Of a stretch of 52,803 nucleotides of DNA, positions 1 to 52,803 are shown piece by piece. The stretch is from a virus. The DNA is taken from the IMG/VR virus record IMGVR_UViG_3300006880_000005, positions 1 to 52,803 of that record; one strand, given 5' to 3'. The notes below the pieces were generated by a model. The model did not search any database, was not told the origin of the DNA, and saw nothing but the letters and a program-made list of their open reading frames with translations. A program made the position numbers and the translations under genes. Numbering within the stretch: position 1 is the stretch's first letter; every line of letters begins with the position of its first letter.

Positions 1-70
1 TACACCCTACGCTGATTTTCTGGCAGCCTACAGCCAGATTGCAGAATGGACACCCGGCGCCCGCCATATT
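1..70. repeat. Terminal direct repeat (circularisation overlap)
   Basis: Bases 1-70 are identical to bases 52734-52803. A gene open at the right end continues in the same frame at the left end. This is what a contig from a circular or circularly permuted molecule looks like, so the unique genome is 52,733 bp. A genuine 70-bp physical terminal repeat is less likely but not excluded. Confidence 0.97.
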
Positions 71-352
71 GCGCTCGGGCTATGGGGCGGCCCGTCGGGG
101 GATGTTCGGGGGATCAACATAGAGCGAGCCGCAGGGGAAACAGGAATGCAGTATATCGCCATCCGTGATCTGCATATTGAGGAGAATACAGCGACACAAT
201 ACACCAATGCGGCGGTTGCGTGGCATCCGAACGATCAAGGGATGAATTTCATTGCAGGGCGGATCGTGCGTGGGCTGCAGCCTGTAACATGGCTGCCATG
301 GATAACGAGTAGCGGGAACGGAACCATACCAACAGGAGGCACGATACCGTGA
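1..352 (+). CDS. SGNH/GDSL hydrolase, C-terminal part (gene starts at 52396)
   Basis: This is the 3' part of the gene that begins at 52396. Through the circular junction the whole gene is 690 bp (229 aa). The N-terminal part carries the GNSLT serine block (Ser28) and a QMGEH block-III motif. This segment holds the block-V-like HPNDQG motif at 222-239, with the catalytic-type His. The Asp normally three residues before that His is a Val here, so the triad may be incomplete or use another acid. SGNH enzymes of phages usually remove acetyl or other esters from surface glycans or peptidoglycan. The stop TGA (350-352) overlaps the GTG of the next gene, implying coupled translation in the tail-fibre operon. 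Confidence 0.8.
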   Translation, partial: TPYADFLAAYSQIAEWTPGARHIALGLWGGPSGDVRGINIERAAGETGMQYIAIRDLHIEENTATQYTNAAVAWHPNDQGMNFIAGRIVRGLQPVTWLPWITSSGNGTIPTGGTIP

Positions 353-558
353 CACAGGAAACAAACAACCAGCCGACAGCGGCAGAATTGCGCATGCGGG
401 CCGCAGAGTTGGAGCGGCTAGAGACTGAGGATTGTATGAGGGCGCTAATCCATCTCGCCAACCAAATGGGATTCGCTATTGGCGCAATCCCGGCGATGAC
501 GAGAGTGGAAGCAGGTTGGATGCTGACCGCGCAGTGGGGCGTATCGAAACTCCAATAG
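349..558 (+). CDS. Hypothetical 69-aa protein between SGNH hydrolase and tail fibre
   Basis: The GTG start overlaps the upstream TGA (GTGA) and sits about 9 nt after an AGGAGG sequence at 333-338, so this start is well supported. The N-terminal half is a predicted charged helix (residues about 10-35, rich in Ala, Glu and Arg) and the C-terminal half is more hydrophobic with Trp residues. No family was recognised. Its place between a surface-glycan hydrolase and a tail fibre suggests a tail-associated or fibre-assembly role, but that is inference from position only. Confidence 0.75.
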   Translation: MTQETNNQPTAAELRMRAAELERLETEDCMRALIHLANQMGFAIGAIPAMTRVEAGWMLTAQWGVSKLQ

Positions 559-567
559 GGGGCATCT

Positions 568-2796
568 ATGGGCGACATTTCGACAGTCAGCGGTCAAATC
601 ACGGGCGGCGATGAGTTCAGCGGTTTACTGGTGAGCCCCACACAGGGCAACGCCGCCGGGGAGCAATACGGCGCCAGAATCAACAACGCTGGCGTTTCTG
701 GCGGCTCTGGTATGAGTTCGTTTATTCCGTTGGCATTCCACGGCGGGGCGCTCAACAATTACAAATCAACCATCTGGATCAGCCCAGACCTTAACCGACC
801 GGGCATCAATTCGGGCTTTGTCGTGACCGTAGTTCCGCCCGATTTTGGCGCTGTCTTTGCCGGCAATATCGGCATACTCAACAGCAGCCCGCAGGCGGCA
901 TTACACGCGGGCGCGGGGGCGGATGCACCCTCGACGCCAAACACGGTCATATACGCCAGCAAGAGCGGACAGACAGGGCTTGCGGTCAGGGACAGCAGCA
1001 ACAATATCGAGCTTGGGATGATTGCCGGCACTACTTTGGCCAGCTTGGGCACAGTTACCAATCATAGCCTGCAAATCCTCATCAACAATACCGAGCGCAT
1101 GAGGATCACGACGGGCGGTTTTGTCGGCATTGGCACCACGGCGCCTATCACCCCGCTGCACATCGAACAGGATGGCGTCAACAATTACATTTTGCTTGGC
1201 GCGTATGGTTCCGGGTTTGATTCAAAGCTACTCCTCTACACAGCCAACGGCACTCAGGCGGCGCCCACGGCGACCCAGATGGGCGATGTGATCGGATCGG
1301 TCTATTTCCAGGGCTACGATACCGCCCGTTCAACCGGCGCTCGCATCTATGGCATCGCACCTGCCAACTGGGGCACCGCCGGCGACACCACCGACAACCC
1401 GACCGATATTCGATTCGCCACTACACCCGATGGCGCCGGGCTATTGTCGGATCGCATGGTGATTGATTCCGATGGCATGGTCGCCATTGGGCTGCAAGTC
1501 GGTGTGGCGACGGCGATTTATGATCTTGAGGTCATTAAAGATGCGCCCAACGCAACGCTGTTTTTGGGTGGGTTTTCGTCCACAGGGCTTGGCGGCTGCG
1601 GGACCGTGCGCCTGTTCGGGGCGCGGGGCTCATATCTCAGCTCCCCAGCAGCGAACCAGGCAGGCGACAGATTTGGCGAGATCGATTTCATGGGGTGGGA
1701 CGGCAACGGCAGGACAATCGGCGGGGCCATCTATGCGCAGGCGGCGGCGGCATGGGGGAGCAGCGGAGATACCAGCGACGCGCCGACCGATTTGTATTTT
1801 GCGACGGCGGCGGATGGAAGCGAAACGGTTGTTGATCGCATGGTGGTCAAGAGCACAGGTAAGGTTAGGATTGGCGCTACTCAGCACACAGATGATGCGC
1901 TCATGCACATCGGGGCCGGCGCCAATAGCCCTGTCTATCTGGGCAGTTACCCGCTCCTCTACTTGGCAGACGAAGGCGTTGCGAAAATCCAGATCACCAG
2001 CGGCGAGCTTGGGGATTATGCAATGCTGGAAATGTACGCAGACGGCGCGGCCGGGACAACTACAATCGGCACGCTTTACCCTCACCCGTTGATCGTGATA
2101 GCGAACGATCACGAAATCGCCCGCTTTGAATACAGCGGCGATCCAGAGACGGAAAAATTGATTGTCCACGAGGATTTGCACGTCAATAACCAAGTCTACA
2201 TCTATGCGGGGCACGATGACATTACGCCCGCTGATTTCGAGGATGCGCGCTCGCTTAACTTCGCCAAAGAGGATCAGCATATCGCTTGGCGAAGCGAGTT
2301 TACAGGGGAGAGCAAAACGATCATCGGCTGGGATGGGGTAGATATACTTGAAGGCGGGGACTATCACATCACCTCTGGCATTGTGGACATGCTCAAGCTC
2401 AAGGATGACGAAAAATTCATGAGCGTGTTCTTGGGCGGGGAAACACCAGAGGGCACGCTACATGTTTCTAACTGGTTGCCGGGTTCTGGTCCACAAGCCG
2501 GCGGCTGGGTAACAAAAGCTATCACCATGTCTGGCTCAGGCGGCTATGCGCTGTTGACGGGGGGCGCTGACTCCTCATCAGTTCAATACGCATTCATTGG
2601 CCACGCTGTTGTCAGACGGCTATCAGGCGGGGGAGTTATCGCCGTGACCTTGAACGTTGCCGATGGCAGCCCGCAGGTTGTGACCACAGATACGGGCAAT
2701 AGCGTTACATTCAGCGTGTCTAGTTTTTCGTTGATTGTCACCCGTTCGGCAGGTTCGGGATCGTTTGATGTTGCGATCTCGGGGCTGTTCATGTAG
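568..2796 (+). CDS. Tail fibre / host-recognition protein (paralogue of 49561 gene)
   Basis: 742 aa, low-complexity Gly/Ala/Thr-rich sequence typical of trimeric fibres. Residues about 175-200 carry the NTERMRI...GFVGIGT module that also occurs in the 939-aa fibre at 49561. Two tandem ~120-residue repeats follow (about 190-310 and 316-438), each with a GDTxDxPTD segment, a DRMV motif and an xIG end. The start ATG is preceded by AGGGGGC at 557-563. The protein probably forms part of the distal fibre that contacts the cell surface, working beside the SGNH hydrolase upstream. It is the last gene of the late operon and is followed by a strong terminator. No C-terminal intramolecular chaperone domain was recognised. 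Confidence 0.8.
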   Translation: MGDISTVSGQITGGDEFSGLLVSPTQGNAAGEQYGARINNAGVSGGSGMSSFIPLAFHGGALNNYKSTIWISPDLNRPGINSGFVVTVVPPDFGAVFAGNIGILNSSPQAALHAGAGADAPSTPNTVIYASKSGQTGLAVRDSSNNIELGMIAGTTLASLGTVTNHSLQILINNTERMRITTGGFVGIGTTAPITPLHIEQDGVNNYILLGAYGSGFDSKLLLYTANGTQAAPTATQMGDVIGSVYFQGYDTARSTGARIYGIAPANWGTAGDTTDNPTDIRFATTPDGAGLLSDRMVIDSDGMVAIGLQVGVATAIYDLEVIKDAPNATLFLGGFSSTGLGGCGTVRLFGARGSYLSSPAANQAGDRFGEIDFMGWDGNGRTIGGAIYAQAAAAWGSSGDTSDAPTDLYFATAADGSETVVDRMVVKSTGKVRIGATQHTDDALMHIGAGANSPVYLGSYPLLYLADEGVAKIQITSGELGDYAMLEMYADGAAGTTTIGTLYPHPLIVIANDHEIARFEYSGDPETEKLIVHEDLHVNNQVYIYAGHDDITPADFEDARSLNFAKEDQHIAWRSEFTGESKTIIGWDGVDILEGGDYHITSGIVDMLKLKDDEKFMSVFLGGETPEGTLHVSNWLPGSGPQAGGWVTKAITMSGSGGYALLTGGADSSSVQYAFIGHAVVRRLSGGGVIAVTLNVADGSPQVVTTDTGNSVTFSVSSFSLIVTRSAGSGSFDVAISGLFM

Positions 2797-2825
2797 GGAG
2801 CGCAGACATAACCATCCACACGGAA

Positions 2826-2852
2826 AAGCCCCAGGTCACTCGCCTGGGGCTT
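2826..2852. terminator. Bidirectional rho-independent terminator
   Basis: A perfect 10-bp stem AAGCCCCAGG / CCTGGGGCTT with a 7-nt loop lies between convergent genes. A T-rich tract follows on the plus strand (TTCTACCTTCC) and a TTTT tract on the minus strand, so it can end both the late rightward operon and the leftward operon. Confidence 0.9.
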
Positions 2853-2876
2853 CTACCTTCCTTCCGTCCTTACGAA

Positions 2877-3443
2877 TCATACTCCCATTGAATCGACAAT
2901 CAGTTGACGAAGTTCCGCCATTGCTTTTTGATATGGCGGCCCTTTACTTTTGAGATCAACGCTCCATAGTTCGCCCACAATATCAGTGAACGTCGCGCCG
3001 CTGCCCAACATCTGTTTAACCCGTGCGGCGCGGGCGTCGGGTGCTATTTCATCAATCTCATCAATGGCCGCTCGCTCTTGCTCGTTATCTTCTGGCTCAT
3101 AGACCTGCCGCATGGCCTGGTCAAGCGGGTAGCCATAGCGCACCATAAGAGAGACAAGATTGGGCTTGGGCTTCCAGTCCGCGATAATGTCCAACAGATG
3201 ATGAACAGCATCCAGCTGCTTATCATCTAAGCTGAACCATTCTCCGTGTGAGCGGTATTGATTCAATTGACCATGCAAGAAACGTTCCGCCCATCTTGGA
3301 TCATCGCAGTGAACAGAGCGAACCAACTCAAGCGGGACCGGCGAGCCGATCCGTAAATTTTCCAGTCGGGCATCTGCTGAGGTTGCAATGCCAACCTTGT
3401 ACAAATCCATGTCGCAAGCCTTGACAACATAAAGGTAACCCAT
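2877..3443 (-). CDS. GIY-YIG superfamily (T5orf172/MUG113-like) protein with C-terminal tail domain
   Basis: 188 aa. The N-terminus reads MGYLYVVKA...YKVGIA...RLENLRIGSP, the pattern of the T5orf172/Meiotically-up-regulated-113 branch of GIY-YIG nucleases, with later conserved AERFLH and GEWF segments in the first ~80 residues. Such domains cleave or bind DNA. Residues about 135-188 resemble the C-terminal 50 residues of the adjacent ATPase (VKQxxxxGxTxTDIxxExW then KG..YQ/WQ.A..EL), suggesting a shared small DNA- or protein-binding tail. The start has a strong AGGAGA upstream. Only 12 bp separate it from the ATPase gene, so it is the last gene of that operon. Confidence 0.75.
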   Translation of the reverse strand: MGYLYVVKACDMDLYKVGIATSADARLENLRIGSPVPLELVRSVHCDDPRWAERFLHGQLNQYRSHGEWFSLDDKQLDAVHHLLDIIADWKPKPNLVSLMVRYGYPLDQAMRQVYEPEDNEQERAAIDEIDEIAPDARAARVKQMLGSGATFTDIVGELWSVDLKSKGPPYQKAMAELRQLIVDSMGV

Positions 3444-3455
3444 ATGATTATTCTC

Positions 3456-4832
3456 CTAATCTGGAATCAGCGAACGTAAAATCTGGTTCAACTCGACTGA
3501 TGCTGCCTGCCATGCCCTGCCCTTCTGCGTAATTCCCCACACTTCCGAGATAATATCCGTCTGTGTCTTGCCGGCTTTGAATAACTGTTTGACGTGCGCG
3601 GCCTCTGGCGTGGCCGGTTCCGGCGCAACCTGCCATGTCATTGCGGGAATCGGCTCGATAACCGACACCGGACCCGGGTTCGGAACCGGCTCTACCACCT
3701 GAGACGGAAAACAAATACGCAGATCCGCCTCCGTCGTGTTCGGGATGGCGAGTGTAACCGGCTCGGCGCGTGTCGGCACAAAAATAGACTGGCCCGGCTG
3801 CAAAAACGGAACCGTGTCGAGCAGCTTGCGATCTGGAATCAAACGCTGCACGGCGTCTTTGTCTGCCCGCAACACATAGCGCCCGACGAAGGCTTTGCGC
3901 AGGCTGGCATCGCCACCCGTGCGCCCCATCTCGGCAGACTGGCCGGCGGCAAAGACGAACATGCCCACCTTGCGCCCGCGCTCGGCTATGCGTGCGAGGT
4001 CAGCGGCGAAGTCTTTGCCATAGTCGTCAATCAGCATGTTGACCTCATCTACCGCCAGAATGCGGATCGGCCATTCCTGGGGCGGGTTCGGTGTGTTGAT
4101 TCGCTCGGCCATCAGGTGTAGAAAATAGTGCATCGCCTGCTCTATCGGCTTGTCGTCTATGGCTGGCTCGAATAGCTGGTAGGCGGATAGTGGCTGAAGC
4201 GCCGTCGCTAATCCTTCGTTGGTGTGGCCGTGTGGGTCGATGATGCCCACCTGTGCGCCCATCATGCACGCTTGCGCTACTAGATAGCGCTCCAGTGTGG
4301 TTTTGCCACCGCCCGACTTGGCAATGATTAGCGTGCTGAACACATCTTTCAATGTGCCAAAGTAGGGCTGGTTGTCGTGGTAGCCGCACAATAGGCGATC
4401 TGGGCTGATGATGCCCTGCTGATGCAACTGGCTAAACGAGGGCACAATCTGGGCTGCTGGCCCGGCAAGCATGGCCGGTTCCGCTCCGGCTCCGCCATTG
4501 TTTTCAACATGCCAGTGCAAGGTATGAGGCACATTGGCGGGCGCTTGCATAGTCGCCACATGCGCCAACGCTAGATGAAATTGTGCTTGTCTCGCGTCGG
4601 TAAGTTCCGCCCGCGCGATGCGAATTTCGCCGGGGCGCACGATCACAAACGCAACATCAGCTTGCTGTCGGTCGAGGTCAATCCACTGTTGGCGCAAACG
4701 AACAACCTGTTCGCAGACCGCCACGACGCCGCGCCAGACAGAGCCACAGGCCAAGCGGAGGAGGAGGATCACTACGACCGCAACCAGAGCGACGATAATC
4801 AATGCGGGTAGATTGTCCAAGATGTAATTCAT
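3456..4832 (-). CDS. Membrane-anchored FtsK/HerA-like ATPase
   Basis: 458 aa. Residues about 7-28 form one hydrophobic membrane segment. A P-loop GGGKTT lies at about 174-179, and a Walker B strand ending VDE at about 261-263 is followed by AERGRKVG, typical of the FtsK/HerA/VirD4 pumping-ATPase superfamily. These proteins move DNA or regulate its transfer at the membrane. The start at 4832 is preferred over longer versions because it has GGGGTGA just upstream and begins right before the membrane segment. The last 50 residues match the tail of the downstream GIY-YIG protein. It follows a 2-TM protein and an RHH regulator under their own promoter. FtsK-like ATPases are unusual phage cargo and are commoner on plasmids and integrative elements. 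Confidence 0.8.
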   Translation of the reverse strand: MNYILDNLPALIIVALVAVVVILLLRLACGSVWRGVVAVCEQVVRLRQQWIDLDRQQADVAFVIVRPGEIRIARAELTDARQAQFHLALAHVATMQAPANVPHTLHWHVENNGGAGAEPAMLAGPAAQIVPSFSQLHQQGIISPDRLLCGYHDNQPYFGTLKDVFSTLIIAKSGGGKTTLERYLVAQACMMGAQVGIIDPHGHTNEGLATALQPLSAYQLFEPAIDDKPIEQAMHYFLHLMAERINTPNPPQEWPIRILAVDEVNMLIDDYGKDFAADLARIAERGRKVGMFVFAAGQSAEMGRTGGDASLRKAFVGRYVLRADKDAVQRLIPDRKLLDTVPFLQPGQSIFVPTRAEPVTLAIPNTTEADLRICFPSQVVEPVPNPGPVSVIEPIPAMTWQVAPEPATPEAAHVKQLFKAGKTQTDIISEVWGITQKGRAWQAASVELNQILRSLIPD

Positions 4833-4842
4833 TGTCACCCCC

Positions 4843-5076
4843 TCAACATGCTGTCGGATGTGTCCGACAAAATCCCGCTCGGTTGTGGTCAAGCTGTGTG
4901 TTGATACGATTGAGCGTCGAATGATAGCCGTCACGGTCAAGAGCAGCGCCACCCGAAACCATCACGAGCAACAACATGCCGACGACAAGCGCCCACACCA
5001 GGCAGCTAGAATTAAGTTCATCACGCTTCTGGTAGGCGGCCCAGCCGATGACAATAGCAGCGACAACAATAAACAT
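4843..5076 (-). CDS. Small two-TM membrane protein
   Basis: 77 aa with hydrophobic segments at about 1-15 and 25-45, and a polar C-terminal tail ending in TAC. It lies 10 bp upstream of the membrane-anchored ATPase and in the same transcript, so it may be a membrane partner of it. An upstream GAGGCGAGG-like sequence supports the start. No family recognised. Confidence 0.6.
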   Translation of the reverse strand: MFIVVAAIVIGWAAYQKRDELNSSCLVWALVVGMLLLVMVSGGAALDRDGYHSTLNRINTQLDHNRAGFCRTHPTAC

Positions 5077-5201
5077 AGCCTCGCCTCATTTTGATAGGTG
5101 AGATCAACGGGGCATACTACGGAGTAGCCCACAGTGACCTCGTGCGTCAGTGTGTGGTTAGCTCGCCAGTTGTGTTATCTCCACGGCTGGCGGGCGTCTA
5201 G

Positions 5202-5408
5202 TTATACGCAGCGCAAAACGTCTAGTACTTCATCAATTTTTGTCTCGATGCGTGTCAAGCGATCATCTTTCGTGTTGCCCTGCATCCTGAAATCTTCCTG
5301 CCGTAACATCTCCTGAAGAATATAGGCGTCCGTGCGCCCGGTGTGTTTCTCTCGTAGTTTCTCCCAAATCCGGGCGCTTTCTTCATCCAGCCTGAATGAT
5401 AATCGCAT
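5202..5408 (-). CDS. Ribbon-helix-helix regulator, 68 aa
   Basis: The N-terminus MRLSFRLDEES followed by helix-turn-helix ...GRTDAYILQEML is the standard pattern of MetJ/Arc-type ribbon-helix-helix repressors, in which the first strand inserts into the major groove. The last 20 residues form a short heptad-like coiled coil (RLTRIETKIDEVLDVL), probably for tetramerisation. The start at 5408 is chosen because AGGGGT precedes it and the RHH strand begins at residue 2; a longer in-frame extension upstream is noncoding in character. A consensus promoter and a perfect 11-bp palindrome lie directly upstream, so the protein probably represses its own operon (2-TM protein, ATPase, GIY-YIG protein). 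Confidence 0.85.
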   Translation of the reverse strand: MRLSFRLDEESARIWEKLREKHTGRTDAYILQEMLRQEDFRMQGNTKDDRLTRIETKIDEVLDVLRCV

Positions 5409-5427
5409 ATTTACCCCTAGTCTTAAT

Positions 5428-5468
5428 TTGTCTGACAATATTCTACACCCACCTTCCCTTGCTGTCAA
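5428..5468 (-). promoter_or_regulatory. Sigma70-type promoter with palindromic operator for the RHH operon
   Basis: On the minus strand TTGACA (5468-5463), a 17-nt spacer and TAGAAT (5445-5440) form a near-consensus promoter. Immediately downstream at 5438-5428 is the perfect palindrome TTGTCAGACAA, placed over the expected transcription start, as for an autorepressor operator. Confidence 0.85.
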
Positions 5469-5496
5469 CTGGCAATCTGCGCTCCGGTGGCTGGCA

Positions 5497-5524
5497 ACAA
5501 AAAACCGGGCCATTGCTGACCCGG
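5497..5524 (-). terminator. Rho-independent terminator, minus strand
   Basis: On the minus strand CCGGGTC, AGCAAT loop, GGCCCGG is followed by a T-run (complement of 5504-5497). It lies just after the 110-aa gene and before the RHH promoter, so it separates the main leftward operon from the RHH/ATPase module. Confidence 0.85.
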
Positions 5525-5535
5525 CTCGTTTATAA

Positions 5536-5868
5536 TTATAGCGTTCTCTCCATCTCGTTATCCACAAGCTGAAGAATGGCGGGCTGAATCCCGCCACGCT
5601 GAGAGAGCCAACGTTTGCGCTCTTGTCCCAAAAACAGGCTAGTGTCTGGCCTAGTGCCCGATGCGTAAGATTCGGTCGCCTGATAAGCCGCCTCCTCGGC
5701 GCGTATCCCGCCATCAACCAGGGCAAGGAACTCAACAGCCGCTTTACGAGTCCTGAAATACCAGTAGCAGTCAGGATTGATTGGGCCGGTCCCGCTAAGG
5801 TCTGCCACCCAACCGGGGCGGCGCTCTGGGTCTACCTCTGTCCGCTTGAAAACTCGTTTGTCGCTCAT
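5536..5868 (-). CDS. Hypothetical 110-aa protein
   Basis: A charged soluble protein beginning MSDKRVFKRTE, with a central GWVADLSGTGP...WYFRTRKAAVEFLALVD segment resembling a small alpha/beta fold. No family recognised. It has an AGGGGA ribosome-binding site, starts 9 bp after the stop of the upstream 101-aa gene, and its own stop is followed by a terminator. It is thus the last gene of the transcript starting at the 6225-6253 promoter. Confidence 0.75.
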   Translation of the reverse strand: MSDKRVFKRTEVDPERRPGWVADLSGTGPINPDCYWYFRTRKAAVEFLALVDGGIRAEEAAYQATESYASGTRPDTSLFLGQERKRWLSQRGGIQPAILQLVDNEMERTL

Positions 5869-5877
5869 GTCATCCCC

Positions 5878-6183
5878 TTATAAATCGCTGTTTGGATCGT
5901 CCATCAACTGGCGAAACTGGCTGTACGATACGTTCTTGGGCAAAGTGGCGCTTACTGGCTTGCTGTCCTGTGCCGGCTGGTCATCAATGCGAATCTGAGC
6001 GCCAGCGGTCGAAAGCAGGCGATTGACCTTCTCAACATTCACGCGCCACGCCTTGCGGTCAGCAATCCATTTGCCGTCCATGTACGTCTTGATGTAGTCC
6101 TTGATAGCGAAAGTGTCGCCGGTCAGAGTGTCACCATTAAGCTGGAACTTGTTGCCTTTGCGGTCGGTTATATGAGTGGTCAT
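5878..6183 (-). CDS. Hypothetical 101-aa phage protein
   Basis: Begins MTTHITDRKGNKF. A middle segment IKDYIKTYMDGKWIADRKAW matches the short KxYxxGKWdxdxKaW pattern found in many small phage and plasmid accessory proteins of unknown function. The C-terminal part is acidic. A GGAGAAAA site precedes the ATG. It is the first gene after a promoter containing a palindromic operator (6225-6253), so it may be part of a separately regulated pair with the 110-aa gene. Confidence 0.75.
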   Translation of the reverse strand: MTTHITDRKGNKFQLNGDTLTGDTFAIKDYIKTYMDGKWIADRKAWRVNVEKVNRLLSTAGAQIRIDDQPAQDSKPVSATLPKNVSYSQFRQLMDDPNSDL

Positions 6184-6224
6184 CAGAATTTTCTCCGTTT
6201 GTGCTTGCCTGCTGAACTATCTAT

Positions 6225-6253
6225 ATTCTACGCTATATAGCGCATTTTGTCAT
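6225..6253 (-). promoter_or_regulatory. Promoter with palindrome in the spacer
   Basis: On the minus strand ATGACA (6253-6248), a 17-nt spacer and TAGAAT (6230-6225). The spacer contains the perfect 12-bp palindrome CGCTATATAGCG (6231-6242), a likely operator that would block polymerase binding. It drives the 101-aa and 110-aa genes. Confidence 0.75.
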
Positions 6254-6277
6254 CATCCTTTTGACGTATCTTTGCTG

Positions 6278-6399
6278 GCAAAAAATGCCCGGCCAGTGAG
6301 TTTCACCAGCCGGGACTTGCAAGTTCATGGCATCGCCATGAATCTATTTGGAGATGCCGGGGCTTTGCTTTGACGGGCTTGAGCCGTGGCGTCTCCCTA
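6278..6399 (-). ncRNA. Candidate structured small RNA (about 120 nt)
   Basis: Read on the minus strand this 377-bp gap holds a possible -10 box TACAAT (6411-6406) with a weak -35 box (TTATCG). Three hairpins then follow in order: GGAGACGCC/GGCATCTCC (6396-6388 with 6358-6350), an 8-bp perfect stem TTCATGGC/GCCATGAA with a 3-nt loop (6342-6324), and a terminator hairpin CCCGGC...GCCGGG ending in TTTTTT. No protein-coding potential was seen. It does not match an RNA family I recognise. It could be a regulatory RNA, an antisense RNA or a processed 3' UTR of the upstream gene. Confidence 0.55.
6280..6314 (-). terminator. Rho-independent terminator, minus strand
   Basis: On the minus strand CCCGGC (6314-6309), extended by complementary bases inside the loop, pairs with GCCGGG (6293-6288) and is followed by a six-T run (complement of 6285-6280). 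Confidence 0.85.
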
Positions 6400-6560
6400 C
6401 CCTAGATTGTACTGTTACCAACATCACTCGATAACGCACGATTGACGGTTGATTGAACACGGTCACGATTGCTGGACGACTGCCCTGACATTGCGCCGGG
6501 TGGATTTGGTTGGTACTGCTATGTCAACGCCCAGATGAGGCGGCTTGACCTTCAGTCAAA

Positions 6561-6758
6561 CTATTCTACCTTACGCACCACAACAATATCGCCGTTGAGT
6601 GGGTTCAAAAACGCCGCCGCATCGCCAGCATTTTGCGGCTCAAACTGTTGCCACATGGTTCGCTTGTCGCGGAACCAGGCAATTGCATCTGCCGCCGTCT
6701 CAAATTCGAGTGATTCCAAAAAACGCCGATTGTTCTCAGGATAGAAATAGCCAAACAT
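6561..6758 (-). CDS. Hypothetical 65-aa protein
   Basis: Begins MFGYFYPENNRRF and contains FETAADAIAWFRDKR, a small alpha/beta-type sequence. No family recognised. The start at 6758 is chosen because an AGAGGAGA site lies 6 nt upstream; a longer in-frame reading runs into a neighbouring gene. It begins 10 bp after the stop of the lipoprotein-like gene, so it is co-transcribed with it. Confidence 0.7.
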   Translation of the reverse strand: MFGYFYPENNRRFLESLEFETAADAIAWFRDKRTMWQQFEPQNAGDAAAFLNPLNGDIVVVRKVE

Positions 6759-6768
6759 GGGATCTCCT

Positions 6769-7263
6769 CTATCTTCCACACGCCTGATAATCGTGGTCAG
6801 CGAACATGCAGCTACCAACGATAGGCAGCCACCACGGCGACCCAAAGGCGATAACTGGCGGCTTGGTCGACACCGGTGTGGCTGTCGGCGTAACCGTCTG
6901 CGTTGGCGTCGGTGTGATTGTCCAGGTGGCGGTAGGTGTGGAGGTTGCGAAGTCTGCGCAGACCGCCGAACGATCACCAGGCCACTCCTCACCAGCCACA
7001 CCCAGCGCCGTACAGCCTGACAGCGGACGCGGCGCACTTGTGGCCCAATGATACAACGCGATAGCCTCATTCGCATTACTGGCGATGTCGTAGGGCGCTT
7101 GTGTGCCCTTCCACTGCTCCGCCTGGTCAATGCAATCGGGTTGATTATAGGACGCCGTGCCGAGGTTGCATTCTGGCCAGCCGCTATCGGCGTAGGCTAT
7201 GATGGCGGAGCAAGCGACGATGAGCGTCAACAACGCGCAGAGTAAGATAGTTTTAATCAACAT
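6769..7263 (-). CDS. Secreted or lipoprotein-like protein with Pro/Thr-rich linker
   Basis: 164 aa. Starts MLIKTILLCALLTLIVACSA, a signal sequence with a possible lipobox (IVAC). The mature part has several Cys residues (probable disulfides). A Thr/Pro-rich stretch at about 105-135 resembles the linkers of secreted bacterial surface proteins, and a C-terminal hydrophobic patch contains WWLPIVGSC. The start is set at 7263 because GGGGGAGGG lies upstream and TAATG overlaps the upstream stop. It is likely exported from the lysogen, perhaps altering the cell surface as a lysogenic-conversion factor. That role is inference. Confidence 0.65.
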   Translation of the reverse strand: MLIKTILLCALLTLIVACSAIIAYADSGWPECNLGTASYNQPDCIDQAEQWKGTQAPYDIASNANEAIALYHWATSAPRPLSGCTALGVAGEEWPGDRSAVCADFATSTPTATWTITPTPTQTVTPTATPVSTKPPVIAFGSPWWLPIVGSCMFADHDYQACGR

Positions 7264-7706
7264 TATGCAACCCTCCCCCAGATGAGCGGAATCATGTATG
7301 GCTGACAGTGAAACCCGAACGTCTCCCCGAGGATGCCAGGCGGCCGTGTTTGCGCGCTCCAATCCGTGATGTAGAAGTCATTGCTCCTGAATCGCATCTG
7401 GTAGACATGGCTAGTATCGAGTCCTGTGGCCGCGCCCTGATAATCGATCTCATCAGGCGTGTTGACCGTTGGCACCATAACATGGTCCGTGAATCTGTTG
7501 GCCGTCGTGTCGAACAGAACGGCATAGAGCCGGGGATATGTGGGCGGCGGCATGTCGCCATCCATACAGCGGACGATCAGTAGAAAGTGGATGCAATCGG
7601 CGGCGCCCTCGCAGGGATCTTCGGCGCCATGCGGCGGAAAGATAGGCCCGGGACGGAACGCAGTACAAAAGACGAAGACGCAGAACAACAAAACGAACTT
7701 GAACAT
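7263..7706 (-). CDS. Secreted hypothetical protein, 147 aa
   Basis: Begins MFKFVLLFCVFVFCTAFRPG, a clear signal peptide. The mature domain is beta-rich, with four Cys residues and a central VYQMRFRSNDFYITDWS segment resembling a fibronectin/Ig-type strand pattern. It is followed by the second secreted gene with a TAATG stop/start overlap, so the two are translationally coupled and may act together outside the membrane. A GGAGGG site precedes the ATG. No family recognised. Confidence 0.7.
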   Translation of the reverse strand: MFKFVLLFCVFVFCTAFRPGPIFPPHGAEDPCEGAADCIHFLLIVRCMDGDMPPPTYPRLYAVLFDTTANRFTDHVMVPTVNTPDEIDYQGAATGLDTSHVYQMRFRSNDFYITDWSAQTRPPGILGETFGFHCQPYMIPLIWGRVA

Positions 7707-7741
7707 TATGACCCTCCAGTGAACAAAAAAAGACGTTTGCT

Positions 7742-7844
7742 CTCGCTGGAAGGCTGGGCTATACTGTCGATAGCCACGGCCCGCTGCTCACACCAGCGAG
7801 GTTATGGTTAGTCTTGGGTGAGTGCGCAATCACTTGCCCAAGAC
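7742..7844 (-). other. Two strong adjacent RNA structures in an intercistronic gap
   Basis: On the minus strand the first is a 14-bp stem (two G-T pairs) with a 6-nt loop formed by 7844-7811. The second is enclosed by CTCGCTGG/CCAGCGAG (7800-7793 with 7749-7742) and has an inner GGCTAT/ATAGCC stem. A seven-T run follows about 10 nt later (complement of 7731-7725). It may be an attenuator, processing site or small RNA between the 165-aa gene and the secreted pair. No ORF was seen. Confidence 0.55.
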
Positions 7845-7852
7845 GTTGAGCA

Positions 7853-8350
7853 CTAGGTTAAATTTGACTCTAAATCTTCCACATCATCGAAGGAGTCACC
7901 GACTATTTCCCGCAGGGCTGCGAATCCCTCAACAGCCCCGCCCGCTTTCATTGCCAACATTTGTTCTGCCATGTTTGTAGGGGGTTCTGCCGTTCCCGCC
8001 ATGATACGTAGCTCGTGCAACTCCGCATTGGCGGCGGCAAGCTTGGTGGCGAGGTCGTCACGTTCGGTGCGCAACCGAGCCTCCGTCAGGACATCGGCAC
8101 CTACCAGCGTCAACAGTTGGTCAATCTCCAACCGCAACCGCCCAATCTCAGCCGATGCGATTGTCAATTGCCGATTCGCCTCGTCACGTTCCGACTCATA
8201 TCCAACCGCCCTGTTTTCCAACTCCTGGTATGCCGCACTCAACTCGGCATAGTTGGCGTTGAGTTCGGCAATGGTTTCCCGCAATTCGGCCACGATGCGG
8301 GCTAATCCAAATGCCGATTGTGATACTAGCTGGCTATATGCTTCGCTCAT
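7853..8350 (-). CDS. Coiled-coil protein, 165 aa
   Basis: Starts MSEAYSQLVSQSAFG (GGGGGAG upstream). Residues about 15-115 are a long Glu/Leu/Ala/Arg heptad-rich coiled coil (AELRETIAELNANYAELSA... and ERDDLATKLAAANAEL). A short acidic C-terminal region follows (GDSFDDVEDLES). No catalytic motif. It lies inside the leftward early operon; structural or scaffolding roles are possible, but no family is recognised. Confidence 0.75.
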   Translation of the reverse strand: MSEAYSQLVSQSAFGLARIVAELRETIAELNANYAELSAAYQELENRAVGYESERDEANRQLTIASAEIGRLRLEIDQLLTLVGADVLTEARLRTERDDLATKLAAANAELHELRIMAGTAEPPTNMAEQMLAMKAGGAVEGFAALREIVGDSFDDVEDLESNLT

Positions 8351-8397
8351 CACTCCCCCTTCCGCCCTGGCTGGGCGTCTTCCAAATTTTGCTGTCT

Positions 8398-9084
8398 TTA
8401 CCCATTGTTCACCTTCTTGAATTCGATAGCCCAGATCCACGGTGACGCTGCCCACGGATACCCGCGCTTTGCATTCAAAGAATCCCACAGGTCGCTATAC
8501 CATGCCCGCACGCCCATCGCCATGTAAGGTGATAGCTTAGGCGAGGAGAAATCCGGCACGCCCTCCGCAATGGCATCGCCGTCGCTGATGTCCTGCAACC
8601 GCTCAACCTTCACTTTGACAATTTCCAGCGTCAGGCGGCTGGCCCAACGGGGCATGAACATTGAAGAGCGCCAGCGCGCCGAACCGGCGAAACTCTCCGC
8701 AACGATAGGCGCTTCGCTGGCTCGATACCAGATGTGATCGGAGTTGCCGCACTGGGGATCGTCACAATGCGGGCAGTCGTGCGCCCAAGTCTCCTTGACA
8801 TAGAGTTTGTCGCCCGCTACACCATAGGGGCAACGAATCGCCAAATCAATGGTTGTTTCGTAGGGTGGGCCGCCATAGTCGCCTACCGCATACGACTCCC
8901 ATGCCGTCCAGCTATCTGGATGAAGAAAGTATGCATCTATCGTATCGCCGTCCAGAGTGCCCGGGGCGCACCACCTGGCGTCATGGCTGGCCTGTGGCTT
9001 CATCACGCGCCTTGTCTGTGTTTTGGTTCCTTGCAATATTGCACGCACTGATTCACCGGTCATGATAATAGGTCTGTCGGTCAT
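8398..9084 (-). CDS. ASCH-domain-like phage protein
   Basis: 228 aa. The opening RPIIMTGESVRAILQGTKTQ followed by TRRVMKPQ, then GDKLYVKETWAHD, SSMFMPRWASRLTLEI, VERLQDISDGDAIAEGV, and the final NPW/SPWIWAIEFKKV pattern are the hallmarks of a common phage protein family with an ASCH/PUA-like fold, often found in siphophages. ASCH domains bind RNA or nucleotides; the phage role is unknown. The start at 9084 has AAAGGA upstream. The sequence further upstream, although open in frame, is a dispersed bacterial repeat and not part of the gene. Confidence 0.85.
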   Translation of the reverse strand: MTDRPIIMTGESVRAILQGTKTQTRRVMKPQASHDARWCAPGTLDGDTIDAYFLHPDSWTAWESYAVGDYGGPPYETTIDLAIRCPYGVAGDKLYVKETWAHDCPHCDDPQCGNSDHIWYRASEAPIVAESFAGSARWRSSMFMPRWASRLTLEIVKVKVERLQDISDGDAIAEGVPDFSSPKLSPYMAMGVRAWYSDLWDSLNAKRGYPWAASPWIWAIEFKKVNNG

Positions 9085-9104
9085 AACAATCCTTTCTCCC
9101 CGCC

Positions 9105-9166
9105 TACCCCCGGCCTCGGCAGGCTCGGCCACCTGAACGGCGCCTGAGCTTGTCGAAGGCGGGGGA
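9105..9166. repeat. REP-like dispersed bacterial repeat
   Basis: An imperfect inverted repeat made of GCCTCGGCAGGCTCGGCC (9113-9130) and GCCTGAGCTTGTCGAAGGC (9142-9160). The right arm is the complement of CCTTCGACAAGCTCAGG, a core I know from REP-type intergenic repeats of many bacterial chromosomes. It forms the hairpin of the gap upstream of the ASCH gene and probably came from a host genome. Confidence 0.65.
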
Positions 9167-9239
9167 GCGTATGCGAGGAACAACATGGGGATGAAACAGG
9201 CTCCACACTACTGGCGAGCGTGGCGGGCCTGTTGGGAAC

Positions 9240-9530
9240 TCAGTCGGGATCACAGTCTAGATCTTCATCGTCTTCGTAGTCTTCATCATCCAGACAGCCA
9301 CAGGAAATCAATTGCCCGAGGCAGCGAGGACAAATTTCCATGTCACAGCCTGGGTGATGATAACCGCCGGCTTTGATACCGCAATCATGGCAACGCTGCT
9401 CAGGACCGCCATAGTCGGGTGTGTAAGGAATAGACGAGAGTGTTCTGTCATCAGGAAAATCAACTTCTCGGTTTGCCGGACAATCGTCGGCAGTCAACAT
9501 TTCTAGATTGCATGAAGTACAGATAGCCAT
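9240..9530 (-). CDS. Small Cys-rich (zinc-binding) acidic protein
   Basis: 96 aa. Contains CTSCNLEM near the N-terminus, CHDCG in the middle, then CDMEICPRC and SCGC, giving at least two potential zinc-binding CxxC pairs. A very acidic tail follows (DDEDYEDDEDLD). An AGGAAGGAA site precedes the ATG. Probably a small zinc-ribbon accessory protein of the leftward operon; target unknown. Confidence 0.75.
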   Translation of the reverse strand: MAICTSCNLEMLTADDCPANREVDFPDDRTLSSIPYTPDYGGPEQRCHDCGIKAGGYHHPGCDMEICPRCLGQLISCGCLDDEDYEDDEDLDCDPD

Positions 9531-9540
9531 GATTCCTTCC

Positions 9541-9744
9541 TTATGCCAAAATCACATCGCCGTCCGACTCGCGGTTCGGCTCAATCACATCGCGCTGCGC
9601 GGGAGCGGCGTCATCAATGCGGCGCAAAATCTTGTCCAGCTCTGTCCAGGCCTCGGTGCGCGCCATCCTGTCGGGGATGGCGTTGTCCTGTAAGATCCAA
9701 AATGCCTTGCGTAGAGTCCTCTGAATTTCTGCCATACTCAGCAT
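9541..9744 (-). CDS. Hypothetical 67-aa helical protein
   Basis: Begins MLSMAEIQRTLRKAFWIL; alternative start at the second Met. It is mostly predicted helix with alternating charges. It sits 10 bp before the zinc-binding protein gene and has an AAAGG sequence upstream. No family recognised. Confidence 0.65.
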   Translation of the reverse strand: MLSMAEIQRTLRKAFWILQDNAIPDRMARTEAWTELDKILRRIDDAAPAQRDVIEPNRESDGDVILA

Positions 9745-9758
9745 GATTACAACCTTTC

Positions 9759-9774
9759 CCGGCTGCGTTGCCGG
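9759..9774 (-). repeat. Intercistronic GCCGG hairpin
   Basis: CCGGC-TGCGTT-GCCGG between the stop of the 2-TM gene and the start of the 67-aa gene. One of a set of GC-rich hairpins placed in the gaps of the leftward operon. Confidence 0.55.
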
Positions 9775-9785
9775 TGTCTATTCGA

Positions 9786-9980
9786 TTATGGCAGCCAACC
9801 CTTTGCCCTGGCCGCATAAATCGCAATCTGCAATAAGAACGAAAAAGCATAGAATGCCAGTGCGAACCACACCCACCTAGACAACGGCATGTGGTCGGGG
9901 GCCATCCAGATACAGATGGGCACACCGATCAAAGTTGTGATGCCTGCCAAAATTGCGGCGCTTGTAAGGTTGCTTATCAT
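9786..9980 (-). CDS. Small two-TM membrane protein, 64 aa
   Basis: Starts MISNLTSAAILAGITTLIGV, with hydrophobic segments at about 5-24 and 35-56 and a short basic tail (ARAKGWLP). The start at 9980 is supported by GGGAGG upstream and by an ATGA overlap with the stop of the 56-aa gene. Membrane role unknown. Confidence 0.65.
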   Translation of the reverse strand: MISNLTSAAILAGITTLIGVPICIWMAPDHMPLSRWVWFALAFYAFSFLLQIAIYAARAKGWLP

Positions 9981-10147
9981 TTGCAATCTGCCTCCCTCAA
10001 CGCTTTCGGCATCACTGGCCGGGGGAATGGCGGCGGCGTGGCGTCTGGCTTGTACGTTTTCTCGAAGTCGTAAATCGACCATGCTGCCCGCTCAAATCGT
10101 TGACGCCGCCAGCGCCAGCACAGGAATGCGATCCACAGTTTCTTCAT
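9977..10147 (-). CDS. Small basic protein, 56 aa
   Basis: Reads MKKLWIAFLCWRWRRQRFER, then a Pro-rich middle (PDATPPPFPRP), ending READCK. It is bracketed by two ATGA overlaps, one with the 35-aa gene upstream and one with the 2-TM gene downstream, which strongly suggests that it is translated. An amphipathic aromatic/basic N-terminus could associate with the membrane. No family recognised. Confidence 0.6.
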   Translation of the reverse strand: MKKLWIAFLCWRWRRQRFERAAWSIYDFEKTYKPDATPPPFPRPVMPKALREADCK

Positions 10148-10251
10148 TTCTTCCCGCCCTTCACGATCTGCTCTACTTTCTTCACGAGTGCGGTATGGTC
10201 GGCTTCGGTCGCCGGTTTGGGTTGCGGTTTGGGCTGTGTCTGTGTGGTCAT
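10144..10251 (-). CDS. Micro-protein, 35 aa
   Basis: MTTQTQPKPQPKPATEADHT and then a helical Lys-rich end (VKKVEQIVKGGKK). GAGGA lies just upstream of the ATG, and its TGA overlaps the next ATG (ATGA), so it fits the coupled chain of this operon. Pro/Lys-rich and basic; function unknown. Confidence 0.5.
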   Translation of the reverse strand: MTTQTQPKPQPKPATEADHTALVKKVEQIVKGGKK

Positions 10252-10258
10252 TTTATCC

Positions 10259-10477
10259 TCATATGAACGGTACACGAATGAGCAGGTTGTCAATCCTTGC
10301 CGAATCAACGTTGGCGTCTCGATACTCCCACGCCAGAATAGAATGGGCGGTAGCGGCCAACTGTCCGACTGTGGCGACCGAGCCGAGCCGACTAATCGCC
10401 TGGTTGACCGCCCATTGGTAATCGGCGTCGGTCGGGGTGGGGCTGGTGGGCTGGGTGGTGCGCTTGAAGATGTTCAT
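10259..10477 (-). CDS. Hypothetical 72-aa protein
   Basis: Begins MNIFKRTTQPTSPTPTDADY; the rest is a helical ~50-residue domain (WAVNQAISRLGSVATVGQLA...). AAGGA precedes the ATG. The next micro-gene starts 7 bp after its stop. No family recognised. Confidence 0.65.
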   Translation of the reverse strand: MNIFKRTTQPTSPTPTDADYQWAVNQAISRLGSVATVGQLAATAHSILAWEYRDANVDSARIDNLLIRVPFI

Positions 10478-10486
10478 GGTTTTTCC

Positions 10487-10708
10487 TTATCTCACTTTCA
10501 ATTTAAGGGCATCGGCCACGGCGTAGGCATCAGCAGCGGCGGCATGGCGTGCTTTCCACCCCGCGATCTGCGTATCGTTTGCGCAATCGCAAGACATGCC
10601 GCCAAGCTTGTGGATGGTCCAGCCTTCGCGCCAATCATCCTGCGGCGTGATAAAAAAGCCACGTATTGAACGAAACGTTCCATTTGGTTGCCGCCGGTTG
10701 TAAATCAT
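10487..10708 (-). CDS. Hypothetical 73-aa protein
   Basis: MIYNRRQPNGTFRSIRGFFI, followed by a GWTIHKLGG segment and an Ala-rich helical end. The ribosome-binding site for this ATG is weak; a good GGGAGAA site 45 nt further upstream leads only to a 6-codon reading frame, which may be a leader. The gene stop lies 9 bp before the 72-aa gene. Function unknown. Confidence 0.55.
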   Translation of the reverse strand: MIYNRRQPNGTFRSIRGFFITPQDDWREGWTIHKLGGMSCDCANDTQIAGWKARHAAAADAYAVADALKLKVR

Positions 10709-10771
10709 CGGATCAGATGGTGGTTCTTATACGCCTAATGTCAACATGGTTTGATTCTCCCTCGAAGGTGG

Positions 10772-10792
10772 GCCGGCTGGGGGATGGCCGGC
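10772..10792 (-). repeat. Intercistronic GCCGGC hairpin
   Basis: GCCGGC, 9-nt loop, GCCGGC between the genes at 10801 and 10708, matching the other GC-rich gap hairpins of the leftward operon. Confidence 0.55.
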
Positions 10793-10800
10793 GACGTGTG

Positions 10801-11016
10801 TTAGTCGTACCATTCCATCAATTGAGCGCCACAACAGGCGCAGCGATAATCGTCATCAGAATACGGTGGATGCTCTACATCGCCCCGCAAGCCGTACTTG
10901 TGCCCACAGAGGGCGCATACATCCACAGGGGCATCGTTTCGAACAAACTTGCGCACATTCACGCCGATGTCGAACAGTCGGCGCACCAAGCTTTTGTCGC
11001 TCAAGTCCAGTCGCAT
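10801..11016 (-). CDS. Small zinc-finger protein, 71 aa
   Basis: Starts MRLDLSDKSLVRRLFDIGVN and has two CxxC pairs (CALCG and CACCG) spaced like a zinc ribbon. The start at 11016 is supported by a GGAGA site and a TAATG overlap with the upstream stop. Possibly nucleic-acid binding. Confidence 0.7.
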   Translation of the reverse strand: MRLDLSDKSLVRRLFDIGVNVRKFVRNDAPVDVCALCGHKYGLRGDVEHPPYSDDDYRCACCGAQLMEWYD

Positions 11017-11414
11017 TAGTCTCCGATCCTTTCGTCTTCTACGGCGGTCCAATCAATGTCATCTGCGCAGTAGTGAGCGCCGTTAGCCACATCCTCAAGG
11101 CCAGCGAAGAAATCGGCGGGCGCATCGGCCATAAGTTCTGCAACCTCATCGGCGGTCAATGGATCTCCCATCCCCGGTCTACGTTCCGTTTCGGCGTACA
11201 ATGCGCCGGGCGCGTAGCCGTCAATGATGATCTCGCCGCCGTTGTGGATGTGGCCGATGCACAACATTCGCATTTCCGTGATAGACGTTTCCTTTCCTGC
11301 CTGCTCCATCTGGCGTATCAGTTCCCAGCCCAACGCTGCGTCGGTGAGCATGTCGGCGTCAGCGGCGGCTAAATCATCGAGTCGTTTTGAGATTGCGTCT
11401 TGTTGGTGTAACAT
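11016..11414 (-). CDS. Hypothetical 132-aa acidic protein
   Basis: Starts MLHQQDAISKRLDDL; helical first half, then a beta-like middle (MRMLCIGHIHNGGEIIIDGY) and an acidic end. An AAGGAA sequence lies upstream. It is translationally coupled to the zinc-finger gene. No family recognised. Confidence 0.7.
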   Translation of the reverse strand: MLHQQDAISKRLDDLAAADADMLTDAALGWELIRQMEQAGKETSITEMRMLCIGHIHNGGEIIIDGYAPGALYAETERRPGMGDPLTADEVAELMADAPADFFAGLEDVANGAHYCADDIDWTAVEDERIGD

Positions 11415-11451
11415 GGTATCGAATTCCTTGTAGAGAGATGGGATTCACTTG

Positions 11452-11482
11452 GGCCGGGGACGTTGTAGCGTCTGCCGGCCCT
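11452..11482 (-). repeat. Intercistronic GGGCCGG hairpin
   Basis: GGGCCGG and CCGGCCC arms with an inner GACG/CGTC stem, between the genes at 11490 and 11414. A T-rich tract follows on the plus strand only (TTCTTTT), so it could also stop antisense transcription. Confidence 0.6.
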
Positions 11483-11489
11483 TCTTTTG

Positions 11490-11714
11490 CTAATTTGGGC
11501 GAGCACATCGGCGGCACGTCCAAGTAGCGCCGCCATCTTCGGACGAAACCATGTCTAGAACAAGCCAGCGGTCGCACTCTTGGCAGTGATAGTATCCGTA
11601 ATCGGACGCCCAATTTGCGACATCCTCATAGCCAAAATCTTCTTTGGCTATAGCCTCCGCAACATCTGCGGGGTATCCCCGTAGCAAATCTGATGCTAAC
11701 ATTTTTTTACTCAT
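11490..11714 (-). CDS. Small zinc-binding protein, 74 aa
   Basis: MSKKMLASDLLRGYPADVAE, then YHCQECDRW and WTCRRCARPN, two CxxC knuckles separated by 26 residues. GGAGAAAG precedes the ATG. It is the second gene of the leftward operon from PL. Likely a small zinc-ribbon regulator or adaptor; target unknown. Confidence 0.75.
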   Translation of the reverse strand: MSKKMLASDLLRGYPADVAEAIAKEDFGYEDVANWASDYGYYHCQECDRWLVLDMVSSEDGGATWTCRRCARPN

Positions 11715-11728
11715 CGTTCTTTCTCCTC

Positions 11729-11751
11729 GCCGGCTTAGTCACCTCGCCGGC
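11729..11751 (-). repeat. Intercistronic GCCGGC hairpin
   Basis: Two GCCGGC arms (11729-11734, 11746-11751) separated by 11 nt, between the first and second genes of the PL operon. Confidence 0.55.
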
Positions 11752-11759
11752 CCTATTAC

Positions 11760-11936
11760 TTACGCCCAAAGCACATCAGAATCGTCGCTTTCCAACTGCT
11801 TGACTATCTCCGCCTGCCGCCGCTCCATCTGGTTGAAGTCGTCCATATCCCGAATGGGGCTGGGCTCAAACTGGCGGGCCTGGCGAGGGCGGCGTACTTT
11901 ACGCTTCGGCTGGGGTGTGGTAGAATTCTTGCTCAT
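11760..11936 (-). CDS. First gene of the PL operon, 58-aa basic/acidic protein
   Basis: MSKNSTTPQPKRKVRRPRQA at the start is strongly basic and the C-terminal half is acidic (QLESDDSDVLWA). The start at 11936 has AAAGGA upstream. As the promoter-proximal gene of the leftward operon it occupies the place of lambda N-type regulators, and the Arg-rich N-terminus would suit RNA binding. That role is a guess from position and composition. Confidence 0.65.
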   Translation of the reverse strand: MSKNSTTPQPKRKVRRPRQARQFEPSPIRDMDDFNQMERRQAEIVKQLESDDSDVLWA

Positions 11937-11957
11937 GTGATTGTCCTTTCGATTCGG

Positions 11958-11984
11958 CCCGGCACTGCGGACACAGTGGCCGGG
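11958..11984 (-). repeat. Leader hairpin of the PL transcript / plus-strand terminator
   Basis: CCCGGCACTG and CAGTGGCCGGG arms form a stem with one bulge. On the plus strand it is followed by TTTTCTTTTT, a full terminator against antisense transcription. On the minus strand it is the leader hairpin 20 nt before the first gene of the PL operon. Confidence 0.7.
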
Positions 11985-12002
11985 TTTTCTTTTTGCCAGT
12001 GG

Positions 12003-12064
12003 TGAACATCTCTGGTGTTCAGTATAAACCATTTTCACCGGATTGTCAACACCCAAAATGTTCA
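12003..12064 (-). promoter_or_regulatory. PL promoter with two repressor operators
   Basis: On the minus strand TTGACA (12049-12044), a 17-nt spacer and TATACT (12026-12021). Operator one, TGAACA-N7-TGTTCA, is perfect at 12003-12021 over the start region. Operator two, TGAACA-N7-TGTTGA on the minus strand (12064-12046), overlaps the -35 box. The same 19-bp operator occurs twice at PR. Confidence 0.9.
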
Positions 12065-12097
12065 ATTAACCTTAAATTTTATACGCCAATCTGGGGC

Positions 12098-12131
12098 AAA
12101 ACGAAACACCCTGATCAATCGGTCAGGGTGT
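12098..12131 (-). terminator. Terminator after the repressor gene
   Basis: On the minus strand ACACCCTGA (12131-12123) pairs with TCAGGGTGT (12114-12106), followed by TTCGTTTTG. It would end the repressor transcript before it reaches PL. Confidence 0.75.
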
Positions 12132-12267
12132 GGTTATGTACCTTTATTCACAAAGAGGATACAGCGAAGGATAGAGGAGGGGAAAACGATACTACATATA
12201 ATCGTCAGCGCATCGTAAGGATTCCATCTGAGAAACGTAGGTTACAATGCAGAGATTTTCCGACCTG

Positions 12268-12792
12268 TCATCCGGCGACCGGCAAACGACCATTGACCGA
12301 CTTCGCCAACTGATCCATGTTGTCCATCCCGGTGTTGTCCTGCCCACTCCGCAGGTTGACTGGAGCAGAAACCCCCAACACTCGCTCAAATTTCCCGATC
12401 ATCGATTGTCCGCCCAGCCGGGCCACGTCCCGCCAAAGTGATAACCACTCGCTCTCCTGAATTGCCCGTTGATCAACCAGCCGGTTAACCAGCTTCCACA
12501 CCAGTTCAATATCACCCTCTGGCAACTGTGCCAGGGATTGCGTCAACTCTTGTAGTTGGTGTGGCTGCTCAAACCCTAGTAGGTAGTCAGGGGTGACACC
12601 TAGCATCTCCGCCATGATCACGAGCAAGCTGACCGATGGCTCATTCACGCCGCGCTCAATTGCCGAAATGTGCGACTGACCCAGCTTGCGCCCCGTGCGC
12701 CTGGTGAGTTCACTCGCAAACTTCCGCTGGGATGGGTAGAGCTTCTCCCTAACTTCTCGAAATAACTCCGGTTGAAAACCTCGCTTGTGCAT
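12268..12792 (-). CDS. XRE-family phage repressor (CI-like)
   Basis: 174 aa (one codon longer if the adjacent ATG at 12795 is used). Residues about 5-65 form an XRE/Cro-CI helix-turn-helix (RKFASELTRRTGRKLGQSHI...SAIERGVNEPS), followed by EMLGVTPDYLLG, typical of the family. The C-terminal ~100 residues are a helical region without the S24 peptidase/LexA-like Ser-Lys dyad, so induction by RecA-driven self-cleavage is not expected. GGAGG precedes the start. It is divergent from a Cro-like gene, and four 19-bp operators at PL and PR are its obvious targets. Keeps the prophage silent; inducer unknown. Confidence 0.85.
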   Translation of the reverse strand: MHKRGFQPELFREVREKLYPSQRKFASELTRRTGRKLGQSHISAIERGVNEPSVSLLVIMAEMLGVTPDYLLGFEQPHQLQELTQSLAQLPEGDIELVWKLVNRLVDQRAIQESEWLSLWRDVARLGGQSMIGKFERVLGVSAPVNLRSGQDNTGMDNMDQLAKSVNGRLPVAG

Positions 12793-12823
12793 CATGCCTC
12801 CGCATCAAAAATTTAAGGTACGC

Positions 12824-12888
12824 TGAACATTTAATCTGTTGACATTTGATTCGTTGTCTGTTATCATGGTGAACAGAATAACCGTTCA
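12824..12888 (+). promoter_or_regulatory. PR promoter with two repressor operators
   Basis: TTGACA (12839-12844), 17-nt spacer, TATCAT (12862-12867). One operator TGAACA-N7-TGTTGA at 12824-12842 overlaps the -35 box, and a second TGAACA-N7-CGTTCA lies at 12870-12888 just downstream of the -10 box. The arrangement mirrors that at PL. Confidence 0.9.
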
Positions 12889-12904
12889 GTGGAGATCAAA
12901 AAAA

Positions 12905-13141
12905 ATGTACGAACATCGACAGATAGCGCACTTTGGCAGAAACCTCACCCGCCTGCGCACACAAAAGGGCATCAGTCAGCGTCAATTAGCTGAGTGTCTA
13001 GGCCTGCGCCAATCCCACATCGGCAACATCGAAGCCAACCGCGGCCTGCCATCGTTGGAGGTTGCGCTAGAAATTGCTCAGTATTTCGATGTTCCTCTTG
13101 ATTCGCTAACTGTGAATCCCGAAGCCGAGCCCGCCCACTAG
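12905..13141 (+). CDS. Cro-like XRE regulator, 78 aa
   Basis: MYEHRQIAHFGRNLTRLRTQ, then KGISQRQLAECLGLRQSHIG NIEANR: a compact helix-turn-helix covering almost the whole protein. The start at 12905 has TGGAGA upstream and begins at the domain boundary; longer upstream starts lie inside the promoter. It is the first gene from PR and the partner of the CI-like repressor, probably competing for the same TGAACA operators to favour lytic growth. Downstream lies the convergent integrase, so PR transcription may also run antisense into it. Confidence 0.85.
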   Translation: MYEHRQIAHFGRNLTRLRTQKGISQRQLAECLGLRQSHIGNIEANRGLPSLEVALEIAQYFDVPLDSLTVNPEAEPAH

Positions 13142-13162
13142 GTTACAGTTCAAATGCAACTT

Positions 13163-14137
13163 TCACCTGCGGGTCAACGGGCTGGTGATGTGTGTTCGCA
13201 AGTCGTCCGCATCCATCAAGTTGTACCCAGCAGTCTCCCGAAAATGCTTGTGTCCCAACTGACGGCGCAGAATATCAGCATAGATGCTCCCCGGATGTAG
13301 TTTGGTGAAGTGAGTAGTAAACGCCCGGCGTAAATCATGGCAACCTTGAATCCGATCATCCAAACCGGCTCGACTGGCCGCAACCTTGACAATCTTGTAC
13401 AGGGCGATAGCGGCCAGTCGTTGCCCGTCATGTTTGCGTCGAAAAATCGGGCCGGTGTCAATGCCGGATTCTACCAGATGACACGCCAAATAGGACATGG
13501 TGACGGAATCAAGCGCAACTTGACGCTTACCGCTCCGGTTGGCTTTGGTGCGCTTGCCGGTTATGTCTGCCAGTCCAGTCCCATCAGCGCAGAACGCTAT
13601 ATGTTCTACATCCAACCGGGCGCATTCGGTACGCCGCAATCCCGCGCCGATGAACAAGGCCAGGATCGCTTGATTTCTTGCCGGCGCGATGGATTGTCCT
13701 GCGCATTCCATCAAGCGCTCAAGCTGGGCCAGCGTGGTCGCTATTCGCCTGGTCGACTCGCCATCGGGCGCGGGAAACCACATGCGACAATTGACGCCGA
13801 TCCGGTTGGTGTCAAAGGCCCATTTCAGAGCGGAGCGCAAAACCCGCATCGCATTGTAACGAGTGCTGTAGGCTAGTGGCTTCTTTCGCTTGCTCGGGAC
13901 GGTGCGCAAGTGGAGTTCAAAAGCGGAGCATAGAGAGGGTGTTAATCGCCAGTTGCGGATCGGACCAACACATTCCCACCATTGCCGAAAGTAAAGCAGC
14001 TTTTCGCGATAGCCCGATATGGTGTAGGCATCGCATGAAAGTGAGCAATGTTGTAACCAGCGGTCAAGCAAATCGCCAAGACGCCTACCGTCAATCGCAT
14101 CTTCATCGGGATCAAGACGGATCTCATAAACGCTCAT
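13163..14137 (-). CDS. int: Tyrosine recombinase / integrase
   Basis: 324 aa. N-terminal SAM-like domain at about 20-115. The catalytic core shows GAGLRRTE (Arg168), a TGKRTK beta-hairpin region (Lys), HDLRR (His267, Arg270), LGHKH (His296) and the tyrosine in ETAGYN (Tyr305), so all catalytic residues appear present. Integrates and excises the phage at an att site. The start at 14137 has GAGGTGG upstream and overlaps the stop of a 20-codon leader reading frame. Orientation is convergent with cro. attP probably lies in the 14200-14597 gap, but I could not identify its core. Confidence 0.93.
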   Translation of the reverse strand: MSVYEIRLDPDEDAIDGRRLGDLLDRWLQHCSLSCDAYTISGYREKLLYFRQWWECVGPIRNWRLTPSLCSAFELHLRTVPSKRKKPLAYSTRYNAMRVLRSALKWAFDTNRIGVNCRMWFPAPDGESTRRIATTLAQLERLMECAGQSIAPARNQAILALFIGAGLRRTECARLDVEHIAFCADGTGLADITGKRTKANRSGKRQVALDSVTMSYLACHLVESGIDTGPIFRRKHDGQRLAAIALYKIVKVAASRAGLDDRIQGCHDLRRAFTTHFTKLHPGSIYADILRRQLGHKHFRETAGYNLMDADDLRTHITSPLTRR

Positions 14138-14196
14138 AGGCCACCTCGCCGGGGAGCAATGGAGACAACGGGGGCGGGGCCATCTGCAAAGAACAT
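14134..14196 (-). CDS. Possible 20-aa leader peptide of the integrase gene
   Basis: MFFADGPAPVVSIAPRRGGL with TGGAGG 6 nt before the ATG, a better ribosome-binding site than that of the integrase itself. Its TGA overlaps the integrase ATG (ATGA). It probably tunes integrase translation by coupling. There is no independent evidence that the peptide matters. Confidence 0.45.
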   Translation of the reverse strand: MFFADGPAPVVSIAPRRGGL

Positions 14197-14597
14197 AGAT
14201 GACCTCCATTTGTAAATAGGTTTGTTGGAAGGTCATCAAAATAACATCGCTTATCGAGGGGAGCAAAAAAGAGAGTTTACGACGATTGCGGTAACGAATG
14301 TAAAGAGCATGATCGTTTGCTTGCAACATTGTGAAATTTCTGTGAAGTCACCGTGACCCACATGAAAAGCCCCGCATCGGCAGTTGATACGGGGCACAGC
14401 AAATGGATAAACGAGGCGTACATGGTGGGGAAACATCGGGGACACTGGCTATAGGCAACACTCCTTTGATCATAAGGTCTTGTATGTTGCATATCCGGTG
14501 ACGACACTTTCCACCCTCCATCGTAGCACACTTTCCAGTAAATAGCATTAGAGATTTTCGTGATTGTCCGGCTTTTTTAATCTGGTACTCACAAATT
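14197..14597. other. 401-bp noncoding gap; candidate attP/regulatory region
   Basis: No convincing gene. It holds an inverted repeat GATGACCT (14198-14205) / AGGTCATC (14230-14237) around AT-rich sequence, the 11-bp palindrome GTCACCGTGAC (14347-14357) and a minus-strand terminator hairpin (14365-14395). An upstream source for a minus-strand transcript ending there is not obvious. Being next to the integrase, this is the likeliest place for attP. Confidence 0.45.
14365..14395 (-). terminator. Terminator-like hairpin, minus strand
   Basis: On the minus strand GCCCCGTATC (14395-14386) pairs with GATGCGGGGC (14378-14369) with one mismatch, followed by TTTT. It may end a short minus-strand RNA starting before 14600 or shield the integrase from readthrough. 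Confidence 0.6.
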
Positions 14598-14885
14598 ATG
14601 GACGATAAGGTTTATCAACGCCTACGTCTACATACGGAATCCTTACGATACATCGTTACGGACCTGGAAACTGTGTTAAGACTGGCTCAAGAACTTGAAC
14701 CCACCGGCGCAATCGAGAAACACGACACTGCCGGGACGCTGGCCGACGCCTTCGACAAGATGTTGACGCATATCGACAAGATACTAGAGAAGGTAATCAC
14801 CACACGCAGCCGAGTCGAACGGATGGCCAAATTGTGCAATCACGAGCTAGAATTCGCTGAAGCGGAAAAGAAGCACGGTAAATGA
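14598..14885 (+). CDS. Hypothetical helical protein, 95 aa
   Basis: MDDKVYQRLRLHTESLRYIV, then long amphipathic helices with heptad character (LETVLRLAQELEP, MLTHIDKILEKVITTRSRVERMA). It has no clear ribosome-binding site; the AT-rich region directly upstream is the likely promoter area, but no good consensus is seen. First gene of the rightward early block; its stop overlaps the next ATG (ATGA). Function unknown. Confidence 0.7.
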   Translation: MDDKVYQRLRLHTESLRYIVTDLETVLRLAQELEPTGAIEKHDTAGTLADAFDKMLTHIDKILEKVITTRSRVERMAKLCNHELEFAEAEKKHGK

Positions 14886-14962
14886 GTGACCAATCACAAT
14901 TCTTACTTGCCGTGTCGCTGCTGATCGGGCTGTGGTTGCTGGCTGAGGCGATGGGGCTATGA
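14882..14962 (+). CDS. 26-aa single-TM micro-protein
   Basis: MSDQSQFLLAVSLLIGLWLL AEAMGL: a polar N-terminus and one hydrophobic helix. It fits exactly between two ATGA overlaps, with the 95-aa gene and the methylase gene, so it is almost certainly translated. It could be a small regulator of a membrane protein or a toxin-like peptide; no family known to me. Confidence 0.55.
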   Translation: MSDQSQFLLAVSLLIGLWLLAEAMGL

Positions 14963-15543
14963 ATGCAGCACAAATGATCAACCAGACATCAGGTAGGGTC
15001 GAATACTACACACCCGCCAACATCATCGAGGCCGCACGCCGCACGATGGGCGGGATCGACCTGGACCCGGCCAGCAGTTACCGAGCAAACTTGATCGTGC
15101 GAGCTACAGACTATTTTACTGAACAAGACGACGCGTTAGGCCGGGTGTGGCGGGGCAGGGTGTGGATGAATCACCCGTTTGGCCGCCAGAGTAACCCGGC
15201 GTGGATCTTCAACCTCGTTGACCACTACCGCCGAGGGCTAGTCACACAAGCGTGCTGTATCACGTTCGCTTGCACCAGTGAAGAATGGTTCGGGCCGCTG
15301 TTTGATTATCCGATGTGTTTTCTCAGACCACGAACCAACTACATCGGGCCGGACGGTAAGACGGTGCGAGGTGTGACGAAAGGCTCAGTTGTAACCTACC
15401 TGGGGCCGCACTACACCGATTTCATGGAGAATTTCGAGCCACTTGGCAAGGTCGTCTTTCCGGCATCCATGTGGCGGCAAAGAGCACTCAACCACACTTG
15501 TGATCTGCGTGAGGCTGTGGAGATGGCAAAGGCATCCACATGA
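14959..15543 (+). CDS. Phage Dam-like N6-adenine methyltransferase
   Basis: 194 aa. YYTPANIIEAARRTMGGIDL DPASS matches the phage DNA N-6-adenine-methyltransferase (Dam, PF05869-type) family, with dDALGRVWRGRVWMNHPFGR where the family has MNPPY. The catalytic motif at 71-74 is NHPF instead of NPPY, an unusual second position. The enzyme would methylate adenine in phage DNA, protecting it from host restriction or marking replication. The start overlaps the upstream TGA and its stop overlaps the next ATG. Confidence 0.85.
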   Translation: MNAAQMINQTSGRVEYYTPANIIEAARRTMGGIDLDPASSYRANLIVRATDYFTEQDDALGRVWRGRVWMNHPFGRQSNPAWIFNLVDHYRRGLVTQACCITFACTSEEWFGPLFDYPMCFLRPRTNYIGPDGKTVRGVTKGSVVTYLGPHYTDFMENFEPLGKVVFPASMWRQRALNHTCDLREAVEMAKAST

Positions 15544-15761
15544 CCCCCGACGCCCGCCACTCTACCGCGCTATTCTTGTCCGCCGCGCTCGCACAAGCGC
15601 CCGGCTTGGCTGAGATGTTCCGTCGGTTGCATCCCGAGCAGGCGGAGATGGCAGCGGCATACCTGGCGGCGGTAGACCAAATGCGGAACTGGCACGATGG
15701 GCAGCGGGAGTTAGAGGTTGACGACGACGACCGAGAATATAACGGCGTGGCGGTGGCGTAG
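15540..15761 (+). CDS. Hypothetical 73-aa protein
   Basis: MTPDARHSTALFLSAALAQA, then an Ala-rich helical middle (FRRLHPEQAEMAAAYLAAVD) and an acidic end. Coupled to the Dam-like gene by ATGA. No family recognised. Confidence 0.7.
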   Translation: MTPDARHSTALFLSAALAQAPGLAEMFRRLHPEQAEMAAAYLAAVDQMRNWHDGQRELEVDDDDREYNGVAVA

Positions 15762-15836
15762 ATAACGTGAGGGGTAGCCGCGACACAGCAGGCATTGAAT
15801 GGGGCGGCCAAGTCGGGATGGGGAAAGCCTGACAAA

Positions 15837-15904
15837 CTGTGAAAATGTCGATTCGCTGTGAAAAGTGTCATTTTCATAGACAAACACTTGTTCACCTGTA
15901 AAAT
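15837..15904 (+). promoter_or_regulatory. Promoter with two upstream direct repeats
   Basis: TAGACA (15877-15882), 16-nt spacer, TAAAAT (15899-15904) is a good sigma70-type match. Just upstream are two direct repeats CTGTGAAAATGTC (15837-15849) and CTGTGAAAAGTGTC (15856-15869), the second continuing into TGAAAA...TTTTCA symmetry, likely sites for an unknown regulator. It serves the 34-aa gene and those after it. Confidence 0.6.
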
Positions 15905-15944
15905 CCGTACAATACCTGTGCAATCTTTGCGGAGACTTTGCACA

Positions 15945-16049
15945 ATGTGTGCCCAACCCGTCTTAATCGTCCTCGCCATCGGCATCACACTCGGTTTTGC
16001 GTTAACCGTGGCTGGCGCATGGTTGGGGAAGCATGGATTTTGGTACTGA
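15945..16049 (+). CDS. 34-aa single-TM micro-protein
   Basis: MCAQPVLIVLAIGITLGFAL then TVAGAWLGKHGFWY. GGAGA lies 9 nt before the ATG and a promoter about 40 nt upstream. One hydrophobic helix with an aromatic C-terminus. Function unknown. The following 160-bp gap has only a GGCGCC...GGCGCC hairpin (about 16085-16110). Confidence 0.55.
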   Translation: MCAQPVLIVLAIGITLGFALTVAGAWLGKHGFWY

Positions 16050-16212
16050 ATTCTCACCTCCCCCCACGGCCTGCAACCAGGCGGGCGCCAGTGAATAGCC
16101 GGTTGGCGCCGTAGCTTCTTCATCGCTACCTCCTCCTGGGCCGTAGTTGAGGCAACACCGGCAAGAACTCGACGTGTAGAGGGCTGTGGGGGAGTTGTAC
16201 AAAGGAATAACT

Positions 16213-16461
16213 ATGACGTGGGTTTATAGCGGAGATGTGACGCTGCCAGATGGGCGCATCGTGCATGGGCGAGTACTAGCATCAGTGGCCTACCACGAAG
16301 ACGATCTAGACATTGATGACGTCCAACTCGAATGGAAGGATGGTGACGAGTTGACTGCTGATGAGTTTAACGAGGTTGTAGGCGACAGTTATCTACATGA
16401 GTATGTAACTGACAAGTTGTGCGATGGCGCGCCGGAGCCTTACGAACCGGAACCTTACTGA
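16213..16461 (+). CDS. Hypothetical 82-aa acidic protein
   Basis: MTWVYSGDVTLPDGRIVHGR then a strongly acidic helical part ending PEPYEPEPY. The start at 16213 is preferred over one nine codons upstream because AAAGGAA sits at the right distance. Beta-rich N-terminal half. The low pI might suggest a DNA-mimic-like property, but this is weak. Confidence 0.7.
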   Translation: MTWVYSGDVTLPDGRIVHGRVLASVAYHEDDLDIDDVQLEWKDGDELTADEFNEVVGDSYLHEYVTDKLCDGAPEPYEPEPY

Positions 16462-16463
16462 CT

Positions 16464-16733
16464 ATGACTACCCTCACCCGCCGTCGATTCTTACGCTTTC
16501 TACCCGCCGTGGTTGCCGCGCCGCTTGCACAGTGGCCAACATCGGACCCGGCGCCAGAGCCAGAACCAGGCGCAGACACGGCATTAAATCTGACGTGGCG
16601 CATGACAATGGCAGAACTCGAGATCGTCGGACTCAAGGCAATGGACACCACACAAAACAGATGGTTGGACTATTTCGGCCACCGCATGCCCAACCCCGAA
16701 CAGTATCGACCGGAGAGACCGAGGCGAACATGA
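16464..16733 (+). CDS. Small protein with Tat-like signal, 89 aa
   Basis: MTTLTRRRFLRFLPAVVAAP LA is a twin-arginine-like export signal (RRxFL then a hydrophobic core), followed by a Pro/Glu linker and a ~50-residue domain ending PERPRRT. A phage-encoded Tat-type peptide is uncommon; alternatively it is an amphipathic basic N-terminus. Its stop overlaps the next ATG (ATGA). Confidence 0.6.
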   Translation: MTTLTRRRFLRFLPAVVAAPLAQWPTSDPAPEPEPGADTALNLTWRMTMAELEIVGLKAMDTTQNRWLDYFGHRMPNPEQYRPERPRRT

Positions 16734-17404
16734 CACCCGGCACACTTGTAAAATGGACGATGAACGGCGTCCCTCTCACCGGACGCATCGTCGCCAACGG
16801 TGGCGGCAAGGCGCAGGTAGCGGCCAACGGGAACACCTACGAGGTGGCTGCGAGGGAATTGCAAGTTGTCGTGGTTTGTCCAGGCTGTGACAAGCCATTC
16901 AGCCGGCGCCGAGTAGACCAGCACTACTGCTCAGATCGTTGTCGCCAGCGGGCGCGCAACGTTCGGCGTGCAAAGAAAGAACAGTCAACGCCCCGCCTGT
17001 GCCTACAGTGTGGCGAGGAAATCAGAGGAAAGAATCGGGCAAACAAACAGTTTTGTAGCACCAAATGCTACAGACTATCCAGGCCGGCAAACAGATGCGC
17101 AGCTTGTAATCAGCCGACAAAATCCAGAGGCGCCACCCACTGCCGAGCGTGCGCCGATGCCATTGACCGCTGCGATACCGATAATCTTGTATTCGCCGCA
17201 ATCGTTGACTACAAGCGACGGCATGACGGCAACACCCCCAGCGCCGGAGAGCTAGAACGCACGGCCCTTTGCACCAAAAAGACGGTGCAGATAGCGATAA
17301 CCCGGCTATCTGCCGCTGGGCGTATCCGGTTCCAGGGCACCGGCCCATATCGTGACATCATCATCCCTGGCGGCAAATGGACATTCGAGGAGCCCACACC
17401 GTGA
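16730..17404 (+). CDS. Multi-zinc-ribbon DNA-binding protein with winged-helix end
   Basis: 224 aa. After a ~40-residue beta-rich start come three Cys clusters: CPGCDKPFSRRR...YCSDRC, CLQCGEEI...FCSTKC and CAACNQ...CRAC, each a zinc-ribbon-like knuckle. Residues about 155-215 look like a winged helix (NTPSAGELERTALCTKKTVQ...RLSAAGRIRF). It is probably a DNA-binding regulator or replication accessory. The start is fixed by ATGA overlap; a longer in-frame upstream extension overlaps two other genes and is not used. Confidence 0.75.
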   Translation: MTPGTLVKWTMNGVPLTGRIVANGGGKAQVAANGNTYEVAARELQVVVVCPGCDKPFSRRRVDQHYCSDRCRQRARNVRRAKKEQSTPRLCLQCGEEIRGKNRANKQFCSTKCYRLSRPANRCAACNQPTKSRGATHCRACADAIDRCDTDNLVFAAIVDYKRRHDGNTPSAGELERTALCTKKTVQIAITRLSAAGRIRFQGTGPYRDIIIPGGKWTFEEPTP

Positions 17405-17652
17405 CCAAACTGACCATGCTCGAACAAGAGACGCTTGTAATGATGGTGGAGCATCCAGAGACGCAAGCCGAACTCGCCAAGCGATTTAGTGTGTCAAGGA
17501 TGACGCTACACAAGCGCATCCGGGGCATGTATGAGAAAACCAACACCGAGAATCCAGTGCAACTTGTGCGCTGGGCAATCGGCCAGGCCATCATCGTGGG
17601 CGCCGCCGCGCAGATCGCAGAACAATCGTTTCAAAAGGAGCCCACACCATGA
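17401..17652 (+). CDS. LuxR/GerE-type helix-turn-helix protein, 83 aa
   Basis: The GTG start overlaps the upstream TGA (GTGA). The protein is essentially a single HTH: TMLEQETLVMMVEHPETQAE LAKRFSVSRMTLHKRI RGMYEKTNTENPVQLVRWA, matching the GerE/LuxR DNA-binding fold without a sensor domain. It could regulate the early right operon. Its stop overlaps the next ATG. Confidence 0.75.
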   Translation: MTKLTMLEQETLVMMVEHPETQAELAKRFSVSRMTLHKRIRGMYEKTNTENPVQLVRWAIGQAIIVGAAAQIAEQSFQKEPTP

Positions 17653-17807
17653 CCCTACTCATCATCCTCTACGTCTTCGCCTCACTCATCGCCACGGTGG
17701 CGATTTTGGCGGCGTGTGTGGTGTCTGGTCAGGCTAAGAATTCTCTTTGTAATCGCGGTCAAGTTGATCGCAGGACATTTCGATCAAGTAGACCATCTCT
17801 TGGTTGA
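17649..17807 (+). CDS. 52-aa single-TM protein
   Basis: MTLLIILYVFASLIATVAIL AACVV then a polar tail. ATGA overlap with the HTH gene supports translation. Its last 25 codons overlap the 3' end of the opposing Arc-like gene. Membrane peptide of unknown role. Confidence 0.5.
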   Translation: MTLLIILYVFASLIATVAILAACVVSGQAKNSLCNRGQVDRRTFRSSRPSLG

Positions 17808-17907
17808 CCGACCGGCGATGACGTTCCGCCCACACCCGAACACGCTCATGAAGCTCGGGGGGCAAGGCCAGGGGATAACGTGATTTACTCTTGGGTTTCT
17901 TTTCCAT
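17734..17907 (-). CDS. Arc-type ribbon-helix-helix repressor, 57 aa
   Basis: MEKKPKSKSRYPLALPPELH ERVRVWAERHRRSVNQEMVY LIE: the RYPLALP strand and the SVNQEM helix are classic Arc/Mnt family features. The start at 17907 has AAAGGGAG upstream. It is encoded against the direction of the rightward operon, right beside a consensus promoter with repeated ACATCA sites, so it likely represses that promoter and possibly its own. Confidence 0.85.
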   Translation of the reverse strand: MEKKPKSKSRYPLALPPELHERVRVWAERHRRSVNQEMVYLIEMSCDQLDRDYKENS

Positions 17908-17942
17908 GATACTCCCTTTGACGTATTTTGCATATTTCCGAA

Positions 17943-18009
17943 ACATCATATTGACATCATATCGAATGTATGTTAGACTGACATCAGTATTAAATCACAG
18001 CGATGTGAT
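17943..18009 (+). promoter_or_regulatory. Replication-operon promoter with operator repeats
   Basis: TTGACA (17951-17956), 17-nt spacer, TAGACT (17974-17979). Three ACATCA repeats lie at 17943, 17954 and 17981, the first two extended to ACATCATAT, flanking and overlapping the promoter. The palindrome ATCACA-GCGA-TGTGAT (17994-18009) follows near the start of transcription. Likely targets of the adjacent Arc-like protein. Confidence 0.85.
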
Positions 18010-18017
18010 AAGCGTCA

Positions 18018-18180
18018 AACAGGGTGGCCCCCTGTTGCATAAGGCGCAGTTTCACCGGGCAAAAACCATACGGCTTTACTCGCTCCATTGTTGAAGGGTG
18101 AGCTTCAGACACAGGGACTAGCCATCTCTGACCGCCCGGTGGGTCTGAAGCGCAGCCTCCAGCAATGGAGTTTTTACTTT
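18018..18180 (+). other. Structured 5' leader with terminator/attenuator-like element
   Basis: The 250-nt leader of the replication operon folds into AACAGGG/CCCTGTT (18018-18036), then a nested structure: outer CTCCATTG/CAATGGAG (18083-18090 with 18163-18170) and inner perfect 9-bp GCTTCAGAC/GTCTGAAGC (18102-18110 with 18143-18151), followed directly by TTTTTACTTTT. A small alternative hairpin CTCCA-GCAA-TGGAG (18157-18170) competes with the outer stem, as in attenuators. The family is not recognised. Confidence 0.6.
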
Positions 18181-18234
18181 TGTGTCCAAGCGGCAATCTC
18201 GCCGCTGACAATAAACTTTCAGGAGATTCCAACA

Positions 18235-19107
18235 ATGTCCAACAAATTTAATCCCGCAGCCGTCGAAGGCATCGATCAGAACTTGCTCCCCAGCGATGGC
18301 CAGCAATTTCCAGTCATCTCGTTTCATTCTGGCGACCCCAAGATGAAGAAAGCCGGAGGTATCGAATACGGGGGCGGCTGGTTTATTGCCGAGGAGGGGG
18401 CACCCGCCGACATGACCGCCTATGGCTGGGCGCGAGACTCTTTCACGACCGCCAAGAGCGAAGAGGTCAAAGGCTTCTGGGCAACCAAGATCGACATCTC
18501 GGTTATCTGTGAACGCAAGCGTTGGCTGGTTGATGGCCAACCTTTCGCCTGGGATGATTACGAGAAAGCCAAGAAAGCCGGCGACACAACCCCGCGCGGC
18601 CATCAGCAGTATTTGGTGCTGCTCAAGGGCGCCGAAGATCTGGGACCATTCGTAATCGGTCTGCGCGGCCACGTGGGGATGTGCTTCAGCGGGTCCAAGA
18701 AATACAGCAGTACCGGCGTTTTGTCTTGCTTCAATCGAACGGTAATTGCCGCTGCCAACGCCATGACAAAGCCCTCCCGGTGGCACTGGCGCGCATTCTG
18801 GATTACCGTGGGCGCGGCCAAAACCGCCAAAGGCGAACCAGAATTTACCGAGGTTGGTATGGCTCCCAATACCACATCGATTGTCCTGCCCATCCCGCTG
18901 GGGTTACCCGAAAAGGCCAGCGAAGTCAACCTGGACGAATACTACGTTGGTGATGCGACGTTGCTAAAGATTAATCAGCTATTCACGGATCATCAGCCGT
19001 GGGCAACCGCTTGGGCCAGCTTTACCGGGCAGAAAACCAACGGTAAACCGGTGCCAGCTGGTGAGCCAGTCGTGACGGAAGACGAATTAGCCGAAATGGG
19101 CGTCTAA
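18235..19107 (+). CDS. Hypothetical 290-aa early protein (replication operon)
   Basis: MSNKFNPAAVEGIDQNLLPS; a soluble mixed alpha/beta sequence with many aromatic residues and ending in an acidic EDELAEMGV tail. The acidic C-terminal end and its place as first gene of a replication operon ahead of two helicases are reminiscent of single-stranded-DNA-binding proteins, but no OB-fold motif can be shown by eye, so the role is open. CAGGAGA precedes the start at 18235; an alternative TTG start upstream lies within the structured leader and is rejected. Confidence 0.75.
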   Translation: MSNKFNPAAVEGIDQNLLPSDGQQFPVISFHSGDPKMKKAGGIEYGGGWFIAEEGAPADMTAYGWARDSFTTAKSEEVKGFWATKIDISVICERKRWLVDGQPFAWDDYEKAKKAGDTTPRGHQQYLVLLKGAEDLGPFVIGLRGHVGMCFSGSKKYSSTGVLSCFNRTVIAAANAMTKPSRWHWRAFWITVGAAKTAKGEPEFTEVGMAPNTTSIVLPIPLGLPEKASEVNLDEYYVGDATLLKINQLFTDHQPWATAWASFTGQKTNGKPVPAGEPVVTEDELAEMGV

Positions 19108-19113
19108 AAAATG

Positions 19114-19148
19114 CCGCCTGATCTATGTGTACAGCATAGGTCAGGCGG
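19114..19148 (+). other. Strong intercistronic hairpin
   Basis: CCGCCTGATCTATG pairs with CATAGGTCAGGCGG (14 bp, one G-T pair) with a 7-nt loop, without a T-run. Between the 290-aa gene and the helicase gene; may set the 3' end of the first message or lower downstream expression. Confidence 0.65.
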
Positions 19149-19177
19149 GCTTAATGGTCGGGTAGACCGGAGGCATT

Positions 19178-21535
19178 ATGGACGCCAGGACAAACTTTGT
19201 CAATCTCTTTACCGATGCAGCACTCGACAGAAGCAAACGACCCAGCATCCAGATTGTTGATGGGTACTGGCAACTCATCATCAAGGGCGACAACGCCAAA
19301 CATTTTGAAATGGTACGCGCTGCCTGCGTACCAGTGGGGGCAGAATCGACACTTGATGGCGACACCCTAACCGTTCGTTGGCCTTCCATTGCCGATCAGG
19401 TATTTGGCGACGATGGCCTTATCGCCCGCAATCTGCCAGGGTATGAGTCCAGATTGCCGCAGATCCACATGGCGCGGCTCGTACAGCGTTCTATCGAGAT
19501 GGGCGAACCGGCCATGATTGAGGCTGGCACCGGCACGGGTAAGAGCCTGGCATATGCGGCCGTCGCGATGGCCATGAATAAGCGGGTAGTTATTTCGACC
19601 AGCAATAAGGCATTACAGGCGCAGCTTTACCAGAAAGACATTCCGTTTCTCTGTAAATTGTTTCCTGGCAAAAAGGTAGCGCTGGCGCAAGGCAAGAGCA
19701 ATTACCTTTGCCGCGCCAAATGTCAAGACCGGCTCGGGAACGTGACCATCAAAGACTACACCTTGAACCAGTGGTATCAGGAAACACAGTCAGGTAATAC
19801 CGAGGAGTTAGACTTTCAAATTTACGGGTTAGACCAGTGGACAATTGGCGAAGAATGCACCGGCAAGCGTTGCCCCTTCTATGCCTCGTGTTTCTACTAC
19901 AAGGCAAAAGCGGAACGGCGCGAGGCTGATGTAATTGTCTGTAATCATGCGCTGCTCATCCTTGACCGCCTCTATCCCCAGGCGCAGATCCTACCGCCCT
20001 GTGACGTGGTTGTGGTAGACGAGGCCCACAAGTTGGCCGAGTATGCCCGCGGCGCGTTGGGTGATGAATTTACACCGGAGCGCATCAAAAAGACTCTGGA
20101 TATAGCGTTTGACCTGGCCAGGGACATTGACAACATGTCACCCACGGCAGACGCCGAAATGTCCTTGCAAGTATTCCGCCAGGAATTGACGGACTATTGC
20201 CAGGGCAGTACCGACAAACAAGTAGGCGTCAAACACGAACAAATCTTCGAGGCAGGGCAAGGGCTCGCCAAAGAAATGCACGATATTGCCAACTCTATCT
20301 GGAATCCAGAGGACGCGCCAGAAGATGATGATTCGTTCAAGCTCCAAAAGAAAGCTGACAAGATTCACGGGCTGGCCGACAAGATCGGCGGATTTTGCTC
20401 GCCTACGGCGCCGCTCCGCGTGCGCTGGATTGAGCGCGAGAAAGATAAGATCGCCAAGCTCGTCAATTTGCCCTTTGACGTGTCGGAATTTATCGGGCAC
20501 ATGGCTGGCTTTACAACTCAGACGCCCGCCAAGATTGACCGCACAGCCTGCGCCCGCTGTGGTCGTGCCCTTACCGCCAGCATGGTACACGTCCTAGACA
20601 ATACCGCCTATGGGCCGGACTGTATCCGCCACGTTGACCTGCTAGGCGATGCCGAGTTAATGCCCCTGTCTGAATGGTTGGCACAAACTGAGGAGCCGGA
20701 AGTACACCACAACCCCACAGCGATCATCTTTACCTCGGCCACCATTGCCGCGCCTACCCTGGAACACTTTATGCACGAGTGCGGCGTTGATCACGGATTT
20801 CAGATGGTGGTGGACTCGCCGTTTGATTACCCCGCCAACGCCATGCTCTACATCCCCAACGGCGAAACACCGACACCCAAAAGCGCCGAGTGGCAATCCT
20901 ATGCTGTAGAAGATATGCGCCGGCTAGTTAAGAGCGCCAAAGGAGGCGCGTTCCTCCTCTTCACGTCAAAGGCTAACCTGTCGTACGCGGTCGATCATCT
21001 GCGCGATAGCTTCAAAGAGGCAGGGCTGGAAGTGTTCGTACAGGGTGAACTACCCAAAGGTGAGATCGCCAAACGCTTCCGCAAAGACGGCAACGCGGTC
21101 CTATTTGCCACCAAGTCTTTTTGGGAAGGCATCAGTATCGAAGGGGCAGCCCTGCGGCTGGTGGTAATTGACAAGATGCCATTCCAGGCGCCGTCGCCAT
21201 TGCTCAAGGCCAGAGAGACAACAGTAAAAAACGCCTTTGGTGATCTACATCTGCCCGAAATGGTAATTGATCTCAAACAGGGCAGCGGGCGCCTAATCCG
21301 CCGTCTGGATGATTATGGCGTGATTGCCATTCTCGACAGCCGCGCCCGGTTAACCGGATGGGGGCGGGAAAAAGTATTACCATCGCTACCACCCGCCCGT
21401 TTGACCGCTAACATCTATGAGGTTGATGAGTTTTACCACCAACGACGAAAGGCGCCGGTAGTAGTGCCTGACACTGATTTCCCGGTAGCAATGGACCAGT
21501 CCGTATATGACGAGTTGGCCGAACTAGGATTCTAG
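19178..21535 (+). CDS. DinG/XPD-type superfamily 2 DNA helicase
   Basis: 785 aa. Walker A AGTGTGKS at 116-123. Cys178/182, 227, 232 and 238 are placed like the four iron-sulfur ligands of DinG/XPD. DEAH box at 281-284. A CARC...GPDC zinc-knuckle-like insertion lies near 455, and the C-terminal helicase domain has KSFWEGI, motif V-type sequence and QGSGRLIRR near 700. It is an ATP-driven 5'-3' helicase expected to unwind replication or recombination intermediates. GGAGG precedes the start. It is followed after 2 bp by the PrimPol gene, so both belong to one replication operon. Confidence 0.93.
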   Translation: MDARTNFVNLFTDAALDRSKRPSIQIVDGYWQLIIKGDNAKHFEMVRAACVPVGAESTLDGDTLTVRWPSIADQVFGDDGLIARNLPGYESRLPQIHMARLVQRSIEMGEPAMIEAGTGTGKSLAYAAVAMAMNKRVVISTSNKALQAQLYQKDIPFLCKLFPGKKVALAQGKSNYLCRAKCQDRLGNVTIKDYTLNQWYQETQSGNTEELDFQIYGLDQWTIGEECTGKRCPFYASCFYYKAKAERREADVIVCNHALLILDRLYPQAQILPPCDVVVVDEAHKLAEYARGALGDEFTPERIKKTLDIAFDLARDIDNMSPTADAEMSLQVFRQELTDYCQGSTDKQVGVKHEQIFEAGQGLAKEMHDIANSIWNPEDAPEDDDSFKLQKKADKIHGLADKIGGFCSPTAPLRVRWIEREKDKIAKLVNLPFDVSEFIGHMAGFTTQTPAKIDRTACARCGRALTASMVHVLDNTAYGPDCIRHVDLLGDAELMPLSEWLAQTEEPEVHHNPTAIIFTSATIAAPTLEHFMHECGVDHGFQMVVDSPFDYPANAMLYIPNGETPTPKSAEWQSYAVEDMRRLVKSAKGGAFLLFTSKANLSYAVDHLRDSFKEAGLEVFVQGELPKGEIAKRFRKDGNAVLFATKSFWEGISIEGAALRLVVIDKMPFQAPSPLLKARETTVKNAFGDLHLPEMVIDLKQGSGRLIRRLDDYGVIAILDSRARLTGWGREKVLPSLPPARLTANIYEVDEFYHQRRKAPVVVPDTDFPVAMDQSVYDELAELGF

Positions 21536-21537
21536 CC

Positions 21538-22071
21538 ATGTTAGAGGATGCGCTGCGCTATGCGCTTGAATTAGGCTGGTATGTATTCCCCTGCCATGTG
21601 CCGTACAGCAAGCCGGGGCACTCGTGCTCTTGCGAAACTTACCGGCGCAAGAAATACCCTGATTATGATTGTCCAAACCCCGGCAAGCACCCGCGCACGC
21701 ATAACGGGCTAGATGATGCCACCATTGATCCAGAGCAGATCCGACAATGGTGGCAATGGTGGCCGACCGCCAACATTGGCATCAACTGCGGCAAATCGGG
21801 ACTGCTGGTGATTGACCTTGACCAGTACAAGGACATCTACCAGGGGCACGATTTGCAGTTAGACGAGGAAACCGTGACGGCCATTAGCGGCGGCGGCGGA
21901 ACACACCTATTCTACAAGTTAGAGCAGGGCGACACCTTTGGGCTCTCCTCAAAAGGTTTACCGCCAGGAATCGACATTCGGGCGCTCGGCGGTTATGTCA
22001 TCGTTGCCCCATCTCTACACATCAGCGGCAACCGGTATCAGTGGGAAGTGGGGTATGAGCCGTGGAACTAA
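21538..22071 (+). CDS. PrimPol-type primase/polymerase domain protein
   Basis: 177 aa. ALELGWYVFPCH at the start, KHPRTHNGLDDATID, WPTANIGINCG, the catalytic VIDLD (Asp93, Asp95), GGGGTH (His123) and GIDIRALGGYVIVAPS form the full bifunctional DNA primase/polymerase N-terminal family signature. It synthesises primers and probably short DNA. In many phages this domain is fused to the D5-type helicase; here it is a separate gene whose end overlaps the helicase start by 10 bp. The Cys-rich insertion (CSCETY...DYDCPNPGKH) is usual for this family. Confidence 0.9.
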   Translation: MLEDALRYALELGWYVFPCHVPYSKPGHSCSCETYRRKKYPDYDCPNPGKHPRTHNGLDDATIDPEQIRQWWQWWPTANIGINCGKSGLLVIDLDQYKDIYQGHDLQLDEETVTAISGGGGTHLFYKLEQGDTFGLSSKGLPPGIDIRALGGYVIVAPSLHISGNRYQWEVGYEPWN

Positions 22072-23906
22072 AACCCATTCCCGCAGGATTGCGGGCCATC
22101 CTAGAGGCGCAGCGCATTAAGGCGCCCAAGGAAATATCCTTTGATACCGCACGCAAATACAATGGCACGGGCGCCAGTCTGTACGGGCAAGAGGCGTTAA
22201 CCAAAGAATGCGCGCTGGTGGCCAACGCCCCAAACGGGCAACGCAACAACACGCTGAACGCGTCCGCATTCAACATCGGGCAACTGGTGGCCGGCGGTGA
22301 ACTAGACCACGATTACGCATGGGGCCAACTCATTGAGGCCGCAGGTAAGGCCGGGCTATCTAATGGTGAGGCAGAACAGACAACGGCCAGCGGCTTGGAC
22401 GCCGGTATGGGGCACCCACGCTCATCCAAGCCGCTTAGGGATGGCGAAGCGGATATGGCGGCAACATGGGCAGTGACGGATTGCCCCGATCCCGCGCTGT
22501 TGTGGATTAAGCGCAACAATACACCTAGTTTTGACCTGCTCGATTATCCGGCTGAGGATGGCGGTATCCTCGATCTGTGGTGCGATCTCTACCGCAAAGA
22601 GCGCATGTTTTCGGTGGGATCGGACAAATGGTTTAGATGGTGCGGCACCCACTGGCAGACTGACACCCAACTGATGATCGATGACGAAATCGAGCGTCTA
22701 ATGGACGCCATGAACGCCCAGGCACGAGAGGGGTTTAACGAGGCAAGGATAAATCAAAACAAGGAATCTATGCGGCTCTACAGTAGCTACATTAGCGCCA
22801 CGAAGCGATCTAAGAACCGGGTGGCATCAGTAGAAGGAATGGCCCGCGCCAAGTGCGCGGTAGCGACTGGCATTATCAACACGGGCAACACGTTGAACCT
22901 GCGCAATGGTGTACTTGACCTGGACACCCTAGAACTACGACCGCACGATCCCAAAGAAAACCTGACCTATTGCCTGCCCTACGATTACGACCCCGCTGCC
23001 ATCTGTCCACGCTTTGAAAAGTTCATCACTGAAGTGCTTGTCTTGGAGGGCACAATCCAGACTGATATGGAGCTTGTCCAGCTCTACAGGGAATCATTGG
23101 GTTATGCGCTGACCAACGACACCAGACATGAAGCGATGTTTTGGTTTAGTGGCGACGGTGGCAACGGTAAGACGGTGGCCGTAACTATCCTCCAGCGTCT
23201 TTTGGGGCCGCTCTGTTTTAATATCTCGTTTGAAACGATGGGGCTATCCGGTAACTACGACCTGGCCGATGTGTCAGGCAAGCGGGTGATCTTCAGCACC
23301 GAATCAGAGCGCGGCGGCAAACTGGCCGAGGGACACATCAAACGCATCGTGTCGGGTGAGCGCATCAACGCGAGGCCGATCTACGGCTCTCCTTTTGAAT
23401 TCCAGAGCACCGCCAAAATCTTTTGGGCCATGAATGACCTGCCCGTGATCAGGGACACATCCAACGGGATTTGGCGCCGACTCAAGCTGATCCCATTCCT
23501 GCGCACCTTTGCCGAAAACGAAAAAGACATCCACCTACTGGACAAGTTGCAAGACGAGCTATCGGGCATCCTGAACCTTGCCCTGGCCGGCCTGAAATCC
23601 CTACGGCAGCGCGGGCGTTTCCCCGAAAGCACCGCATCCGTCGCGGCGGTGGAAGAATACCGGCACGAGAGCAACCCGGTGCAGCAATGGCTCAATGAGC
23701 GCACGCAGCCGGCCTATACGCCCAAGCAGACACCGGACACCTACCCAACTACGGCCAAAGCTCTTTTTGACGATTACAGGGCATGGGCCGAGCAGAACGG
23801 ACGCAACCCCATGAACAACACCAACTTTGGGCGTGAGATGCGGCGGCTTGGCATTCCAAAGGACAAAGATGTTCGTGGTAATGTTTACGCTATCATTATT
23901 TTGTGA
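22062..23906 (+). CDS. D5/P4-family SF3 replicative helicase
   Basis: 614 aa, GTG start overlapping the PrimPol gene. Residues about 40-130 match the PriCT-like helical region (RNNTLNASAFNIGQLVAGGE). From about 170 there is a D5_N-type region (MFSVGSDKWFRWCGTHWQ). The SF3 ATPase has Walker A GDGGNGKT at about 364-371, a Walker B-like RVIFSTESE and sensor/motif C AMNDLPVIRD, then WRRLKLIPF. It is the hexameric helicase that opens the origin, working with PrimPol. The origin-like inverted repeat begins 3 bp after its stop. Confidence 0.93.
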   Translation: MELKPIPAGLRAILEAQRIKAPKEISFDTARKYNGTGASLYGQEALTKECALVANAPNGQRNNTLNASAFNIGQLVAGGELDHDYAWGQLIEAAGKAGLSNGEAEQTTASGLDAGMGHPRSSKPLRDGEADMAATWAVTDCPDPALLWIKRNNTPSFDLLDYPAEDGGILDLWCDLYRKERMFSVGSDKWFRWCGTHWQTDTQLMIDDEIERLMDAMNAQAREGFNEARINQNKESMRLYSSYISATKRSKNRVASVEGMARAKCAVATGIINTGNTLNLRNGVLDLDTLELRPHDPKENLTYCLPYDYDPAAICPRFEKFITEVLVLEGTIQTDMELVQLYRESLGYALTNDTRHEAMFWFSGDGGNGKTVAVTILQRLLGPLCFNISFETMGLSGNYDLADVSGKRVIFSTESERGGKLAEGHIKRIVSGERINARPIYGSPFEFQSTAKIFWAMNDLPVIRDTSNGIWRRLKLIPFLRTFAENEKDIHLLDKLQDELSGILNLALAGLKSLRQRGRFPESTASVAAVEEYRHESNPVQQWLNERTQPAYTPKQTPDTYPTTAKALFDDYRAWAEQNGRNPMNNTNFGREMRRLGIPKDKDVRGNVYAIIIL

Positions 23907-23908
23907 TC

Positions 23909-24139
23909 TTGAATAGTTTTGATTCTATTCATTATGCCTACTCGTGTAAATGGCTGAAGGGTTTGAATGGTTTTGAACGGTTTGAATAGTTTTTCTATTG
24001 TTTTGGTAACTCACAGAAAAAAGAGAAAAAATAATAATTTTATTATAGTTACACAAACAATAGGCAAAACTATTCAAACCATTCAAACCCTTCAGCGAAT
24101 ACACGAGTAGGCATAATGAATAGAATCAAAACTATTCAA
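23909..24139. repeat. Long near-perfect inverted repeat, likely replication origin
   Basis: Arms 23909-24011 and 24047-24139 around a 35-nt AT-rich loop. The outer 40 bp of each arm are identical (complementary) without mismatch. Inner parts contain repeated TTTGAATGG/TTTTGAACGG/TTTGAATAG units in both arms, like iterons. It lies directly after the D5 helicase gene in an otherwise gene-free 250-bp gap. This is the place and look of a phage origin. A termination or packaging role is possible but less likely. Confidence 0.85.
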
Positions 24140-24156
24140 ATGTTACAGGAATTGCA

Positions 24157-24648
24157 ATGATAATTTTAGGCATCTTCACACACAACAACCTGACCGCCAT
24201 CACGGGCTCGATTGAGCAAATGGATGGCCAAATCGAAAAAGAGATCGTTGGTGTGGTCTGTCCTGACCCATTCGCGGCGCTGGCCCTGGCGCTGATGGAT
24301 TGCAGAGTGGCAAAGGTGCGCAGCTTGCGAATGTTTACAAATAATGCCCAGCTCTTGAAATTTTTGACATCGCCTATCAGGATTGCACCAACGCAATTTA
24401 AGACAATCAAGGGCTGGGGCAAAGTAGGTTGGGGCGGAGATCCAAATCAGTGGGGTATCTTGCATGGATTGGCTGCATTTGACCGCTGGCATATAAAGCA
24501 GGCGGTCAAACTACCGGGAACAGAGGCGATCTATCATGAGTATTGCGAAACAGGTTATAACCAAAGTCCAGCTAGACCAGGCACTACAATTTGCACTAAA
24601 CGGCTATATGCGGGCGTATGGACAGACGCACGAGACGCCAGCCGGTAA
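24157..24648 (+). CDS. Hypothetical 163-aa protein after the origin-like repeat
   Basis: MIILGIFTHNNLTAITGSIE, then LRMFTNNAQLLKFLTSPIRI, KGWGKVGWGGDPNQWGIL and an end LPGTEAIYHEY that look like a coherent phage family of unknown function, vaguely RNase H-like in spacing but without its acidic residues. It overlaps the next gene by 113 bp in another frame, which is unusual here. An ATGA sits at 24536 in a different frame, so the natural stop may have been lost through a small indel. The last ~35 residues may therefore be non-native. Confidence 0.65.
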   Translation: MIILGIFTHNNLTAITGSIEQMDGQIEKEIVGVVCPDPFAALALALMDCRVAKVRSLRMFTNNAQLLKFLTSPIRIAPTQFKTIKGWGKVGWGGDPNQWGILHGLAAFDRWHIKQAVKLPGTEAIYHEYCETGYNQSPARPGTTICTKRLYAGVWTDARDASR

Positions 24649-24922
24649 GATGTGCTGGATGGGTCGCATTGACCGCGCTACGACCATCGCGGCGCAGCAG
24701 GTAGACGAGGTAAGCAAGAAGCGTATGGAAAACGCCCTTAAGAAACTTGTCAATTTGGCCGAGGCTGATTTTATCGAGGGTGAGCGCGCCCATGCCGATT
24801 ATGTTGATCTGTGTGCGGCGGCGCGGGTAACGCCTCAACCGATTGAACCTAACTGTCAGTGTGAATACTGCCAGAGAATACCGAACGGTGCCGAATTGTT
24901 GTTCGCCCTGGAGGCAGCTTGA
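24536..24922 (+). CDS. Hypothetical 128-aa protein
   Basis: MSIAKQVITKVQLDQALQFA; mainly helical with a C-terminal CQCEYCQ Cys cluster that may bind zinc. Its stop overlaps the TTG start of the exonuclease gene. Part of the replication block; function unknown. Confidence 0.7.
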   Translation: MSIAKQVITKVQLDQALQFALNGYMRAYGQTHETPAGKMCWMGRIDRATTIAAQQVDEVSKKRMENALKKLVNLAEADFIEGERAHADYVDLCAAARVTPQPIEPNCQCEYCQRIPNGAELLFALEAA

Positions 24923-25608
24923 GAAAATACATTGCCTTAGACCTTGAAATCTCCACACCTATCCCCGAGGGCGCCACTGACTGGCAGCTATACCGGCCTT
25001 TCGGGGTGGCGTGTGTCGTCACGAAGGGTAGCGATCACCAGTACCCGCTCATGTGGTTTGAGCCAGGGTTTGGGTTGCGGATGACAGCGGCGCTCTTCTT
25101 GCAACTTGCCATGTATCTGGACGGCATGATCCGCAAGGGCTATACCCTACTTACCTTCAATGGCGCTGGGTTTGATTTCAACGTATTGCAGGAAGAGTAC
25201 CCTGGCGGGGCATGGGGCAAGCTGGCGCCTATTCATGTCGATCTGTTCTTTCACATTTTTTGCGCGAAAGGTTATTGCCGTGGCCTAGACACGCTGGCAC
25301 GGGGCGCGGGACTCACCGGCAAGCCGGAGGGTGTAGACGGCGCCAGAGCCCCGCAGATGTGGCTGGATGGGCGCTATCATGAGGTGTTGGACTATTGCGC
25401 CGCCGATGTGGAGATGACGCTAGGGTTGGCTGAGGCGGGTGAGGGGCAGGGTTGTGTCCGTTGGCTTGCTAAGAGTGGCAAAGAAGACGGGATCGATTTG
25501 GTCGACGGATGGTTGACGGTTGGCCAGGCGATGCGGTTGCCCGAGCCGGATAATTCGTGGATGAGCAACCCGTGGCCGCGGAGCAAATTTATAGGGTGGT
25601 TGAAATGA
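24919..25608 (+). CDS. DnaQ-like (DEDDy) 3'-5' exonuclease
   Basis: 229 aa, TTG start overlapping the upstream stop (TTGA) with GGAGG 5 nt before. Exo I ALDLE (Asp8, Glu10), Exo II LLTFNGAGFD (Asp86) and Exo III DYCAADVEMT give the DEDD set with the tyrosine variant. It could proofread for the phage or host polymerase or degrade host DNA. Its stop overlaps the next ATG. Confidence 0.85.
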   Translation: MRKYIALDLEISTPIPEGATDWQLYRPFGVACVVTKGSDHQYPLMWFEPGFGLRMTAALFLQLAMYLDGMIRKGYTLLTFNGAGFDFNVLQEEYPGGAWGKLAPIHVDLFFHIFCAKGYCRGLDTLARGAGLTGKPEGVDGARAPQMWLDGRYHEVLDYCAADVEMTLGLAEAGEGQGCVRWLAKSGKEDGIDLVDGWLTVGQAMRLPEPDNSWMSNPWPRSKFIGWLK

Positions 25609-25844
25609 TGGCAGTCAGACAGAAACAGGCTAGGACACGCAAGGCGGGCTATCGTGGCTCGATGAATACTCAAGACTTCGCTCCTACCATTATGACGCCC
25701 GCCCTGCGTCGCCAGCGCCTTCGTGAACTGGCGACCAACTTTCTCGGGCTGATGGGGCCGTGGTGCGAGGGCAGGCAGGCAGAGACGATAGCTCGTGCGG
25801 CGGTGCGTGCGCTGGTGGATACGTTGGATAAGGAAAAATCATGA
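25605..25844 (+). CDS. Hypothetical 79-aa protein
   Basis: MMAVRQKQARTRKAGYRGSM then two predicted helices (ALRRQRLRELATNFLGLMGP, TIARAAVRALVDTL). Start and stop both lie in ATGA overlaps with neighbours; a longer reading frame begins upstream inside the exonuclease gene and is not preferred. Basic N-terminus. No family recognised. Confidence 0.65.
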   Translation: MMAVRQKQARTRKAGYRGSMNTQDFAPTIMTPALRRQRLRELATNFLGLMGPWCEGRQAETIARAAVRALVDTLDKEKS

Positions 25845-26203
25845 AGACCATAATCGCCGGCAGTCGCAATGTTACCTATGAGCAACTGATGACGGCGCTC
25901 GAACAGTGCCCCTTCACCTCTGAGATCACCGCTGTGGTCTGTGGATGCGCTCGGGGCGCTGATCAGCATGGCCAACGATGGGCGCAAAGCCGTGGACTGC
26001 CTGTTGTTCACTACCCGGCAGAATGGGACGCTTACGGCAAAAAGGCTGGCCCGATTCGCAATTATGCGATGGCGCAAGTTGCCGAGGCGTTGATCGCTGT
26101 TCGCATCGGCGGGCCAAAGAGCAGGGGCACATCGGATATGATTTGGAGGGCCAAGCAAAAGGGACTGAGATTGTTTGTGTTAGATCTCGATGAAGTTGAT
26201 TAG
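25841..26203 (+). CDS. SLOG-family (DUF2493/YspA-like) nucleotide-binding protein
   Basis: 120 aa. MKTIIAGSRNVT, VCGCARGADQHGQRWA, VVHYPAEWDAYGKKAGPIRN and GTSDMIWRAKQKGL are the conserved blocks of the YspA/cpYpsA-related SLOG family. SLOG proteins bind nucleotides or nucleotide-derived signals (known for ADP-ribose-like ligands in related families). The phage role is unknown. It ends the coupled early cluster and lies 450 bp before the CHAT gene, with a terminator between them. Confidence 0.85.
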   Translation: MKTIIAGSRNVTYEQLMTALEQCPFTSEITAVVCGCARGADQHGQRWAQSRGLPVVHYPAEWDAYGKKAGPIRNYAMAQVAEALIAVRIGGPKSRGTSDMIWRAKQKGLRLFVLDLDEVD

Positions 26204-26220
26204 CGTTTTTCGTAAGGGTA

Positions 26221-26249
26221 TTGCAATTCACGGATGGACGTGGTATGAT
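26221..26249 (+). promoter_or_regulatory. Consensus-like promoter
   Basis: TTGCAA (26221-26226), 17-nt spacer, TATGAT (26244-26249). Transcription would start near 26257 and meet the terminator at 26421, giving a transcript of about 200 nt. Confidence 0.65.
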
Positions 26250-26352
26250 GGCAGAGAAAGACGAATTGCGGGAGTTTTTTATAGTCGTCTATCGCGCGCT
26301 AAAGATGATCACAGCCTACATCAAACGCCGCTACGGACTAAAAGACGATTAA
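26245..26352 (+). CDS. Possible 35-aa peptide
   Basis: MMAEKDELREFFIVVYRALK MITAYIKRRYGLKDD: an amphipathic helical peptide of plausible composition. Its ATG lies inside the -10 box of the promoter at 26221, so it can be translated only from upstream readthrough. The ribosome-binding site (GGA) is weak. Uncertain. Confidence 0.35.
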   Translation: MMAEKDELREFFIVVYRALKMITAYIKRRYGLKDD

Positions 26353-26652
26353 CCCGCTCTACCCATAAGTGCCCGCTCTGGTACGCCCAGACCCGGCAAA
26401 TTGTAAACGGTCACAGCCCTACGCTCTCACCATATCGGTGAGGGCGTTTTTTGTTTGTCCTGAAGGTGAGGAGTGCGTTAACACTCCCCACCCCTGCCCA
26501 GCGGAGGGTGAATTCCGCCAGACCACCACATTGTATACCGCATCGCCGCCAATGTCATTACGTAGTTTTGGCGACTTGCACGGGTGACGCAGTGATGCGG
26601 TGCAGACGCTACAGGGCCATACCTGCGCCCGGCTGACAACGACCATGATCAA
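26353..26652. other. 300-bp gap between early and CHAT/late genes
   Basis: Besides the terminator it contains the hairpin or operator GGAGTG-CGTTAA-CACTCC (26470-26487) and distant complementary arms CCGCATC/GATGCGG (26538-26544 with 26594-26600). No clear promoter or gene was found, so how the CHAT and late genes are started is not evident. Confidence 0.5.
26421..26458 (+). terminator. Rho-independent terminator of the early right operon
   Basis: ACGCTCTCACC and GGTGAGGGCGT arms (11 bp) with an ATATC loop, followed by TTTTTTGTTTG. Confidence 0.93.
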
Positions 26653-27465
26653 ATGCGTGTATTTGCGGCCGCTCCACACCATGCCGATCTGCCTGATGTC
26701 ACAATCGAGGTCAGTGCGATTGATCGCCATCATCAGGCGGTCATTTGTCGCGGCTATGTGGATGAAGCCACGATCACTGAAAAGCTTGAAAAGTTCCTTG
26801 AGAACGGCCCGGTTGATGTGTTTGTTTGGGCTACGCATGGCAATCGTGAGGGGATGCTGCTCAGCACGGGCATTTTACCGACAAGCGGCGTGCGTCAGTA
26901 TCAGCGGCGTAGCCGTTGTCGCTTGGCTATCCTCAACACCTGCGAGAGCGAAGACGTAGCGCGCTCGGTCATGATCGGCGGCAGTGCCGACATGATCTGC
27001 ACAGTCGGCCAGATTGACAACCAAGACGCTATCCGCCTGGGCTCGTTGCTCATGGCGGAGCTGGCCAAAACAGACGATTTTTACGAAGCGTATCACGTCA
27101 TCGATCCAGATGACGGCACTTATAAATATTTACAGGCGAAGGCGATCACAAAAACGTTCGACTCGCCACGAAAACGACTTATGCCGGACGAAGCAACAGA
27201 ACTGCGCCAGGCCATTGACCAGTTGCGCCAATCAATGAATACGTCAACCGTGACCATGACCGAACTAAAGGGCACCATGTCAATGAACAACGCCCTGACT
27301 CAAAAGTCAATGGATTCGCTTGTTGAGCAATTTACTGTTTTTAAGGCGCAGCTTGCAGCAAGGGCTCCGATATGGATCGCCTACTTGACTGTTATTTTTC
27401 TTGCCGTCATTGCTTTTGCCGTAACTATCGTCAGCGTTGTTTTAATCTCCCAGAGGGGCGGATGA
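26653..27465 (+). CDS. Membrane-anchored CHAT-domain (caspase-like) protease
   Basis: 270 aa. VDVFVWATHGNREGMLLSTG (His62) and RCRLAILNTCESED (Cys97), followed by GGSADMICTVGQIDNQDAIR...LAKTDDFYEAYHV, are the hallmark blocks of CHAT (caspase-HetF-associated with TPR) peptidases, including the His-Cys dyad. Residues about 180-235 are helical/coiled, and 240-265 a single C-terminal membrane helix (WIAYLTVIFLAVIAFAVTIV). CHAT proteases act in bacterial suicide and defence systems, usually fused to TPRs or sensors. Here the partner regions are missing and the protein is tethered to the membrane. It is coupled by ATGA to a 3-TM gene. Possible roles: superinfection exclusion, lysis or control of host death. 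The ribosome-binding site is weak. Confidence 0.8.
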   Translation: MRVFAAAPHHADLPDVTIEVSAIDRHHQAVICRGYVDEATITEKLEKFLENGPVDVFVWATHGNREGMLLSTGILPTSGVRQYQRRSRCRLAILNTCESEDVARSVMIGGSADMICTVGQIDNQDAIRLGSLLMAELAKTDDFYEAYHVIDPDDGTYKYLQAKAITKTFDSPRKRLMPDEATELRQAIDQLRQSMNTSTVTMTELKGTMSMNNALTQKSMDSLVEQFTVFKAQLAARAPIWIAYLTVIFLAVIAFAVTIVSVVLISQRGG

Positions 27466-27821
27466 GCCAGCTCATTACGCAGATCACCCTTTATGCCTAC
27501 CCGCTCTGGGCTCTAATCGCCTTCGGTATGGCTGTAGTCAGTTTTACCACATGGTTTTTTGTGGACCATGACCGCAAAACAATGTTGTGGGGCATCGTTT
27601 TCCTGGGTTGGTCGCTGGCGTTTTTTGGCGCCGGACTGCTCATTGCTCGTGTGGGCGACCCAAAGGTAATTGGACCTAGACTTGCGATAATCTGGATTAT
27701 GATTTTGCCAGTATTTGCCTATACGGTCGGACTGGAGTGTGTTCGGTTGTATCGAGTCCTGAAGATGATCGAGGCGATGCGCAAGCGGAGGGCCAAAGCA
27801 TATGGCAAATCTGACCGCTAA
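27462..27821 (+). CDS. Three-TM membrane protein coupled to the CHAT gene
   Basis: 119 aa. Hydrophobic helices at about 10-34, 41-63 and 72-95 and a basic C-terminal tail (RVLKMIEAMRKRRAKAYGKS). The start at 27462 overlaps the CHAT stop (ATGA). The helix count and size would suit a holin, but it is cotranslated with a membrane-anchored protease, so it may instead be its membrane partner or substrate. Confidence 0.75.
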   Translation: MSQLITQITLYAYPLWALIAFGMAVVSFTTWFFVDHDRKTMLWGIVFLGWSLAFFGAGLLIARVGDPKVIGPRLAIIWIMILPVFAYTVGLECVRLYRVLKMIEAMRKRRAKAYGKSDR

Positions 27822-29472
27822 TTCGTTGAACTTAGCTGCCATTCTGGCCAAAGTCCAACCCGGCGACACTATCCAGCTCGCCACCGGCGACTATCCCGGC
27901 GTCTACAACCTTCGCACGCCAGGCGTGACCATTGAGCCCGCCCCTAATGCCGCTCCCACATTCACCGGACCCGCCAAACTCACAACCGACAAGGTTGCAT
28001 GGCTGCATATCTGGCCAACAGCGAAGGGCGCAACGGTGCGCAATTTGCTTTTCTGGCGTGGCGGCGACATTGCGACACTGTTTAAGGCGGGTTGGAATGA
28101 TTACGGGATTGTGGTAGAGGCGCCCGACGTGACCATCACCGGTTGCGGGCTGGGGGGTATGGCGAAGGGAATTCATGTTAAGGGTAAAGAATCGACCGGC
28201 GGCACCATCACCTACAACGAGATCGATCCGACAATCGATTCGTGCATCGCTATCGGCACCAGTTATGGGGTGGTTCGCGGCCTGCTCATCGCATGGAATA
28301 AGCTTTCTGGCTCATACCGCGAAGACGGCATTCAGTTTATGCCGAACTTCGACTTGACCGGCGATGCGCTCGAAGCTGATGTATCCAACCTCGGCACAAT
28401 CATCTATCAAAACTACATCCACGATTGCAATGAGAACGCCATTGACTTGAAGGGTGCAGGGCTGTTCGTCATCGACGGCAACAAGTTCCGCCGTATCGCC
28501 GGCTCATCAAATGGCGCGCCTGACTGGAATCATCGCAGCAATGGCACGATCATCCGTGGCGCTCACACCTCCACAGGCCCGGGCATCATCCGCAACAACG
28601 ATTGTCAGGATTGCTGCTCTGGCTTCTGGTTGTTCGCTGGTTGGAAGGTCTACAACAACACGGTGCAGAATAACAACTGGTCGCCGTGGGACACCTGGCA
28701 GGGTACAGGCATTAGTCAGCGTGGGGATCTCAAAGGCGCTGCGCTTGTCAATAATCTGGTGAGTGGGCATCTGAAGACTAATTTGGAGCTGACTGACACC
28801 AGCATCAGTAGGAACAACCCAACTGAGCCGGGGGCTGGTGTGGAATTGACCTATTGCGAAGGTCAACGCGACACTTCAGAGCTGAGAGTAAAAGACGCCA
28901 GCTATTTTACTGATTGGTTTGGCCAGTCCGATCTACCGCTGGATGTAATTTATCTAGGCGGTCAGCCCTACAAGGTTTTGGGTGTCGATTATGGTGCTAA
29001 CGCTTTGGGACTTGACAGCCGGACTAAATGGCAGGATGGCGACCCCATCTACTGGCGTTCGCCTGAGCCGGTTGTGGGTATCCAACCAGAGTACAAGCCT
29101 GTAGAACCGCCTACAAGCCCGCCAGGGCCGTCTTTTCCGCCAACTGACCCAACCACACCACCGGAGCCGGAAAACCCCAGCCCTGCCCCGCCTACGCAGC
29201 CGGTTACGGTTTCGCTCAACCTCACGTTCGACTTGTCGCCCGCGATGGCGCAAGGGCTGAGGGAAGCGGTCGCAGCGGGAACGGTGCGTGTAAATCTGGT
29301 CGAAAATTACGAAGCGAAGATCGCGGAGATGCAGCGTCTATGGGCTGAAGCTGAAAAGACGTTGAAGCTTGATGAGGACTCGTGGGGCGGCTGGGGCGAT
29401 ACCTTTGACGAGATATTTCATGGGTCAGGTAGCGCGCCAGCGGACAACCGAAAGTACACGGTTATTTCTTGA
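27802..29472 (+). CDS. Parallel beta-helix protein with Pro-rich linker
   Basis: 556 aa. Residues about 5-330 show the repeated short strands and Asn/Gly turns of right-handed parallel beta-helices (pectate-lyase-like), such as VTITGCGLGGMAKGIHVKG and NAIDLKGAGLFVIDGNKF. A Pro-rich linker at about 430-470 leads to a helical C-terminal part. No signal peptide. It overlaps the 3-TM gene by 20 bp. Such proteins are phage depolymerases or tail spikes, but this one sits before the terminase genes and not with the tail genes. Confidence 0.75.
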   Translation: MANLTANSLNLAAILAKVQPGDTIQLATGDYPGVYNLRTPGVTIEPAPNAAPTFTGPAKLTTDKVAWLHIWPTAKGATVRNLLFWRGGDIATLFKAGWNDYGIVVEAPDVTITGCGLGGMAKGIHVKGKESTGGTITYNEIDPTIDSCIAIGTSYGVVRGLLIAWNKLSGSYREDGIQFMPNFDLTGDALEADVSNLGTIIYQNYIHDCNENAIDLKGAGLFVIDGNKFRRIAGSSNGAPDWNHRSNGTIIRGAHTSTGPGIIRNNDCQDCCSGFWLFAGWKVYNNTVQNNNWSPWDTWQGTGISQRGDLKGAALVNNLVSGHLKTNLELTDTSISRNNPTEPGAGVELTYCEGQRDTSELRVKDASYFTDWFGQSDLPLDVIYLGGQPYKVLGVDYGANALGLDSRTKWQDGDPIYWRSPEPVVGIQPEYKPVEPPTSPPGPSFPPTDPTTPPEPENPSPAPPTQPVTVSLNLTFDLSPAMAQGLREAVAAGTVRVNLVENYEAKIAEMQRLWAEAEKTLKLDEDSWGGWGDTFDEIFHGSGSAPADNRKYTVIS

Positions 29473-29486
29473 GGGATAACTAAGCC

Positions 29487-29657
29487 ATGGATCCGCTTAC
29501 TTTGCTCATTTATTTCATTGTCGCCATCGTCGTCCTGGCCATCATCTGGTACGTGATGATCTGGCTCAAAATTCCGCCGCCATTGAATAACATCGTACTA
29601 CTGGTGGCGGCGCTTCTGGTGCTCCTCTGGATTTTGAGAAGGGCGGGGTTGTTCTAG
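29487..29657 (+). CDS. Two-TM holin-like small membrane protein, 56 aa
   Basis: MDPLTLLIYFIVAIVVLAII W, short loop KIPPPLNN, second helix IVLLVAALLVLLWIL, and a basic RRAGLF end: the topology of small class II holins. GAGGGA lies upstream. It could be the holin, or another phage membrane peptide. No endolysin was found nearby. Confidence 0.6.
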   Translation: MDPLTLLIYFIVAIVVLAIIWYVMIWLKIPPPLNNIVLLVAALLVLLWILRRAGLF

Positions 29658-29682
29658 GTTTCTGTAAAACAAGCGTGATCAC

Positions 29683-30051
29683 ATGCCGGGCAAGAAAGGA
29701 CAGACCAACAACCCCAACGGCCGGCCACCGAAGAATCGAGCGTTGACCGCTCTTTTGGAGGCAGCCGGGGCAAAGACGATAGAGCGGGATGGTAAGCCAG
29801 TAACGCGCAAACGTTTCGTGGCCGATGCGCTTTGGACTGCCATTACAACCGGCAAAGTCACTCTCGAGGATGGCGAAGAAACAGTAACTCTTTTACTCGC
29901 TACTGATGATTGGATCGGGCTCGTGCAGTTTCTTTACAAGCAGGTTGACGGTCCGCCACCGAGTGAGCATCAATTGAGCGGGCCTAATGGGGCACCTTTG
30001 CAAATCGAGTATGTCAATGATTGGCGCAGTCCACCGGACACCGAAGATTAA
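29683..30051 (+). CDS. Terminase small-subunit-like protein
   Basis: 122 aa. Opens with GKKGQTNNPNGRPPKNRALT, the DUF5681-type motif common in proteins directly before phage large terminases. Its end overlaps the large-terminase gene. It likely recognises phage DNA for packaging, although the helix-turn-helix is not obvious. Confidence 0.75.
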   Translation: MPGKKGQTNNPNGRPPKNRALTALLEAAGAKTIERDGKPVTRKRFVADALWTAITTGKVTLEDGEETVTLLLATDDWIGLVQFLYKQVDGPPPSEHQLSGPNGAPLQIEYVNDWRSPPDTED

Positions 30052-31348
30052 ACTACCCTACCCGCACGTAGGACAGCAGATCGTCAGGCAACAGACCCGG
30101 CGATTTAACTGGCTGGCCGCGGGCCGACGCTGGCGCAAAACTACACTTGTCATGTCCATTGCTGTGGAAAGTGCGGCGAAGGGCCGGCGTATCATCTGGG
30201 GTGCTCCCACCTATCAGCAGGTGCGAATCGGGTTTAATGAGACGCACCAGGCGGCCGCTGGGTTGGCAGAGTTCAACATCGGGCGCATGGAGGTTGTTTT
30301 CCCCTCTGGTGGGGCAATTGTCTATCGCAGCCTGGATGACGCTGACAATGCTCGCGGTGAGACGGCTGACGGGGTTGTGATTGACGAAAGCGCCGATGTG
30401 CGCGCTGCGGCCTGGTATGAGGTTCTTCGCCCAATGCTCATTGATACCGGGGGGTGGTTGTGGGCCATCGGTACACCGAAAGGGCGCAACTGGTTTTATC
30501 GCGAAAGCATGACGGCGCCAGACAGCACCGATGCTCGTGCGTGGCAAGTCCCGACGGTGGGCGCGGAGATTGTTGACGGCCGGCTTGTGCGCAAGCCTCA
30601 CCCGATGGAGAATCCAAATATCCCGTGGGAGGAAATTGTCAACCTCTGGCAAACCATGCCGGAGCGCACATTCAGGCAGGAGATTTTAGCCGAATTTATC
30701 GAAGGCGAAGGATCGGTATTTAGGAACCTTGCCGCCTGCCTACATGCGCCGCAGACCACGCTAGAGAAACATAGCGGACATGTGATTATTGCCGGCCTGG
30801 ATTGGGCCAAACAAAAAGATTTTACCTGTACCTCCATCGGCTGCGCAACCTGCAAATGTGAGGTTGATCGGGATAGGTTCAACAAAATCGATTATGTGTT
30901 TCAGCGCGACCGGCTCAAGGAACTGTATCGCAAGTGGAAGGTATCGAAGATCCTAGCCGAGAGCAATAGCATCGGTGAGCCCAATATGGAGATGCTACAG
31001 CGCGACGGCTTCCCGGTGATTGCCTTCCAGACCACAGCGACCAGCAAGCCGCCATTGATTGAAAACCTCGCTCTTTCTTTTGAGAGAGCCGAGTGGCAAT
31101 TTCAAGCCGATCCAGTATGGACCGGTGAACTAGAAGCGTTTGAGCGCAAAGTATCGCCTACCACAGGCCGAAGCCAGTATGGAGCACCCGAAGGCATGAA
31201 CGATGATACGGTGATTGCGCGGGCGCTTATGCGCTGGCAGGCAGAGCAGCCGGCTACGCTGCAAATCATGCCCCAGGTTGCGCACCTGTTTGGTACTCGT
31301 GACCGTGTAGCGGAACCGGCACACAGGGGGCGACATGGCCGGCTATAA
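30011..31348 (+). CDS. Terminase large subunit
   Basis: 445 aa from this start (alternative ATGs at 29987 and 30017). ATPase: AGRRWRKTTL is a Walker-A-like P-loop near residue 40, GVVIDESADV the Walker B, and GTPKGRNWF coupling motif C. RNase H-type nuclease: AGLDWAKQKDFT, LAESNSIGEPN, and GMNDDTVIARAL carry the metal-binding acids. It packages DNA into proheads with the portal encoded next. Its end overlaps the portal start by 14 bp. Confidence 0.93.
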   Translation: MSMIGAVHRTPKIKLPYPHVGQQIVRQQTRRFNWLAAGRRWRKTTLVMSIAVESAAKGRRIIWGAPTYQQVRIGFNETHQAAAGLAEFNIGRMEVVFPSGGAIVYRSLDDADNARGETADGVVIDESADVRAAAWYEVLRPMLIDTGGWLWAIGTPKGRNWFYRESMTAPDSTDARAWQVPTVGAEIVDGRLVRKPHPMENPNIPWEEIVNLWQTMPERTFRQEILAEFIEGEGSVFRNLAACLHAPQTTLEKHSGHVIIAGLDWAKQKDFTCTSIGCATCKCEVDRDRFNKIDYVFQRDRLKELYRKWKVSKILAESNSIGEPNMEMLQRDGFPVIAFQTTATSKPPLIENLALSFERAEWQFQADPVWTGELEAFERKVSPTTGRSQYGAPEGMNDDTVIARALMRWQAEQPATLQIMPQVAHLFGTRDRVAEPAHRGRHGRL

Positions 31349-32801
31349 CATTGTGGAGCGCATCAAGTCGCTGGCCCGCCCCGGTGTGGTGCGTGAGCTG
31401 ATTGGCCGCTATGTGGTGGGCGATGCGCAATTCACCCTGTTTCGCAGCCGTAGCTATGTCAAGTCGTATGATGAGACGATCCCGAACTATCAGTTTTGGG
31501 ATATGCTCAGGCGTGGCAAGGCAAAAGGCTATAGTCTGGGCGGTCTGTTTGCCAAGCGCATCGAACGCATCTTCGCATCATGGGTTATCGGCCAGGATTT
31601 GGCGGTTACACTGGCAGAGAGCGGCGATCCAGACGACGAAAACGACATCCGCAACTATACCGATGGCCGGTTAGCTGATTTCATCAACGCCAACTATACC
31701 ACTCTGTTGGACGTGAAAAAGGATGCGTTGGGGCTTGGCGATCAATACGCCGTGGTCAACATCGACAATAGCCTGTCTGTGCCATCGCCCGAGACGGTCA
31801 CGGTAAGACGTAATGAGTTGGACTATAGGACTGTGGAGGCGTACACAATCACAACTCGCCTGGACAAATACACCATAACCGATGAATACCGGCTAGATGG
31901 TCGAACGGTGACAGTCAAGCAAGGCGACCGCATTGTCAGTGTACAGACCTTCCAGAACCTAATCGACCGTATCCCGGTGGTGCATATTGCCCATGGTCGG
32001 TCAGGTAACGAATGCTATGGACACCCGATACACGAGGAGTTGCGACCGTTATACGACCAGTATGACGATCTCATTTACAAACAACTCGACGGCGCTAAAT
32101 TGCTTGGTAATCCACTCCTTGCCTTCGTGGGCATGGAGGACATTACTGCCGTCAAGAACGCCAACCAACCTGCCATCGAGGACACCTACACAGACAAGGA
32201 CGGGAACACCGCCACACGAGCGCAGCTAAACATTGACACCAATGCGGTATTGCTTGTGGGCAAGGGTGGAGATGCTAAATTCGTTGCACCGCCCACGGGG
32301 TTCACGGCGGACACTCAGCAAGCGCTTAAGACGCTCTTTCTGCTGCTCCTCGACCACACCGGCATCCCCGAATTTATCTGGGGCAACGAATTATCTGGTT
32401 CCCATGCCACCGCTGAAGTGCAGATGACCCAATGGACGCTCGACATCAAGGCGATGCGCCGGCATGACGAGGCCTGGTTGCTCGAACTGTGCGGCATCTG
32501 GTTGGCAACTGTGGCGCTCACAGATCCGCAGATCGTGGTCGATAGGCTTGAAATCCAGTGGCCGGCACTGATTGAGGAAGACAAGGACATTTTGCTGAAG
32601 TTCATCGACTTCGCCAAGACGAACAACCTGCTGACCGACAAGACGGCGCTGGAATTGCTCGAATTGGTTGACGACCCGGCGGAAGAGGCAGCGGAAGCCA
32701 AAGCTGAGGGTGATGAGAAACGCAAACAGATGATGGAAGAAAACGAAACGATGGCGTTTAATAGCCGGTTGGCACAGGATGCGGGAGGGAGTTACGAGTG
32801 A
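31335..32801 (+). CDS. Portal protein (SPP1 gp6-like)
   Basis: 488 aa with the typical features of the gp6-like portal family: an N-terminal acidic/aromatic region, VVHIAHGR, YGHPIHEELRPLYDQYDDLI, LLLLDHTGIPEFIWGNELSGSHATAEVQ and an acidic C-terminal tail. GGGGG lies before the ATG. Forms the dodecameric gate in the capsid vertex. Confidence 0.93.
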   Translation: MAGYNIVERIKSLARPGVVRELIGRYVVGDAQFTLFRSRSYVKSYDETIPNYQFWDMLRRGKAKGYSLGGLFAKRIERIFASWVIGQDLAVTLAESGDPDDENDIRNYTDGRLADFINANYTTLLDVKKDALGLGDQYAVVNIDNSLSVPSPETVTVRRNELDYRTVEAYTITTRLDKYTITDEYRLDGRTVTVKQGDRIVSVQTFQNLIDRIPVVHIAHGRSGNECYGHPIHEELRPLYDQYDDLIYKQLDGAKLLGNPLLAFVGMEDITAVKNANQPAIEDTYTDKDGNTATRAQLNIDTNAVLLVGKGGDAKFVAPPTGFTADTQQALKTLFLLLLDHTGIPEFIWGNELSGSHATAEVQMTQWTLDIKAMRRHDEAWLLELCGIWLATVALTDPQIVVDRLEIQWPALIEEDKDILLKFIDFAKTNNLLTDKTALELLELVDDPAEEAAEAKAEGDEKRKQMMEENETMAFNSRLAQDAGGSYE

Positions 32802-32965
32802 GCAAGGCGACCCTGTTTGCGCTGATGATTATTGCTGGCTTGGTGGTCGCCGGTGTGGGCTTGTGGCTGATTTCTGCTCCTATCGCGCTCTTGTGGGCGG
32901 GGCTCTGGCTCGTGGGGATTGGATACTACGGTACGAAGGCGATGGAGGGTAAAGACGATGAATGA
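32798..32965 (+). CDS. 55-aa two-TM membrane protein
   Basis: GTG start overlapping the portal stop (GTGA). MSKATLFALMIIAGLVVAGV GLWLI forms one helix, then APIALLWAGLWLVGIGYYG a second, then an acidic tail. Small membrane protein in the head module; holin-like in topology but in an odd place. Confidence 0.55.
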   Translation: MSKATLFALMIIAGLVVAGVGLWLISAPIALLWAGLWLVGIGYYGTKAMEGKDDE

Positions 32966-33158
32966 GGGCATGTACTTAGCAATCATCGCTGAGTTGCGAG
33001 AAATCAATAGCAACGTGCGCCAGTTGGTCGATTTGATGCAGAGACGGCCGCTAGCACCCGATATTTCGACGCCGCCAGATGAGGCAATCGCAACAGGGAT
33101 GCACACGACAGCCCGCAAGCCGGCCAAGATGAAGCAAAAGGTTCGACACTACGCATAA
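32958..33158 (+). CDS. Hypothetical 66-aa protein
   Basis: MNEGMYLAIIAELREINSNV RQLVDLMQRRP, then a Pro/Ala-rich basic tail (KPAKMKQKVRHYA). GGAGGG precedes the start. Short amphipathic helix, possibly binding portal or head protein. TAATG overlap with the MuF-like gene. Confidence 0.65.
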   Translation: MNEGMYLAIIAELREINSNVRQLVDLMQRRPLAPDISTPPDEAIATGMHTTARKPAKMKQKVRHYA

Positions 33159-34240
33159 TGGCTACCTCTTACCGCTCTCGATTCATCTCAACGCTTCGCC
33201 AAAACGAACGCACCATGACGGAGCTATTCTCCGCTCTGGCTGCGTCTTGCGCGGCTGAGGTCAATCGGCGGGCGGACACATCCGGCAACGTGCCACGTCA
33301 AGCGACATTTGAGATTCAGCAGGCGATAGGCGACCACATTGCTCGATTCTTTCTGGGCCGTGACAGCGCCGGCATTCGCAACCCGTTCGCAATCCTGCCT
33401 GATGGTTCAGTCTTCCCGCTATCGCCTTATATGCGGGCGCTGTGGGCGTCCATACAGGCCGCTACACGTCTTCCTGTCGAACAGCACGCCGCCATTATGC
33501 AGCGCCGGTTGCCGCCTGAATTGCTGGTAGTGTTTCGGTCTGCGCATGGCAATCCGTTTGCTCGGGCCGGGGCAATGGTGCGTGAACAGTTCCGGCCCAA
33601 CCCGCTCGCCAGATATGACCCGCCGCACTTGTGGGTAGACCCGAACGGCTATCGGTTGAGTGACCGCATTTGGAACACAAGCAGCACGACGCGCAACCGG
33701 CTTAATTTGTTTTTGGATGAGGTGATACGGGACGGGCGTGGAGCTGCGTCGATTGCTAGAGAGCTAGAGCAATTCCTTGTGCCGGGCCGCTCACTGGTGC
33801 GTACACGAGCGCCCTACGGCACAGACGCAAGCGCCGACGCCATGAGGATAGCACGCACTGAAATTACACGAGCACACGCACGAGCCGCCGAAGTAAGCGC
33901 CGCTATGAATCCATTTGTGGAGGGGATAGCAGTGCGGCTGAGTGGTAGCCATCCACACCCCGACATTTGCGACGAAGCGGCCGCCGCGGGGCCGTGGCCA
34001 AAGGATGCAATACCGCTACAGTACCAAGTGCCTTTGCATCCACACTGCCTATGCTCATATCAGTATGTGATGATCTCCGACCCACAAAAAGAGCTTGACC
34101 GGCTACGGGATGACATTCGGGCCGCCCGCCGCGAGCTTGTGGATCTGGTGGGCCCGCTACTCACTCAACAGTTTGTAATGATGCTCCTGAGTGACCGCAG
34201 AGAGCGACAGCAAGAGCAGCCGATGGAGCTGGCGGCATGA
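33158..34240 (+). CDS. MuF/SPP1 gp7-like minor head protein
   Basis: 360 aa. The C-terminal part contains IARTEITRAHARAAEV, RLSGSHPHPDICDEAAAAGP and LHPHCLCSYQ, the conserved His/Cys-rich pattern of phage Mu F-type head morphogenesis proteins. Associated with the portal and injected or needed for DNA ejection in related phages. Translationally coupled to both neighbours. Confidence 0.85.
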   Translation: MATSYRSRFISTLRQNERTMTELFSALAASCAAEVNRRADTSGNVPRQATFEIQQAIGDHIARFFLGRDSAGIRNPFAILPDGSVFPLSPYMRALWASIQAATRLPVEQHAAIMQRRLPPELLVVFRSAHGNPFARAGAMVREQFRPNPLARYDPPHLWVDPNGYRLSDRIWNTSSTTRNRLNLFLDEVIRDGRGAASIARELEQFLVPGRSLVRTRAPYGTDASADAMRIARTEITRAHARAAEVSAAMNPFVEGIAVRLSGSHPHPDICDEAAAAGPWPKDAIPLQYQVPLHPHCLCSYQYVMISDPQKELDRLRDDIRAARRELVDLVGPLLTQQFVMMLLSDRRERQQEQPMELAA

Positions 34241-34926
34241 ATGTGTGCGCCTGTTCAGCCTTCCGCAATTCAACCAGCTACCTGACGCGCTATTTCGTCC
34301 AAATGGCGGCGTTGCGGCGTGAGTTGGTCAAGCGTGGTGATAGTCTGCATCTCATCTTGTGCGAAGGCGACCACACAGACGCTACCCGTTCAATGTTGCC
34401 GGGGTGGCTGACTGACTTTGACTCGACGCTGATTCACTACGACCATGGCCAACCGAATTTTGGGAGCGTGGTCAACCTGGAACGCTTCGCAATGTTGGCA
34501 GGGGTGTGGAATCGCATTTGGGCACAGATACCAGAGGATGCGGACGCGGTGCTGTTTGTGGAGAGTGATTTGATTTGGCATCCAAATACCATGATGCGGC
34601 TGATTGACCACACGAGAGAATACCCGGCAATGGCACCAATGGTCATGTTGCAACGTGAAGGCTACCCAAGTGACGCCTACTATGATTGCTGGGGAATGCG
34701 CAAAGATGGCTTGCCGTTCAACCATCGCCCGCCCTACTTCCAGCCCTGGCCAGTTAGTGAGCCGGTGCGAATAGACGCCGCCGGCAGTTGCATGGCGATA
34801 CAGGGCGACATTGCCCGCCGCCTGATGTGGCCGGCTGAGGATGTGGTGCGCGGCGTGTGTCGGCAGATATACGAACTAGGCGGCTCAGTGTGGATTGATT
34901 CAGCCCTGGAGATATTTCACCCATGA
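34237..34926 (+). CDS. Glycosyltransferase, GT-A type (Anp1-like)
   Basis: 229 aa. [12 protein letters not shown]...[15 protein letters not shown], then [15 protein letters not shown] (the ESD replacing a DxD metal site), [19 protein letters not shown] and [14 protein letters not shown] match the Anp1/family-2-like glycosyltransferase fold. It probably glycosylates a virion or host-surface component. It overlaps both neighbours (ATGA) inside the head module, so it is a stable member of the operon. Confidence 0.8.
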
Positions 34927-35552
34927 TTTATGAGCCGGTTCTAATCCTAAAGCCTGAAATGGTAGGCATTGACGAAGACGCACGCGTTGATTCGTTCGTG
35001 AAAATTGAGGGCGGGCTAGGTGTATCCATTCGAGCCGGGACGCACGTAAGTTCGTTTGCTCACTTGAATATTGGGGGCGGCCTGTTGTGGGTTGGTGAGA
35101 ATGTGGCCATCGCTTCGGGCGCTCGCATCTTGAGCGGCACAAATACACCTGATGGGCGCTCTATGTCATCGGCGGCGCCTACGGAGATGCAGAGCATCAA
35201 GCGCACGCAAGTGAGGATAGACGACTTTGCTTTCGTTGGTGCCGGCGCAACCATCCTCCCCGGTGTGACCATCGGGCGCTATGCCGTCATCGGTGCCGGC
35301 GCTGTGGTTATTCACGATGTCCCACCCTACGCTATCGTGGCCGGTGTTCCTGCCCGGCAGATAGGCGATAGGCGGGAGCGCGAGGGCTGGACGTGGGGTG
35401 ACGGGGATGTGGAAGCGCCGCCGATGCCAAGCGCAATAGAGGTTGAGGCTGAAATCATCAAGCGGGGAATTCTCCGCAGGTTTAATCTGGAAGTGAGCGA
35501 CGAATACGCAAGAGCGTTTGCGGCATTCATAGGAGCTGAGTATGTCAACTGA
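34923..35552 (+). CDS. Left-handed beta-helix (hexapeptide) acyltransferase
   Basis: 209 aa. Repeated hexapeptides such as [64 protein letters not shown] are typical of O- or N-acetyltransferases acting on sugars. Paired with the preceding glycosyltransferase, it may decorate a sugar on a phage or surface glycan. Coupled by ATGA upstream and overlapping the protease/scaffold gene downstream. Confidence 0.88.
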
Positions 35553-36636
35553 CCAAATCAGAGAGTATTTCGTTGGGGAATTTCGAGGAGATTTCCCTGA
35601 CGTTCCCATAGCGGCAGGCGTCAACATGGATGCACTCAAGGAAACCGACGCTGCACCCTTTTTTGTGACCCTTCCAGTAATACCGGAGGTGGGCGCCATC
35701 TCCAAGAATGGACTCCTCTATGATGACAACCTTGTCAACAGTATTGAGGAGCAGATCAATCGCAAGCGGCCCGGCGGCATCTTTGGTCATCTGAGAGACG
35801 ACCAGAGAGATACCGCTTTCCCCATACCGGAAGGCATGTGGGTAGGTGCGCAGCGGGTAGGTAAGGCACTTTGGGCAAAGGCATATATTCCGCCGGGCGC
35901 GGCCCGCGACCACATGCGCCGGCTCAAAGCATTAGGTGGACAGATTGCAACCAGCATCTACGGCAAAGGCAGCTTTGAGGGTGTAAGAGAGGGCGTGCGA
36001 CGCCTGAAAGATTTCAACCTTGAGAGTCTTGACTTTGCTCCACCTGAACGGGCAGCGCTGGGAGCCGGTGCAACCCCCTTTGTGACAGCAGAATTTGAGC
36101 AGGGCGACCAGCCCTCAGAGGATCTAAACATGCCAACAAGAGAAGAAGTAATCGCCGGCCTTACCGCTGGCGACGTTCCCGCCCAAGTGCGCGAACAAAT
36201 CATCAGAGAGGCGCAGCCGGCCAGCGATCCCGCCATCGTGCAGGAACTAGCCGACATGCGGACGCTCAACCAGACGTTGACCACTCGTCTCTCAGAAATG
36301 CAAGTGCGTGAGTTCGAGAGCGCACTTGACGTTGAGGTGAGCAAGCTTATCAACTGGCAAGTCAAGGGCGAGGATGCGCAAAAGGCTGTGGATGCTTTCA
36401 AGCGCACCTTGCGTAGTCACATCATTTCCGAATTTGGCACGGAGCGCCCCGTGGAGCGCATTGCTGAGATCGCGGGCAAGGTTTGGGAAGACCTCAAACC
36501 CCTGGCCGAAACCCTCCGCAATAGCCTCGCTGGCCCGCCCGCCATCATTCCCCAGCGCACCGTTACGAATGGCCGCCCGGTGTTGGTTGACACCCCGGAA
36601 GCTCGCCAAGCCGCTCGCGCTCGCTTGGGTATCTAG
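35542..36636 (+). CDS. Prohead protease/scaffold-type protein
   Basis: 364 aa. Residues about 45-190 resemble capsid maturation proteases ([55 protein letters not shown]). From about 200 the sequence is helical and acidic/basic, as in scaffold domains, ending with a basic region. Self-cleaving protease-scaffold fusions of this kind precede decoration and capsid genes. The catalytic residues could not be assigned with certainty. AGGAG lies upstream. Confidence 0.75.
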
Positions 36637-36681
36637 GCAGATTATCGCTTGTAGGCAACTACAGGTTACAGGAGAAATATT

Positions 36682-37116
36682 ATGTCTGACATCGCATTGA
36701 CCGCCGCCAACATCCGGGCGCATCCGGCGCAGGGCGCCGTTGTCGTTCCAGGCCGGGCGGGCGGAACTATCACAACCGGGCACCTTGTCTATCAAGCCAG
36801 CGACGGTGATTGGGAGCGGGCGGACGGTGACGTTGCCGGCGGTGCTCCTGCCCGGGCACAGGGGATCGCCGTGGAATCGTTCGACGGCGAGACGACCATC
36901 GCCAGCGGCGACCCGGTAAGCGTCTGCGTGTTCGGGCCAGTGACGGGCTACACCAGCCTTACCGCCGGCGCAAACTATTACCTTTCGGACACCGCTGGGC
37001 GTATTGGGACAACCGTGGGTACTTTCGACCGCATTATTGGGTTCGGGATGGCTATGCCTACCGGCGAAGTGGCGCTATTCGTGAGCATTCAGCAGAACGA
37101 TCCGAGCTGCGCTTAA
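36682..37116 (+). CDS. Head decoration-type protein
   Basis: 144 aa, beta-rich, AQGIAVESFDGETTIASGDP VSVCVFGPV and YYLSDTAGRIG like small capsid-stabilising proteins (DUF2190-type). It is located between the protease and major capsid, the usual site. AGGAGAA upstream. Confidence 0.75.
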   Translation: MSDIALTAANIRAHPAQGAVVVPGRAGGTITTGHLVYQASDGDWERADGDVAGGAPARAQGIAVESFDGETTIASGDPVSVCVFGPVTGYTSLTAGANYYLSDTAGRIGTTVGTFDRIIGFGMAMPTGEVALFVSIQQNDPSCA

Positions 37117-37166
37117 CCTGTAGTCTGGGTTTTGTGACTGCAAACGGATAGAGGAGATACACAATC

Positions 37167-38291
37167 ATGGCAGAAGTTCTGGGTCCATTGACCCTACAAA
37201 ATAAAGCCTTGCCGGTTGGGCTTGACGGTACTCGTCTGGCCGAATGGGCGATGCGGGACGGCTACACCTACGGCCAGCTTGTCAACAATGTCGCTTTGGC
37301 GTTGGGTGCTGTCAATGAGGATTTGATCGCCAAATGGGGCTGGCTGATGTCGGTCACTGAGGAAATCTCTCTAGAGTATCCTCAAGGCGGCGCTGTCACC
37401 CCAATGGATGAGCTCACCGACGTGGATACGCCTGTTCTGGTGCATGGTACGACCATCGGCCACATGCTGCCAAAGCGCATCTACGGCAACGCCATCGGTG
37501 GTAGTAAATACTACTGGATGGACGCCCGCGGCCCGGTTGTGGAGGCAAGCATTACCACAATCGCATTACGCGCTATCTGGCGCTTTGAGCAGAAGTTGCT
37601 GGGCCGTTTCTTTGATAGTGACGAAGAGGCGATTGGTGCAGCCGGCTACAGCGTGCCCTTTGTGCATGGCACGGGCGGCGCCGTGGACTTTGCTCCACCA
37701 TCCTACGACGGCACAACGTTTGCAACCAGCCATGACCATTTCATCGGCTACAACGCATCAACACCCAAGACGATGGCCGATGTGCTGGAAGGGCTTGCTG
37801 CAACGCTGGCAGAACACGGGCACATGGCGCCCTATAGCGCCATCGTAAGCCGAGCCGACATTGCGCTGTTTGGCGCCCTGACCAATAAGGTGATCATGGT
37901 CGATGGCCGGGTGCAGGTTGACCGGGCCGGCGTGACATCCGGGGCGCAATTCTTCGCCACTGGTGAGCAGACGATCAGCCGCATCGGCGCCTACCAATCC
38001 ACTCTGGGATGGATCGATTTGTATGCAACCAGTCGTGTGCCAACCGGCTACGTTGGCATGACTAAAAGCTACGGCCAGCTTGACGCTCGCAACGCCCTGG
38101 CCGTGCGCGTCCATCCGATGCGCGGCTTTGGTGTGGCTGTGGTGCCCGAAACGACACCGGATGATGATTTCCCCATCAAGCAACTTGACGTTGATTTCCT
38201 GTTCGGCGTTGGCGTGGGCAAGGATCGCACCAATGGCGCAGTGGGCTATTTGGTCGCGGGCGGAAGTTACGCTGATCCGACAATTAGCTAG
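37167..38291 (+). CDS. Major capsid protein
   Basis: 374 aa. Position after protease and decoration genes, size, strong AGAGGAGA ribosome-binding site, and sequence of the HK97-fold type: long N-arm, then E-loop-like segment and P-domain (ADIALFGALTNKVIMVDGRV, GAYQSTLGWIDLYATSRVP, MRGFGVAVVPETTPDDDFPI). No other gene in the cluster is a candidate. Builds the icosahedral shell. Confidence 0.85.
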   Translation: MAEVLGPLTLQNKALPVGLDGTRLAEWAMRDGYTYGQLVNNVALALGAVNEDLIAKWGWLMSVTEEISLEYPQGGAVTPMDELTDVDTPVLVHGTTIGHMLPKRIYGNAIGGSKYYWMDARGPVVEASITTIALRAIWRFEQKLLGRFFDSDEEAIGAAGYSVPFVHGTGGAVDFAPPSYDGTTFATSHDHFIGYNASTPKTMADVLEGLAATLAEHGHMAPYSAIVSRADIALFGALTNKVIMVDGRVQVDRAGVTSGAQFFATGEQTISRIGAYQSTLGWIDLYATSRVPTGYVGMTKSYGQLDARNALAVRVHPMRGFGVAVVPETTPDDDFPIKQLDVDFLFGVGVGKDRTNGAVGYLVAGGSYADPTIS

Positions 38292-38300
38292 GGCTGAACT

Positions 38301-39350
38301 ATGCGCCTGAATCTTCTAGGGTACGCCTGGCGAACCTATGACGGCTATGGCCGCTATGCAGCGCATATCATGCGGGCATTGCAGCGGGCAGGGGTGGAAG
38401 TTTCGCCCTTGCTCGTGGGTCATACTGAAATGCCGGGTTGGATGCAGCAGCAGCTAGGGATAGATTGGTCACGCCTGACAATCGCTTGCCTGCCTGCTTT
38501 GTATCTGCCTGGCATTCCCGGCCGCCACTGGTTGCTCACGATGACAGAGGGCAGCGAGATGCCTGACGGCTGGGTCGACATCATCAACCGGCGTAATCCA
38601 GAACGGGTGATAGTGCCCTGTGAGGCCAACGCCGAGACGTTCCGCAAGGGTGGCGTCAAAGCGCCTATCCATGTCATCCACGGTGGCACCGACCCTGACG
38701 AATTCCCGGTTATCGCCAAGTCAATACTCGATACTCACTACCCGCCACGACCCTACGCATTCCTGGCGCTGGCTGACAGGGGAGCCCGTAAAGGCTGGGC
38801 GGAAGTGTGGCAGGCGTTCTACCAGGCGTTTGGACGCCCACAGGACACCCCGGACGTGCGGCTGCTGATTAAGGTGCGGCCCAACTCGAACGATGTAACC
38901 GACCTAATCGCCAGAGCGGAGAATCCAGATCCACGGGTGCGCATCTGGACTGAAGATGTAGCAACCATGCGGGAAGTGTACGCCGCTTGTGACTGTTTCT
39001 GTTTCCCAAGTCGGTTTGAAGGCTGGGGAATGCCGCCGCGCGAGGCGGCAATGATGGGGTTGCCGGTTATTGTGCAACAGTGGAGCGGTATGGACGACGG
39101 ACACACCACCGAATGGGCGCAAGTGTTGCCGCTTGGCACGCTTGAGCGCATCCCAACGATCTTTGAAAACATCAAAGGCGACTGGATGAAGGCAGATGTA
39201 GGGGCGCTGGCCAAGACGATGCGATGGTGCTATGAGAATCCAGCCGAGGCGAGAGAGTACGGTGCTAATGCCGCCGCATGGTTGCGAGCCTGGCAGACGT
39301 GGGACCACGCCGCGGGTCGGCTGCTCAATCTCATCAAGGAGTGTGGATGA
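38301..39350 (+). CDS. Glycosyltransferase, GT-B type (family 4-like)
   Basis: 349 aa. RMxxN-terminal LLGYAWRTYDGYGRYAAHIM, ERVIVPCEANAETFRKGGVK, then PYAFLALADRGARKGWAEVW, LLIKVRP, and the signature CDCFCFPSRFEGWGMPPREA AMMGLPVIV. The E-x7-E-like catalytic region is intact. It lies between capsid and connector genes and its stop overlaps the connector ATG. Together with the genes at 34237 and 34923 this makes a small glycan-modification set inside the head genes. Confidence 0.9.
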   Translation: MRLNLLGYAWRTYDGYGRYAAHIMRALQRAGVEVSPLLVGHTEMPGWMQQQLGIDWSRLTIACLPALYLPGIPGRHWLLTMTEGSEMPDGWVDIINRRNPERVIVPCEANAETFRKGGVKAPIHVIHGGTDPDEFPVIAKSILDTHYPPRPYAFLALADRGARKGWAEVWQAFYQAFGRPQDTPDVRLLIKVRPNSNDVTDLIARAENPDPRVRIWTEDVATMREVYAACDCFCFPSRFEGWGMPPREAAMMGLPVIVQQWSGMDDGHTTEWAQVLPLGTLERIPTIFENIKGDWMKADVGALAKTMRWCYENPAEAREYGANAAAWLRAWQTWDHAAGRLLNLIKECG

Positions 39351-39727
39351 TGGCGCTTACCGCTGAACAACTGGCCGACTTACAAGGTGACTTGGGGATC
39401 ACGAACGATCAAGCCGTCTTCACTGACGCCGAACTGAACCGGCTATTCGCACGCACGGATAGCGACTATAACGGCGCCGTCTACCTGGCCTACCGTCAAC
39501 TTCTAGGTGATGCGGCGAAGTTTTTCAACTACACCGTAGGACAGACCCGCATCGAGCGGGAAGCGGTGTTCGACCATCTGCAAAAGATGGTTGAGTTCTG
39601 GAAAGCAGAATCCAGAACGAACGCCAACCAAGTGGCGATAGTCGGGCTCAATGAGATACCGCCCAGGTGGAAAGATCAGCCTGATGTACCGCTGCAACGG
39701 ATGCGGCATTGGAACTGGCCGTCATGA
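39347..39727 (+). CDS. Head-tail connector/adaptor protein
   Basis: 126 aa. MMALTAEQLADLQGDLGITN DQAVFTDAELNRLF, helical, with AYRQLLGDAAKFFNYTVGQ and IEREAVFDHL: pattern of gp6/gp15-like adaptors that attach below the portal. Start from ATGA overlap with the glycosyltransferase gene. Directly followed by further connector genes. Confidence 0.75.
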   Translation: MMALTAEQLADLQGDLGITNDQAVFTDAELNRLFARTDSDYNGAVYLAYRQLLGDAAKFFNYTVGQTRIEREAVFDHLQKMVEFWKAESRTNANQVAIVGLNEIPPRWKDQPDVPLQRMRHWNWPS

Positions 39728-40104
39728 CAAGCCGCATAGATTCGTGGAGTGGCTCTACTTCGCCACTATCCACATGGCTAGACGACCACGATATGGCTGT
39801 GGACACTGCCATTCTGATCGCTGACAAGTCGCAATCAATCACGGTCACGCGCGGCGGATCTACGCTATCCGCCCAGACGGTTCGCGTCGACTCGCTTAGT
39901 GGCAGCCAGCAGATTACGACCAGCGCCGGCCAGGTGCATCAAGCGGATGCGCTCATACTCGGCTATCGGGGCCATCCAACCATCACAGACACAGATCTGA
40001 AGCCGGGAGATCGATTTGCGCTGAATGGGGTCAAGTACGAGGTGATTGCACTCGTACCCAATGCGCTTGATTCGCTTCAAGCCTATGCAAAGGTGTCTGG
40101 TTGA
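39724..40104 (+). CDS. Head closure/stopper-type protein
   Basis: 126 aa, beta-rich with SITVTRGGSTLSAQTVRVD and LKPGDRFALNGVKYEVIALV, resembling small beta-barrel head-tail joining proteins. ATGA overlap with the adaptor gene. Assigned mainly from order and fold type. Confidence 0.7.
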   Translation: MTSRIDSWSGSTSPLSTWLDDHDMAVDTAILIADKSQSITVTRGGSTLSAQTVRVDSLSGSQQITTSAGQVHQADALILGYRGHPTITDTDLKPGDRFALNGVKYEVIALVPNALDSLQAYAKVSG

Positions 40105-40105
40105 T

Positions 40106-40462
40106 ATGCCCGGCTTCCGCTGGATCGTCTCGCCTGACAAAGCATGGCCCGAACTGGCGGCAAACTATCGCCAACGCATCGAGGCAGGGGTTGTGGGTAT
40201 TGCGCAAGCGTTTTCGCCGCAAATCGAAACTTGGCTCAAAGACAACGCTCCCTGGCAGGATAGGACAGGGAACCTGAGACAAGCCCTTCATACTGAGGTG
40301 AACCATGTAGTTGGACAGATGACAGAGATCATTCTGGCGCATGGCTTGAACTATGGTTTGTGGTTAGAGATCAGATGGGGAGGTAGATACAGCGTGATTT
40401 CTCCTGCGCTTGACTACTGGGGGCCGAGAGTTTGGCAAGCGGTTGTAAGGATGCTGAGTTAA
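40106..40462 (+). CDS. HK97 gp10-like tail completion protein
   Basis: 118 aa. PELAANYRQRIEAGVVGIAQ, APWQDRTGNLRQALH and GLNYGLWLEIRWGGRYSVIS PAL match the gp10-like/neck family. It is directly followed by the promoter and hairpin of the HNH gene that separate it from the tail terminator. Confidence 0.8.
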   Translation: MPGFRWIVSPDKAWPELAANYRQRIEAGVVGIAQAFSPQIETWLKDNAPWQDRTGNLRQALHTEVNHVVGQMTEIILAHGLNYGLWLEIRWGGRYSVISPALDYWGPRVWQAVVRMLS

Positions 40463-40488
40463 CAAATGATGACTTTTTGTGGTATAAT
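40459..40488 (+). promoter_or_regulatory. Promoter of the HNH gene
   Basis: TTAACA (40459-40464), 18-nt spacer and perfect TATAAT (40483-40488). It overlaps the end of the gp10-like gene and gives the inserted endonuclease its own transcript. Confidence 0.8.
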
Positions 40489-40507
40489 TAAGACCTTCAA
40501 TAGAGAT

Positions 40508-40537
40508 GTCCCAGCGATGCTATGCACATCCTGGGAC
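40508..40537 (+). promoter_or_regulatory. 5' hairpin of the HNH message
   Basis: GTCCCAG-C-GATG / CATC-CTGGGAC forms an 11-bp stem with one bulge and a 7-nt loop, ending 17 nt before the GGAGGG ribosome-binding site. Homing-endonuclease messages of other phages often carry leader hairpins limiting expression. Confidence 0.65.
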
Positions 40538-40567
40538 TTGGGCAACAGCCAATGGAGGGCTATCGCC

Positions 40568-41389
40568 GTGTCTGATCATACCTCAGAAAAACGCTGTACG
40601 CAATGCGGTAACTCCTATCCTGCCACAACTGAATATTTCACTCGCACCAAGAGCACAAAGGACGGCTTGCATACTAAGTGTAAGACTTGCAAGCGGGCGA
40701 ATAACCGCGCTTGGTGGGCGGCAAATGCTGATGACATTAGCGAACGCCGCAAAGAGGCTTATCCTCAGTATGCAGAAGACAGGAACGCATATCACAAGGA
40801 GTGGCGTGAGAGAAACCGGGAGAAAGACCTTGCCCAAAAGAAGGATCAGTATTGGGCGAACCGGGAGCAGAATCTTGCCACAAGCAAGGCTTGGCGCGAG
40901 AAGAACCGAGAGTACAAGCGCGAGCAGGACAAGCTATATGCACAGCGTAATGCCGACAAGATAAAAGAGAAGCAACGCAAATGGGAGATGGCAAATCGGG
41001 AACGATTGAATGAGAAGCGCAGACCCAAGCGCATTATTCATCAGCAAGCTCGCGAGACGCGCAAGCTTGGTTTGCCTTCTGCCTTTACCGCTCAGGACTG
41101 GCAGCGTGCTCTTTCTCACTTCGGTGGATGCTGCGCTGTCTGTGGTCGCCCGCCTGGCCTGTTTCACACCCTGGCAATGGATCATTGGATTCCGCTATCG
41201 TCACCCGATTGCCCTGGCACCATACCGGGCAACATTGTTCCGCTTTGTCATGGCGAAGGGGGATGCAATAACAGCAAGAACAATCGCAATGCGCAAGAGT
41301 GGCTTGTCTGGAAGTTCGGTAAGCGCAAAGGCAAAGACATTGCTGTGAAGATACAATCGTACTTTGCCGGTCTGGGCGGTGCATTATGA
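40568..41389 (+). CDS. HNH homing-type endonuclease
   Basis: 273 aa from GTG 40568, chosen because GGAGGG lies 8 nt before it; an earlier ATG at 40466 lies within the promoter. N-terminal CTQCGNSY...CKTCK zinc finger, then a long Lys/Arg/Glu-rich repeated helical region (residues about 55-170 with many KxWRExN-type units), then CCAVCGRP...LAMDHWIPLS...GNIVPLCHGEGGCNNSKNNR, an HNH nuclease core (Asp-His, Asn, His). It is a selfish gene inserted between two tail-joining genes; its stop overlaps the next ATG (ATGA), so it preserves the operon. Confidence 0.9.
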   Translation: MSDHTSEKRCTQCGNSYPATTEYFTRTKSTKDGLHTKCKTCKRANNRAWWAANADDISERRKEAYPQYAEDRNAYHKEWRERNREKDLAQKKDQYWANREQNLATSKAWREKNREYKREQDKLYAQRNADKIKEKQRKWEMANRERLNEKRRPKRIIHQQARETRKLGLPSAFTAQDWQRALSHFGGCCAVCGRPPGLFHTLAMDHWIPLSSPDCPGTIPGNIVPLCHGEGGCNNSKNNRNAQEWLVWKFGKRKGKDIAVKIQSYFAGLGGAL

Positions 41390-41835
41390 GTATCTTATCC
41401 GCAGCCAAAGCACTACTTGAGGCAGACGCTACCCTACTCGCTGCCGCCACGGGCGGGATCTGGGATTGGGATGAAAGCGGCCGACTCGGTATCAACCGCA
41501 CAGCTAACCCTTCAGCCTTCACTAGCGCGGGAATTATCAAACCCTGTGTCTTAGTGAAAACAAGAGCGCCGGTTGCCGATTACATCTTGGCTGATGACGC
41601 CAGCCAACTGGTGAGCTATCGCGAAGCCCTAGAGATCTGGCTGTATCAGGACTCAGGATTCACAACGATAGAGACGATGGAAAGCCGGATATTTGCTCTG
41701 TTGCACGCCAAGCAATTCGGCGGTGCTTTCATGTGTTACTGGCAACAGAATGTACGTTTTCCCATTCGCGACACAGACCTTGATGCGAATGTGGAGAGGA
41801 TGGAATTTTCAGTCCGGGCCAAACGCTCGGTATAG
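41386..41835 (+). CDS. Tail terminator protein
   Basis: 149 aa. MSILSAAKALLEADATLLAA ATGGIWDWDESGR and ALEIWLYQDSGFTTIETMES are the pattern of minor tail/terminator proteins found just before the tail tube gene. Its position between neck genes and tube fits. Start coupled to the HNH stop. Confidence 0.75.
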   Translation: MSILSAAKALLEADATLLAAATGGIWDWDESGRLGINRTANPSAFTSAGIIKPCVLVKTRAPVADYILADDASQLVSYREALEIWLYQDSGFTTIETMESRIFALLHAKQFGGAFMCYWQQNVRFPIRDTDLDANVERMEFSVRAKRSV

Positions 41836-41846
41836 GAGAGTGAGAA

Positions 41847-42413
41847 ATGGCTTTTGATACCTACGGCGCCCCGCAGTTTGGGCTTGCCGATGTGAAGATC
41901 GCAACGTGGAACGCAACCAACAGTTACGGCTCTGTGGTTGACGTGATGTCCGTCCAAATGATGGGCGCCAACCTACAGATGGTAAGCGCCGTGTTGAACG
42001 GCGACGATACTATCACCGCTATTGCGTCTCGTGCCATCGGCGGCGAAGTGCGCATCCGGTTTGGCGGTGTCTCCCTGGCGGCGCTGGAAGTGTTGCTCGG
42101 CAACACCGCAACCAGTAGCGTGGCAAGCCCCAACATCGTCAAGCAACTGAAGATCGTTGGCGGCGACAACATGCCTTACTTTGGCATCATCGGCAAGGCG
42201 TTGGCTGAGGAAGGGATCGGGGATTTCCTTGTGTTTTTCCCGAAGGTCCGCATTATGAGTGATGTCAACCTTGCGACCCTCGAATATGGCACCTTCGCCA
42301 TTCCAGAGGTTACAGCGCAAGCGGTTGACGACGCAACCTACGGCATTTGCTCAATCATCGAACGCCAGACCGCAGGCGCATTGACCGTTATGCCGCCCGC
42401 CAATATCGTTTAG
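41847..42413 (+). CDS. Major tail (tube) protein
   Basis: 188 aa, beta-rich, preceded by AGGAGA. ATWNATNSYGSVVDVMSVQM and several strand-turn repeats; ends ERQTAGALTVMPPANIV. Order (terminator, tube, chaperones, tape measure) fixes the assignment. Polymerises into the tail tube around the tape measure. Confidence 0.8.
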   Translation: MAFDTYGAPQFGLADVKIATWNATNSYGSVVDVMSVQMMGANLQMVSAVLNGDDTITAIASRAIGGEVRIRFGGVSLAALEVLLGNTATSSVASPNIVKQLKIVGGDNMPYFGIIGKALAEEGIGDFLVFFPKVRIMSDVNLATLEYGTFAIPEVTAQAVDDATYGICSIIERQTAGALTVMPPANIV

Positions 42414-42460
42414 CGCGGCAAATCGCTTGTGGGCTTTCCTACGCATTCTGGGGGCATTCT

Positions 42461-42949
42461 GTGACGCAACTAAACGGCAACAAACCTGTAACCGGCAAAG
42501 ATTGGCGGCGGTTGAGGGAGGAAGGGTTTATGTACAAACTTCCCTCAGCCGAAATATGGGTCAGGCTGCGACCTGTGGCGCTCGACGTGCTGATGATGAG
42601 CGGCAAAATCCCCGATACGCTCACACCGATGGCGGCTAGTGTGCTGTGGGAGCCTCGCATCTACACGAGCGACGAAGCCAAAGAGATATTGGAGCGCACA
42701 CAGGCCATTAGGGAACGGGTAGAGCTAATCAACATCGTTTGCGCCGCCGGCATGGCTGAACCTCGTATCGTGGATGACCCGACGGCAGATGACGAAATTG
42801 GCAGTGACGATCTCGACTTCGTTGACAAATTCACGATCTACCAGCTAGTGACACAGCCCGCCGGGTGGCTGCATCGCTTTCGTGCTGAACAAACGCCAGA
42901 TGTGGCAGTTGTACTTGACGACGAAAACGACATGCCAGCGCAGCAGTAG
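42461..42949 (+). CDS. Tail assembly chaperone, first part
   Basis: 162 aa from GTG 42461 (GGGGG upstream). TGKDWRRLREEGFMYKLPSA then VRLRPVALDVLMMSGKIPD, and an acidic end, as in the G-type chaperones that precede the T part in other siphophages. The second part lies in another frame immediately after, so a frameshift fusion is likely. Confidence 0.75.
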   Translation: MTQLNGNKPVTGKDWRRLREEGFMYKLPSAEIWVRLRPVALDVLMMSGKIPDTLTPMAASVLWEPRIYTSDEAKEILERTQAIRERVELINIVCAAGMAEPRIVDDPTADDEIGSDDLDFVDKFTIYQLVTQPAGWLHRFRAEQTPDVAVVLDDENDMPAQQ

Positions 42950-42953
42950 TCTT

Positions 42954-43226
42954 GTGGGCATTGATGACCCGTGGGCGGCGCTTCAATTCGACAATGCCGT
43001 GTCCCTAGTCGGCAGCGTCATTGAGAATGCGGCGCAAGAAACGATCCAAGCCGGCACCAAAAAAGAGCCACACACGGAGCGCAAATACCACATGGAGCAG
43101 CTACTTGACCCGGCGTTTAGGTTGCCGGCGCCCAAGACGCAGAAAGAGAAAGAGCGGGAAAATGCGCAGGGTTTCCTCAATTGGGCGCGGCGTGGGCATC
43201 ATGGCGTGAAGGTGATAAAGGCGTAA
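42954..43226 (+). CDS. Tail assembly chaperone, second part (probable frameshift product)
   Basis: LVGIDDPWAALQFDNAVSLV GSVIE is typical of the T-like extension. The reading frame is +1 (or -2) relative to the first part and is open at least from 42882, overlapping the end of part one. A GTG at 42954 lacks a clear ribosome-binding site, so ribosomal frameshifting in the last codons of part one is the likelier way of expression. A basic C-terminus follows (RRGHHGVKVIKA). Confidence 0.65.
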   Translation: MGIDDPWAALQFDNAVSLVGSVIENAAQETIQAGTKKEPHTERKYHMEQLLDPAFRLPAPKTQKEKERENAQGFLNWARRGHHGVKVIKA

Positions 43227-43227
43227 C

Positions 43228-45441
43228 ATGGGACAAGGCAGCGGTTTAGGTGTGGCCCGTGGTTCCATCCAAATTGACACCCGTGATTTGTCGCGGGTGC
43301 AAGCCATGTCTGCGCAGGTGGGGCAATCTGTAGCCCGCAACTTGGGTCAGATTGACGCTGGGGCGAAAAAAGCCAGCGGCGGTTTTGACAGCCTCGCCAA
43401 TAGCGCTAAGGGTGTGGCGCTGGCTTATGCCCTAATCAAAGCCGCTCAAATCGCCTATGATTTAGAAAAAACAGCGGCGGTTGCCCAGCGCACCCGCAAG
43501 GCGTTTGATACTCTTGCTGGTGGTGTGGGTGAGTCCGGCGATTCCATGCTTGGGGCCATGCGCAAGGCCAGCCGCGGCATGGTGAGCGATATTGAGCTTG
43601 TGACATCCGCCAACCAAGCCATGTTGCTGGGTGTCGCCCAGACCAACCGGGAGATGACCGATCTCCTCAACGCCTCGCGCGTACTAGGCCAGGCGATGGG
43701 CCAGGACGTTGGCAAGTCGTTTAACGATTTGGTCATCGGTCTAGGTCGTCTCTCTCCTCGCATCCTCGACAATCTAGGCATCGCCAACGAAGGCGAAAAG
43801 ATATTTGAGGATTACGCGCGCTCCATCGGCACAACCGCCGATCGTCTAAGCAATGCTGAGAAAATGCACCTGTTAATGAATCAGGTGATGAGCGCGGCCA
43901 AGCCGCTACTAGATGCGGAGGCGAAGGGCACAGGCAACGCGGCCGATAAGTTCGATAAGCTTGAAACATCCGCCACCAATGCCAAAAAGGCGCTTGGCGA
44001 TTTCCTCTTGGCTATGGGCAGTGTGGGTATTCTGGAAGCATTTTCTGGTGGGCTCGACTTCGTAAGCGACAAGCTAGAGCGCATGGCCAGAATAATGGCC
44101 GCCATCGGAAGCGGGGATTGGGGCGCTTACGTCAAAGCCTCGCAAGATTTGGGCAATGTCATTATGGGCCGGGGTGTCCTGTCTGAGCAGATGGGGACAG
44201 GTGTGGCCGACATTGCCCGCCCTCGCATTCGTTCAAGTATCGACCGTGGCCCAGCCGGCCCCAGCGCCGAACAGTTGGCAGATCGTCGCCAAGCAACACT
44301 CGATTTTCAGCGTGAGATTGCCGACATCGAAAAGAGCGCTCAAGCCCAGCGCCTTGATGCAACCCGCTCCTATGAAAGCCAACGTAGCCAAACAATTCGG
44401 GAGTTTGAAAAGTCGGTAGCCAGAGAAGAAGAAGACTGGTTGCTCCAGCGCGGTCGCGCTGTGGCTGAGTTCAACCGCCAGGTTGCCGACCTGCAAGCGG
44501 ACGCCGCCAAACGTGACGCCCGTATCGAGTCCGACTATGCCGAACGTATCGCAGAACTACGAGCCGACAGCGCCAAGCGACTATCTGACATTGAGGAAGA
44601 CTATCAGCGCAATCGTGAACGTGCCGAACGTGACCACAAGGATCGCTTGTTCGACGCCGCCGCCCGTCTGGATGCGGTCGCTGTCGCCAATGAGCAGCGC
44701 AACTTTAAGCGCCAGTCAGACGATGCCAAAGAGGCCCACGACGACCAAATAGGCAAGCTGCAGGAGCAGCTTGAGGAGCGGCTTGCTGAGGAAGCCAAAG
44801 CCCACCAACGCCAGCTACAGGACAACCGAGACGCCGACGCCGAACGCCTCAAGGATATGCAGGCGGACTTTGCCTTGCGTCGCCAGCAGGAGGAGGAGGA
44901 TCGGCAGATTCGTCTTGAGCGGATGGCGCAGGACCACGCCGACCAGCTTGCCGAAATGGATCGGCAACAGGGCGAACGGATAGCGCAAATCAACCGGCAT
45001 GAGGCAGACGAACGGGCGGCCGCAGAACAAGCGCATCTGACAGAGATGGACAAGCTTGGCGTGGTGCTATCTAAGGGCTGGAAGCTCGTACAAGACGCCA
45101 TCGAAAAGGCAATGTTGCAGTCCTACGATGATTACAAAAAAGAATTAGAAAAACGCTACGGAATGCAAGGCCCGCTGACCCGGCAGGAATCATTTAGCCG
45201 GTTGAACCTGGCCGACCCGTCAACCTATGCAACCGGCGGTTGGGTGAGAGAAAGCGGAATGGCCCAAGTACATGCCGGTGAGTATGTGGCAAATAGCCGT
45301 CAAGCTGCCAACATGGTCAACAATCGCAACGTGGGCGACATCAGTATTATCGTCAATGGCGCGCCGGGCCAGAGCGAAGCGGCATTGGGGCGGGCTGTGC
45401 GGGATGAGTTGGAAGACTTGTTTCGGGGGATGATGAATTGA
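43228..45441 (+). CDS. Tape measure protein
   Basis: 737 aa. N-terminal QIDTRDLSRVQAMSAQVGQS, then ...VTSANQAMLLGVAQTNREM and GKSFNDLVIGLGRLSPRIL DNLGI, typical of tape measure heads. A long coiled-coil (about 360-620) is dense in Arg, Asp and Glu. The end is Gly/Val-rich (GGWVRESGMAQVHAGEYV...), as often in tape measures. Length would predict a tail of roughly 110 nm by the usual 0.15 nm per residue rule. No lytic transglycosylase or peptidase domain was seen in it. Confidence 0.92.
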   Translation: MGQGSGLGVARGSIQIDTRDLSRVQAMSAQVGQSVARNLGQIDAGAKKASGGFDSLANSAKGVALAYALIKAAQIAYDLEKTAAVAQRTRKAFDTLAGGVGESGDSMLGAMRKASRGMVSDIELVTSANQAMLLGVAQTNREMTDLLNASRVLGQAMGQDVGKSFNDLVIGLGRLSPRILDNLGIANEGEKIFEDYARSIGTTADRLSNAEKMHLLMNQVMSAAKPLLDAEAKGTGNAADKFDKLETSATNAKKALGDFLLAMGSVGILEAFSGGLDFVSDKLERMARIMAAIGSGDWGAYVKASQDLGNVIMGRGVLSEQMGTGVADIARPRIRSSIDRGPAGPSAEQLADRRQATLDFQREIADIEKSAQAQRLDATRSYESQRSQTIREFEKSVAREEEDWLLQRGRAVAEFNRQVADLQADAAKRDARIESDYAERIAELRADSAKRLSDIEEDYQRNRERAERDHKDRLFDAAARLDAVAVANEQRNFKRQSDDAKEAHDDQIGKLQEQLEERLAEEAKAHQRQLQDNRDADAERLKDMQADFALRRQQEEEDRQIRLERMAQDHADQLAEMDRQQGERIAQINRHEADERAAAEQAHLTEMDKLGVVLSKGWKLVQDAIEKAMLQSYDDYKKELEKRYGMQGPLTRQESFSRLNLADPSTYATGGWVRESGMAQVHAGEYVANSRQAANMVNNRNVGDISIIVNGAPGQSEAALGRAVRDELEDLFRGMMN

Positions 45442-45821
45442 CAAGCTATAGAGTTGCGACCGGCTCAAATGTGGCACTGGTGTCGCTCACTACATTGTCG
45501 CCACAACCCCGCTCCACTGGTATCCAGACGACCCGGCGAAGCTATGGGGCGGATTCGACCGTGCTTGACGAAGGTCGCTTCGTGGAGCTGGAGTTTGATT
45601 TCAGCGAAGATCCTACCGCTTACGGCGCATTGCTGACTCTGTTTGGTATCAACAGCGCGTTGTATGCCGCTGTCACTGTGTATGTGCGCGACGAAAAGTT
45701 TGCTTTTGTGCGCATGAATGGCGTCGCGATACGTCCACAGCCCGCTAAAGAAGTTACCTGGGAGCGGTTCTTCCCGAGAAACATTACTATTCTTGTGCGC
45801 GATCTGTCTACAGCCTCCTGA
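45438..45821 (+). CDS. Distal tail protein-like, 127 aa
   Basis: TTG start overlapping the tape-measure stop (TTGA). Beta-rich with VELEFDFSEDPTAYGALLTL and a C-terminal WERFFPRNITILVRDL. Its place between tape measure and the large tip protein fits a distal tail or tip-linking protein; no firm family match. Confidence 0.65.
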   Translation: MTSYRVATGSNVALVSLTTLSPQPRSTGIQTTRRSYGADSTVLDEGRFVELEFDFSEDPTAYGALLTLFGINSALYAAVTVYVRDEKFAFVRMNGVAIRPQPAKEVTWERFFPRNITILVRDLSTAS

Positions 45822-45823
45822 TT

Positions 45824-48800
45824 ATGGCGCTTAGATTATTTTTGCTTCAGCCTACAGCAATCTTCGCCGCTCGCGTCAACATGCCGAGCGGCATCGCCTA
45901 TCCTCTGGATTCTATCACTTTCGATACAGTCACAACCGGCGCTTACACCGACATCAAAGTCGGCCAGACTGTGCTACTTGGCAGCGCCGCAGGGTTGGAC
46001 GACTTGGGCCGGCAACGTGTGCGCAAAACACCGACTTCCACAATCCTCTATGTTGGGCGTTCGTCACAGGGTATACACGACGGTGAATTGAGCGTTGCGG
46101 ACAACATGTATATCACCGTCCTGAATGACTTCAGGGTGTGGGCAAAGATACCGTTTTTTGATGACGATGGCGAGGTGTTTAAGGATTCGGACATCGCCTT
46201 CGTTGATCAGACCGACCTACCTCCACCCGTCGCCAACTGTGGGCCGGGAACGTGTGCCACAACCAGCGCCGGGATTATTACGGTTCAGTTTGTAGGGACA
46301 AATAGCTTTGCGGTGGCGCCTGGTGCGTCAATCTCTACCTACCTGTGGGCTGTGGCCGATGGCACAATCACCGTAGGCACCTCGGCATCCAGTACCATCA
46401 CGGCGACCTTTCCGGCGGGCTTCCGCTGGGTGAGTCTCACCGTGACCGACTCGAACGGGGCCACGCACATCGCCCGCTGCCCTGTGTACGCCCGCAACAG
46501 TGCCAGCGACACCACGATCCCCAACTGGCAAATTGAGAGCCATCGCATCACGCCGGCGGGGCAGGAGATCAGCGTCAAGGTGCTGTCGTCTATCCCGGTG
46601 ACTACCTATCCCGATGGCACTTTGGCGATGATTGCCGACGGTGAGCCGGCCAGCGCCAGCGACCGCACGCACATGCTATTTATCGGCTGGCACCACACCG
46701 ACCCCGCCCAGATTGCAGCGCAGCGAACCGGAACGTTGAAAGATACCACGCTCAACCTGCTTGACGTGGCTGGCAAACTCGCCACACTCCCTGCTCTATC
46801 GCAGACGATCACCAATCTGGATGACGATGGTAATGTGCTTGTCGCTGCCACCAAATGGTCACAGATGCTTGCGCCGAACAAAGATAAGTTTTTACACTAC
46901 CTCTTTCACTGGCACTCAACCGCTCTGGAGCTGGCCGACTGGACTTGGACAGGCACGACCACAACCTATCCTTTCGTCGTGCGCAGCCTGTATGCGGATA
47001 GCCTATGGGGGCAGATTTCCAGAGAAGCCAAAACCATCGTACCCAACTACATCCTGACCTGTAACACACTCGGGCAAATCTTTACCAAAGTCGACCCGAT
47101 GCTGCTCGACACTGGCAGCCGCACGGCAACCATACAGGCCACACTTGCTGGCGCTGACTTCACCAACATTCGCTACACCCACCAACGCCCTGGTCGCTAT
47201 CACTGGTTGCGCGCCAATGCCATTCTCGCCAGTCTGACGGCAATCACGCCAGTGTTCAGCATCAGTCCGGGCGAAGCGCCCGCGCAAGGCGAATCGGCAG
47301 CCGAACAAGGCGAACAGTTGGCAGTCAGTCAGGCGGCGTTGAATACGCAAGAGGGACACCGCTACGCCAGGCTCAATGCGCCCGAGTCGCATTTCTCAAT
47401 CACACTTGCCGCCGGTAGTGACCAGGGCATTGAACCGGCGAACCTCACTTGGGTGCGCCTTACCATATCAAGCGCCCTGGCTGCGCAGCGTGGCCTCAGT
47501 TTCACGACGGCGCGCGGCCTGGTACATTCTATCGATATTCGCTATGAACACGCCAGGACGGGGCTTGTACGCAGCGTGGAGCTTGAGTGGGAACGTGAGG
47601 TTACGAGCGGGTTGGCGGCGGTGACTGAGGAGCAGGCAGACGACCAGTTGCCCGAGCCAGAATTCGACCCACCGCCCAACATCTACGACCCGACGCCGCC
47701 ACCCACGACGCCCACAGGCTTGGGCTTTGGGACTGTGTATGTTCGTGATGAGCATGGATTGTATCGCACGCGGGATTTCTCAGTAGCATCACCTACATGG
47801 GCGGCAATCGACCCGACCATCGGCGGCTCAGAGGATTTTGAGGATTTCATTCTTGACCCGTGGGATCCTGAGCATTACGGCTACCTTGCCACCTCCGAAG
47901 GTCTGTATATGTCGGACGACCTTGACCAGGCCACGCCGACGTGGACCAAGATGGTTGATGACGCCACCGATGTCAACGGGGCCACGGGCACGACGATCAA
48001 CCGCTTGTTTGACCATAAGTTGCTTGGGACGCCGAATATTGAGGGCTTCATTGCCTGGTTTTTTCCTGCCGCATCTGGTACGGAAGTGTGGATGTGCCGG
48101 ACCACGGATCGATTCACCACTTTCGATTTTGTCAAAGTCTTGGATGGCGGGGCGTCTCCTGATGGCACGGCGGGCGGGTCTGTGGATGTTGTGCCCCATT
48201 TGATAGGCGGGGAACTGGTTTTCTACATCGCCACGAAGTTGAGTGACAAGCTCTACAAATCCAGCGATAGCGGCGATACATGGTCAATCGTTGGCTCGTT
48301 TCCCGACAACATCTCCGAACCTCGCGTGGTGCATTGCCCCTACGAAGGCAACGAAGACGGTAGCATCGTCTATGTGGGATTTGCCACCGATGGCAGCACA
48401 TCGCCGGTTGGGCGGGTCTACCGCTCCACAGATGGCGGCGTGACGTTCATGACCATCAGCCCGATTGCATCCAGAGGGGTTACGGCGCATCGCACGGGGG
48501 TAGAATCCTCCACACTTGACCATCTATCGCTCTACTGTTGGGCCGAACAAGTGTCAGCGTTGGGTGATGCCAACGACCGCCAAAAGTTGTACGTGAGCAG
48601 CGATGGTGGGGCCAACTGGACATACACGGGTTATCAAGTAGTCGGAACGGGTGTGACCATGATGGGGAGCAGCGGCTTTCCGTATGATTCGGGACAGTTC
48701 TATGTGGTGGTGACGAACGATGTGTTGGTCAGCACCAATGGCGGGACAAGCTTTACATCGAAAAAGGGCGATATTTTTACAGCGGTGGGGGCTGCTAATT

Positions 48801-48847
48801 TCGACACGACATCGGGTGGGTCGATAGTCCCACTTTGGACTAGCTGA
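45824..48847 (+). CDS. Large tail tip protein with PKD-like and BNR/Asp-box repeats
   Basis: 1007 aa. N-terminal baseplate-like beta-domain. Residues about 145-225 resemble a PKD/Ig-like domain (ISTYLWAVADG...SLTVTDSNGATHIARC). The C-terminal third is a beta-propeller-like stretch with Asp-box motifs SGDTWSIV, TDGGVTFMT, SDGGANWTY and NGGTSFTS, as in sialidase/Vps10-type propellers. Probably the receptor-binding tip of the tail. Catalytic sialidase residues were not recognised. Confidence 0.75.
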   Translation: MALRLFLLQPTAIFAARVNMPSGIAYPLDSITFDTVTTGAYTDIKVGQTVLLGSAAGLDDLGRQRVRKTPTSTILYVGRSSQGIHDGELSVADNMYITVLNDFRVWAKIPFFDDDGEVFKDSDIAFVDQTDLPPPVANCGPGTCATTSAGIITVQFVGTNSFAVAPGASISTYLWAVADGTITVGTSASSTITATFPAGFRWVSLTVTDSNGATHIARCPVYARNSASDTTIPNWQIESHRITPAGQEISVKVLSSIPVTTYPDGTLAMIADGEPASASDRTHMLFIGWHHTDPAQIAAQRTGTLKDTTLNLLDVAGKLATLPALSQTITNLDDDGNVLVAATKWSQMLAPNKDKFLHYLFHWHSTALELADWTWTGTTTTYPFVVRSLYADSLWGQISREAKTIVPNYILTCNTLGQIFTKVDPMLLDTGSRTATIQATLAGADFTNIRYTHQRPGRYHWLRANAILASLTAITPVFSISPGEAPAQGESAAEQGEQLAVSQAALNTQEGHRYARLNAPESHFSITLAAGSDQGIEPANLTWVRLTISSALAAQRGLSFTTARGLVHSIDIRYEHARTGLVRSVELEWEREVTSGLAAVTEEQADDQLPEPEFDPPPNIYDPTPPPTTPTGLGFGTVYVRDEHGLYRTRDFSVASPTWAAIDPTIGGSEDFEDFILDPWDPEHYGYLATSEGLYMSDDLDQATPTWTKMVDDATDVNGATGTTINRLFDHKLLGTPNIEGFIAWFFPAASGTEVWMCRTTDRFTTFDFVKVLDGGASPDGTAGGSVDVVPHLIGGELVFYIATKLSDKLYKSSDSGDTWSIVGSFPDNISEPRVVHCPYEGNEDGSIVYVGFATDGSTSPVGRVYRSTDGGVTFMTISPIASRGVTAHRTGVESSTLDHLSLYCWAEQVSALGDANDRQKLYVSSDGGANWTYTGYQVVGTGVTMMGSSGFPYDSGQFYVVVTNDVLVSTNGGTSFTSKKGDIFTAVGAANFDTTSGGSIVPLWTS

Positions 48848-48848
48848 C

Positions 48849-49568
48849 ATGATACAAGGCGACGGATACACTCTCTATTGTGGTGATTGTCTCAACGTGT
48901 TGCCGACGCTGGGCAAGGTGGATGCTGTGATCACTGACCCGCCTTATGGAATTAGCTATAAATCAGGGCCAATTAGTAAAAACAGTATCAGCACCACCGG
49001 CAAGCGGTTTAGTGTCGCCATCGAAGGTGACAATACACCGTTCGACCCTGAACCATTTTTACGGTTCCCGCTGGTTGCGTTTACGGGAGCGCAATATTTT
49101 TACGACAAATTACCCAAAGGTGGAAGCCTGCACTGTTGGGACAAAAGAGGAAACTATAAGGCGCTTGACCAGGCAGACGCCGATTTCGTGTGGATGTCCA
49201 AACGAAAAGCATCACGGGTTTTTCATCTGGTGTGGCGCGGCATCTGTAGGCACGCCGAACACGACCGAAAAATAGAGCATCCAACACAAAAACCAGAGTC
49301 CTTAATTGAATGGATATTTGAACTACTCGACATCGCCAGCGGAGATACCATATTTGACCCGTTCATGGGCAGCGGCACTACTGGGGTTGTCGCCTTACGA
49401 GCCGGATGCAATTTTATAGGCTGTGAAATCGACCCACATTACTTCACCATCGCTCACAAGCGCATCGCAGACGCCGCCAGAGCCGCCGCAGGGTTGCCCA
49501 AGCAACTATCGGGGCGTGTGGAAGACTACAGCGAATCGCCACTATTTGCGGGGGTTGCCAATGGATGA
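48849..49568 (+). CDS. Beta-class DNA methyltransferase (N6-A or N4-C)
   Basis: 239 aa. DAVITDPPYGI (motif IV at 30-33) comes first and IFDPFMGSGTTGVVAL (motif I near 168-178) last, the beta-class order, with IGCEIDP as motif II and HPTQKPESLIEWI as motif X region. The whole gene is compact and has no restriction partner, so it probably protects phage DNA. It sits between tail tip and tail fibre and overlaps the fibre gene by 8 bp. Confidence 0.93.
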   Translation: MIQGDGYTLYCGDCLNVLPTLGKVDAVITDPPYGISYKSGPISKNSISTTGKRFSVAIEGDNTPFDPEPFLRFPLVAFTGAQYFYDKLPKGGSLHCWDKRGNYKALDQADADFVWMSKRKASRVFHLVWRGICRHAEHDRKIEHPTQKPESLIEWIFELLDIASGDTIFDPFMGSGTTGVVALRAGCNFIGCEIDPHYFTIAHKRIADAARAAAGLPKQLSGRVEDYSESPLFAGVANG

Positions 49569-52380
49569 TTCGCTGATCAAGTTGGGCAAAGAAGTCATTA
49601 GAGCGGTCGTTCGGGGCGATGGTGTTCCGGGCACTTTGGGCAAAGCTGATGGCACGCTTGATTTTACCGATCCATCTGGCACTGTGGCCGGAAATAAATG
49701 TTGGGCGCGCATCGGGCAAGGCAGTAGCGCGACTGAGATTGTTGTACGGTGTACGAGCGTTACCCGTCAAGTCAATTTGCCGGTCATCATCGGCAATCAG
49801 GACGGCGTACCCACAGTCTTTCGCACCGATGCGCAGCGGGCCGATACCTTCACGGGCGACCGCCCGATGGATGTGCCCAATCATGCTTGGATACACGACC
49901 GCTTATCGGCAGACCCGCTCTATATCACCGGCTTGGCATTTCTACCTCTGCAAGCCATCCCCGCAACTCCAGCAGGCATGACGGTTCAGGTTCAGCAAGG
50001 CTTCTACAGATACAGCAATGTGGAAAGCGTTTTTCCCACAACCGTATCAAGCAGCCTTTCTAGCTATGTGCCTGCCACCGGGCAGCATTTCGTCATCTTG
50101 TGTATCAATCGGGGCGACAATACTCTTGCTGTGGTAGATGGCAGTTCGAGCGCTGCACCAGTCACGGGCAATCCATTTACGCCGACCGCTGTACTAGGCG
50201 TTGTATCCACACTGGCGGCGACCCATTATCCGCTGTGTGCAATCCGACTGTATGCCGGGCAGACGGCAATCACCGCTCAAGATATCTTCATGGATCTCCG
50301 CTTCTGGGGCGGCGAAGTGGGCACCATTGCGTACAACGATGGTGAAGGCAACCCCGCCGACGTTGTAACCTCAGCGGCCACCGATGGTACATCCGACTAT
50401 CCGGCCCGGCGGGATCATGTACACGGCATCGCAGATCACGCCGTCACCAATCCCAAATTTCGCCAAAGCGGTCAATTGTCTGTTGTGGGGCGCTCCGCTG
50501 CCAGTACAGGCGACGTTGCCGACATTGCCACGACGCCAGCGACCGATGCGGTACTCAGAGAGAGCGGATCAACTCTTGGATTCGGCACTGTGGCCACGGG
50601 CGGCATTGCGGCCGCCGCGGTTACTGATTCTAAGCTGCGCAATAGCGCGGCGCTCTCTATCATAGGGCGTGCGCCCAACAGCAGCGGATCGCCGGCGGAC
50701 ATTACCGCCACGGCGACCAGTGATGCGGTTTTGCGGGAGAGTGGATCGTCATTGAGTTTTGGTACGGTTGCCACTGCCGGGATAGCCAACGATGCGATCA
50801 CCAACGCAAAGTTGGCGAACATGACCACCAAGACGTACAAAGGTCGCACGGCTGGCACCACAGGCGATCCGGAGGATGTAGCGGCGGCGACACTGGCGGC
50901 GGACATACAGGCAAGCATTGACCACGGCTCAATTGGTGGGCTGGCGGATGATGACCATGCACAGTACGCGCTATTGCTGGGCCGCTCTGGTGGACAAACA
51001 CTCATCGGCGGAACAGCCAGCGGCAACGATCTCACCCTAAAAAGCACGTCCAACGCCACAAAAGGAAACATATTTTTTGGCAACGCCGGCACGACCACCT
51101 ACGACGAAGTAAACGAGCGATTTGGCATCGGCACGGCCAGCCCAGCCGTTGACTTTGAAATCTCCGCTTCAGCCCCAACGCAGCGGGTCACACAGACGGG
51201 AACCAACCAGGTGGGGCAGGTGGGATTCTACGAATCCACAACCCTGTACGGCTATATCCAGATGCGTGGCTCTACCGCCGCCAGCCTTTCTAATACATTG
51301 CGCGTTGGCGCGCAACAAGCCGGCAGCCAAATGGCATTTTTGACCGTCGCCACCGAGCGCATGAGGATTGATGAAGCCGGCTTTGTGGGCATCGGCACCG
51401 ATGATCCATCGGCATTGTTTCATGTTCACAAGACGGCGGCGGCTGGCGCTGAGGAGTTGGCACGGTTTACGGTTAGTGATGATGCTACAGGTTATCTGAA
51501 GATCGTCAACACGACTACCGGTGACAACCTGTTTAACCCAGGTATTGAGACGCTCCAATCAGCTACGGGTGCGAGTAGGTTTGATTTAGTAAAGATTACG
51601 ACCGATACAGGCACAACGCCGGCGATGATCCTTGACGCTCGCACCGCGGCAGGGGCGGCGGTCGCCACTCGGCCCCTATTCGACTTCCGCACGTTCGGCA
51701 CATCAAAGATGCTGATTGAGACGGGCGGCGTAACGCTGGCCAACACAATGTTTTTCGCTGCGGACATTGTGCGCGCCAGAGATAGCGGCGGGCTCAGCTT
51801 GGAGGATGACGGCGGCAATGTTGGCGTGTTTGTTGAGGATGGCGGCCAGGTTGGGATTGGTGGCATTACCAGCCCGACCAGTGTACTTAGCATAAAGGCG
51901 GGCACGTCAAGCGACTTCGCCAATGTGGGCGGGGTGCTGAGTGTCGATCCGACAGTGGGCGGCAACGTTGGCACAGGTGAGGATGTGCTGTCATCCTTCA
52001 GTGTACCGGCCAATACGCTGGCGGTCAACGGTCAATCAATTTGGTTCGAGGCTTGTGGAGCTACCGCAGCAAACGGGAACACAAAAACACTGCGGGTGCG
52101 TTTTGGCACGTCAGGTACAGGACTAATCTTGACGCATACCACCAGCGCCAATAATCAAAAATGGGTTATCCGTGGGCGAGTTGTCAGAACAGGAGCGGCG
52201 ACACAGAAGGGTTATGCGACAAGCATTATCAGCAATGTGGGATCAGCGGCCGGCGTTGAGACTGGACTAGATCAAACACTTTCCGGCGCTATTACATTTG
52301 AGATTACCGGCGAAGCGACTTCCAACAATGATCTGACGCTAGATACACTGGTGGTTGGGTATGACGACAACAATTCGTAA
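49561..52380 (+). CDS. Large tail fibre
   Basis: 939 aa. The start at 49561 has GGGGG upstream; longer readings overlap the methyltransferase. N-terminal ~280 residues are a mixed attachment domain. There follow about 2.5 repeats of roughly 58 residues (SGQLSVVGRSAASTGDVADI..., SAALSIIGRAPNSSGSPADI..., KGRTAGTTGDPEDVA) with AVLRESGSxLxFGTVAT inside. The shaft has ERMRIDEAGFVGIGTDDPSA LFHV, shared with the fibre at 568, and a C-terminal beta-rich tip (about 800-939). Likely a trimeric receptor-binding fibre. Confidence 0.88.
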   Translation: MDDSLIKLGKEVIRAVVRGDGVPGTLGKADGTLDFTDPSGTVAGNKCWARIGQGSSATEIVVRCTSVTRQVNLPVIIGNQDGVPTVFRTDAQRADTFTGDRPMDVPNHAWIHDRLSADPLYITGLAFLPLQAIPATPAGMTVQVQQGFYRYSNVESVFPTTVSSSLSSYVPATGQHFVILCINRGDNTLAVVDGSSSAAPVTGNPFTPTAVLGVVSTLAATHYPLCAIRLYAGQTAITAQDIFMDLRFWGGEVGTIAYNDGEGNPADVVTSAATDGTSDYPARRDHVHGIADHAVTNPKFRQSGQLSVVGRSAASTGDVADIATTPATDAVLRESGSTLGFGTVATGGIAAAAVTDSKLRNSAALSIIGRAPNSSGSPADITATATSDAVLRESGSSLSFGTVATAGIANDAITNAKLANMTTKTYKGRTAGTTGDPEDVAAATLAADIQASIDHGSIGGLADDDHAQYALLLGRSGGQTLIGGTASGNDLTLKSTSNATKGNIFFGNAGTTTYDEVNERFGIGTASPAVDFEISASAPTQRVTQTGTNQVGQVGFYESTTLYGYIQMRGSTAASLSNTLRVGAQQAGSQMAFLTVATERMRIDEAGFVGIGTDDPSALFHVHKTAAAGAEELARFTVSDDATGYLKIVNTTTGDNLFNPGIETLQSATGASRFDLVKITTDTGTTPAMILDARTAAGAAVATRPLFDFRTFGTSKMLIETGGVTLANTMFFAADIVRARDSGGLSLEDDGGNVGVFVEDGGQVGIGGITSPTSVLSIKAGTSSDFANVGGVLSVDPTVGGNVGTGEDVLSSFSVPANTLAVNGQSIWFEACGATAANGNTKTLRVRFGTSGTGLILTHTTSANNQKWVIRGRVVRTGAATQKGYATSIISNVGSAAGVETGLDQTLSGAITFEITGEATSNNDLTLDTLVVGYDDNNS

Positions 52381-52395
52381 TGGTAAAATCCAGCC

Positions 52396-52803
52396 ATGCG
52401 AAACCTATGGATTGCTCTCTTTCTGCTCATTCTCCCACGGGGGAACACTGCCCAGCGCATTTTGTTTGTTGGTAATTCGCTGACAATTTCCCGCCCGGCG
52501 CCCGATCTGGGTTGGGGCGGACTGTGGGGCATGGCGGCGACACAGCCCGATCGGGATTATGCGCACAGGGTGCAATTGATGCTCACAGAGCGCCAAGGCG
52601 CCGCACCAGAGATAGCGATCATTGGCGCCGATCTGCATCGCTGGCAGAGCGCAAGTACAGAGATCGCCAGGGCAGCGCAGCGGCTTAAGCCCGATCTGGT
52701 GATCGTGCAAATGGGCGAACATGCCACCGCAGATACACCCTACGCTGATTTTCTGGCAGCCTACAGCCAGATTGCAGAATGGACACCCGGCGCCCGCCAT
52801 ATT
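52396..52803 (+). CDS. SGNH/GDSL hydrolase, N-terminal part (continues at 1-352)
   Basis: Reads MRNLWIALFLLILPRGNTAQ, a signal-peptide-like hydrophobic start, then ILFVGNSLT (Ser28 of the GDSL block), a region with GAAPEIAIIGADLHRW, and VIVQMGEH as block III. The protein runs off the window end and continues in frame at base 1 through the 70-bp overlap; the entire protein has 229 aa. A possible -10 box (TAAAAT, 52384-52389) lies 6 bp before the ATG. It probably deacetylates surface or peptidoglycan sugars during attachment or release. A secretion signal on it would be unusual for a virion enzyme. Confidence 0.8.
   Translation, partial: MRNLWIALFLLILPRGNTAQRILFVGNSLTISRPAPDLGWGGLWGMAATQPDRDYAHRVQLMLTERQGAAPEIAIIGADLHRWQSASTEIARAAQRLKPDLVIVQMGEHATADTPYADFLAAYSQIAEWTPGARHI

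Follow-up and report, generated by a model that had tools for sequence, protein, structure and literature searches.

Why should a phage carry a caspase-like protease domain of the CHAT type, fix it to a membrane and couple its gene to that of a second membrane protein at the very start of the late genes? Caspase-like proteases, CHATs among them, are best known from bacterial immunity, in which they serve the host as executioners; if the reading developed here is true, a phage-owned, stripped-down, membrane-fixed CHAT with a membrane partner would be the same weapon turned the opposite way. The stretch of DNA that we analysed (the window) is an entire viral record of 52,803 bp. Its first 70 bases are an exact repeat of its last 70 (1-70 and 52734-52803), and because both ends carry this identical repeat the genome is most likely complete, at ~52.73 kb, and either circular or circularly permuted. 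Two further viral contigs overlap the phage at 99.98-100% identity, both of them stopping short of the CHAT gene. A split gene for an SGNH-like hydrolase with a signal-peptide-like start (52396 to the end, and on to 352) joins across the repeat.

The two genes at the center of this question are listed with their surroundings in Table 1. With codon usage trained on the phage, the 270-aa and 119-aa frames score 0.237 and 0.222 bits per codon, respectively, and every other frame is negative; since usage is positive in the annotated frames only, we regard both ORFs as real genes. The TGA stop of the first (27463-27465) shares bases with the ATG of the second (27462-27464) in an ATGA overlap, and the 3-TM gene in turn overlaps the beta-helix gene that follows (start 27802), forming a unit of at least three genes. 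The ATG at 26653 is the first start codon past the upstream in-frame stop and has no clear ribosome-binding site, while such a site is present at the 3-TM and beta-helix starts. One strongly hydrophobic segment is found in the 270-aa protein, close to its C-terminus, and three in the 119-aa protein, which ends in a tail of charge +8. An earlier note on this DNA had described just such an ATGA-coupled pair, with a single C-terminal membrane helix in the first product and a three-helix second product, in a temperate phage; the ORF coordinates, hydropathy and codon usage agree with this description of the pair, and the integrase and HTH regulator with that of the phage.

Table 1. Coordinates of the gene pair and of neighboring features in the window.
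Feature	Position	Strand	Remarks
HTH regulator	12271-12795	minus	Lysogeny gene
Integrase	13163-14329	minus	Lysogeny gene
Intrinsic terminator, strong	26421..26455	+	11-bp stem and T run; -19.5 kcal/mol, z -5.5; closes replication block, upstream of CHAT gene
Mini-CHAT protein (predicted), 270 aa	26653..27465	+	Core ~11-148 (His62, Cys97), linker ~176-235, C-terminal membrane helix ~236-262
Three-TM protein, 119 aa	27462..27821	+	Cationic C-terminal tail; ATGA-coupled; topology resembles class I holin
Right-handed beta-helix protein, 556 aa	27802..29472	+	Pfam Beta_helix, E 7e-9; start overlaps 3-TM gene
2-TM protein, 56 aa	29487..29657	+	Holin-like candidate between beta-helix gene and terminase; below usual size cut-off; no family match above cut-off

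Sequence searches of Pfam, PHROGs, NCBIfam and the PDB reported no CHAT relationship for the 270-aa protein, and the Pfam CHAT model PF12770 gave no reported match in the phage genome. We therefore relied on our own profiles, one of 18 and one of 59 domains, made from CHATs of Planctomycetota genomes. The 18-domain profile scores the phage core at 9.8 bits (E 5.8e-5), against 6.9 bits for the best of 5000 shuffles and 5.5 bits for the next best of the ~418 open frames in the window, and HHalign with the same profile returns an E of 1.2e-5, the best of 150 shuffles reaching 0.016. With the 59-domain profile, which leans slightly towards the phage as part of that set was found via an alignment containing the phage sequence (a bias from which the 18-domain set is free), residues 12-147 align at 18.8 bits (E 4.5e-8; 0 of 5000 shuffles as high) and the HHalign probability is 93% (E 3.3e-7). 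The phage-CHAT alignment is colinear over residues 11-148 (~135 residues) with both dyad residues in register: His62, within VFVWATHGN, and Cys97, within LAILNTCES, occupy columns that hold His and Cys, respectively, in 100% of 58-59 CHATs. When the phage core is aligned with four CHATs, the resulting profile, which the CHATs dominate, also retrieves Csx29 from the PDB (E 7e-9).

Peptidase C14 (caspase/metacaspase) was ruled out as a better fit, as 110 of 5000 shuffles reach the phage score with its profile and its HHalign E is 0.002, compared with 1.2e-5 for CHAT. We take the CHAT likeness to be real because of the shuffle-calibrated profile and HHalign scores, the invariant dyad columns and this poorer C14 fit, and judge it very probable that the 270-aa protein carries a CHAT-type (caspase-like, clan CD) domain, as the earlier note had proposed from His62 and Cys97. 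A prohead protease was also considered and rejected, the protein being membrane-anchored and encoded far from the head genes.

The resemblance to ordinary CHATs is nonetheless partial. Agreement with them extends to 16 of the 49 columns that CHATs conserve, and Glu19, the ATHG block, the Cys-Glu pair and Gly110 are retained. The SLW.VD motif is lost, its near-invariant Trp being Gly119 and its Asp Asn123, and the sequence has no C-terminal YYW-like end. The N-terminal ~65-150 residues (mostly 80-120) of the Pfam domain are missing too: in nearly all measurable control CHATs the aligned region starts that far into the Pfam match, whereas only ~11 residues precede it in the phage protein. Compared with the CHAT peptidases of PF12770, including Csx29/TPR-CHAT of Craspase, the protein shares the clan CD catalytic half, with colinear HG and [S/N]xC[E] blocks and the His/Cys dyad, but lacks the N-terminal part of the domain, the TPR array and both the SLW.VD and YYW motifs, and is tail-anchored and phage-encoded. 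By these computations it appears to be a divergent, shortened half-CHAT with the dyad intact, followed by a linker and then a membrane helix, and the earlier description of a protein without TPR or sensor domains is upheld.

Protease activity could have changed in the phage protein, since the Trp and Asp of SLW.VD and the YYW motif are missing. It is highly improbable, in our judgment, that the domain is catalytically dead altogether, or that no CHAT exists here and the clan CD motifs are a chance resemblance. The silence of the curated libraries, the limited number of matching columns and the substitutions at Gly119 and Asn123 would all suit such an explanation, as would the structural predictions: AlphaFold, run on the single sequence without an alignment, reached a pLDDT of 44.7 and 47.0 in two runs (the linker is helical in this low-confidence model), and Foldseek found no significant matches with the low-confidence core model. 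A chance resemblance is difficult to reconcile, however, with calibrated profile and HHalign scores that hold both dyad residues in register over some 135 residues.

The position of the pair within the genome bears on its function. On the plus strand, the genes upstream encode a helicase, a Prim-Pol, a D5 primase, an exonuclease and a SLOG protein, followed by the strong terminator; from the CHAT gene on, the order is 3-TM, beta-helix, 2-TM, a small DUF5681-like protein (a match below the Pfam cut-off), terminase and portal, then the head and tail genes. Both genes thus open the late block, on the lytic strand and between the replication genes and the terminase, with the lysogeny genes on the opposite strand at 12-14 kb. 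This is where the S-R-Rz lysis cassette lies in lambda, and lysis genes are found at the corresponding place in many phages. Between the terminator and the CHAT gene lie 205 bp, in which no + strand promoter was detected. A promoter-like site with an extended -10 (26221-26249), by itself a chance-level match, is found ~170 bp ahead of the terminator and is reminiscent of late antitermination at lambda pR'/tR'. Matches to the integrase and primase show only 24-32% identity and are scattered over several phyla, and host assignment from them failed.

From N- to C-terminus, the loop charges of the 3-TM protein are 0, 0, +2 and +8, and by hydropathy and charge alone it fits the topology of a class I holin (three TM, N-out/C-in, cationic C-tail). 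No family match, holin families included, rose above cut-off in Pfam, PHROGs or NCBIfam. No endolysin was recognised beside the 3-TM gene or elsewhere in the complete genome, nor was a spanin recognised there. At the 56-aa ORF, codon usage on the + strand is positive in that frame only. We would treat the holin features of the protein and its locus as likenesses, not as proof.

These observations enabled us to propose a model in which the pair acts on the membrane late in infection. The model starts from what is observed, namely two overlapping genes at this position and a CHAT-type core with its dyad and a hydrophobic anchor, and in it we infer catalysis, orientation, partnership and timing. 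The CHAT domain, as a predicted tail-anchored cysteine protease, would face the cytoplasm from the inner membrane, and would be produced together with the late genes and act with the 3-TM protein. It may either cleave the 3-TM protein (or a host membrane protein) or be triggered by it, and the outcome would be a permeabilised membrane, or lysis that is timed, late in infection. A CHAT-type tail-anchored protein, coupled to a 3-TM protein and with a late membrane or lysis role, is our best explanation overall, although we hold it with less than even confidence. As to function in the narrower sense, a late module that kills at the membrane or controls lysis is what we tentatively favor, ahead of superinfection exclusion and counter-defence. 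A more specific version is doubtful, if attractive: a tail-anchored caspase-like CHAT might activate or control a holin-like protein, providing a phage-run execution that replaces or supplements the holin-endolysin-spanin cassette.

The evidence for late killing or lysis control comes from placement on the lytic strand behind the strong terminator, between replication module and terminase and opposite to the lysogeny genes, as well as from the N-out/C-in charges and cationic tail of the 3-TM protein, the nearby 2-TM holin-like ORF and the lack of a recognised endolysin in a complete genome. This last point is weak evidence, as profile searches can miss endolysins when the host is unusual. The lost SLW.VD residues and YYW motif also count against the proposal, as does the fact that conservation of the cassette was seen in no second genome, and a CHAT protease is not known from any phage lysis system. 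When set beside a lambda-type lysis cassette (holin, endolysin and spanin), the locus is alike in lying between replication and terminase genes and in encoding a 3-TM protein that is small and cationic at its tail, along with a 2-TM protein nearby; it differs in that neither an endolysin nor a spanin was recognised and a caspase-like protease is found instead. Bacterial gasdermins offer another comparison, since they are paired with caspase-like proteases whose genes lie beside that of the membrane-acting protein. The adjoining genes are common to both cases, whereas the partner in the phage is an integral membrane protein of three TM helices that matched no gasdermin.

For the pair, three functions are live, of which superinfection exclusion is a possible if less favored one. 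As an exclusion or abortive-infection module, the tethered CHAT would be inactive until a second phage is sensed via the 3-TM protein, and would then cleave a host or membrane protein and stop the cell. Such a mechanism could perhaps resemble CHAT-based defence, or exclusion by lambda RexA/RexB or by the prophage protease Lit. With the last two the likeness lies in a prophage-borne protease, or a soluble and a membrane protein paired, acting at the membrane; Lit belongs to the metalloproteases, RexB is a channel protein, and their families are unrelated to the phage CHAT pair. The integrase and HTH regulator are consistent with exclusion, the protease and membrane protein would suit a sensor-effector pair, and the terminator sets both genes apart from the replication block. 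Moreover, anti-phage defence employs CHAT proteases in Craspase/Csx29 and Borvo (PMC10952713; PMC10028731). With Borvo (PMC10952713) the common point is a CHAT protease in phage-host conflict; the phage case, in contrast, involves a coupled gene pair that is part of the late block of a phage, and PADLOC defence models gave no CHAT-type match, the sole match of the pair being a weak one to ZorA over the linker (E 0.008, 13 bits). Against exclusion, too, the pair opens the late block on the lytic strand, overlaps the next gene, lacks the terminator of its own that an independent defence cassette usually has, and is preceded by no detected + strand promoter in the 205-bp gap. Taken together, lytic strand, late-block start and the lambda lysis locus lean slightly to late lysis or killing rather than superinfection exclusion.

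A counter-defence or host-takeover protease, whose CHAT domain would, in the course of infection, cut an immune or membrane regulator of the host that the 3-TM protein recruits, seems unlikely. Some bacteria have very many CHATs, and a protease fold with few extra domains may have been acquired by the phage from this bacterial stock, but genes of this kind are usually expressed early and often clustered elsewhere, and no match suggests a target. We consider it less likely still that the genes form a toxin-antitoxin-like pair, with a membrane protease toxin restrained by the 3-TM protein and stabilising a prophage or episome. Two small coupled genes, both fitting phage codon usage, might be expected of such a pair, yet the 3-TM protein is unlike any known antitoxin and the genes are embedded in the late block.

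The search for relatives places the pair in a wider setting. Exact-peptide scans of viral and genome contigs found no orthologue of either protein, tblastn found none of either gene in phages, plasmids, 294 Planctomycetota and 396 Bacteroidota genomes, and the matches from degenerate motif scans were chance only. No relatives emerged when the conserved CHAT alignment was compared with viral contigs; the viral scans were built on short patterns, which could miss divergent copies. Among distant matches the best, L008, proved to be a genuine CHAT that forms part of a 972-aa open frame. Stand-alone mini-CHATs in Planctomycetota were rejected, as the short frames inspected turned out to be fragments of ordinary CHATs, most of them located at the end of a contig, and all lack a C-terminal membrane helix.

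On plasmids, classical CHATs are frequent, with 257 records. In the viruses searched they are almost absent, with one IMG/VR contig and, among 50,697 phages, one mislabelled bacterial record, and for this reason we describe the phage case as rare in the collections searched. The IMG/VR contig (L041) is the sole one found with the classical motif; it encodes an 884-aa TPR-CHAT (5518-8169, minus strand) and is possibly host DNA. Pairing the phage sequence with this one viral CHAT put His62 out of register, and we discarded that two-sequence alignment. The second record, MT838002.1 (L102, GenBank “Bacteriophage sp.”; TPR-CHAT at 2380-4740), was rejected as bacterial DNA because its neighbors, judged from their translations, are a subtilase, a sigma factor, a cysteine synthase and a serine acetyltransferase. 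The titles and abstracts searched, with subscription journals thinly covered, contained no phage CHAT protease.

Several further genes of this phage can be recorded here. The minus-strand block includes a HerA/FtsK-like ATPase (3456-4952) with two N-terminal membrane segments, which is unusual for a phage. Directly after the major capsid gene lies a glycosyltransferase (38301-39350) that matches Pfam “GT4-conflict”, and a hexapeptide acyltransferase-like gene is found at 34923-35552. Two DNA methyltransferase genes, of Dam-like and N6/N4 type, are located at 14959-15543 and 48849-49568.
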